Below are positions 1 to 37,928 of a stretch of DNA of 37,928 bases, piece by piece. Source of the DNA: Archaeoglobus sp. GTDB taxonomy: Archaea > Halobacteriota > Archaeoglobi > Archaeoglobales > Archaeoglobaceae. The stretch covers positions 1 through 37,928 of the forward strand of contig JACDNU010000022.1 of NCBI GenBank assembly GCA_017656505.1, read 5' to 3'. Made by a program: the position numbers and the translations under genes. The notes beneath the pieces are model-generated. The model was given only the letters and a program-made list of their open reading frames with translations. It did no database searches and was not told the DNA's origin. Each line of letters opens with the position of its first letter. Positions within the stretch are counted from its first letter, which is position 1.

Positions 1-49
1 CAGCTCTCTTTATATCCAGCTGTTCCTGCGTTAATCTGAAATCCACCAT
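1..49 (-). CDS. Acyl-CoA dehydrogenase, N-terminal start only (partial)
   Basis: Only the first 16 codons lie in the window; the gene runs off the left edge. The minus-strand reading from the ATG at 49-47 is MVDFRLTQEQLDIKRA. This matches the usual opening of acyl-CoA dehydrogenases, an FxLTxEQ segment leading into the first helix. A GGTGGTGAT stretch lies directly before the ATG, with an AGGA element a little further upstream. If correct, the enzyme would be an FAD protein acting in fatty-acid or acyl-CoA beta-oxidation. The call rests on a very short peptide, so the family is probable but unproven. Confidence 0.5.
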   Translation of the reverse strand, partial: MVDFRLTQEQLDIKRA

Positions 50-247
50 ATCACCACCGATTCCTGAAAGAATTTTTACTTGAGCGTGAATCGAGTTTGA
101 ATTCCAAAATTTAAAAAATTACGGTAAATGAGCAAATGGGCAAATGAATGAATGGTGGTCGGGTGAACAGACAAACGTCAAAATGGCGCCAAGAAGTTAT
201 TTAACTTTTGATTCATATTAGAAGAATATTTAGAAGAGGTGTTCCCC

Positions 248-958
248 GTGTCTAGAGATTTACATCAAGAAATATTGGAAATAAAAGAGATAAAGAGAAT
301 GCTGGAAGAGGAGGGAGACACAAAAGAAGTGAGAAAAGCGTTCTGGAGATTCGTAGGGAGGATGAAAAGAGGGAAACTTCAGCCCGAGGGCGAAGATGAG
401 AAAATCATCGAAGAAATAACAGAGATTCGGGAGAGGCTGTTCAAGAAAGGAGTGATACTCTCAACAGCGAAAGGTGCAACATTATTTCCAGCATGCTTTG
501 TAATTTCAATGATTGCCTTTGTTTGGCTTAACGAGTACGTGCAGAACTTATCATTCCCCATTTCATACATCCTGCTTTTTCTCTCCGAGATGTTTGTGAT
601 ATATTTTGGATTCCTAACAGGTAGATTGCTCGGTGGATTTTTCTCTGGTATAAAATTCGATGGCTTCTTCCGTTATTCGCCGTTGGAGTTCGGCGTAAAG
701 GTGAATTACAAAAGCTATCTTCAGGCTTCCCAATGGAAACGGGTAACACTTTATGGAACCACAATATTCTTCCAAGCGATAGTAATGCTAGTTCTCATTC
801 TGATCGTTTACCAATACAACCCTCAAGCCATTCCGATTCCGCTCGCATTCCTGTTTATATGGTTAATAGGCTCGATTATAATACATAAAAAAGCAAAAAC
901 CGGAGAACTGCACAGATTTTTAAGGGAACTGAAGATCGCTTCGGAAAGATCGCTTTAG
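248..958 (+). CDS. Small multi-pass membrane protein, function unknown
   Basis: I do not recognise a family. The protein is about 236 aa. Residues 1-80 are charged and helical (many Glu, Lys, Arg), followed by about four hydrophobic segments near residues 82-102, 105-135, 168-195 and 198-218 and a short basic tail. This suggests a cytoplasmic N-terminal helical domain on a four-helix membrane anchor. The start at GTG 248 is preferred over the GTG at 239 because the AGAGGTG ribosome binding site at 235-241 is then 6 nt from the start; it would overlap the earlier GTG. It stands alone between divergent and downstream genes. Confidence 0.6.
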   Translation: MSRDLHQEILEIKEIKRMLEEEGDTKEVRKAFWRFVGRMKRGKLQPEGEDEKIIEEITEIRERLFKKGVILSTAKGATLFPACFVISMIAFVWLNEYVQNLSFPISYILLFLSEMFVIYFGFLTGRLLGGFFSGIKFDGFFRYSPLEFGVKVNYKSYLQASQWKRVTLYGTTIFFQAIVMLVLILIVYQYNPQAIPIPLAFLFIWLIGSIIIHKKAKTGELHRFLRELKIASERSL

Positions 959-1097
959 AAAAGTAATTTTTTAATTAGTTTTTGAATGCTTAACCTTGAT
1001 GCTTAACCTTAAACCTTAACTTTAATCTTTAAACTTCAAACTTCAAAAACTTTTAAAAGATGTGCCAAGTCTCATGGCAATAATAGAAGGTGGGGCC
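959..1097. repeat. Spacer with degenerate CTTAACCTT/CTTTAAAC tandem repeats and a TATA-like box
   Basis: Positions about 985-1050 contain back-to-back imperfect copies of GCTTAACCTT, then AAACCTTAACTTTAA and TTCAAACTTCAAA. This looks like repeated slippage or duplication of a short unit. The end of the block, ACTTTTAAAAGA near 1047-1058, is a plausible TATA box for the next gene. No ORF or stable RNA is visible. Confidence 0.5.
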
Positions 1098-2054
1098 ATG
1101 AAAATCCAGATTTATGGCGCAGGGATGGCTGGAAGCTTTCTTTACATGCTCCTCAAGCAGGAATTCGGGAACGTTGGAATGAAGGATACGAGGAAAAATC
1201 CTGACTGTAGATGTGCATGGGGTATCGCATACAGGCAGGCGAAAGAACTATACAAGCGAATAGGCATAAAGATTGATGACTACATCCTGATTAAGCCAAA
1301 GTATGCGATAACAAACGGTTTAAAGCTCAAAAACAAAAATATTGCGATCTTCGACAGGAAAAAGCTGCTGGAAGATTTATGGGATGAAATCGAATTTAAA
1401 GAATTAGATGGAGGCTTAAAGATAGATGCCACTGGTTTCAAAAGAGCTTTTCTGCCCAAAATAGAAAACGATAGAATCTATCCTACAATCCAGTCGATTG
1501 AGGAGCATGATGTCGATGAGAACATCTACGTGCATGCGAGGAAAACTGGTTACGCATGGGCGTTTCCTTTGGGAGACAAAAGATGGCATATAGGTGCGGG
1601 GGATTTGAGTGATGAGAGAGCTCGTGAGCTGATAGAGGTGCTAAGGCAGAAGTACGGTTTTGATTTAAAGGAAAGTGGGTCAGTTTGCAGCTGTAAGTCA
1701 AAAATAAGACTTCTACCTCCATCAGCTTGCAGACCTTTCATCGTTAACGATACTTACGGAGTCGGTGAGGTCATCGGATGCGTAAGCGGAGCGGGAGAAG
1801 GCAATGTACCATCCTTGAGATCGGCAGAAATTCTCTATGAATGCATTGTAGAGGATAAACTAAACGAATACGAATCGAGAATATTGAAGGAATTCGACTG
1901 GATCGAAGAAGAGCATGAATTCGTGAATGCTGTTCAGAGCGGGAAAAAGCTGAAAGCTCTCCTTAAACTTCCAAGAGTCGTGGCAATCGAATCCAAAAGA
2001 AGCGTTGAACAATCAGTGGGAGACCTATTTAGACTGTTGAGAGGGTTAAAGTAG
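1098..2054 (+). CDS. FAD/NAD(P)-binding oxidoreductase related to geranylgeranyl reductases
   Basis: The 318 aa protein starts with a Rossmann dinucleotide-binding motif (YGAGMAGS, residues 4-11). It contains the GYAWAFPLGDKRWHIGAG block typical of the geranylgeranyl reductase/FixC flavoprotein family (COG0644) and a late GEVIGCVSGAGEGN segment resembling the family's second FAD-contact region. It is shorter than true archaeal geranylgeranyl reductases (about 390-450 aa), so lipid reduction is a possibility rather than a conclusion. The ATG at 1098 is chosen over one at 1062 because AAGGTGG at about 1088-1093 gives a good ribosome binding site and the Rossmann strand follows directly. The gene is followed 65 nt later by a separate glutamine amidotransferase gene. 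Confidence 0.65.
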   Translation: MKIQIYGAGMAGSFLYMLLKQEFGNVGMKDTRKNPDCRCAWGIAYRQAKELYKRIGIKIDDYILIKPKYAITNGLKLKNKNIAIFDRKKLLEDLWDEIEFKELDGGLKIDATGFKRAFLPKIENDRIYPTIQSIEEHDVDENIYVHARKTGYAWAFPLGDKRWHIGAGDLSDERARELIEVLRQKYGFDLKESGSVCSCKSKIRLLPPSACRPFIVNDTYGVGEVIGCVSGAGEGNVPSLRSAEILYECIVEDKLNEYESRILKEFDWIEEEHEFVNAVQSGKKLKALLKLPRVVAIESKRSVEQSVGDLFRLLRGLK

Positions 2055-2119
2055 TTCAAAGTAGTTCAATTTAAAATTTTAGGGGATATTTACTTATATC
2101 GCTGAGAGATCTTTAGAAT

Positions 2120-2782
2120 ATGCGTATTCTTGCGGTAAAAAACGCAGAAAATGAAGAGCTAGAGTACATAGAAGATGTATTAGAATCGAAAAACATAGAA
2201 TTCGATTATCTCATGGCAAAGGAGCTCGGAGAATCTTTGGAAGAGTTAAAGGATTACTCGCATGTTATTATCTTGGGTGGCCCCCAAGGTGTTTACGAGG
2301 CAAATAAACATCCCTACCTTAAAACAGAGATGGATCTTGTTAGAAAAGCGGTCGAACTGAAAAAGCCCGTTTTGGGGATTTGCCTTGGTGCTCAGCTCAT
2401 AGCAGGAGCTTTTGGGGCGAGAGTTTACCCCTACATCAAAGAACTCGGGTGGTATGAGGTGGAAAACATCGGATTTGAAGGTATGCCAGAGAGATTCACA
2501 GTTTTCCAATGGCATGGAGACACCTTTGATTTGCCAGAAAAAGCGAAACTACTATTCAAAGGAGAGACAGTAGCGAATCAGGGTTTTTCAATAAAAACCG
2601 CGCTTGCCCTTCAGTTCCATCTTGAGGTTAAAAAAGAGACGGTTAGGAAGTGGCTGAAGAACGAGAAAAATCTGAGTGAAGAAGAGAAGGAGAGAATCAT
2701 CGAAGACACGGACAAATACATCAGCGATCTCAACAGAAATACCCGGGTAATTCTCCAGAAGTTTTTGAATGTTGAGTTTTAA
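2120..2782 (+). CDS. Class I glutamine amidotransferase (GMP synthase-type domain)
   Basis: A stand-alone triad glutamine amidotransferase of 220 aa. The nucleophile elbow GICLGAQ carries the catalytic Cys near residue 89. The later FQWHGD and LALQFHLEV segments supply the HxE catalytic pair. It resembles COG0518 proteins (GMP synthase glutaminase-like) that carry no synthetase domain. Its role is probably to hydrolyse glutamine or a gamma-glutamyl compound; the partner is not evident. A TATA-like stretch (TTTACTTATATC, about 2089-2100) lies about 20-30 nt before the ATG, so the transcript is probably leaderless. It is convergent with the aconitase X gene. Confidence 0.8.
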   Translation: MRILAVKNAENEELEYIEDVLESKNIEFDYLMAKELGESLEELKDYSHVIILGGPQGVYEANKHPYLKTEMDLVRKAVELKKPVLGICLGAQLIAGAFGARVYPYIKELGWYEVENIGFEGMPERFTVFQWHGDTFDLPEKAKLLFKGETVANQGFSIKTALALQFHLEVKKETVRKWLKNEKNLSEEEKERIIEDTDKYISDLNRNTRVILQKFLNVEF

Positions 2783-2847
2783 GATTAAGTTTTGAGTTTC
2801 AAGCTTTAAGTTTTAAGCTTTAACCCATTTTAACCTCAAACAAAGCG
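2783..2847. repeat. Convergent spacer with imperfect TTTTAAG/TTTGAG repeats
   Basis: About 65 nt between two convergent genes, filled with near-repeats of AAGTTTTGAG, AAGCTTTAAG and TTTTAAGCTTTAA. The T-rich runs could serve as termination signals on both strands. No hairpin of convincing strength is visible. Confidence 0.35.
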
Positions 2848-4005
2848 TTACACAAACGCTACTTCAACACATTCTTTCATGCTCCCAAACCTCACGTCAA
2901 CCTTTCTGAGTTTTGGAAGATACGTAAGAGCTTTTCCGGAATTGACCATCACGCATTCATAGTTTTCGGTAGCAGGGGATACAACCATACAAGTATCGCC
3001 GAAAACCTTTACGCCATGTTTTTCTAATTTTTCAACTAAATCTGCTCTTTTTTTGATAATTTCTTTTGAAGTGAAAACCCAGAAGTCTTTCTTCACTTTT
3101 CCTCTGTTTTTAACAAGATCAAACAAGTTTTCCAACTCCCTCTCGGAAAGATGAGGGCAGCCTAGGGCGATAAGATCTGGGTCACATTTAAAAGTTTCAC
3201 TTTCCTCACCTCCAACTTTCTCCACTTCAATTTTCTCTAAATAGTTTACAGGGAAACTATTCCATTCAGGAGTTTGGTTCTCTACATGGAACAGGGCAGT
3301 ATTACCCTTCGCAGCAAGAGAAGCTGCCAAACCTTTTAGCCAGTCTTGGGGGATTTTGTCCTCAAACCTGAAATAGGGAACTTCGTTAGACAACTTTTCG
3401 CCCAGCTCGTATCCAAGCATCGATATCATCGCTTCGCTTTTCATCTCGGTCTTTACTTCAACTAGAACTGTCGGCCTTCTGTTTTCGTCCAGATGAAATC
3501 CGTAATTTGGGGTTTTACCTATTATACCCGCTGCTAACGCGCTTATACCACTCTCCCTGTTCGTTCTCGCTCCCAGAATCGAGTTTGCATAGACAACCGC
3601 ATTTGACTCTGCCCAAGCTACGTGGTCTCCTGAAGATGGGGGATCAAAATAGTAGGGTGTGCAAGTAAGCGTCGGCTCTGCCCCTAAGTTTACCAAAGCT
3701 TTTACAATTCTGAGCTGCTTCCTGTAAAATCCTTCATCGATTCCCATCTCCTTCCATCTCTCCAGGTCCATTCCAGCAGGATTCAGCATAGCCCTTACAG
3801 CGAATTTTCCTCTGAGGCTCTCAAACCATTCCAGCCCAGCATCTCCAATGTTCTGATACGAGATTCCAGAGATCTGAACAGATTTAATCTTAACGAGCCT
3901 GTCAGCTCCAAAAATCTCTCCAAGTGCCACAAGAATCTCCATTGACTTTCTAATAGTTTGATTTTCTGAATACAGGAGTTTTTCCTCCTCTTTTGTGAGG
4001 TACAT
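2848..4005 (-). CDS. Aconitase X, large subunit: phosphomevalonate 5-phosphate dehydratase
   Basis: The 385 aa protein matches the aconitase X catalytic family (DUF521). The conserved block ESNAVVYANSILGARTNRE is present around residues 133-151. Three cysteines in conserved contexts (C115 in TLTCTPYY, C283 in LGCPHLS, C339 in GDTCMVVSP) are the likely [4Fe-4S] ligands. In archaea this family, with a small DUF126 subunit, dehydrates mevalonate 5-phosphate to trans-anhydromevalonate 5-phosphate in the modified mevalonate pathway. The UbiD-family decarboxylase lies close by on the same strand and supports that assignment over hydroxyproline epimer dehydration. No DUF126 subunit is found in the window. 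TTAAATTTAA at 4024-4033 on the opposite side of the start is a likely leaderless promoter. Confidence 0.85.
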   Translation of the reverse strand: MYLTKEEEKLLYSENQTIRKSMEILVALGEIFGADRLVKIKSVQISGISYQNIGDAGLEWFESLRGKFAVRAMLNPAGMDLERWKEMGIDEGFYRKQLRIVKALVNLGAEPTLTCTPYYFDPPSSGDHVAWAESNAVVYANSILGARTNRESGISALAAGIIGKTPNYGFHLDENRRPTVLVEVKTEMKSEAMISMLGYELGEKLSNEVPYFRFEDKIPQDWLKGLAASLAAKGNTALFHVENQTPEWNSFPVNYLEKIEVEKVGGEESETFKCDPDLIALGCPHLSERELENLFDLVKNRGKVKKDFWVFTSKEIIKKRADLVEKLEKHGVKVFGDTCMVVSPATENYECVMVNSGKALTYLPKLRKVDVRFGSMKECVEVAFV

Positions 4006-4140
4006 GAGGAAATTTTGTCCAGCTTAAATTTAACATTTCTGGGGGTTTCATCTCCCTCTTTTCGATTGCATAATAATAATATTTATGATTTCATAGTTTC
4101 TCCAAAAAGAATAAATTCGTTTAATTTGTAATTTTAGGTG
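4006..4140. promoter_or_regulatory. Divergent promoter region, aconitase X versus orphan gene
   Basis: A 135 nt AT-rich divergent spacer. TTAAATTTAA (4024-4033) sits about 19-28 nt before the aconitase X start. On the other side, TTTAATTT (about 4119-4126) sits about 20 nt before the ATG at 4141. Additional AT tracts (AATAATAATATTTATG, about 4071-4086) could bind a regulator. Both genes appear leaderless or nearly so. Confidence 0.4.
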
Positions 4141-4512
4141 ATGAAAATCGAAATGGAACTGGAAGAATTTTTCGCAATCATGAAAAATACGGATGCATGG
4201 GAAAGATTAATGGGTTTCAAGTTCATTGAGGCGGAATTAGATAACAAAGCGATTGTGAAAGTAAGGAGGGTTGCGTCTCCCTCTTTTTACGTTTCCTATC
4301 CAGAAAAGAAACTAATGGTAGAAACAACTTACAATGAGACAAGAGTTGGATACGTAGACATCGAAGAAATCCTCGAAGTCGATAAAAAAATTCTGGAGGA
4401 ATTGAAGGATAGAATTCTGAAAGATGAGTGCGAGGTAGGAGAGGGAAGATTCTTCCCAACCTCGGAGGAGTGCGTGGAGCTTTTTAAGAGGTTAATGAAG
4501 ACAGCAAGATGA
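4141..4512 (+). CDS. Orphan 123 aa protein, function unknown
   Basis: I do not recognise this small acidic and basic soluble protein. It is predicted to be alpha/beta, with a helix at residues 3-16, strands around FKFIEAEL, KAIVKVRRV and PSFYVSYPEKKLMVETTY, and helical ends. It has a single cysteine pair far apart in sequence (ECEVG and EECVEL), too sparse for a metal site. It lacks the features of the aconitase X small subunit (DUF126), so I reject that role although it sits between the two mevalonate genes. It is transcribed in the opposite direction from both. The ATG at 4141 is preferred over the overlapping GTG at 4138 because of the TATA-like element at the leaderless distance. Confidence 0.6.
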   Translation: MKIEMELEEFFAIMKNTDAWERLMGFKFIEAELDNKAIVKVRRVASPSFYVSYPEKKLMVETTYNETRVGYVDIEEILEVDKKILEELKDRILKDECEVGEGRFFPTSEECVELFKRLMKTAR

Positions 4513-4569
4513 AACTTAGATGAAACCTACATGAGGCTTCAACCAACTGGCGTCTTCTACCACCTCCGA

Positions 4570-5886
4570 CTAAAAGACTCTTTTGAAGTCTTCCTTTCTG
4601 CTTAAGTATGCCGTGGCATCTATACCCCATTTTGCAGTTGTTCCATCTTCATTTGCTGATGGATCGAGACTGCTCCCCCTCGCACCCTTGACAATCACTA
4701 AATCTTTGTCGGCCTGAAATCTCGTCGCAATAGCGAACTCAACATCCTCATGATTGTAGATGTCTATATCTTCATCAACGACGATAACTTTTTTCAAGCT
4801 GGGATGGGCAGAAAAAGCTGCAAGTATCGCATTCTTTCCATCGCCTTCGGTGTTCTTTTCGATCTGTACAACCGCATGGAAGTAATGCTTGCCGCCAGCT
4901 GTTAGAATGACATTCTTAACTCTGCAAACGTTTGCAACGGCTTTGTAGATGACCGGCTCGTACGGAATTCCCATTAAAACCTGATGCTCATAGCCTGCAG
5001 GCAGTATCGAATAGAATATCGGATCCTTCCTTGCATAGATCGCATCAACTTCAACAACTGGCTCCTCCCTAATCTTGTCGTAGGTGGCAGTTAGATCAAC
5101 AAACGGCCCTTCTTTGGCTTTTTCTGAGGTTATTCTGGCCGATATAACGATTTCAGCCATTGGAGTAAGCAAGCCTTCAACCTCAAAAAGCTCCAAGCCT
5201 TTCATGAGGGATGCTGCATAGCCGAATTCCTTTCCCTTCGGAACCCTCGTGCTTGCGGCAAACATGAAGAGTGGATGCGTGCCGATAGCTATCAAAACTG
5301 GGAGATCCTTCCCTTTCTTGATTGCGTCCTTCCATAACAGATACGTGTGCCTGGGGGGAACGAGTCTGGCAGCCATTCTTCTCGAATCGATAAGCATCAG
5401 GCGATGGATGCATGCATTATATGCGCTGTATGCGTCATTCGATCTTACGTCATTCGATCTCCTACTCGACCTCGATTTCTCACCATCCCATCTAGCAATA
5501 ACAACCCCCGCGGTGATGTATCTGCCCCCATCACCAGCAAAATACTTCGGAATTGGCAGATCGGTTAGATCCCATTTTGTTTTCCTGAAGGGATTTCCAG
5601 AAATCCTTATGTCTCCATCGTAGGAGGTCCTCGACAAATATTCCGCTAAATCCTCCCTGCAAATTCCTAGATAGTCACAAAGCATCTCTCTTGTTGCTGT
5701 GAAGTTTGATGCCACCTTCTTCCCCTCAACGTTGACAATGAAGGGTTTGTCTCTAAGATTTTTCTCAAAAATAAATTTCGTGAGTTCGTCGTATCTTAAA
5801 TCAGTATCAAAATGCAATACCCTCTCACTTAAAGTTTTCAGGGCATCCCTCAAGCCATCAGCATAATCCATGAAAAGAGTTCGCAT
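4570..5886 (-). CDS. UbiD-family decarboxylase, likely anhydromevalonate phosphate decarboxylase
   Basis: A 438 aa member of the prenyl-FMN dependent UbiD family. The family core is visible: [20 protein letters not shown] (residues 110-129), the substrate and prFMN arginine region CIHRLMLID (about 159-167), AEIVISARI (244-252) and [12 protein letters not shown] (259-270). Where UbiD/Fdc1 enzymes have a second catalytic Glu after EIVI, this protein has Ser-Ala. In archaea such a protein decarboxylates trans-anhydromevalonate phosphate to isopentenyl phosphate; the nearby aconitase X supports this. An 18-residue insert with a repeated RSND unit (residues 138-155) precedes the prFMN site. A TATA-like AT stretch at 5907-5913 suits a leaderless start. 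No UbiX or prenyl-FMN synthase gene is in the window. Confidence 0.8.
5427..5475 (-). repeat. In-frame short tandem repeat inside the UbiD-family gene
   Basis: Two direct copies of CGTCATTCGATCT lie side by side (about 5430-5460), with ATGC-rich near-repeats just before them. On the minus strand they encode RSND-V-RSND within a Ser/Arg/Asn-rich insert. The reading frame is kept. The insert lies in a presumed surface loop beside the conserved arginine region. Confidence 0.7.
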
Positions 5887-6030
5887 GCTAGTATTTCAAT
5901 TTTCTGTAAAAATCGTTCGTTGATCATTCTCGAGTTGTTCCCTGTTCCTAATTTAAGCCATTCCTGCCATCCCCCTCCTGCCATCCCTCATCCCCGGAAA
6001 AGTTATTTACCCTCAATCCATTGGCAAGCT

Positions 6031-7185
6031 ATGAAATACCTCCTCCTGATACCCGACGGAATGGCAGACAGGGAGATCGATTTACTTGGAAAGCGAACTC
6101 CTTTAGAGGTCGCAGACACACCAAACATGGATTTTCTCGCCAGAGAAGGATCAACAGGGATCACCAAAACAGTCCCGGAAGGTTACGAACCCGGGAGCGA
6201 TATAGCCAACCTGACGATCCTCGGTATCGATGTTAGGAAATTTTACAGTGGAAGGGGGCCTTTGGAGGCACTGGCAAGGGGTATCAGGGGAGAACAAGTT
6301 TTCAGATGCAATTTAGTATACGTTAAAGATGGAATAATGGCCGACTACAGCGGGAGGAGGGTTTCCGATTCGGAAGCAAGAGAGATAATCCGTCAGCTGA
6401 ACAAAGAGAAAGAATTCGATTTCATAAAATTCTATCCGGGAAGAAGCTACAGAAATCTGCTTATCATAAACAAGAGGTTTGAAGATAACGCAATAACAAC
6501 ACCTCCCCACGATATTCAGGGAAAGCCAATTGAAAATTATCTTCCAAAGGGAGGAGAACTCGCAAAGCTGCTTAGATCACTAATAACTTGGTCAGAAGGA
6601 ATTTTAAAGGAATTAAAGGCTAAACCAAACCTTATCTGGCCGTGGGGAGGAGGGAGGATGCCATCCTTCCCAAGTTTTAGGGAGCTTTATGGAGTGAGGG
6701 CTTCGATGATTTCAGAGGTTGACTTGCTTCAGGGCATTGGAAAGGGTCTGAAAATGGATGTTGTGGAGGTAGAGGGCATGACTGGATACATCGACACCAA
6801 CTATAAAGGATTGGCTAAAGCCACGCTTAGAAGTCTAAAAAAATCAGATTTCGTTCTTCTGCACACCGAAGGAATAGACGAGGTGAGCCACGAGGGTGAT
6901 GCTGAGAAAAAGGTTGAGGCGATAAACCTCTACGACGAGAAGATTGTTGGATACCTTCTGGACAGACTCGATTTGGATGATACAAGGATAATGCTTCTTC
7001 CCGACCATCCAACACCCATCGAGCTGAGAACTCATTCAAGCGAAGAGGTGCCTTTTCTGCTTTATGGCGGAAAGAGGGATGATGTCAGGGAGTTCAGCGA
7101 GAAAAGCTGTAGAAAAGGGATTTTTGGAAAAGTTGATGGCTTAAGGCTGATGAATATACTCCTCTATTACCAAGGCCTGGGATGA
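6031..7185 (+). CDS. apgM: 2,3-bisphosphoglycerate-independent phosphoglycerate mutase, archaeal type
   Basis: The 384 aa protein belongs to the archaeal branch of the alkaline phosphatase-fold mutases that interconvert 3- and 2-phosphoglycerate in glycolysis and gluconeogenesis. The metal-binding start LLIPDGMAD (residues 4-12), the nucleophile-serine segment PGSDIANL (about 51-58), the [10 protein letters not shown] motif and the late LLPDHPTP and [12 protein letters not shown] segments are all present. The ATG at 6031 fits the family N-terminus. An upstream in-frame ATG at 5920 would add 37 low-complexity residues and is rejected. AAAGTTATTTAC (about 5999-6010) lies about 25 nt before 6031, so the message is probably leaderless. 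Archaeoglobales carry more than one paralog, so the exact paralog is not settled. Confidence 0.85.
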
Positions 7186-7255
7186 AAGATGGTTTGATTT
7201 GGTTGTTTGATGGTGATTGGAGTATGAAAAAGTATAAAAAGTGGCACTAGAGAGG

Positions 7256-7855
7256 CTAGACCCCAATTTCCTCAACTCTTACTCCTTCCAGTATTTCAGA
7301 AACATCGATGGAAAGATCAACTTCCTCAAGCTTCGCTGCTGTTGCGGGTTTTTTTGGAACTGCCTGACATGGTTTTGAAGGGAGAATCGAGAGTTCATAG
7401 GTTCCAGCCTGTCTCGCGATCTTTACTATCTCAACTTTATCCAAGCCTATCAGCGGTCGCAGAACTGGAATTTTAACTGCGCTATCCTCAACATAAAGGT
7501 TGGAGATTGTCTGGCTTGCAACCTGGCCGAGGCTGTCTCCAGTTACTACTGCCTTGGCCCCAATTTCCTTGCAGATTCTTTCAGCAGTTCTGAGCATGAT
7601 CACCTTGCAGTAAACGCAGGTGAGTCTCGGCTTATCGCACACCTCGGCTACCAACCCAATCACCCTTTCGTGGGGGATAAGATAAAGCACCGTCTGCTCT
7701 CCTGACACCTCACAGAGCTTTTCTACAACTTTCCTTACCTTTCCGAAAGGATCCCGATGAAAATGCAGAAAATTAACATCCATCCCCCTTTTTATCATGA
7801 AATAAGCTGCAACAGGTGAGTCGATTCCATCCGAAATCAATGAAAGAACTTTCAT
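7256..7855 (-). CDS. ThiI-like PP-loop adenylyltransferase without THUMP domain
   Basis: The 199 aa protein corresponds to the C-terminal adenylation domain of ThiI, the tRNA 4-thiouridine synthase. A PP-loop motif appears as SDGIDSPVA (residues 8-16), where the usual motif is SGGxDS; the first Gly is Asp here. A CxxC pair (C80, C83 in TCVYCK) matches the CxxC reported for archaeal ThiI proteins that lack rhodanese domains. VVTGDSLGQVASQT and the PSKPC tail are also typical. The N-terminal ferredoxin-like and THUMP RNA-binding domains of full ThiI (about 380 aa) are absent. It may act with a separate THUMP protein or on another sulfur acceptor. A GAGGAG site lies 6 nt before the ATG. Confidence 0.75.
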   Translation of the reverse strand: MKVLSLISDGIDSPVAAYFMIKRGMDVNFLHFHRDPFGKVRKVVEKLCEVSGEQTVLYLIPHERVIGLVAEVCDKPRLTCVYCKVIMLRTAERICKEIGAKAVVTGDSLGQVASQTISNLYVEDSAVKIPVLRPLIGLDKVEIVKIARQAGTYELSILPSKPCQAVPKKPATAAKLEEVDLSIDVSEILEGVRVEEIGV

Positions 7856-7983
7856 CCTGATCTCCTCAATTGCAAGTTAGAAATACATTTTGAATAACGT
7901 TTTGAATACATTTAGTTTTTTGTAAATTTTGAATGATTCGAGATTTGTTTGAGATGTTGAAAAACTCATGAGCCGAGATGGGA

Positions 7984-8018
7984 TATATTTATATAGTGCA
8001 AGGAAATAACCATTGCAC
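7984..8018 (+). promoter_or_regulatory. TATA box and palindromic operator candidate upstream of thioredoxin
   Basis: TATATTTATATA (7984-7995) is a strong TATA box. It is directly followed by a perfect inverted repeat, GTGCAA (7996-8001) and TTGCAC (8013-8018), with an 11 nt centre. Transcription should begin about 25 nt past the TATA box, near 8014, so a dimeric repressor on this site would block initiation. The arrangement is visible in sequence; the regulator is unknown. Confidence 0.6.
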
Positions 8019-8058
8019 CAAAAATCAAATGTTAATTAAAAATAATTTTGGAGATAAG

Positions 8059-8382
8059 ATGAACAACGGAAGGGTCTACCACCTAAACAGGGAGAACTGG
8101 GAAAAGACAATTAAAAAGGGAGTTGTCCTTGTCGATTTCTATGCGGACTGGTGTCCACCCTGCGTCAAACTTGAGCCGGTGCTGGAAAACATAGCCGAAG
8201 AATACAAAGGAGAAGTAAAGGTATGCAAGTTCAACGTGGATGAAAACGAGGACATAGCGAACGAGTATTACATTCAGATCCTTCCAACAATCTACCTCTT
8301 CAAAGACGGAGAGGTTGTTGGAGGCATAGAGGGTTTGGCAAACAAGGAATCAATTAAAAGGATTATCGAGAACGCCCTTTAG
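8059..8382 (+). CDS. Thioredoxin with a WCPPC active site
   Basis: A 107 aa single-domain thioredoxin. The active site reads ADWCPPC (C32 and C35) where classical thioredoxins have WCGPC. The fold signatures VLVDFYADW, VDENEDIANEYYIQ and the cis-proline segment ILPTIYLFKDG follow in order. It has no signal peptide and is probably a cytoplasmic disulfide reductant. The ATG at 8059 is chosen because GGAGAT (8050-8055) precedes it and the thioredoxin fold begins directly after; an earlier ATG at 7978 overlaps the TATA box. A palindrome at the predicted transcription start suggests dedicated control. The redox partner cannot be named. Confidence 0.85.
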   Translation: MNNGRVYHLNRENWEKTIKKGVVLVDFYADWCPPCVKLEPVLENIAEEYKGEVKVCKFNVDENEDIANEYYIQILPTIYLFKDGEVVGGIEGLANKESIKRIIENAL

Positions 8383-8414
8383 CTCTTCATTTCATGTTTA
8401 TACTTGTTTATTTT

Positions 8415-9554
8415 CTATTGCAATCCCTGCAATTCTAGGAAGATCTTTTTCCTCTCAACAGCTTTTTCTAATACCTCTTCCCTATTTACCCCCGAAGCAA
8501 GAATAGAAACTACTGGATCATCCTTTCCGTAAATGGTTCCTTTTGAAGGGATATCCGCAAAAAACGGATTGCCGAGAAGCTCGCATCTGATCTCAATTTT
8601 CCTGTCCGCAAAGCTTATAGCTCTAATAGCATATCGGAAGTATTTAACCTTCTCCACTTTTCCGGTTCGCTCCTCTAGAGCCTTCATATGAAGGTTGAAA
8701 AGGTTTAAATCGGTGCTCCATTCAATCGAATCGAGTGAGCCTTGGAATCTCGGATTGATTTCTAGAATATAAGGACTCATAGTAGATCTCTCGACAACAA
8801 AATCAACACCAACCGATCCCCTTAGCTCGAATAAACCGCAAACCTCATTTGCAAGTGAAGTCAGCTTTTTCCTTAGTTCTTCATTCACAATCAGAGGAGT
8901 TATGTTGCCGCAATACCTGAAGCCCTTTGCGTTCATCTCTCCCCATCCTGCGAGAATCTCGTTTAGGGCGATAACTTCTATTTCCCTTCCTATAATTAAG
9001 GAAACCGAACACGGAAATCCTTCAATGAGTTGCTGTATCAGGAATTCAGTTTTATTGATCTCATGAGTTTCATTATGGGTCTCATTGTGGATCTCATTAC
9101 CTTGGATTTCACCTTGGAATTCGTTCTCTTCATCGAGAATCCTTATCTCCTCCCCTCCCCCACCCCTGACAGGTTTTAAAATACATCTTCCCTCTGGCTT
9201 TTCTAAAATCTCGGGAAAAGGCAATCCGGCTGTCTCGAGTTTTCTGTAGAATTTTAGTTTATTAACGACGCTTTTGATTGCCCTAGGCTCACACCCAAGC
9301 ACTTCTGCCTTAACGCTGAGATCTTCATAGCCGGATGTGAGGACAACTCTGGAATCCAGCACGTTAACGAGTTCATCAACCCTCTCAGCAACCCACTTTT
9401 TGTTATCATCCTCGATCGGAAATGCCTGCTCGCAGAAGAGAAGAAGGTCAGAATCAAGATAGCTGGTTAGAGCATAAACCTCGTATCCCGCTTTAAAAGC
9501 TGATTGGACAATATTTCTCACGTTGTTTCCGACAACAAGTATTCTTTCCTTCAT
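8415..9554 (-). CDS. ATP-grasp ligase, carbamoyl-phosphate synthase-like
   Basis: The 379 aa protein has an N-terminal pre-ATP-grasp Rossmann-like domain (MKERILVVGNNVRNI), an ATP-grasp loop (ILKPVRGGGGEEIRI, residues 125-139) and the metal-binding segment YILEINPRFQGS. It resembles archaeal predicted ATP-dependent carboligases (COG2232). It should join a carboxylate to an amine or similar nucleophile through an acylphosphate; the substrate is unknown. It starts 13 nt after cofE on the same strand, which raises a role in F420 or another glutamylated cofactor, but it is not a RimK-type CofF. A low-complexity insert at residues about 143-168 carries a repeated NETH unit. Confidence 0.7.
   Translation of the reverse strand: MKERILVVGNNVRNIVQSAFKAGYEVYALTSYLDSDLLLFCEQAFPIEDDNKKWVAERVDELVNVLDSRVVLTSGYEDLSVKAEVLGCEPRAIKSVVNKLKFYRKLETAGLPFPEILEKPEGRCILKPVRGGGGEEIRILDEENEFQGEIQGNEIHNETHNETHEINKTEFLIQQLIEGFPCSVSLIIGREIEVIALNEILAGWGEMNAKGFRYCGNITPLIVNEELRKKLTSLANEVCGLFELRGSVGVDFVVERSTMSPYILEINPRFQGSLDSIEWSTDLNLFNLHMKALEERTGKVEKVKYFRYAIRAISFADRKIEIRCELLGNPFFADIPSKGTIYGKDDPVVSILASGVNREEVLEKAVERKKIFLELQGLQ
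9056..9125 (-). repeat. In-frame low-complexity repeat in the ATP-grasp gene
   Basis: Near-tandem copies of TCTCATT and TTGGA(A/T)TTC units produce the residues EFQGEIQGNEIHNETHNETH within a loop after the ATP-binding segment. The frame is preserved. The structure parallels the insert in the UbiD-family gene. Confidence 0.65.
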
Positions 9555-9567
9555 CCTTTATCCAGTT

Positions 9568-10380
9568 TCAGCTCTTTTCCATTTCCCCCTTAAGCCCCTT
9601 AAACCCCCTAAGCTCTTTTAACTCCTTTAGACTTCTCCTTATGATATCTTCCTCATCTTTCCTGTAAATCTCCTTTGCACCTTCACCTGCTTCCTCTCCC
9701 CCTATCTCCAGACCTCTAACGATCACAGCCGGAATTGCATCCCCACCCTCTCCCATCAGGAGATTCGCCATTCCTGCTATCTCATCTGCGATGCATTCAA
9801 CTGTAACTTCCAAAACGTTGCCAAACAGATCTTTCTTGCCTATCCAATCTTTTAAAGCCGGCATCCCACTGATGCCGATCGCAACCCCAACAACACCCTT
9901 TCTGAAGCACCTTCCATTCGTATCAGTAATTAGTACGGCTACTTTCTTCCCCGAAATTTTTTCTATCTCTCTTCTGATCCTATTCGCGCTTTCATCTGGA
10001 TTTAAAGGTGGAAGGATTATCTTCCCTTCTTCGATGTTGCTTGCATCTATTCCTGCGTTAACGCAGATGTTCCCAAATTTTGCCTTGACTAGTAAAAAGG
10101 GCTCCTCGATAAGGATCTCTTCAGCCTCATCCAGAACAGCCTGAACGAATTCTGCTGGCTTTCCAATTTTTTCAGCAATTTTTACGGCTTTCTCCGATGG
10201 CTGATAGTCTTCAAGCCTTCTAACCCTACCCTCCGCCTTTGAAACGATGGTAGAACATAGTACAACCAAATCTCCATTTTCAAGACTGAATGCTTCGCAA
10301 ATAAGGGCTGCGAGATCATCCCCTTCCTTTATCAAAGGTAGCCCTTCAACCGGATAAAGAGTTACAGGCGATCGGGACAT
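9568..10380 (-). CDS. cofE: Coenzyme F420-0:L-glutamate ligase
   Basis: The 270 aa protein matches CofE, which adds gamma-linked glutamates to F420-0 using GTP. Family blocks are clear: an N-terminal PVEGLPLIKEGDDLA segment, ENGDLVVLCSTIVSKAEGR, the DTNGRCFRKGVVGVAIG motif near residue 155 and DEIAGMANLLMGEG. The last 25 or so residues (KELKELRGFKGLKG region) form a repetitive Lys/Glu/Gly-rich tail beyond the usual family end. The gene lies 56 nt after alaS and 13 nt before the ATP-grasp gene, all on the minus strand. F420 is consistent with the F420-type oxidoreductase encoded further along. Confidence 0.9.
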   Translation of the reverse strand: MSRSPVTLYPVEGLPLIKEGDDLAALICEAFSLENGDLVVLCSTIVSKAEGRVRRLEDYQPSEKAVKIAEKIGKPAEFVQAVLDEAEEILIEEPFLLVKAKFGNICVNAGIDASNIEEGKIILPPLNPDESANRIRREIEKISGKKVAVLITDTNGRCFRKGVVGVAIGISGMPALKDWIGKKDLFGNVLEVTVECIADEIAGMANLLMGEGGDAIPAVIVRGLEIGGEEAGEGAKEIYRKDEEDIIRRSLKELKELRGFKGLKGEMEKS

Positions 10381-10436
10381 TTCATCTACTCGCTATCCTT
10401 GCTCTTTCATTTTTTGTTATCCACTCTCCAACTCTT

Positions 10437-13166
10437 CTACTCACTTCTCACAACTCTACTCAGAAAACCGAAGATGTAGTCAAGGAGCTCATCCTTTGTG
10501 GGGGCTCTCTGTCCAGCTCCCTGAGCGAGATTTGGCTTCCCGCCTCCTCCACCCTTGATGTGTCTGCCTATTTCTCTTATGAGGTCTCTTGCATCAACCT
10601 CATCCCTTCCACTGAACGCAATAACCTTAACCTTATCCCTCTTCGTTATCAGACAGCCAACAGCTCCGTTGTCTGCTAATGCAAAGCCGAGCTTAACCAG
10701 CTCTTGATGATCTGCATTGTCATAGACCTCAGCAACAACAGGGATTGAGTCGTACTCCTCAGCGTTCTCCAGCAACAGCTTTGCTTTTAATGCCGAGATC
10801 TCCGATATCAACCTCTCAATTTCTTTCCTCTGCTCCTTCCACTCTTCAAAGAATCTCTTCACAGTTTTAGGCAGCATGGCTGGCTCAACTCGAAGTATCT
10901 TACCAGCTTCACGGAGATACTCCTCTTCCTTGGCCATGTACTCCAAAGCTGCTTCTCCGGCGGCATACTCAAATCTTACAACTCCATCCTGGATCGATTC
11001 AGTTCTTATTATTTTTATAGGTCCTATCTCTCCCGTGCTTTCGCAATGCGTCCCTCCACAAGCCTGGACATCATCTCCAACCCTAACTACTCTTATCTCT
11101 CTTCCCGGAGGCACTCCGCCTTGATACAGGACGAAACCGTACTTCTTTTCCGCTTCTATCCTGTCCATGAATTCCCATGTAACGGGCTTGTTCGCCATAA
11201 CTTCTCTATTCGCTATCCGCTCTATCTCCCTTATCTCCTCCTCACTCGGTCTCTTATAATGCGTTACGTCAAGCCTTGCTTTATCCCACTCCTTTCTGGC
11301 TCCTGCCTGCCATACCTGCTCTCCCAGAACCTTTTTGGCAGCATAAAGGATGAGATGGGTTGCGGAATGATGCCTCATGTGCCTGAACCTTCTCTCTTCA
11401 TCTATAATGCCTTTAACCTTCATTCCCGGCTTTATCTCCGCTTTTCCATCGATTTTATGCAGCACAACACCATTCACATCGATGACATCAACAACTCTAA
11501 TTCTCTTGCCATCAAAAAGCATGTAGCCCGTGTCGTTATCCTGTCCACCGCTCTCCGGATAGAAGGCTGTTTTGTTTAAAATAACGAAGCCATTTTCGGA
11601 CCCTATAACTTCCCCTTCAAACTCAAGAAGCTTCGAATTGTAATAAAGCTTCTCTGTGGGCGGATAATTGGCTTTAATCTCCACTTCTTCTTTTTCTTTC
11701 TTTTCAGCCTTAGAATGTCTGCTCGCAAGTTCTGCATAGAATTCTTCGGGCATCTCAACTTCCACACCCTTCTGCTTCGCAACTTTAAGCACAACTTCAG
11801 CCGGAATTCCGTGGGAGTCGTAGAACTCGATCAGATCATCCTTCTCAATCTTCTTCTTTTTCGAAATTGTTCTCTCCACGAGCCCGATCCCTTTCTTTAT
11901 CGTCGCCGAATAGCGCGACTCCTCAAGCTCGAGTACCTCCTGAATCTTCTCCAGGGGGATGATGAAGCTGAAGTTGCTCAAAATTCTTCTGTGAAGTTCC
12001 ACCAAATCGAATAGCTTCAGCTCAAGCTCCAGCTCTTCAGCCATCCTAAGACTCCTTCTGATCATCAATCTGCCGAGATATCCTGCCCCGGCATTCGATG
12101 GCACAAGCCCGTCGCCGAGCATGAAAAGAATCGCCCTCGTGTGGTCTGCCAAAGCATAAACCTTCTCGAGCGGATTCACGATTCTTTCAAGCTTTTCCAG
12201 ATCGATTCCAAGCTTCTTTGCAACGCTTTTTCTCAATTCCAACAGAGCTTCGCCCCTAAGCGACCCCATAACCCCGGCAATTTTGGAGCTTTCGCCGATA
12301 ATCCTCGCAACCTCTTCGTCGTCAGTGAAGTGCTTAACGCTACTGCTCGAAACTATAGCTTCGAGAATCTCCGGAAAGATTGCATCGTAAACCGTTGGCG
12401 TTCCCTTGCTCGCCCACGTGAATCTTTCAAGCCCGTATCCGGTGTCGACTATGTAATTTGGCATTTTTCGATATCTCTCCCCCTTGATCTCAATGTCTCC
12501 ATCCGGATGGAGCTCCAGATTCATGAAAACGAGAGTTGCAAGCTCTAATCCGCCTACTATTCCCTCTAAGCAGGGGCCAGCATTCCCGCCGCCGGCCCAG
12601 GGCTCCTCTTTGTAAACGATCTCATCTCTGCTAACTCCAAGCTCTTCCAGAAGTTCGGTGCAGTATTCAACGGTTTCACTCTTCCAGTAAATCTCCTTTT
12701 CCGGATTGTTAAAAGCATGATGTGCCATCATCTCAAAGAGCGTGAGATGTCTGCCAGTCCTGCCAACGGAATCCAGATCGTCCATTCTTATGCACGGCTG
12801 CGAGATCGTTAAGGGATTTGCCGGGGGAGGCACGACTCCAGAAGTTACAAAAGGCTGAAAATCGGCTATGGATGCGATTGTCAGGTAGATGTCGTCCCTC
12901 CATCTCGCAAGCACAGGGTAGCGCTCTATCCTCTCATGATCTCTTTTCTCGAAAAATGAGAGGTAGTACTCCCTCATCTCTGCCAAGTCGAATTCTTTCC
13001 GGAAGACGGGTTTGCCTATGAAGGTATAGCTCCCACAGGGGGGATCACCGCAAACCTCTCTGCTTTCATCCGTTGTCCAGAAGTACTTCCCGCAGCTTGG
13101 GCATTTTTTCCTCACGAAACCGTTTTCAGGAAGATAACCAATATCGAGATACTCGCTTTCCAGCAT
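10437..13166 (-). CDS. alaS: Alanyl-tRNA synthetase, archaeal type
   Basis: The 909 aa protein charges tRNA-Ala. It has the archaeal N-terminal zinc-ribbon extension (KKCPSCGKYFW, residues about 20-30, with a second Cys pair in CGDPPC), the class II catalytic core with FVTSGVVPPPANPL, and the editing domain with RHHSATHL near residue 600 and CGGTHC near 705. It ends in a DHHA1 domain with GGGGGKPNLAQGAG. The length fits archaeal AlaRS (about 900 aa). TATTATAT at 13191-13199 lies about 25-33 nt before the ATG, so the message is probably leaderless. It heads a likely three-gene unit with cofE and the ATP-grasp gene. Confidence 0.97.
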   Translation of the reverse strand: MLESEYLDIGYLPENGFVRKKCPSCGKYFWTTDESREVCGDPPCGSYTFIGKPVFRKEFDLAEMREYYLSFFEKRDHERIERYPVLARWRDDIYLTIASIADFQPFVTSGVVPPPANPLTISQPCIRMDDLDSVGRTGRHLTLFEMMAHHAFNNPEKEIYWKSETVEYCTELLEELGVSRDEIVYKEEPWAGGGNAGPCLEGIVGGLELATLVFMNLELHPDGDIEIKGERYRKMPNYIVDTGYGLERFTWASKGTPTVYDAIFPEILEAIVSSSSVKHFTDDEEVARIIGESSKIAGVMGSLRGEALLELRKSVAKKLGIDLEKLERIVNPLEKVYALADHTRAILFMLGDGLVPSNAGAGYLGRLMIRRSLRMAEELELELKLFDLVELHRRILSNFSFIIPLEKIQEVLELEESRYSATIKKGIGLVERTISKKKKIEKDDLIEFYDSHGIPAEVVLKVAKQKGVEVEMPEEFYAELASRHSKAEKKEKEEVEIKANYPPTEKLYYNSKLLEFEGEVIGSENGFVILNKTAFYPESGGQDNDTGYMLFDGKRIRVVDVIDVNGVVLHKIDGKAEIKPGMKVKGIIDEERRFRHMRHHSATHLILYAAKKVLGEQVWQAGARKEWDKARLDVTHYKRPSEEEIREIERIANREVMANKPVTWEFMDRIEAEKKYGFVLYQGGVPPGREIRVVRVGDDVQACGGTHCESTGEIGPIKIIRTESIQDGVVRFEYAAGEAALEYMAKEEEYLREAGKILRVEPAMLPKTVKRFFEEWKEQRKEIERLISEISALKAKLLLENAEEYDSIPVVAEVYDNADHQELVKLGFALADNGAVGCLITKRDKVKVIAFSGRDEVDARDLIREIGRHIKGGGGGKPNLAQGAGQRAPTKDELLDYIFGFLSRVVRSE

Positions 13167-13190
13167 CGAAAATTGGGATGGGTTGGAAGC

Positions 13191-13199
13191 ATATAATAC
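13191..13199 (-). promoter_or_regulatory. TATA box of alaS
   Basis: On the minus strand this reads TATTATAT and ends 25 nt before the alaS ATG (13166). This matches an archaeal TATA box for a leaderless transcript. No ribosome binding site precedes the ATG. Confidence 0.55.
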
Positions 13200-13372
13200 T
13201 TTTGTTGTTTAAGTTCGTTGTTTTAGTTTGTTTTAGTTTCTTTTACGGTTTCTCCTTGCTTGGTAAATGAGGTAGAAACTTCAAGACTTCAAACCAAGAG
13301 CTGAACTGAGAAGGCTGATTAATCAATTAACTATTAACAAATCCAACAATAAAACCGGATATACCGCATTAA
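13200..13372. other. Spacer between alaS promoter and nuclease-family gene, no gene
   Basis: AT-rich spacer, mainly imperfect TTTAGTTTGTTT-like repeats at 13200-13250. Short A/T repeats (CTATTAACAAATCCAACAATAAA) follow near 13330-13352. No ORF or structured RNA is visible. Confidence 0.35.
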
Positions 13373-13819
13373 TTACTGCATTATCTGATCGAACTCCACA
13401 AAATCAGGGGATAGCTCTTCTTCCTGCCCCGCCTCATCCAAAACTTTTTCCTCGATGTAGATCGGGCAGGCCATTCTCACGGCCATCGCTATGCTGTCGC
13501 TTGGCCTTGCATCGAGCTCGATTTCGTGATCGTTCTGTTTGAGAATTATCCTTGCATAGAATGTGTTGTCAATTAAGTCGTCAATCACAATCTTGTTAAT
13601 CGTCGTTCGAAGCTTTTTGAGGATCTCGGCCATCAGATCGTGGGTCATTGGACGCGACATCATCTTGTTCTTCAGAACGGAATGGATTGCCATCGCCTCA
13701 GAAATTCCAATGTAAATCGGCAAAAACCTGCCGTCTTCCGCCCTGAGCACAACTACTGGCGACAAGCCCATCACACTCGGGGCTGCAAAAACACCATACA
13801 CTTCAGCTACCTTTTCCAT
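13373..13819 (-). CDS. Bifunctional nuclease family protein (DUF151)
   Basis: The 148 aa protein matches the DUF151/bifunctional nuclease domain: a start with GLSPVVVLRAEDGRFLPIYIG, followed by RPMTHDLMAEIL and the conserved ELDARPSDSIAMAVR block. Plant members of the family have DNase and RNase activity; the role in archaea is not established. The C-terminus is acidic. A TTAAATAT element (13839-13846) about 20-27 nt before the ATG overlaps the end of the molybdopterin oxidoreductase gene upstream and suggests its own leaderless promoter. Confidence 0.85.
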   Translation of the reverse strand: MEKVAEVYGVFAAPSVMGLSPVVVLRAEDGRFLPIYIGISEAMAIHSVLKNKMMSRPMTHDLMAEILKKLRTTINKIVIDDLIDNTFYARIILKQNDHEIELDARPSDSIAMAVRMACPIYIEEKVLDEAGQEEELSPDFVEFDQIMQ

Positions 13820-13838
13820 TAATAGATTGTAGGTTATG

Positions 13839-15917
13839 TTAAATATTAATAGTTTTTTGTGATGAAGCTTTGGGATTATCAGCCTTCATCGCAAGCAATG
13901 CCTTAAGTTCAGGACAGCCGGAAATAGCATCGGCAGGTTTTCTTGAGGTTAGCAGATTAACGTTCGCGTTATCCCAGCCATGGGGAATATTTATCACCCC
14001 CTTAGCAATCCCATCGGTCAGCTTTGCTTTTACTTCAATGCTCCCCCTCTCAGTCTCGACGACCACAACCTCCCCGTCTGTAATTCCGTAATTTCCAGCC
14101 GTCTCAGGATTGATTTCGACGTAAGCTTCGGGCAAGAGTTTGGTCAACCTCTCCACATTCCTGAGCTGGGAATGGGTAAAATACAGATCTCTCGCTCCGG
14201 TTGTTAGAATAAGTGGATACTTCTCAACCTTATCTGTGTAAGGCGACTCAGATGGTTCCTTAGGTGTTGGAAGAGCATCGTAACCTTTCTCCGCCAGAGT
14301 TTGGGAATAGAGCTCAACTCTCCCGCTTGGAGTCCTGAATCCTTTATCTTTGTATTCACCGTACCTCACTTCTCCTGCCCACACTCCAGATGGATACTTG
14401 TCGGTTAAATCTGAAACGCTGTATCCAGTGGGTTCAAGCACGAAATCCAGCAACTCTTCAACGCTTTTCCAGGGGAAGTATTCTTTATACCCCATTTTTC
14501 TTGCAAGCTCCAACCAAAATTCAACATCGCTCTTAGCCTCCCCCAGAGGCTCGATCACTTTCTTTCTCAGAATCATGTACGGTATGCCAAAAATAACGCT
14601 GTAGTAGTCAACCAGTTCCAGCCTTTCCAGAAATGATGCTGCCGGCAGGAAAAGATCTGCATGTTTAGCAGTTTCAGTCATGAAAAGATCCATAACAGCC
14701 AAGAATTCAACTTTCTCCAGCATCTCCTTAACCTTCTCAGATTCCGGTCACGTTAGAATCGGATTCGATCCGGCAATGAAGAGGGATTTTATCTCATAAG
14801 GCTTGCCTTCCAGAATCGCATCATAGAGATACATCCCCTGTCCCTCACCGAGATGCGTTTTCCAAACCTGATAGAAGAGGGGATGCTGTTCTATTCCGAG
14901 AGGAAGCTCTTTCAGCAAATGAGGCAGGCGAAGGTTTCTTGTGTGAACTCTGGAGGCTCTCACAAATCCTCCTTTAACGTCAATGTTTCCGGTTAACGCA
15001 TGCAGAATTGCAACGCTCCTCGAATTCTGAATCCCGGAAGGAACCTGATCCAAGGCGTTAACACCCTGAACTATGCATGCAGGTTTTGTAGTCGCAAAGG
15101 TTCTTGCTATCTCAGCTATTGTTTCCCCCTCAACCCAAGTTCTTTCTGAAATTTCGGTTAAGCTGTATTTTGAAACATGATTTTTAAGTTCGTCAAAGCC
15201 TTGGCAGTAATTGGATACGAAATCCCTGTCGTAAAGTCCTTCCTCAATTATCACCTTCATCAGACCCAAAGCAAGATAGATGTCGCTTCCAGGCCTTATA
15301 GCGGCATGAATGTCGGCCATCTTTGCAACCCTCGTCTTCCGGGGATCGATAGCTATTAGCCTTGCTCCCCTTTTCCTCGCCCTCTCAATCATCCAAGCCA
15401 TAGGTGGTTTTGAAGCGTGGGGATTATGGGCCCACACTATTATGCATTCCGCATTCTCCACATCCGCTACCGGAAACTTGCCCAAAGTAAGGATGTAGCC
15501 GATTATCTGATGCCGGTAGCACATACTTTCCGGAGAAAAGCAGTTTGGAGTGCCATAAACATCCATAAAACGCCTTATAAATCCCACAGTTGAGGAGCCT
15601 CCCAAAAGAATGGGCATTCCTATTATGGTTGCAAAGGATTTCGGGTTTTCGAGATCTCTGAGATTTTCGGCAACCATGTCTATCGCTTCATCCCATTCGA
15701 TTCTTTTCCACCTGTCACCCTCCCTACGCATTGGGTGGATGACTCTATCCTTCGCATAAACGTAGTCGGCTGAAACGCTTCCTTTCGGGCATAATCTACC
15801 CCTGTTGAGGGGATGCTCTTTCATTCCTGAAACCTTAACAATTTTTCCGTTCTCAACCTTAACGTCCATTCCACAGTTCCAGGCACAGAGCTCGCAGGCG
15901 GTTTTGATAACTTCCAT
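13839..15917 (-). CDS. Molybdopterin oxidoreductase interrupted by one in-frame TGA
   Basis: Reading through a single TGA (14748-14750) gives one 692-codon frame of normal length for a DMSO-reductase-family enzyme. The N-terminal [4Fe-4S] motif is C8-x2-C11-x3-C15 with C43 in LCPKG. C133 in ESMCYR is the likely Mo/W ligand. The SNPILT segment is cut at the stop; the next codons lead into LEKVEFLAVMDLFMTETAKHADLFLPAASF, the normal continuation. The C-terminal domain with INPETAGNYGITDGEVV is intact. No second lesion was noticed. The C-terminal half has an ATG at 14723 but no properly spaced ribosome binding site. The substrate is unknown, and no iron-sulfur or membrane partner is adjacent. TTTAAACT at 15941-15948 suits a leaderless start. 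It could be a recent pseudogene, a readthrough gene or a sequencing error. Confidence 0.85.
14748..14750 (-). other. In-frame TGA codon within molybdopterin oxidoreductase
   Basis: The codon context on the minus strand is ATT CTA ACG TGA CCG GAA TCT. Related enzymes usually have a sense residue here, often Trp in a TWPxS context, so a TGG to TGA change would explain it. The position is far from the Mo-ligand Cys (residue 133), so a selenocysteine role is unlikely. Confidence 0.8.
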
Positions 15918-16008
15918 GATTAAACCGTTAGATCAATCATTTTAAACTTTTTTGAGAGGTTGGAAAGCTGAAACCGAATCGAAAAAGAAAAAGTGAGAAA
16001 ACAATTTG

Positions 16009-17061
16009 TCACCCTATTTCCCTGAAATAAGGAATTATGTCCTCTCCGTAAAGCCTCAAAGTCTCTTTCGGATTTCTGCCAACGTTTATGAGGATGAAAT
16101 GCTCCACTCCTGCTTTTGCAAATTCCTCGATCCTCTCGATGCACTCATCCCTGCTTCCCATGATGGCAAATTCATCAGCCAGCTCATAAGGGATTTTGGG
16201 AATTAACTCCATAAGCTTGTTCTCTGTATCTTCACCGGGTATAAGCTCCTTGAAATAGAATTCGTCTCCGATTTCTTCAATTTCAACCTTGTAGCCACCT
16301 TCTCTGAGTTTCTTTAGCCCTCCAAGCAGCATAACGATTGGAAACATCCTCGCAAAGTTAAGCTCGTCCTCTTTATCCGTTACAGCCGTGTAAATCTGCA
16401 AGGCCATATCTATTTCTTCCAAGCTCCTTCCAGCCTTCTTAGCTCCTTCTCTCACATCTTCCAGATTTTTTGCATAGGTTTTCGGGCTCTCAGCAAGGGG
16501 AATCCATCCGTCGGCAATCATTCCCGTAAGAAATCTTGTTTTCCTGCCATTTGCCCCGATATAAAACGGAATCTTACTCCTCGGCTTAATCTGGAGGTAT
16601 GCATTTTTAAGTCGGTAGAATTCACCATCGTAACTTACCTTCTCTCCACTCCAGAGCAACCTGCATACCTCGATGAACTCAGCCATCTTCTTAACCGGCT
16701 TATTTCTCCATTCTATGCCGAATGGATCAAGATTCATAGCTTCTCCGGCTCCTATCCCGATCGCTAATCCACCCCTCGCCATGTTCTCGATCGTTGCAGC
16801 CATCTGGGCGAAAACGGCTGGATGTCTTCTATGCGGGCAAGTAACACCACTCCCAATCCTTAAATGAGTTTTCACGGCTAAAGCGGAGATAACACTCCAT
16901 GCATCGGGGCAGTAGCCTTTAGGATACATGAGCAAGTGATCGGGAAGCCAAAGGGAATCGATAGGATAGCTCTGCATTCTTTCTGCAAGTTTGAACAACC
17001 TTTCAATGGGTTCTGGAGCAGGAAATGGCAAAAGCATGCTGAATTTCAGCTCTCGCTTCAT
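16009..17061 (-). CDS. F420-dependent oxidoreductase of the luciferase-like family
   Basis: The 350 aa protein is a TIM-barrel luciferase-like monooxygenase family member. Signatures include SLWLPDHLLMYPKGYCPDAW (residues about 36-55), RIGSGVTCPHRRHPAVFAQ, the GIGAGEAMNLDPFG block (about 99-112) and IPFYIGANGRKT. This branch in archaea uses reduced F420 and includes methylene-tetrahydromethanopterin reductase (Mer) and F420-dependent dehydrogenases. The sequence is not close enough by eye to call Mer. AGGTGG (minus strand of 17066-17071) precedes the ATG and a TATTTAAAGG stretch lies behind it, so it likely has its own promoter. It lies between the MoeA fusion and the molybdopterin oxidoreductase on the same strand. 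Confidence 0.8.
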   Translation of the reverse strand: MKRELKFSMLLPFPAPEPIERLFKLAERMQSYPIDSLWLPDHLLMYPKGYCPDAWSVISALAVKTHLRIGSGVTCPHRRHPAVFAQMAATIENMARGGLAIGIGAGEAMNLDPFGIEWRNKPVKKMAEFIEVCRLLWSGEKVSYDGEFYRLKNAYLQIKPRSKIPFYIGANGRKTRFLTGMIADGWIPLAESPKTYAKNLEDVREGAKKAGRSLEEIDMALQIYTAVTDKEDELNFARMFPIVMLLGGLKKLREGGYKVEIEEIGDEFYFKELIPGEDTENKLMELIPKIPYELADEFAIMGSRDECIERIEEFAKAGVEHFILINVGRNPKETLRLYGEDIIPYFREIG

Positions 17062-17146
17062 TTTACCACCTGGTTGTATCTGGATACGTTTCTATTTAAA
17101 GGTTGAGTATAAAGTTGAGCGAATAAAGTTGAGATATTCAGATTAT

Positions 17147-19105
17147 TCAGAGTTTTATGATCTCCCCCGTCCGCTTGTAGATTTTCAAGCCAGGAGGGAG
17201 GGAGTTGCTGAGCTCGTCGGAGGTCAAAACCTCCATAAACTGCTGTATTTTCCACGTGCTGAACTTCGCCTTAGGAATAAGAAAGTCGTATTCTTCTCCC
17301 CTCAGAGGGATGAAATCCAAACCGTACTGCTCAGCAACCGTTCTAATCCCAATTCCAGCATCAGCCTTTCCCATTAAAACTGCAACAGCAACGGAGCTGT
17401 GGGATTTTGCTTCGATTGTGTAACCCTTTATCTTGCCAGTTAATTCCTTGAACTTCTCACCTCTTTTCTCTGCTATTTCTTTGAGATACATGTCAAATAG
17501 AATTCTCGTTCCTGAGCCTCGATTTCTGTTAACAATTCTCGTTTTCTTTTCAATTATGTCTTCAACGCTCCTTATCCCCAGAGGATTTCCTTTGGCAACG
17601 ATAATTCCTTGCTCCCTCAGGTATCCTTTGACGAGAACAGCATTTTTCACGCCGTATCTCTTTAAGTAAGGGACATTATATTCAGCGCTCTCATCCAGCA
17701 AATGTATCCCGGCTATATCAGCCTCACCCCTCTTTATAGCTGAAATACCCCCAGAAGAACCGACATTTATAATCTTAAACCTCAGATCTGGAATTCTTTT
17801 TCGCAAAAGCCGGAAAATTACATCGAGCCCTATGCAGTGGCTCCCTATCACCATCAAATCAGCGGGCTTAATCTCCTCGCTGAAAAGTTTCACTGTAAAC
17901 CTCTCCCCCACTTCAGCGATCACTTTTTCCGCCGGAATGTGAATAAAGCCATCACTTTCCGCCAGCGATGTTATGGCTCCTGAATAGTGGCCGGAAACTG
18001 GATAAGCAGAGAATCCTTCCTCGCCGCTAACCAAATTAACGGGGAGAAACTCCGTTTTTCCGCTTGATGAGAAAACCTTTACAGCGAGCTTTGCCTCAAT
18101 TTCGGTGCTTTTTTCTTCTCCCAAGCCGGAAAGTCTTCTTATTAGGGGGCTGACGAAGATGCTGTAGATCATGAGGGCAGAAGTTGGATTTCCCGGCAGG
18201 CCGAAGGCAGGTTTGTTGCCAAGCGATGCGATTATCGTTGGCTTTCCCGGCCGGACAGCTATTCCATGCACAAGCACTCCCGGCTCCCATTCATCGAGAA
18301 TTCGGTAGATCATGTCCCCTGCTCCTGCAGAGGTTCCACCAGAGCATAGAATTATATCATAATCAAGAGCCTGCTCTATCATCTTTCTGATCTCATCAGC
18401 ATTATCTCGGGCTATCCCCAAAAATACAGCCTCTCCTCCATCCTCCTCTATCGAATTCATTAGAGTATAAGCGTTCACATCGTAGATTTTGCCCTTCCCC
18501 AGTTTTCCTCCCGGCTTGACAAGCTCATTACCAGTTGAGAACACCGCCACCTTCGGCTTCGAATAAACCTCAACCTCAGCTATACCTAAAGCGCTTAGGA
18601 CTCCAATCTCTCTCGGGGATAAAACCGTTCCTTCTCTGATTACAAGCTCTCCAGCCATTATATCCGAGCCGGCGAACATTATGTTCTCTCCCGGAGCAAC
18701 AGATTTGTAAATTCTCACGAATCCATCTGATTCAGCTGTGTATTCCTCCATCACAACGGCATTCGCTCCCTTTGGAATCGGAGCTCCGGTTGATATCTCT
18801 ATCGCTTCCCCTCTCTTCAATTCTACCTCCAAAAAATCTCCGGCACCGATTCTTCCCACGATTTTAAGCTTTACCGACGAATCTTCCTCAGCTTCAAATG
18901 TGTCCTCCGCGATAACAGCGTAGCCATCCATTGTTGATCTATCAAAGGGGGGAACATCTATCCCAGCCTCATAATCCCTCGCCACAATCCTGCCAAGAGC
19001 GTTTTCAAGCTTTATCTCCTCTACTTTCCGGGAAACAGCAAAGCTTTCAACAATCGACTTTGCCTCCTCAACTGATACAAGATCTTTGAATACCTTTTTA
19101 CTCAT
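17147..19105 (-). CDS. MoeA fused to a periplasmic-binding-protein-like domain
   Basis: The 652 aa protein has two parts. Residues 1-400 are a MoeA molybdopterin molybdenumtransferase, with PPFDRSTMDGYAV, the CSGGTSAGAGDMIYR motif and GLPGNPTSALMIY. Residues about 415-640 resemble a type 2 substrate-binding domain (LMVIGSHCIGLDVIFRLL, GGISAIKRGEADIAGIHLLD, NRGSGTRILFD) without signal peptide, so it is intracellular. The family is known in archaea as MoeA/LysR substrate-binding-domain proteins. It should insert molybdate or tungstate into adenylylated molybdopterin; the added domain may sense the oxyanion or a cofactor form. Its AGGTGA site overlaps the end of the preceding moeA, which lies 4 nt away, so the two are cotranscribed. 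Confidence 0.9.
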   Translation of the reverse strand: MSKKVFKDLVSVEEAKSIVESFAVSRKVEEIKLENALGRIVARDYEAGIDVPPFDRSTMDGYAVIAEDTFEAEEDSSVKLKIVGRIGAGDFLEVELKRGEAIEISTGAPIPKGANAVVMEEYTAESDGFVRIYKSVAPGENIMFAGSDIMAGELVIREGTVLSPREIGVLSALGIAEVEVYSKPKVAVFSTGNELVKPGGKLGKGKIYDVNAYTLMNSIEEDGGEAVFLGIARDNADEIRKMIEQALDYDIILCSGGTSAGAGDMIYRILDEWEPGVLVHGIAVRPGKPTIIASLGNKPAFGLPGNPTSALMIYSIFVSPLIRRLSGLGEEKSTEIEAKLAVKVFSSSGKTEFLPVNLVSGEEGFSAYPVSGHYSGAITSLAESDGFIHIPAEKVIAEVGERFTVKLFSEEIKPADLMVIGSHCIGLDVIFRLLRKRIPDLRFKIINVGSSGGISAIKRGEADIAGIHLLDESAEYNVPYLKRYGVKNAVLVKGYLREQGIIVAKGNPLGIRSVEDIIEKKTRIVNRNRGSGTRILFDMYLKEIAEKRGEKFKELTGKIKGYTIEAKSHSSVAVAVLMGKADAGIGIRTVAEQYGLDFIPLRGEEYDFLIPKAKFSTWKIQQFMEVLTSDELSNSLPPGLKIYKRTGEIIKL

Positions 19106-19109
19106 TTTT

Positions 19110-20387
19110 TCACCTGAAGAAGTAATTTATTAGCCTGATTTCCACCTCTTCTCCCTTCTCAATTCCCTCTTTCTCTTCAGGAACCTCTATAATTCCGTGG
19201 GCCTTTGAAAGGGAAGAAAGAATGCCTGAACCAGAAGTCCTTATTGGGTAAGCCATTAGCCTGCCATTTTCCTCTCGCAAATAGGCCCTAGTAAATGTCC
19301 TCACACCAGCATTAGACGGGATTCTCTCACCCGCGAAAGCTTTTATCATACTCCCCGGCATGTAAAAATCGTTGAAATCGATTCCACACATTTTGAAAAG
19401 TACTCTGGGGAAAAGAAGATTAAAGGCGACGTAGGTTGCCACGGGAAAGCCGGGGAGAAGCAAAATCGGCTTACCCTTTATGGATGTGAAGCCAGCAGGC
19501 ATTCCGGGCTTAATAGCGATGCCATGTATGAATTCGCTGTCTCTAAACTCCTCTATGATTATGGGCAGAAGATCTTTTTTCCCAACAGAGGTCGCACCGC
19601 TGAAAACAAGCATATCTGCCCTTTCTAAGGCAAAACGGATGGTTTTTCTAAGAAGTTCCGCATCATCTTTCACAATCCCAAGATCGAGCGGTTCAGCATT
19701 GAACTGCCTAACCAAATTAATCAGCATATATCTGTTGGTGTCTAGGATCTTGCCTTTTTCGATTTCAGTTGAAAGAGCATCAACCAACTCGTTTCCTGTA
19801 GAGGCAACACCCACAATCGGCCTTCTAAAGACCTTCGGCCTTAGATTTCCAGAAGCAGAGAGTAAAGCAATATGATGGGGCTGAATCACCTCACCTTTCC
19901 TCAGAACGATTTCACCTCTCCTTACATCTTCTCCGGCCCTCGAAACGTTTTTCCAAGGTGGAATTGAAGAGTAAACCTCGATGTAGTCTCCTTCGAGCTG
20001 AGAAGTGTGTTCGATCATTACAACTGCATCAGCATTCTCCGGCATCGGAGCTCCTGTGGAGATTCTTATTGCTTCCCCCTCCCCTAAATCTATACCCGCA
20101 TTCTCGCCAATCTCCACCTCTCCAACGACTCTGAAGATTACTGGGTTGCTAACACCCGCTCCAAAGGTTTCCTCAGCCTTCAGAGCATAACCATCCACAG
20201 CCGAGCGATCGAAGGGGGGGATATCTCTTTTAGAGAATAAATCTTCAGCACAAATCCTGTTTAAGGAATCCCGGAAATCTATCACCTCAATCGGCAAAAG
20301 ATTTAGTTTGAGCTGCCTGAGCTTTTGAAAAGCCTCTCCGACTCTGTGAGTTTGTAGAAAGCCTCTCTGCCTCACATCTTCAGCCAT
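19110..20387 (-). CDS. moeA: Molybdopterin molybdenumtransferase MoeA
   Basis: The 425 aa protein is a single MoeA: PPFDRSAVDGYALKAEE near residues 57-73, STGAPMPENADAVVMIE, a VFSGATSVGKKD motif and LLPGFPVATYVAF. It catalyses the final metal insertion step of molybdenum or tungsten cofactor synthesis. Two different MoeA proteins in tandem are common in archaea and may divide Mo and W. The ATG at 20387 is preferred over an in-frame start at 20435 because ATAAATTG (20411-20418) forms a minus-strand TATA box 24-31 nt upstream and the family N-terminus begins there. It is divergent from aIF2-beta and heads the molybdenum block. Confidence 0.9.
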   Translation of the reverse strand: MAEDVRQRGFLQTHRVGEAFQKLRQLKLNLLPIEVIDFRDSLNRICAEDLFSKRDIPPFDRSAVDGYALKAEETFGAGVSNPVIFRVVGEVEIGENAGIDLGEGEAIRISTGAPMPENADAVVMIEHTSQLEGDYIEVYSSIPPWKNVSRAGEDVRRGEIVLRKGEVIQPHHIALLSASGNLRPKVFRRPIVGVASTGNELVDALSTEIEKGKILDTNRYMLINLVRQFNAEPLDLGIVKDDAELLRKTIRFALERADMLVFSGATSVGKKDLLPIIIEEFRDSEFIHGIAIKPGMPAGFTSIKGKPILLLPGFPVATYVAFNLLFPRVLFKMCGIDFNDFYMPGSMIKAFAGERIPSNAGVRTFTRAYLREENGRLMAYPIRTSGSGILSSLSKAHGIIEVPEEKEGIEKGEEVEIRLINYFFR

Positions 20388-20501
20388 CGGATAACAGGTG
20401 GCGAGAAAGCATAAATTGTTATCGCTCGTAAGCAAAAGCCTGAGAAAGGCTGAGAAAAGATTATTAAATTTGAGGTGAAATAGCCTTTAGGAGGTGCTAA
20501 G
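20388..20501. promoter_or_regulatory. Divergent promoter region between moeA and aIF2-beta
   Basis: The minus-strand TATA box at 20411-20418 serves moeA. On the plus side GATTATTAAATTTGAG (20459-20474) is a TATA-like stretch and GGAGGTG (20490-20496) a strong ribosome binding site 5 nt before the GTG start of the aIF2-beta gene. AAAGCCTGAGAAAGGCTGAGAAAAG (about 20433-20457) holds a near-duplicated GCCTGAGAAAG/GGCTGAGAAAAG element. Confidence 0.5.
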
Positions 20502-20909
20502 GTGAAGAACTACGAAGAGCTACTCGAGAAAGCCTATGCGGAGATGCCAGCGGAGGTTACAAGAAGGGAGAGGTTTGAGATTCCGCGTGTTAAGGTACAG
20601 CGAGAAGGAAATCGAACGATCATCAAAAACCTCAGTCAGATAGCAAAAACCCTTAACCGCTCGGAAGAACACCTTTACAAGTACATGGTAAAATCCTTGG
20701 GTACTGCTGGGATTCTCGAGAGCGGAAGGATAGTCCTTCAGGGAAAATTTACCGAGGATGAAGTTCAGAGGGAGCTAAATGGTTACGTCAAAGAGTACGT
20801 TCTCTGCAAGGAGTGTCAGTCCCCCGACACCGAATTCAAGAAAGAGGAGCGTGTGTTGTTCGTTAAATGTCTGGCGTGCGGCGCTAAACATCCCGTGAGG
20901 AACATCTAG
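20502..20909 (+). CDS. Translation initiation factor aIF2, beta subunit
   Basis: The 135 aa protein matches archaeal aIF2-beta: an N-terminal helix, the core IPRVKVQREGNRTIIKNLSQIAKTLNR (about 27-54), YKYMVKSLGTAGIL, and a C-terminal zinc ribbon with CKEC and CLAC pairs. It is part of the aIF2 heterotrimer that brings initiator tRNA to the ribosome. It begins with GTG; the GGAGGTG at 20490-20496 fixes this start. A DUF424 gene follows 47 nt later, an arrangement I recall from other archaea. Confidence 0.95.
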   Translation: MKNYEELLEKAYAEMPAEVTRRERFEIPRVKVQREGNRTIIKNLSQIAKTLNRSEEHLYKYMVKSLGTAGILESGRIVLQGKFTEDEVQRELNGYVKEYVLCKECQSPDTEFKKEERVLFVKCLACGAKHPVRNI

Positions 20910-20956
20910 AGCATCGGAACATAATATACCTAGCATATCTAACCCGGTGAGGGGAT

Positions 20957-21250
20957 TTGTTCAGGATGAGGGTGTACAGGGTCGAGAAGGAAGTGCTGGT
21001 AGCGGTTTGTGATTCAGACCTAGTTGGGAATGTCTACTCATCCGGCGAGTTCAGGATTGAGGTTAAGGAGGACTTTTACGGGAAGGAAGAGGTAGGCGAA
21101 GAGGAGGTCAAAGGAGCATTGCAGAAGGCTACGATAGCAAATATAACCGGCGAGAAGGCGGTGAAGCTGGCAATAAAGCTGGGGATAGTTGACAAGGAAA
21201 ACGTGCTTAAGATTGGAGATTGCTGGCACGCGCAAATGGTGACCCTTTAG
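20957..21250 (+). CDS. DUF424 family protein
   Basis: The protein is 97 aa if the TTG at 20957 is used, or 94 aa from the ATG at 20966. It fits the archaeal DUF424 family: an N-terminal YRVEKEVLVAVCDSDLVG block, an acidic strand region and the GIVDKENVLKIGDCWHAQMV end. The function is unknown; linkage with aIF2-beta suggests translation. GGTGAGG at 20946-20952 is close to the TTG and favours it, while the ATG would be 13 nt away. ATAATATA (20921-20928) is a TATA candidate, so it may also be transcribed separately. Confidence 0.75.
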   Translation: MFRMRVYRVEKEVLVAVCDSDLVGNVYSSGEFRIEVKEDFYGKEEVGEEEVKGALQKATIANITGEKAVKLAIKLGIVDKENVLKIGDCWHAQMVTL

Positions 21251-21337
21251 GTTTTGTATGCTGAAGATTCCATCATTTTTCAGGGATCAAATTTTCCAAA
21301 ATCGAAGATTTTTAAATTTATGAATTGAATATTGTTT

Positions 21338-22162
21338 ATGGAGAGCTTCGCGGGAAGAATCCCCGAAGAAGATTTTCTCGAGGAGGTTGACAGGGCAATA
21401 TCAAAGCTGCCTGGGAAAAAATTTGTCAGGATAAATTTTAAAAGAGCGGCGATAATTGGCGATACCCATGGAGATTTGCCGGCTCTAAAAACAATCCTCA
21501 AACTTACCAAAGATGAAGGAATAATATTCCTCGGAGACTACGGAGATCGCGGAATTTATGGAGTTTCAACCTACTACGAGATACTGAAACTTTTCAATGA
21601 AAGGGAGAACGTTGTGCTACTCAAAGGAAACCATGAAAGCGATGCTGTTATACCGCATGAACTCCCGGAGCAGCTTAACAGCTATTTCAACAGTGAAGAA
21701 CCTTTGAACAGGCTCAGAAAGCTTTGGGAAAAACTGCCAATCTCTGCTGGAAGTGAGGAATACTGGTTCGTTCATGGCGGAGTTCCAACTGGAGGAAAGG
21801 ATTACAGAGAAGATTTCAGTGAGAAAGATTTGCTTAATCCTTCAGACGAGGATTCGATAGAAATGCTCTGGAATGACCCCTGGGAGAAAGAAGAAAACGG
21901 ACACAACTACTTGAGAGGGGTTATGTACTTCTTTGGCAAGCGAACAACGAGAGCTTTCCTCGAAAGCTTGGATTTCAAAGTTATAATTCGCTCACATCAG
22001 CCGGATAAAATCCTTATGGCCGAGCAAGATGGAATGGTGGTAACGGTTGGCTCATGCATGCAGCCTTACGGCTTGAGCGAAGCTGCTTTTCTGCGAACCG
22101 ATTTCACAGAAAGGATAAGAGACGGGAGTGAGGTTGTTAAGAAGTTCGGAGTTTTTATCTGA
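21338..22162 (+). CDS. PPP-family serine/threonine protein phosphatase
   Basis: The 274 aa protein has the full metallophosphatase signature: GDTHGD, GDYGDRG (GDxxDRG), LKGNHES, FVHGG and RSHQP. This is a eukaryote-like PPP phosphatase that dephosphorylates Ser/Thr, with a two-metal site. The length fits the catalytic core alone. The ATG at 21338 is favoured over the TTG at 21332: TTTTTAAATTTATG (21309-21322) puts a TATA box at leaderless distance. It stands apart from the aIF2-beta pair. No kinase gene is in the window. Confidence 0.9.
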   Translation: MESFAGRIPEEDFLEEVDRAISKLPGKKFVRINFKRAAIIGDTHGDLPALKTILKLTKDEGIIFLGDYGDRGIYGVSTYYEILKLFNERENVVLLKGNHESDAVIPHELPEQLNSYFNSEEPLNRLRKLWEKLPISAGSEEYWFVHGGVPTGGKDYREDFSEKDLLNPSDEDSIEMLWNDPWEKEENGHNYLRGVMYFFGKRTTRAFLESLDFKVIIRSHQPDKILMAEQDGMVVTVGSCMQPYGLSEAAFLRTDFTERIRDGSEVVKKFGVFI

Positions 22163-22252
22163 TCTCCTTTTTCTTTGTTCTATTCCATATAGCTCCAACC
22201 AGAAAAACAACAAGCTTAAATTCAATGTTCAAGAACTTAATACGGTGATTGA

Positions 22253-23464
22253 ATGAAAGTCACTGTTTTGGGTTGTGGAACGGTAGGCACCACTGCCGTA
22301 ATGATGCTCGATGCATATGGTGTTGATGAGATAAAAATTGGAGATGTAAACGTTGATTATGCAAGCAAAATCGCAAGCCAGTTGACGTGCGATGCTAGAG
22401 CTTTGAAGTGTAACGCAAGAAACCCGAATGAATTAAAGGAGGTCATAAGAGGTTCAGATGTCGTTCTGAATTGCGTTGGCCCATTCTACGAGTTTGGCCC
22501 TCTAATCCTTAAAGCCTCCATTGAGGAGGGAATAAACTACGTTGACATATGCGACGACCTCGATGCAACGATCGAACAGCTGAAACTCTCAGATCTAGCA
22601 AAGGAAAAAGATGTTTCCGCTGTAATAGGAATGGGGAGCTCTCCGGGCCTAGCAAATTTGCTTGCGAAGTTCTGCGAGAACTTCATGGAGGTTGAAAGCG
22701 TTGACATCTACCATGCTCATGGGGGCGAGGAGACTGAGGGTGCTGCCGTCGTAAAGCACCGCATTCATTCGATGAAGATGGACATCCCAGTCTTTCTGGA
22801 TGGAGAATTCAAAAATGTGCGGCTGTTTGAAGAAAGTGGAAAGGCTTTGGAAGAGGAGGTCGAATTTCCAGAGATTGGGACGTTCAGAGTCTATGCGTAT
22901 CCCCATCCCGAGACGATAACCCTGCCCAAGTACATTAAGAACGTTAAGAGAGTAACAAATCTCGGCCTCGTTCTGCCTCCAGAATATGCTGAGCTTATCA
23001 AAACAATAGTGAGAATTGGGATGGCAGATGAAACTCCGATAAGGGTTGGAGAGCTTGAAATTCCGGCAATTGAGTTTGCAGTTTCCTTCATACTATCAAA
23101 GAGAGAAGAACTGATCAAGAAAGCTGGAATGAAGGAGCCAGTTGGAAGTTTAATGGTGGTTGTGGGCGGAAAAATGAACGGAAAGCGAGAAAAGCTCTCC
23201 TTCGCGTTGAGTTCGAGAGGCCAGGGAATGGGAGAAGGCACAGGCATTCCGGCAGCGATTGGAGCCATCCTGATGGGAGAAGGCAGGATAACCGAGAAGG
23301 GAGTTTTGCCACCCGAAGCATGCATAAACCCGCTGGATGCTTTTACGCTCGCTCAAAAAATGCTGAAATCAACTGGCAAAGGAGATCTCCCCCTCATCAT
23401 CGAGAGAATTAAGGAGGATGGCACAAAGGAAAGGATCGATTATAAGAGCATTTTACCCTTGTGA
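22253..23464 (+). CDS. Saccharopine dehydrogenase family oxidoreductase
   Basis: The 403 aa protein has an N-terminal NAD(P)-binding Rossmann fold (VTVLGCGTVGTTAV) and the family hallmark VVLNCVGPFYEFGPLILKASIEEGINYVDICDD near residues 70-102. A GMGSSPGLANLLAKFC block follows. Family members reduce or oxidise imine-linked amino acid substrates; the specific substrate is not readable. GGTGAT lies before the ATG. The stop is only 9 nt before the RuBisCO-like gene, whose AGGTGGG site straddles the junction, so the two are cotranscribed and probably act in one pathway. Confidence 0.8.
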   Translation: MKVTVLGCGTVGTTAVMMLDAYGVDEIKIGDVNVDYASKIASQLTCDARALKCNARNPNELKEVIRGSDVVLNCVGPFYEFGPLILKASIEEGINYVDICDDLDATIEQLKLSDLAKEKDVSAVIGMGSSPGLANLLAKFCENFMEVESVDIYHAHGGEETEGAAVVKHRIHSMKMDIPVFLDGEFKNVRLFEESGKALEEEVEFPEIGTFRVYAYPHPETITLPKYIKNVKRVTNLGLVLPPEYAELIKTIVRIGMADETPIRVGELEIPAIEFAVSFILSKREELIKKAGMKEPVGSLMVVVGGKMNGKREKLSFALSSRGQGMGEGTGIPAAIGAILMGEGRITEKGVLPPEACINPLDAFTLAQKMLKSTGKGDLPLIIERIKEDGTKERIDYKSILPL

Positions 23465-23473
23465 GGTGGGAGT

Positions 23474-24787
23474 ATGGAGATACCGAAAGTCACTTACAAA
23501 AGATTTGAAGATCCAGAAGCAAATCCGGATGCTCTGCCGGAAGGAATAGGCGACGATTACATAATAGCAACATATTACATGTCCTTCCCTAAGATGCTGA
23601 ACATCTCCGATATAGCACAGATAATGGCGATCGAGCAGAGCACCGGCACATGGATTCCCGTGCCCGGAGAATCGCCGGAAGTTAGGAAGAAGCATGTTGC
23701 GAAGGTAATAGGGATATACGAAACCCCAGACTACGAATTTCTTGTTCCTGATGAGGTAAGATGGAGGAATTACATAGTGCAAATCGCCTTTCCCTACGAC
23801 AACATTGGCAGCACGCTTTCGATGCTCTTCACAGCAGTAATAGGGAACATCTCGATGGCTGGAAAAGTTAAGCTCCTCGATCTTAAGTTCCCCCGGAAGT
23901 ACGTTGATGGCTTTAAAGGCCCTAAGTTCGGAATAGAAGGGGTTAGAAAGGTGCTAGGGGTTAAAGATCGTCCACTGCTGAATAACATGATAAAGCCATG
24001 CACGGGTTTCCCTCCGGAATTGGGAGCGAAGCTTACATACGAAGTAGCGAGAGGAGGAGTTGACATCGTAAAGGATGACGAGCTGCTCGGCAATCGACCT
24101 TTTAACTCCGTCGAGGAGAGGGTGACGAAGTATATGGAGGCAATAGACAAAGCGAACGCAGAAAAGGGAGAGAAAACCCTGTATGCGGTGAGCATATCCG
24201 ATGATATTCCGCAAGTATTTGAGAATGCAGACAAAGCAATAGAGCACGGAGCGAATTGCTTGCTCGTCAACTATCTCGCTACCGGCTTGCCAGTGTTAAG
24301 GAAGCTTGCTGAGGATCCGAGCATTAAAGTGCCAATAATGGCCCACATGGACTGTGCTGGGATCTATTACGAATCCCACTATTCCGGCGTTCGATCGGAT
24401 CTGATTCTCGGAAAGCTCCCAAGGCTTGCTGGGGCAGACATAGTCGTCTATCCGGCTCCCTACGGAAAGGCTTTCTTCCCCGAAGAGAAGTATCTGGCTG
24501 TTGCCAAAGCACTGACATATCCGTTCTATAACGTCAGACCAATATTTCCGATGCCTTCAGGTGGTATAGTGCCTTCCATTGTTCCCAAGCTCTACAAAAC
24601 CCTAGGTAAGGATTTCGTTGTCGCTGCTGGAGGGGGAATCCATGCCCATCCAGATGGGCCAGCAGCAGGAGCTAGAGCTTTCAGGGCTGCAATAGAGGCA
24701 GCTATGCAAGGAATCGATCTCAAAACGTATGCGGAGACGAACAATCTGCCGGAGCTGGAGAAGGCATTGAAAATGGAAGTGCGCTGA
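23474..24787 (+). CDS. RuBisCO-like protein, form IV
   Basis: The 437 aa protein has the RuBisCO large-subunit fold. Residues kept relative to form I: E54, T59 and W60 (EQSTGTW), N125, K174, the carbamate and metal site K200-D202-E203 (VKDDE), loop 6 lysine K332, SGG 362-364 and GGG 386-388. Residues lost: K177 is Cys (IKPCTGF), the H294-R295 pair is absent (segment IMAHMDCAG) and H327 is Val (ADIVVYPAPYGK). The last segment is close to MtnW/YkrW-type form IV proteins. Carboxylase activity is therefore unlikely; an enolase, isomerase or other enolisation reaction on a sugar phosphate is more likely. It follows the saccharopine dehydrogenase-like gene by 9 nt. Confidence 0.85.
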   Translation: MEIPKVTYKRFEDPEANPDALPEGIGDDYIIATYYMSFPKMLNISDIAQIMAIEQSTGTWIPVPGESPEVRKKHVAKVIGIYETPDYEFLVPDEVRWRNYIVQIAFPYDNIGSTLSMLFTAVIGNISMAGKVKLLDLKFPRKYVDGFKGPKFGIEGVRKVLGVKDRPLLNNMIKPCTGFPPELGAKLTYEVARGGVDIVKDDELLGNRPFNSVEERVTKYMEAIDKANAEKGEKTLYAVSISDDIPQVFENADKAIEHGANCLLVNYLATGLPVLRKLAEDPSIKVPIMAHMDCAGIYYESHYSGVRSDLILGKLPRLAGADIVVYPAPYGKAFFPEEKYLAVAKALTYPFYNVRPIFPMPSGGIVPSIVPKLYKTLGKDFVVAAGGGIHAHPDGPAAGARAFRAAIEAAMQGIDLKTYAETNNLPELEKALKMEVR

Positions 24788-24872
24788 ATGTGCGTGAATG
24801 ATAATCATGATTAAAAATTAAATTAGTCGAAAGGTTTTTTACTTTTCAGATAAAGGCTAAATTGGTGATAGA

Positions 24873-25064
24873 ATGTGCGAGTCAAAGGTGGTTAAAGTAA
24901 GCGATGGTGAGGAAACTGTTCTGATGGAAGATGTAATCAGAATTGAAGTAGAGGGAGACAAACTGAAACTTTACGGATTATTAGGCGAGACTGCCGAAAT
25001 TAAGGGCAGAATAACTCTCATGGACATGAAAAAGCATAAAATTTTGGTGGAGGAATGGGTATGA
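24873..25064 (+). CDS. CooT-family small protein (probable nickel binding)
   Basis: The 63 aa protein starts MCESKVVKVSDGEE and ends HKILVEEW, matching the CooT family: Met-Cys start, beta-rich, DVIRIEVEGDKLKLYGLLGE core. CooT proteins bind Ni(II) at the N-terminal Cys and relate to carbon monoxide dehydrogenase maturation; the Cys2 is present. GGTGAT at 24864-24869 is the ribosome binding site. The gene overlaps the GAPDH start through an ATGA, so the two are translationally coupled. Confidence 0.75.
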   Translation: MCESKVVKVSDGEETVLMEDVIRIEVEGDKLKLYGLLGETAEIKGRITLMDMKKHKILVEEWV

Positions 25065-26074
25065 AGGTTAAGGTTGCCATAAATGGGTATGGGACGATAG
25101 GCAAAAGAGTTGCAGATGCAATTGGCATGCAGCCGGACATGGAGGTTGTTGGAGTGACAAAGACGAAGCCGGACTTCGATGCTAAAATGGCGGTGAAAAA
25201 GGGATACAAGCTTTATGCAGCTATCCCTGACAGAGTTAAGGTTTTCGAGGATGCTGGAATTGAGATCCAGGGAGCGGTTGATGATTTACTGAAGGATGTG
25301 GACATTGTAATTGACTGTTCTCCAAACAAGGTAGGCGCTCAAAACAAACCCCTCTACGAGAAGCTCGGTATAAAAGCGATCTTCCAGGGAGGGGAAAAGA
25401 AGGATGTTGCTGAGGTTTCCTTCAACGCGATAGCGAACTTCGATGAGGCTGTTGGAAAGCAGTTTGTAAGGGTTGTCAGCTGCAACACCACCGGCTTGAC
25501 TAGGCTGATTTACACGATCAAAAAGAACTTTCCGATTAAGAAAGTGCGTGCAACGATGATAAGGAGAGTTGTTGATCCGAAAGAGGATAAAAAAGGACTC
25601 GTCAACGGAATAGAGCCGAATCCGATTAAGCTTCCATCCCATCATGGCCCCGATGTGCAATCTGTTTTGCCGGATGTGAACATCGTAACAACCGCATTCA
25701 AAGTTCCAACAACGCTCATGCACGTGCATTCTGTATCGATGGAGCTTCAAGATTCCGTAAGCGAGGATGCGATAAGGGATGCTCTCGCAGCTGAGCCACG
25801 AATAATGCTGATAAACTCGAGCGATGGATTCACGTCAACAACGAAGATAATCGAGTTCGCTAGGGAGCTGAGAATGAGGTACGATCTTTACGAAAACGCG
25901 GTGTGGGCAGACTCAATTGGCATTGTGGACGGAGAAGTTTACATCACCCAAGCGATAAACCAGGAGTCCATCGTAATTCCCGAAAACATCGACGCAATAA
26001 GGGCGATGCTCGAGCTGATGGACAAAGAAGAGAGCATAAAGGAGACGAACAAAAACCTGAAGATAGGTGTGTAA
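25061..26074 (+). CDS. gap: Glyceraldehyde-3-phosphate dehydrogenase, archaeal type (NAD(P))
   Basis: The 337 aa protein is the archaeal phosphorylating GAPDH. The Rossmann start KVAINGYGTIGKRVADAI, the IDCSPNKVGAQNK segment, the catalytic cysteine motif SCNTTGLTRLIY (Cys near residue 140) and IKLPSHHGPD are all typical. It interconverts glyceraldehyde 3-phosphate and 1,3-bisphosphoglycerate, most likely in gluconeogenesis. The ATG at 25061 overlaps the CooT stop as ATGA and has GGTGGAGG 7 nt upstream; the ATG at 25055 is too close to that site. Confidence 0.95.
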   Translation: MKVKVAINGYGTIGKRVADAIGMQPDMEVVGVTKTKPDFDAKMAVKKGYKLYAAIPDRVKVFEDAGIEIQGAVDDLLKDVDIVIDCSPNKVGAQNKPLYEKLGIKAIFQGGEKKDVAEVSFNAIANFDEAVGKQFVRVVSCNTTGLTRLIYTIKKNFPIKKVRATMIRRVVDPKEDKKGLVNGIEPNPIKLPSHHGPDVQSVLPDVNIVTTAFKVPTTLMHVHSVSMELQDSVSEDAIRDALAAEPRIMLINSSDGFTSTTKIIEFARELRMRYDLYENAVWADSIGIVDGEVYITQAINQESIVIPENIDAIRAMLELMDKEESIKETNKNLKIGV

Positions 26075-26210
26075 TTTTAATCAAATTTTTCAATTTTTGA
26101 TTTAATTTTGATTTAGTTCATTTAAAATTCATCTAATTCCTTCTCACAATGCTAAGCATTGAGAATATAATGCCCAAACCTTTTAATCCTAAAAAATGTT
26201 AGCACATACA
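26075..26210. promoter_or_regulatory. Spacer before larE with TATA box and T-rich repeats
   Basis: T-rich imperfect repeats after the gap stop (CAAATTTTTCAATTTTTGATTTAATTTTGATTTAG, about 26085-26118) may end transcription. CCTTTTAATCC (about 26179-26189) lies about 22-32 nt before the ATG at 26211 and fits a leaderless promoter. A short inverted pair, AATGCTAAGCATT (26148-26160), sits between them and could be an operator. Confidence 0.45.
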
Positions 26211-27086
26211 ATGATTGAGCCTACGATTGATCCCAAGAGACCCGAAAAACTTGAGAAATTTGGGAAATTTGACAAATTTGAGGAAACTGAGAAACTTGAA
26301 AAACTGATCGATTTCATAAGAACTTTTAGAAATAAAGGCGTGGTAGTGGCTTTCAGCGGTGGGGTTGACAGTTCTACACTCGCAGCATTGGTGGCTAGAA
26401 ACATCGACAAGGCGATTGCAGTTACAGCCATCTCTCCCACAACTCCGAGAAGGGAGATACGCGATGCAGAAAAAGTAGCTAAGGAGATAGAAATCAATCA
26501 TACTTTTATAGAATTGAACGAACTCAAAGACAAAAATTTTGTGAAGAACACAACCGATAGGTGCTTCTTCTGTAAGAAGAATTTACTTGAAGCCTTGCTG
26601 AAATTTGGTAAAGAAAGAGGATATTCGGTTGTTTTTGAGGGGACAAATGCAAGCGAGCTAAAAGGCCATAGGCCGGGATACAAAGCTGTTATGGATTTGA
26701 AAGACGTTTACAGCCCTTGGGTAGAATTTGGGATAACAAAGAACGAGATCAGGGAGATTGCAAGGATAATGGGACTCTCCTTTTACAATAAGCCATCTTT
26801 AGCCTGTCTTGCTTCACGCATTCCTTTTGGAATTCCAATAGATGAGGCAAAATTGAAGATGGTAGATGGGGCTGAAAGCTTTATTTTGGATCTCCTTAAG
26901 ATCAGACAGGTGAGGGTGAGAAATTTTGATGGTGTAGCGGTGATAGAAGTCGAGAAAGAGGATTTAGAAAAATTACTGGACAAAAACGACGTGATCGTGG
27001 AAAAGCTAAAAGAAATTGGTTTTAAACGAGTTTTACTTGATTTAGAGGGTTATGCAACTGGAAAGCTCTCCCTGAGTGTCATTTGA
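26211..27086 (+). CDS. larE: LarE-like ATP-dependent sulfur transferase
   Basis: The 291 aa protein has a PP-loop (FSGGVDSSTL, residues 48-57) and the LarE hallmark TDRCFFCK (C118, C121), with C199 in SLACLASRIPFG. LarE proteins supply sulfur for the nickel-pincer nucleotide cofactor. Single-Cys LarE sacrifices its cysteine; three-Cys forms hold a [4Fe-4S] cluster, and the three cysteines here fit the second type. Residues 11-32 are a Lys/Glu/Phe-rich repeat tract (EKLEKFGKFDKF) not seen in typical members. The start at 26211 is chosen from the TATA distance; ATG 26196 is an alternative. No LarB or LarC is in the window. It is convergent with the RND gene. Confidence 0.8.
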   Translation: MIEPTIDPKRPEKLEKFGKFDKFEETEKLEKLIDFIRTFRNKGVVVAFSGGVDSSTLAALVARNIDKAIAVTAISPTTPRREIRDAEKVAKEIEINHTFIELNELKDKNFVKNTTDRCFFCKKNLLEALLKFGKERGYSVVFEGTNASELKGHRPGYKAVMDLKDVYSPWVEFGITKNEIREIARIMGLSFYNKPSLACLASRIPFGIPIDEAKLKMVDGAESFILDLLKIRQVRVRNFDGVAVIEVEKEDLEKLLDKNDVIVEKLKEIGFKRVLLDLEGYATGKLSLSVI

Positions 27087-27099
27087 ATTTATGAAAACC

Positions 27100-29418
27100 T
27101 CAGCCAACTTGTTTTGCTTTGGCATTTTTTACATTGGCTTTTACCCTAGTATTCTTAAAATTCAGATTGAGATTTACCCTTTCCGTCAGCATCAGAAACG
27201 CCGGGACAACTGTTAAAGCGGCAAGTAAGGCGAAGATTATCGCGATCAGAGCCATCAAGCCGAAATCGCTCAAAGCTGGGAAATCGGAAAAAACTACAGC
27301 CCCAAAACCACCTGCCATGGTTAGGGCTGAGGTAACTACTGCCTTTCCAGTTCTCTCTATTGCCCTTCTAACAGCCTCAATCGGAGAGGCTCTTTCCCTC
27401 TCCTCACGATACCTCTCTGAAACCATTATAGAGAAATCTATACCAAGGCCGAGAATTATCGCATTCAGCGTTATCGAGATCATCGTCTGCTTTATCCCAA
27501 GCAAAAACATGAAGGTGTTCGTTGCTCCTATGACAGTAGAAATTGCAAGCAAAGGAACGATCGCCTTTTTGAGAGATCTGTAAACTCCTAGCAGGAGAAT
27601 TATGATCAGCAAATATGCCGCAGCCGTCATTGTCAGCTGGCTGCCATACATTATCTCGCCTAGATGAGCCATTATAACTGGATATCCTGTTATGTAATAG
27701 CCACCATCCCATCCAAAGTATTGAATGTCTTTTTTGAGATTTTCAAGCAGGTTTAGTCTTTTTTCATGGGTATTTGCATTCGTGTAAAGCTGAATGGTTG
27801 TCATCGTGCCTGAGACGTACTTCTTCAGCTGACTCTCCGGAAAAGCAGCCAGTATAGCTGATAAACTTCGATCATCTTTTGGCAGACCTCCGGCAAAGTC
27901 TTTGAGAACGGAGGAGAGAGATGTATACTGATAAACCAAGCCCTCTTTGGCAACTATGTAACTTGCAAGCTCATCCGATTTTTTAATCATCTCAACATTG
28001 ATTTCATCCGAAGTTAGGACGAGGGTATAGATGTACTGCCCACCCATAACCCTTTCAAGCTCTTTAAATCGAACCATGGCAGGCAAATCCGGAGGGAACC
28101 ACTTCTTTGTATCAGTTTCGAGCTTGATCTGGGTGTTGGCGTATGCACCAAAAAGAATCAGGATCAAAGCCAGTGCAATTATCTTTCTCGGGTTTGAAAC
28201 CGTAACGCCTGAAACAACCATCAAGCTGCTTTCAAGGATTCCTGGACCTTTTTCTGGACCTTTTTCGAGTCCTTGTGCCTTCTTTTTCTCTCCCCTTAGA
28301 TTTACCCGGTTCTCATTTCTCTCAGACTCGTTCTTATTCCTGTCAAGAATTGTGAGAATCGAAGGCAAGAAGGTGATCGCGAGGATGTAAGCGAAAATTA
28401 AGCCGAGAGACATTATGAGGCCAAATTTCGTTAGCATCGGCATCCCTGGAATCGTCATCGACATGAAGCCGATGATGGTGGTAAGCATTGCCAGAACCAC
28501 CGCTAATCCAGTTTTTGAGACGGCAAGAACAACAGCTTCATCCTTTTTCTTCCCTTCTTTCCTCTCCTCCTCGAATCTGTTCTGGATTTGGGCTGCATAT
28601 TCAATCGATAACCCTATAAGTATTGGAAGCGTCGCAGAAATGTCCATCGTGAGCTTGATTCCAAAGATGGGCAATAGACCAACGATGATTAAAACAGAGA
28701 ATATGGAGATTATTAGAGGCATGAAGGCCATTAATTTCTTCCTCACAACCCCGCTGAAAGTCAAGACGAGGATTGCGATCATGAGAATGACACTTATCCC
28801 GGTCATCCTTCCGGTGTTCTCCATTGTAGTCTTCACAATCTGATATCCAAGCAAGGGTGTTCCCGTTGCCTGAGCAATAACTCCTGTCGGCCTTGGAGTG
28901 AACTGGATTACCCTCTCTATTTGCTTGGCAAGTTCATTCGTTTTCTCGGGAGTGGTGGTCGTGATCTCAACAGTTATGATCGCCATCGTTGGCTTAGGGA
29001 TCAGATCCTTGGCATAGATTTCAAGAGATCTTTTGAGTAACGCTTCATCCTGCGGTAAGCTCCCATAAATCTGTACGAGTATGGAAGCAGGAGAGATTGT
29101 TGAGCCAACCCCATCAAGCCTTTTTAAATTATTTTCAAGTTCTAGCATATATTCCAATACTTCTCTGTCCGTGACATCCTCCGTTTTTATGTAAACGAAG
29201 GCCGAATCCGGCCTCACTCCAAAATCCTTTTCGTAGAGTTGAGACTGAGCGAAAAACTTGTCTCCAGATGGAAAGTATTCCTTGTACTCCGTAGAGGTGA
29301 ACCTAACATTTGATGCTGAGATTGCAGAAAAAATAAGGATTATAGCAACAACTGAAACAACTATTCCCGGCTTTCTAGCGATAAAGCCCGAAAGCCTTAC
29401 GAGCAATTCTGCAAACAT
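27100..29418 (-). CDS. RND superfamily (MMPL/HAE3-type) membrane exporter
   Basis: The 772 aa protein has two repeated halves: TM1 at residues about 17-35, a large outside loop to about 200, TMs 2-6 to about 355, a hydrophilic linker of about 45 residues, TM7 at about 407-425, a second loop, and TMs 8-12 ending near 745. Motifs such as LTMDISATLPILIGLSIEYAAQI and NAIILGLGIDFSIMVSERYREER are RND family hallmarks. It fits the HAE3 archaeal branch; the substrate may be lipid-like or hydrophobic. The linker contains a repeated EKGPEKGPG unit. It lies directly after a large surface-protein gene (stop and start adjacent), so the pair likely works as a unit. Confidence 0.85.
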   Translation of the reverse strand: MFAELLVRLSGFIARKPGIVVSVVAIILIFSAISASNVRFTSTEYKEYFPSGDKFFAQSQLYEKDFGVRPDSAFVYIKTEDVTDREVLEYMLELENNLKRLDGVGSTISPASILVQIYGSLPQDEALLKRSLEIYAKDLIPKPTMAIITVEITTTTPEKTNELAKQIERVIQFTPRPTGVIAQATGTPLLGYQIVKTTMENTGRMTGISVILMIAILVLTFSGVVRKKLMAFMPLIISIFSVLIIVGLLPIFGIKLTMDISATLPILIGLSIEYAAQIQNRFEEERKEGKKKDEAVVLAVSKTGLAVVLAMLTTIIGFMSMTIPGMPMLTKFGLIMSLGLIFAYILAITFLPSILTILDRNKNESERNENRVNLRGEKKKAQGLEKGPEKGPGILESSLMVVSGVTVSNPRKIIALALILILFGAYANTQIKLETDTKKWFPPDLPAMVRFKELERVMGGQYIYTLVLTSDEINVEMIKKSDELASYIVAKEGLVYQYTSLSSVLKDFAGGLPKDDRSLSAILAAFPESQLKKYVSGTMTTIQLYTNANTHEKRLNLLENLKKDIQYFGWDGGYYITGYPVIMAHLGEIMYGSQLTMTAAAYLLIIILLLGVYRSLKKAIVPLLAISTVIGATNTFMFLLGIKQTMISITLNAIILGLGIDFSIMVSERYREERERASPIEAVRRAIERTGKAVVTSALTMAGGFGAVVFSDFPALSDFGLMALIAIIFALLAALTVVPAFLMLTERVNLNLNFKNTRVKANVKNAKAKQVG

Positions 29419-31308
29419 TTACTTCCTTAGCCTCCTGTATGCAAGGCCCACTATTATCGCTACAACAACCACCCCAACTGCTATGGCAGGGAGATAGGAA
29501 GTCTTTTTAGAAGTAACCTCAATCGTTGCTTTGATCGGTTCGCTTATGACCCACTCGCCCTCTGGATCCTTGTATTTCACTTCCAGATTTAGTGCGTAAA
29601 GCTTTGGAGTCGCTTCTCTGTCTGCTTTTAATTTAAACTTGATTGTAGCTACTTCACCGGGCTTGAGATTTCCTATGAAAGCTGTATCATCGGTCGATGA
29701 GAATGGATCGACCACAGTGAGCCTTGCAGTTGCATCTCTGACTTCGTAGCTGCCAGCGTTCTTTATCTGGAGTTCGACTATCCCCTCTGCTCCAGCGTTG
29801 ATGACTGGCTTTCCTTCAACCTCAAACTCGAGCTTTGGGCTAACGGAGATTCCTATCTCCACCGGATTGGCTTCGGAATACTCATCCATCGTTTGGTATC
29901 TCAGTTTAATTTCAGCAGGATACGGCACAGCCTTTGCCTCACTCGATGCTTTAACTTTGAAGATCGCTGTTCTCTCCTCTCCCGCCTTAATATCCCCGAG
30001 ATAGTACTCTGAGCTCAAAACCGAGATTGGCGGGTTTGCGCTGAGCGAGAGAGTTGCATCCTTCAAATCTGCTGTCGTTGTAACAGTTACCTTGACTTCT
30101 CCCTTTGCATTGGCAAAAACCTTGCTTTCAACAGCTTTCACAACCAATTCTGGAGCGGGTTCAACTCTAATTCCGAATGGTGCGGCTTCACTCTCTTTAA
30201 GCGATCCTGATTCGTCGAGGTAAGTAGCTTTTAGTTTGAGCGGATAGTATCCACCATCCTTCACATCAATTTTCAGATAAAATGTTGCACTCGCCTTATC
30301 GCCCGGCTCGAGATCTCCAACGTAATAAGCCGCTTTAGCTTGGGAGAGAGAGGTCGAGGGCATTGCAGACGGCATTGCTGAAGGGATCTGCATGCCCATA
30401 CCTACACTCATACCACCTGCTATACCGGGCATAGGCATACCGCCTGGCATCCCGGCCACTCCAGTCAAAGCGGGCGAAAATGTTGGCTGGGAGATGCTCA
30501 AGGCTGAAGCTTCAAAGCCTGTTGGGGTTTCTAGGGTTACGTAAGCGTCTCTTGCTGTTTTCTCGCCAGAATTCATAAATTCAACGACAATCTTTCCTTT
30601 TCCTCCCCCAATCAGGGAATCGGTTGAGACGTTGAGCACTTCAAGCTTGACTTCCTCTTCTTTAACAGTAAATTTCAGCGGAATTTCTTGCACTTCATCC
30701 GTGTACTCAAGCTTGTACTCCTTAGTCATGATTTCGTACTCGTAAACGGTGGTGTTCGTTATGGATGCATTTGTCATGTAAATATCGCTAACCAAACGCG
30801 TAAGACTGCTCCGGAACTCTTTGGGGAAGCTTTGTATCGGGAAAGTTTCGAGTCTCTTCAGCTTCTCGATCCTCTCATAGCTTAACCTCAGCTTCAGATC
30901 GTAGTCTCCAGGCGATGCATCATCAGCAACTTTTATTGTAAACTGTAGCGTTACCGGCTGCATTGACGGCAATGCAGGCAATTTCTGGATTGGAGTTTCA
31001 ACCTTTATCTTATCGTTTCCCACAAGCTCGATTGAAAGGTTGTAGGCCGTGAAAAGCATCTCCTCATTTCTGAAGAATCCTGCTTCCAGTTCGTCCTTGT
31101 ATTTAATTTTAACTCGCTTTGCATCGTTGAACAGAGTTAAAATTATCGTTCTCTCCTCACCCTTGCTAAGCTGATTCGAACCCACCATCGAAACCGATAT
31201 GTGCGGCTTTTCCTCATACTCCAAAGCCTGAACGCTTGCGATGAAGGAGATAAGGAGCAAAAAGCCTAAAATGCCCATTCCCAGCAAGTAACCTGATTTT
31301 GATGCCAT
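29419..31308 (-). CDS. Secreted, membrane-anchored repeat protein (COG1361-like)
   Basis: The 629 aa protein has a signal or anchor segment at residues 1-29 (LLGMGILGFLLLISFIAS, with a VQA cleavage site), several beta-sandwich repeats of CARDB/NEW3 type (for example GDLEPGDKASATFYLKIDV and GNLKPGEVATIKFKLK), and a C-terminal TM helix near 604-624 with a basic tail. It would be anchored outside the cell. A Met/Gly/Pro-rich stretch at about residues 285-330 is a linker. COG1361 proteins often accompany RND exporters in archaea; the stop is adjacent to the RND start. GTG 31317 and ATG 31314 are alternatives, but AGGTG at 31315-31319 fits ATG 31308 best. Confidence 0.75.
   Translation of the reverse strand: MASKSGYLLGMGILGFLLLISFIASVQALEYEEKPHISVSMVGSNQLSKGEERTIILTLFNDAKRVKIKYKDELEAGFFRNEEMLFTAYNLSIELVGNDKIKVETPIQKLPALPSMQPVTLQFTIKVADDASPGDYDLKLRLSYERIEKLKRLETFPIQSFPKEFRSSLTRLVSDIYMTNASITNTTVYEYEIMTKEYKLEYTDEVQEIPLKFTVKEEEVKLEVLNVSTDSLIGGGKGKIVVEFMNSGEKTARDAYVTLETPTGFEASALSISQPTFSPALTGVAGMPGGMPMPGIAGGMSVGMGMQIPSAMPSAMPSTSLSQAKAAYYVGDLEPGDKASATFYLKIDVKDGGYYPLKLKATYLDESGSLKESEAAPFGIRVEPAPELVVKAVESKVFANAKGEVKVTVTTTADLKDATLSLSANPPISVLSSEYYLGDIKAGEERTAIFKVKASSEAKAVPYPAEIKLRYQTMDEYSEANPVEIGISVSPKLEFEVEGKPVINAGAEGIVELQIKNAGSYEVRDATARLTVVDPFSSTDDTAFIGNLKPGEVATIKFKLKADREATPKLYALNLEVKYKDPEGEWVISEPIKATIEVTSKKTSYLPAIAVGVVVVAIIVGLAYRRLRK
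30361..30485 (-). repeat. Met/Gly/Pro-rich low-complexity tract in the surface protein
   Basis: Near-repeated GGCATN(n)CC units encode MPGGMPMPGIAGGM and the duplicated PSAMPSAMPS residues. The frame is kept. The tract separates two beta-sandwich repeats. Confidence 0.6.
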
Positions 31309-31374
31309 CCTCATCACCTGTTGTTGCTCCCCCGACGAAAAAGTATAAAAACATTGTGTTTAAAAGTCATCATC
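31309..31374. promoter_or_regulatory. Divergent promoter between surface-protein/RND operon and TrmB-type regulator
   Basis: TATAAAAA (31345-31352) lies about 23-30 nt before the regulator's ATG at 31375, so that gene is leaderless. On the minus side TTTTAAAC (31359-31366) is a TATA candidate and AGGTG (31315-31319) the ribosome binding site. The short overlap means one regulator could control both directions. Confidence 0.5.
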
Positions 31375-32067
31375 ATGAAAATAATAAACGTCCTGAAATC
31401 ATTTGGCTTCAGTGACTATGAGGCGAAAGCAATCCTTGCTTTGCTTTCAAGAGGGCCACTCTCTGCCAAAGAGGTAGCAGAGATAAGCGGGATTCCAAGA
31501 ACCTCCGTTTATGATGTCATGAATTCGCTGGTATCCAAAGGTTTCGTTGAGGCGTTCGATCGCCCAAAGAAATTCAGGGCACTAAGAACAACAGAAATTC
31601 TGTCAATACTCTCCAAAAGGATGGATGAGGGGATTGAGTATCTGAAAAAAGAGCTTCCGAGGTACGAGGAGGCTGAGGTGGAGGAGGTCAAAATTTATAG
31701 GGGAGAACTCGTCTTGGACAAGCTTAAAGAAATGATTTCAGAAGCGAAGGATAACATAATAGGAATCTTCTCTTACATCTCCGATGAGATCAAGGAGATA
31801 CTTGAAGGCGCAAAATGTAAATTGGTTCTGATTTCCCTCAACGCTAAAGAGGTGAAAAACGCTGATGCGTATGAGTTCAAGAGAAAAGAGGAGGTTATAG
31901 ACAGATTTAGGGACAAGTGTCACGGTTTCCTGATTTTCGACGATTGCAGGTCGATTTTCCTCTTTATGAGTCCAACTGCCCTAGCACTAATTAGCGAGAG
32001 TCCAACGATTGCAGGTTTCTCAAAAATGATGTTGTTACCCCTACTCGAGGTGTTACGTGAAGAGTAA
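31375..32067 (+). CDS. TrmB-family transcriptional regulator
   Basis: The 230 aa protein has an N-terminal winged helix (FGFSDYEAKAILALLSRGPLSAKEVAEISGIPRTSVYDVMNSL), a coiled linker and a C-terminal domain with the TrmB phospholipase-D-like regulatory features (KIYRGELVLDKLKEMI). TrmB proteins act as sugar- or effector-responsive repressors or activators. It is divergent from the surface protein/RND pair, so it probably controls that exporter. The ATG at 31375 fits the TATA distance; the TTG at 31321 would add 18 unlikely residues. Confidence 0.85.
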   Translation: MKIINVLKSFGFSDYEAKAILALLSRGPLSAKEVAEISGIPRTSVYDVMNSLVSKGFVEAFDRPKKFRALRTTEILSILSKRMDEGIEYLKKELPRYEEAEVEEVKIYRGELVLDKLKEMISEAKDNIIGIFSYISDEIKEILEGAKCKLVLISLNAKEVKNADAYEFKRKEEVIDRFRDKCHGFLIFDDCRSIFLFMSPTALALISESPTIAGFSKMMLLPLLEVLREE

Positions 32068-32309
32068 GTAGTGCTGGGTAATATCTGAGTAAGTATCAGG
32101 GACAACACTAGATTTCTAATAAGTCAAAAACTCCCTAATGATTCAAAAAACCGAAAACTTAATATACAATCATTATAAAAGGAGGGACTGGAGTCCCCCT
32201 CCCTTACTATTTTAATTTTACACTTCTATACACTTCCGCACAGATTTACATCTCATTTCGTAAAACTAGTGCACTTTCTTCGATATCTTCGATATGCGGT
32301 TAGATGCAG
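32068..32309. other. Convergent spacer with hairpin and direct repeats, no gene
   Basis: A 242 nt region between convergent genes. It holds a G/C-rich hairpin (32181-32204) beside a TATA-like stretch and T-rich tail, and direct repeats of CTTCGATAT near 32279-32296. No ORF with family support is visible. Confidence 0.4.
32172..32220 (+). terminator. Hairpin followed by T-rich tail, possible terminator or small RNA
   Basis: GGGACT (32184-32189) pairs with AGTCCC (32192-32197); the outer GGA/TCC pairs extend the stem with small bulges. ATTATAAAA (32172-32180) precedes it and TTACTATTTTAATTTT follows. The site could terminate TrmB and DUF211 transcripts or be a short transcript with its own TATA box. 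Which of these is right cannot be decided from sequence. Confidence 0.35.
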
Positions 32310-32600
32310 TTAGCGATCCTGCTCAGTTTTGACTGTCTCGATCAGCTTTTTGCCTGCTACGATTTCATCTATGCTGTGAATAACAGCCCCCAATTCCTCT
32401 ATAACCATTTTTATATCTTCAAAACTCATGTCGTTTCCAACTATCGTTATCTTAACGTTCTCCGTGTTCTGATCTATCTCATAGAGGCTTACGTTAACAC
32501 CCTCAATGTTTTCGAGTTCGCTTAGTCTCTTCGCCAAGACAAGGTTGCTCGGCTCGTGGGGTTTCAGGACGTCCAAAACCAGCCTTCTGAATCCAGACAC
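32310..32600 (-). CDS. DUF211 family protein
   Basis: The 96 aa protein matches DUF211, a small ACT-like ferredoxin-fold family found in archaea: start [15 protein letters not shown], middle [19 protein letters not shown] and end [14 protein letters not shown]. The role is unknown; the fold suggests small-molecule or metal binding. TTTATTTAAA (32621-32630) lies 21-30 nt before the ATG on this strand, giving a leaderless start. It is divergent from the PHP gene. Confidence 0.85.
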
Positions 32601-32638
32601 AAGGAAAAGTTTTTCAGGTCTTTATTTAAACATTTTGT

Positions 32639-33286
32639 ATGATCGATCTACACCTGCATTCAATTTTCAGCGATGGGGAGCTTTTGCCTTCCGAGCTCAT
32701 AAGGAGAATGGCAGCGTTAGGCAACGAAGGGATGGCAATAACAGATCATGCAGACTTCTCGAATATACCACAGATTATGGAAGCTTTGAACAAGCTGAAG
32801 GAACACAGGGACGATTACGAGCTAAAAGTTCTTTTCGGAGTCGAAATAACTCACGTGCCACCAAAGCTTATGGGTAAAGCGGTAGAGCTGGCATTGAAGG
32901 AGGGGGCGGAGATAGTTGTGGTACATGGTGAAACGATTGCTGAGCCCGTGAAGGAGGGAACAAACTTTTCCGCCCTGAACGAGGAAATCGACATTCTAGC
33001 TCATCCCGGATTGATAGATGAGAAATCGCTTGAACTCGCGGCAGACAACAAGGTTTTCCTTGAAATAAGCTCGAGGAAAGGCCATTGCTTAACAAATGGA
33101 TACGTTGCAAAAAAAGCTGAAGAATACGGATGTATGCTAATTTTGAATTCTGACGCGCATTCTCCTTCCGACTTGATTTCTTTTAAGGACGCTGAAGCCG
33201 TATCCAAGGGGGCTGGCATAGAAGATTTCGAGAAATTGCTTGAAAACTCGCAGAAATTACTTAAAAAAAAGCTTAAAAAAGTTTAA
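32639..33286 (+). CDS. PHP-domain phosphoesterase
   Basis: The 215 aa protein has the PHP metal-binding motifs: DLHLHSIFSDGE at residues 3-14, ITDHADF near 39, a GVEITH segment, DILAHPG near residue 122 and LNSDAHSP near 178. This is the typical histidinol-phosphatase-like PHP fold with a trinuclear metal centre. The substrate is unknown; its single-domain length fits a stand-alone phosphatase or nuclease. The spacing to the divergent DUF211 gene is 38 nt, so promoter elements overlap. It is convergent with the polyprenyl synthase gene (5 nt apart). Confidence 0.85.
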   Translation: MIDLHLHSIFSDGELLPSELIRRMAALGNEGMAITDHADFSNIPQIMEALNKLKEHRDDYELKVLFGVEITHVPPKLMGKAVELALKEGAEIVVVHGETIAEPVKEGTNFSALNEEIDILAHPGLIDEKSLELAADNKVFLEISSRKGHCLTNGYVAKKAEEYGCMLILNSDAHSPSDLISFKDAEAVSKGAGIEDFEKLLENSQKLLKKKLKKV

Positions 33287-33291
33287 TTCAA

Positions 33292-34227
33292 TTAGACGAA
33301 TCGGATGAATCGAAAGCAATCAAGATAAGCTTCTAGGATATTTTCCTGCTTATTTTTCTCCAAATAACTCTTTATCTGGCTAGCAGTCATATAATCGATC
33401 AGATAAAGTAGCTTTTCCTTTTCTTTGGAATTTTGGAAGTAGTCCAACGACTTTTCACTTTCATTGGCATGTTTCCTTATAAGTGATAGCACTTTAACAA
33501 CCGCCTCTTCAAATCCGTATTTCTCAGCGTATATTGTCGGAAGGGTTCTTGACTCAAGCTCAGAGCTCTTATCGTCGTAAATCTCGAGGTATTCGATTAG
33601 ATCGTCTACCAGCTGATAGGCAATACCAAGATTTTTCCCATAGCTGAAAAGTCTTTCAGCAGCTTTTTTATCAGTTGATGCTACCTTACATGCGTTTTTA
33701 GCTGCATAAGCGAAGAGTGCAGCTGTTTTATTTTCTATGCATTTAAAATAGCTTTCTTCATCGAAATACTCCTTGGTGCTGTAAACGTCAAGGAGCTCAC
33801 CCTCCGACATTATTTTTCCAACGTTTGCAAACTCTTTGATTACCTCTTCTCCATACACAGAGGTCAGTTCAACGGATTTAGAAATTAACCAGTCTCCAGC
33901 CAGTATCGCCAAAGGCAGATCGTATTCAACGTGGAGAGTTTTCACGTTTCTGCGCATGGTTCCCTTATCTATCACATCATCGTGAGCGAGCGATGCGGTA
34001 TGAATGAGCTCAACAGCCATGGCGAGGTTGAGAAGCCTTTCATAACTTCCCCCGCACATCTTTCCGGAAAGCAAAACGATAATGGGCCTTGTTCTTTTAC
34101 CTCCAGCCGAGATTATGTACTTTAAAGCCTTCTTTATTTTGGGGAGTGATCTTGAATTACTCACAAGCTCATTCAACGCATCGTTGATTATTTCGTACTC
34201 TTCCCACCCCTCAATCATCTTAACCAT
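33292..34227 (-). CDS. Polyprenyl diphosphate synthase
   Basis: The 311 aa trans-prenyltransferase builds isoprenoid chains for archaeal lipids. The first Asp-rich motif is AHDDVID, preceded by AVELIHTASL. The GGKRTRP start is typical. The second region reads YQLVDDLIEYLE, so the usual DDxxD is DDLIE, and the Gly-Lys signature after it is replaced by KSSELESRTLP. This may be a chain-length variant or a second paralog rather than the main GGPP synthase. The ATG at 34227 is chosen because TTTTAATA (minus strand of 34248-34255) sits at leaderless distance. A GTG at 34290 is possible but overlaps its own AGGTGG site. Confidence 0.8.
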   Translation of the reverse strand: MVKMIEGWEEYEIINDALNELVSNSRSLPKIKKALKYIISAGGKRTRPIIVLLSGKMCGGSYERLLNLAMAVELIHTASLAHDDVIDKGTMRRNVKTLHVEYDLPLAILAGDWLISKSVELTSVYGEEVIKEFANVGKIMSEGELLDVYSTKEYFDEESYFKCIENKTAALFAYAAKNACKVASTDKKAAERLFSYGKNLGIAYQLVDDLIEYLEIYDDKSSELESRTLPTIYAEKYGFEEAVVKVLSLIRKHANESEKSLDYFQNSKEKEKLLYLIDYMTASQIKSYLEKNKQENILEAYLDCFRFIRFV

Positions 34228-34445
34228 CCTTCCTAACTTCAATCCACTATTAAAATTTTCCCGAAAACTTTGAAGTTTAAGTTCCACCACCTGAATACCA
34301 CTTGAATCCTACCACTGAATTTCACACTTCGAGGTTTCGCTACTCGGCTTAAAAACCAATGGGTTTAGGTTGCCAATTCCTTTGCCAATTCCTTGCTGAT
34401 TCCTTGCTAATTCTTTTCCACTTTTCCATCCTCTAGCATTTTTAA
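34228..34445. repeat. Spacer with imperfect CCAATTCCTTGC and CCACTGAAT repeats
   Basis: A spacer between the synthase and the small lut-linked gene. GCCAATTCCTTTGCCAATTCC and TGCTGATTCCTTGCTAATTC (about 34371-34415) are tandem near-copies, and CACCTGAATACCACTTGAATC with CCACTGAATTTC (about 34288-34325) form a second set. No gene is seen. Confidence 0.5.
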
Positions 34446-34754
34446 CTACCTTTCCCTAACCTTCACCAATATTTTTTCGAGCTCTCTGGCGATTTCCAAC
34501 CCTTCAAGGCTGTTAGATGCTTTGGTAACGATAAACACCTCTTGAACTGTTGAACCTTCGCGTAGCAGAAGTCTGAGATTACCCCTTTCATCAGGCCTCA
34601 GAAACTTGGCTTTAAAGCCTCCAGGCGACATTCCAACCTTTATGATTCCGGGAACAACTTTCTTCACAAGCTCACTCCTGCTTATCTCCAGAACTATCTT
34701 TCTCCCCTTCCTCCCACCTATTATTGTGCTGTGATCTCCCCCAAACTTCCGCAC
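34446..34754 (-). CDS. Small 102 aa protein, function unknown
   Basis: I do not recognise a family. The protein is basic, with an N-terminal KFGGDHSTIIGGRKGRKIVLE segment, a Gly/Pro-rich middle (VGMSPGGFKAKFLRPDERGN) and a C-terminal helix. There is no Cys, membrane segment or signal peptide. It starts with GTG, 9 nt after the LutB-like stop, and may be cotranscribed with that operon; the ribosome binding site is weak. A TTTAAAAAT stretch about 20 nt upstream could also drive it. Confidence 0.5.
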   Translation of the reverse strand: MRKFGGDHSTIIGGRKGRKIVLEISRSELVKKVVPGIIKVGMSPGGFKAKFLRPDERGNLRLLLREGSTVQEVFIVTKASNSLEGLEIARELEKILVKVRER

Positions 34755-34763
34755 ACCCGTTTT

Positions 34764-35909
34764 CTACCCCTGATTTTTAAAGAATTTTACTTTTTTAGGT
34801 GGAGGTTCGTGAGGATCTTCGGAAATTGCGAGGGTCTTGCGGAGGTGTCTGATTATTCTGGGTATGTCTATTTTCATTGGACATATTTCCTCGCATTTCC
34901 CGCAGAGGGTGCAGAGAAAGAGCATATCATACGAATTTTCAAGCGTGTTCGTAATTGCACTCCATCCTATCCCCATTGGGCCAGAATAGGTTTCACCTCC
35001 CCAGACGTTTCCGATAATCTGATAAACCGGGCATTCAAGCTGGCATCTTCCACATTTAACGCATGTGAGCTGTTCCTCAAGCCCTTCTTCGACTTCGCTT
35101 CTCCCATTGTCGAGAAACACAATATGAGTCCCATCCCTCTCCGGGATGTTTATATAGGAAGGTGGAAAGGTTCCCACGAATGCAGATTGCACGATAATCG
35201 ATTTTAAAGCGAGTTCATCGTTTGGCAAAAGTTTTTCAAGGCTTACAATCGCGATGTAGGCTTTCGGCAGTGATGTGGTGAGGCGGATATTCCCTTCATT
35301 CTCAACCAGAAATATTCTTGCTGTCTCCACGGCAAATGCGTTGCAGCCGGAGATTCCGAAATCCGCTTTGAGAAATTTTTGCCTGAGAAAGTTTCTCACA
35401 GCCATTGCAAGTTCTTCAGCATTTCTTCCTTCAATCCCCAGCTTCCCGAGTATTCGGATGACTTCCCTCTCTGAAAAATGCACTGCCGGTGCGATGACAT
35501 GCATTGGTTTCTGATTTGAAAGCTGAATTATCAGCTCACCCAGATCAGTCTCCCAGACTTCATTTTCTGCTTCAAGATAACTTCTAAGCCCAATCTCCTC
35601 CGAAACCATGGATTTGGCCTTAACGATAAGCTTTCCACGTCCAATGATATCTCCTATAATTCTACATGCTTCCTCTCCATCCTTAGCGATGTAAACGCTC
35701 GCTTTCTCTTCAGCTCTTCTGACAGCTTTATCCAGCCAGTAATCGTAGTTTCTCGCGACTTCCAGCTTTGCCGCCTTCAATTCTTCAGCATACTCCAGCA
35801 AATAGGGATATCTTTTCAGATTCTCCTCCACCATAGCGCCAAGGTTGCCAAGCGACCTCAACAGCCCTTCACGGATTGATTTATTCCTTAACGCTTGCAG
35901 AATCCTCAT
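34764..35909 (-). CDS. LutB-like LUD-domain iron-sulfur protein
   Basis: The 381 aa protein has an N-terminal LUD domain (KLIVKAKSMVSEEIGLRSYLE, then HVIAPAVHFSE) and a C-terminal ferredoxin region with CVKCGRCQLECP and CTLCGKCEEICPMKID, giving two [4Fe-4S] clusters. It matches LutB of lactate oxidation but is shorter than bacterial LutB (about 470 aa), lacking its last domain. The ATG at 35909 is preferred over the TTG at 35924. It overlaps the LutC-like gene by 29 nt and ends an operon with LutA- and LutC-like partners. In Archaeoglobales such genes may oxidise lactate or a related hydroxy acid. Confidence 0.85.
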   Translation of the reverse strand: MRILQALRNKSIREGLLRSLGNLGAMVEENLKRYPYLLEYAEELKAAKLEVARNYDYWLDKAVRRAEEKASVYIAKDGEEACRIIGDIIGRGKLIVKAKSMVSEEIGLRSYLEAENEVWETDLGELIIQLSNQKPMHVIAPAVHFSEREVIRILGKLGIEGRNAEELAMAVRNFLRQKFLKADFGISGCNAFAVETARIFLVENEGNIRLTTSLPKAYIAIVSLEKLLPNDELALKSIIVQSAFVGTFPPSYINIPERDGTHIVFLDNGRSEVEEGLEEQLTCVKCGRCQLECPVYQIIGNVWGGETYSGPMGIGWSAITNTLENSYDMLFLCTLCGKCEEICPMKIDIPRIIRHLRKTLAISEDPHEPPPKKVKFFKNQG

Positions 35910-36294
35910 TTTTCTCAGCCTCAAGAATTACCGTAAATTTTCTCGGGCCATGCATCCCCCAAACAAGCTTCCCTTCAATATCGGCAGTCTTTGAAGCAGA
36001 AGAAGATGCAAGAATCTTCCCGCTCTTCGATAGGGCAAGTCTGTAGGCAGCAATGATATCGGGCATGATTGCTCCCCTTTCAACTACTGCAACATGGTGA
36101 TCTGCAAGGGCTGAACGCTTTAACTCACTGCCAGTAAAGAAGATAACCCCTACATCTGCCGCAGCGCTTGCTGCAAAACCGACCACAGCTCCGGCATACT
36201 TCTTCGCTTCCTCCTTTGGATTGGGAGAAAGGATTACCTCGACGGAATTTCTTTCAAGGGCTTCGATGAGCATTTTAAAATAATTCTCAGACAT
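35881..36294 (-). CDS. LutC-like LUD-domain protein
   Basis: The 137 aa protein has the LUD fold, with GVVFAASAAADVG-like helix-strand pattern, HHVAVVERGAIMPDI and the conserved SKTADIEGKLVWGMHGPRKFTVI end. It corresponds to LutC, a subunit of the LutABC lactate oxidase, in a short form. The ATG at 36294 overlaps the LutA-like stop by 8 nt and has GGGTGG about 5 nt upstream, so translation is coupled. The 3' end overlaps the LutB-like start. Confidence 0.8.
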   Translation of the reverse strand: MSENYFKMLIEALERNSVEVILSPNPKEEAKKYAGAVVGFAASAAADVGVIFFTGSELKRSALADHHVAVVERGAIMPDIIAAYRLALSKSGKILASSSASKTADIEGKLVWGMHGPRKFTVILEAEKNEDSASVKE

Positions 36295-37258
36295 AGAGCC
36301 CACCCAGAAGCTCTGCAAAATCGATAAAAGGAGCTCTTACCCTCTTGAAATTTGAAAGGCAGATCGGGCACATTGTAACCATGCATCCCTTTCCCTTCAG
36401 CTCTTCAGCCCTGTATTTAGCCATGGTTTCCGAGAGATTGGGGCTGAAAGATTCAACCGGCCCGCCGCAGCATGAGGTGAGCTTCCCTGAATTCCTGACA
36501 TCGATTACCTCTATTCCGAGGGAAGTCAGAATCTTTCTGGGAACGTTTGATAGTTCGAGGTATCTGCCGTAGTAACATGGATCGTGGAGTGTTACCGGTG
36601 CCACGCTTTCCACATCCGATAGGGGTTTTATTTTTCCATATTCTATTCCATCATCAAGGAGCTCAAAATAAGTCCTCACTTCAATCTCAGAATCCGTGTA
36701 CTCCGGGTAGAGAACTTTGAAAGCATAGGTAGTGTGGGGGTCTATGGTTATTACTTCCTCGACTCCTTTCTCCTTCAAAATTCGGACAACTCTGGAAGCA
36801 TGTTCAGCAAATCCTTCTTCATCGCCAATCTCGTAGAATAAAATGCCGCTGTATAAGTCAAGTCCTGGATTGTATCCAAAATCCACCTTCTGCTTTAACA
36901 GAATTTGAGCTATCTTTCTAATAATTCCGTTGTAATATTCCTTCTCTTCTTTTGGAACCTTCAGAATTGGTGCAAGAGATGAGATGACTCGGAGAGTTTT
37001 GCTTTGAATTAACCTCTCGACAAGTTTCTCCACTTTCGACTCCTCAAACCGCGAAAGAATTTCGGTAATTCTCACAGTATAAGGTGATAGCTGATAAAGT
37101 AGTCCGGTGAAAAGCAATCTCTTACTTCTCTCGCTGAGCTTTAATCCCTCATGCCAGGTGGTAAGCTTACTGGATTGAACTCCCAGAGGATTTCCGGTCT
37201 TTTTAATGCTCTCCCTCACAAAATCAGCGATGATCCTGGGCTTGTACAGAGATACCAC
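36287..37258 (-). CDS. LutA-like CCG-domain iron-sulfur protein
   Basis: The 323 aa protein has one good cysteine-rich CCG domain: HDPCYYGRYLEL, TSCCGGP and MCPICLSNF. The N-terminal half retains helical structure but the matching CCG cysteines are missing (FTGLLYQLSP where LutA has FFTGC). It resembles LutA and HdrB/HdrD-type subunits that bind an unusual [4Fe-4S] cluster. It starts with GTG and leads the LutC/LutB-like unit. The longer, one-CCG form differs from bacterial LutA (about 240 aa, two CCG). Confidence 0.75.
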   Translation of the reverse strand: MVSLYKPRIIADFVRESIKKTGNPLGVQSSKLTTWHEGLKLSERSKRLLFTGLLYQLSPYTVRITEILSRFEESKVEKLVERLIQSKTLRVISSLAPILKVPKEEKEYYNGIIRKIAQILLKQKVDFGYNPGLDLYSGILFYEIGDEEGFAEHASRVVRILKEKGVEEVITIDPHTTYAFKVLYPEYTDSEIEVRTYFELLDDGIEYGKIKPLSDVESVAPVTLHDPCYYGRYLELSNVPRKILTSLGIEVIDVRNSGKLTSCCGGPVESFSPNLSETMAKYRAEELKGKGCMVTMCPICLSNFKRVRAPFIDFAELLGGLYV

Positions 37259-37465
37259 CCATTTGTTGTATTAGCCTTGGTAATCTAGCTTTAGTTTGTT
37301 TAGTGATTGTTAGTTTAGTAATCCCAACTATTAAAATTCTTGGGAGTCCGCTGGGAGTTCCTGCCGCAATAATTCCCCATTCAAAACTCAAAAACGAAAT
37401 CTTAATTACGATTCAAAACATTTACAGTCTTTATCCAAGAATATCTACCAGATTCGGGTGGTTAG
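37259..37465. other. Divergent spacer with TTTAGTTTGTTTAG repeats
   Basis: AT-rich spacer between the LutA-like gene and the next plus-strand gene. TAGTTTGTTTAGTGATTGTTAGTTTAG (about 37293-37319) is a tandem near-repeat. The short ORF starting at 37303 has no recognisable family and is rejected. A plus-strand promoter is not clear. Confidence 0.35.
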
Positions 37466-37928
37466 ATGATAATTTCCGGAGAAAAATACGTAGAAAGGTT
37501 GAGAAGTTACGACAGGGAAATATACGCCAGAGGAGAAAAGGTAGAAGACATTGATCATCCCAACATAAAACCGGTTGTCAACTCCATCGCCTTTACATAC
37601 GAACTGGCCAAAAAGAAGGAAGAGTACAGACCTTACTCCGACTTGGTTGGTGAGGAGGTAAACAGGTTGAACTACGTAAACAAAACTCCCGAGGATCTGA
37701 TAGCCAGATTTGACTATCAGAGGGAGCTGAGTATGAGGCTTGGGACTTGTAACTACCGATGCGCTGGATGTGAGGCAATACATGCTCTTTATCCGGCAAC
37801 GAAGGAACTGGATGAGAGGCTTGGGACAGATTACCATGAGAGATTTCTGAAGTTGCTTAAGGAGATTCAGCGAAAGGATTATGCATGCACAGCAGCTTTG
37901 ACGGATGTGAAGGGAGACAGGGCGAAGA
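37466..37928 (+). CDS. 4-hydroxybutyryl-CoA dehydratase/HpaB family protein, N-terminal part
   Basis: Truncated at the right edge; about 154 residues are visible. The start reads MIISGEKYVERLRSYDREIY, then DIDHPNIKPVVNSIAFTYELA, typical of the 4-hydroxybutyryl-CoA dehydratase (AbfD) and 4-hydroxyphenylacetate 3-hydroxylase family. A TCNYRCAGCEA motif near residue 97 has the C-x3-C that provides two of the [4Fe-4S] ligands in AbfD, favouring the dehydratase side over a plain FAD hydroxylase. The catalytic part lies outside the window. GGGTGG (37455-37460) is a ribosome binding site 5 nt before the ATG. Confidence 0.75.
   Translation, partial: MIISGEKYVERLRSYDREIYARGEKVEDIDHPNIKPVVNSIAFTYELAKKKEEYRPYSDLVGEEVNRLNYVNKTPEDLIARFDYQRELSMRLGTCNYRCAGCEAIHALYPATKELDERLGTDYHERFLKLLKEIQRKDYACTAALTDVKGDRAK

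Follow-up and report, generated by a model that had tools for sequence, protein, structure and literature searches.

The window, that is, the whole stretch of DNA that was analysed (37,928 nucleotides of Archaeoglobus sp.), contains a Mo/W oxidoreductase gene. In all probability this gene was gained horizontally by its heat-loving archaeal host, was dispensable to it and was inactivated very recently by a single change of a Trp codon to a stop. Judging from the sequence comparisons, ordinary and very recent gene death is the most likely explanation, rather than a special reading of the genetic code; readthrough and a split enzyme are possible readings which found no support. The gene carries an inactivating lesion and its orthologues are intact, as is the case for recent pseudogenes.

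In detail, positions 13839–15917 of the minus strand form a single frame of 692 codons, and its sole interruption is a TGA at codon 390. Along the frame, 389 codons are followed by the TGA, eight sense codons, an ATG, 293 codons and a TAA. The features of the locus, all on the minus strand, are the following:

13373–13819 (minus): bifunctional nuclease domain protein (PF02577), right-hand neighbour of the ancestral empty site
13839–13875 (minus): junction, with the last codons and stop of the joined frame inside the conserved promoter-like region upstream of the bifunctional nuclease gene
13839–14723 (minus): lower piece, 294 aa from a conserved internal Met, with the end of PF00384 and the dinucleotide-binding domain PF01568
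14748–14750 (minus): in-frame TGA, codon 390, Trp in 9/9 orthologues
14748–15917 (minus): upper piece of the Mo/W-bisPGD oxidoreductase, 389 codons and the TGA, with the Fe4S4 domain (PF04879) and most of the molybdopterin domain (PF00384, profile positions 1–270)
16009–17061 (minus): F420-dependent LLM-class oxidoreductase, left-hand neighbour of the ancestral empty site
17147–19105 (minus): MoeA-type molybdopterin biosynthesis protein, long form (PRK14498)
19110–20435 (minus): second MoeA-type protein

The joined protein is a cytosolic-type Mo/W-bisPGD oxidoreductase of the DMSO reductase superfamily, with the Fe4S4, molybdopterin and dinucleotide-binding domains in order. With the TGA read through, PF04879, PF00384 and PF01568 each exceed the gathering score. 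PF00384 spans the break, with profile positions 1–270 in the upper piece and 284–352 in the lower, while PF04879 precedes it in the upper piece and PF01568 follows it in the lower. An alignment of 10 sequences shows no variation at the FeS cysteines (C8, C11, C15 and C43) or at the putative metal ligand, C133, which aligns to the ligand region of the structure 2e7z. The model of the formate dehydrogenase alpha subunit (TIGR01591) gave 411.8 bits, under its curated cut-off of 666.25. By overall sequence, acetylene hydratase is the best solved relative. The structure model of the joined protein is of low confidence (mean pLDDT 60.6).

A sequence-only reading of this DNA had described a lone in-frame TGA within 14740–14760, splitting an otherwise intact molybdopterin oxidoreductase, with both halves in the same frame and eight sense codons before the next Met. 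All of this is confirmed, and no further lesion was found in the joined frame beyond the TGA. The intact FeS motif, Mo-ligand region and C-terminal domain that it reported, as well as the two neighbouring MoeA genes, were also recovered. Its claim of a normal length needs a small correction: the 692 aa of the joined protein slightly exceed the 680–689 aa (approximately) of the orthologues, because the final ~12 codons are flanking promoter DNA. It was also right that the C-terminal half has no spaced ribosome binding site, since an AGGAG abuts the post-break ATG with a gap of 0 nt. The Met at this position is kept in most orthologues and thus is not evidence of a newly evolved start. Two facts were out of reach of that reading, namely the lineage-specific insertion of the gene and the break in a second paralogue.

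Nine orthologues, 69–83% identical, are found in Archaeoglobaceae and one sister family. Each of them has Trp at the site of the TGA, which supports the Trp-to-TGA change that had been put forward as one cause. The orthologue of F. placidus (G015) is intact and shows 78% identity over its whole length. Internal TGA codons had been suspected in the orthologues of G015 and G025 and proved to be terminal stops.

The stop aside, no decay is seen in the window gene. Seven full-length orthologues agree at 365 columns, and at six of these the window gene differs, a number similar to the others; all six changes are conservative (L/M, T/S, E/D, R/K, K/R and P/A). Neutral drift since the lesion would be less than about 0.7% per site, a rough bound which allows up to six excess changes. 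The absence of a second lesion suits a base-call error or readthrough equally well. In G247, the orthologue has a frameshift near codon 68 (L162:2900–3200) within a fragmented assembly in which BzdO was not found, and this frameshift may be a loss of its own or an error of the draft assembly. A scan of the genome contigs for homologues returned distant relatives alone.

Comparison of the loci shows that the oxidoreductase gene is an insertion specific to this lineage. In G001, G002 and G005, the gene of the LLM oxidoreductase is adjacent to that of the bifunctional nuclease, with nothing comparable between them. In the close relative G003, which has 98% identity in the nuclease protein, the same gap is filled by a gene for a multihaem cytochrome, located on the opposite strand. 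At the nucleotide level, the window resembles the congeners over the nuclease gene and across its upstream element ACAAAAAACTATTAATATTTAA, as far as about 13860–13872. In the window, the oxidoreductase frame takes its final residues and its stop codon from this element. Since the joined frame ends in the conserved upstream region of the nuclease gene, the inserted gene has lost its own stop on insertion. The upper piece is 84.7% identical to the gene of G017, a member of another genus, and this is the top of 76 reciprocal hits between the two genomes, with a median of 55.8%. The simplest reading is horizontal gain. The gap that the oxidoreductase gene entered (window 13820–16008; L210:7952–9839; L211, L212 and L213) is, in its own right, a gene-gain site of the genus.

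The neighbours of the intact gene point to aromatic metabolism. In F. placidus, G017 and G025, its cluster also contains HAD genes, a gene for a UbiX-type flavin prenyltransferase and one of the benzoate-CoA ligase family, the last of which exceeds the TIGR02262 cut-off in F. placidus. The UbiX and HAD neighbours are retained in G247, and in G037 the enzyme gene is closely followed by benzoyl-CoA reductase genes of the bzdN/bzdO type. The enzyme was found in 10 of 394 genomes; BzdO is present in nine of these 10 versus six of the other 384 (Fisher p about 1e-13, with shared ancestry ignored). Based on these neighbours and this co-occurrence, a peripheral or accessory role of the intact enzyme in anaerobic aromatic-acid (benzoyl-CoA) metabolism is suggested. 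BzdO without the enzyme occurs in G001–G004, G006 and G027. The first four are congeners of the host, which argues that the enzyme is dispensable to the benzoyl-CoA pathway. The host genome itself has BzdO (79% identity), so that loss of the whole aromatic pathway, considered as a cause of the break, is unsupported; no close orthologue of the benzoate-CoA ligase was found in it (best 31–34%). The genome retains benzoyl-CoA reductase and MoeA, and the enzyme could still be useful to the host. Loci with the intact enzyme and aromatic-metabolism neighbours are located at L096:5863–11337, L095:8981–14597 and L099:9094–15358.

The host assembly is a draft of 95 contigs (2.52 Mb, estimated 99.6% complete). 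In a survey of lesions, 712 kb of it were compared with genes of the congener G005 and other relatives; shadow ORFs, which dominated the first pass of the homology scan for broken genes, were removed. Among 176 comparable reference genes (52,309 aa), internal breaks were confined to the window gene and one multi-lesion remnant, and two further cases were shifted C-terminal stops. Errors in the assembly are thus rare, and it looks accurate. The remnant (L062:15958–17060), with four stops and a frame change, resembles a 374-aa ORF near the G034 locus (L098:2726–3850) and is an old pseudogene.

As for the decoding of TGA, this codon terminates 156 of 423 long genes of the host. The tRNA-Trp has a CCA anticodon, a normal anticodon stem of 5 bp and a 63-nt intron after the anticodon (L064:15681–15818, minus strand). 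An altered code, in which UGA would specify Trp, is ruled out by TGA being an ordinary stop and by this normal tRNA-Trp. The selenocysteine and suppressor tRNA genes that the sequence-only reading had proposed to look for were not found: neither tRNA-Sec nor SelB is above cut-off in the host genome, and a UCA anticodon occurs in none of the 43 tRNAs detected by ARAGORN, a list which is not exhaustive (a few expected isoacceptors are missing). The stretches read by ARAGORN include all 41 genome-wide Rfam tRNA hits. The RNA downstream of the TGA shows no significant structure (z −0.5 to −1.6). The nucleotide after the TGA is C, as in eight of the 156 genuine TGA stops, and a weak leakiness of this UGA-C context is possible. 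A scan for in-frame stops by codon usage discriminated weakly and did not recover the window case itself.

A single wrong base is the chief rival to recent inactivation. The gene would then be intact in the organism, and the TGA would stem from an error of base calling or consensus, or from a mixed assembly that contains a minor strain variant. Only one base separates the TGA from an open frame, in a draft genome and in a sequence otherwise free of decay. However, no other lone stop or frameshift was seen in the comparable genes, and the Poisson 95% upper bound for striking a given 692-codon gene is ~4%. An error of sequence, which had been listed among the causes, is thus possible but made less likely by the survey, and it is considered rather unlikely. 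Readthrough had been listed as well and has no positive support. It would require a leaky UGA-C, perhaps read by the near-cognate tRNA-Trp(CCA), which yields some full-length enzyme and keeps the gene under selection. The rarity of C after real stops and the lack of decay are in agreement with it, and other residues are tolerated at the site in paralogues (Leu in the C11 group). Against it, no special tRNA was found among those detected, the anticodon stem of tRNA-Trp is normal, the sequence past the stop has no significant structure, and the C is part of a Pro codon that the orthologues share, so that it was inherited and not newly selected. On balance, readthrough is decidedly improbable. 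Selenocysteine at the TGA has a negligible probability. Formate dehydrogenases with Sec are known from the wider enzyme family, but the machinery mentioned above is not detected and the TGA occupies a Trp position without any Sec/Cys exchange among the orthologues, 257 residues from the metal-ligand Cys133, which is itself still Cys. The selenoprotein reading is refuted by these results.

A second broken gene of the same genome bears on the possibility of a functional split. The C11 paralogue (L003:672–2709, equal to G000 C11:23910–25947, minus strand) has one break, an extra base in an A6 run, at C11:24742. Four orthologues (G003, G036, G025 and G037) are intact, and the locus is syntenic with G003. 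In terms of homologous positions, this break and the window TGA are ~six codons apart, and here also the lower piece starts at a conserved Met. The chance of two breaks this close is about 2%, as calculated post hoc, and selection for a tolerated split site would explain their near coincidence. In such a case, two pieces would be made by termination-reinitiation, which is known in archaea (PMC6728339), and would then assemble, with the C11 paralogue split likewise. Nevertheless, the break falls inside one Pfam domain, the restart in the window gene has no spaced SD, both Met codons are ancestral, and a stable split at this place is seen in no relative. In addition, according to the low-confidence model, the lower piece would begin inside a predicted helix of a strand-helix-strand unit. 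A functional split gene is hence credited with a very small probability. It is also very improbable that the two Mo/W oxidoreductase paralogues share a hinge position at which this genome can tolerate or exploit breaks (TGA in the one, a +1 shift on A6 in the other), via split pieces or low-level recoding at both. The breaks of the window gene, the C11 paralogue and G247 are regarded as having arisen separately, each as a loss in an enzyme family that is dispensable; for G247, a draft-assembly error is possible. Readthrough or a working split enzyme, if true, would be a surprise for archaeal translation.

For the preferred reading, recent inactivation of an acquired gene, the following course of events may be proposed. 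In the lineage of this genome, a Mo/W-bisPGD oxidoreductase gene, the donor of which would be another Archaeoglobales lineage, entered the gap that separates the LLM oxidoreductase gene from the bifunctional nuclease gene, as the empty site of the congeners and the junction show. Its lack of decay suggests that it kept its coding function for a time, before Trp codon 390 would have turned into TGA very recently. Translation would stop after 389 residues, and the product should be inactive, without the last part of the molybdopterin domain and the dinucleotide-binding domain. The loss should be tolerable, as the other benzoyl-CoA-reductase genomes of the genus are without the enzyme. The remainder of the gene may be intact because too little time has passed since the lesion. 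The locus would thus offer a clean and datable case of an acquired archaeal catabolic gene at the moment of its loss, with the insertion site still readable. The intact relatives provide a lead of another kind, since they suggest a candidate uncharacterised Mo/W enzyme in the anaerobic aromatic metabolism of hyperthermophiles.

Compared with known systems, the enzyme shares with the archaeal FdhA-like and acetylene-hydratase-like members of the DMSO reductase superfamily (PDB 2e7z and 7bkb) the Fe4S4 motif, the Cys metal ligand region and the molybdopterin and dinucleotide-binding domains, in a full-length alignment. It differs from them in being under the formate dehydrogenase cut-off and in its neighbours in relatives, which indicate aromatic-acid metabolism and not formate. 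The orthologue of F. placidus, in contrast to the window gene, is intact and stands beside the benzoate-CoA ligase family, UbiX and HAD genes. The window gene is similar to the recently formed pseudogenes of horizontally acquired prokaryotic genes (van Passel et al. 2008, PMC2275313), which are also genome-specific and have a single inactivating lesion in a lineage-specific acquired gene. It differs from them in its archaeal host and in a lesion so fresh that reads are needed to tell an error from a mutation.
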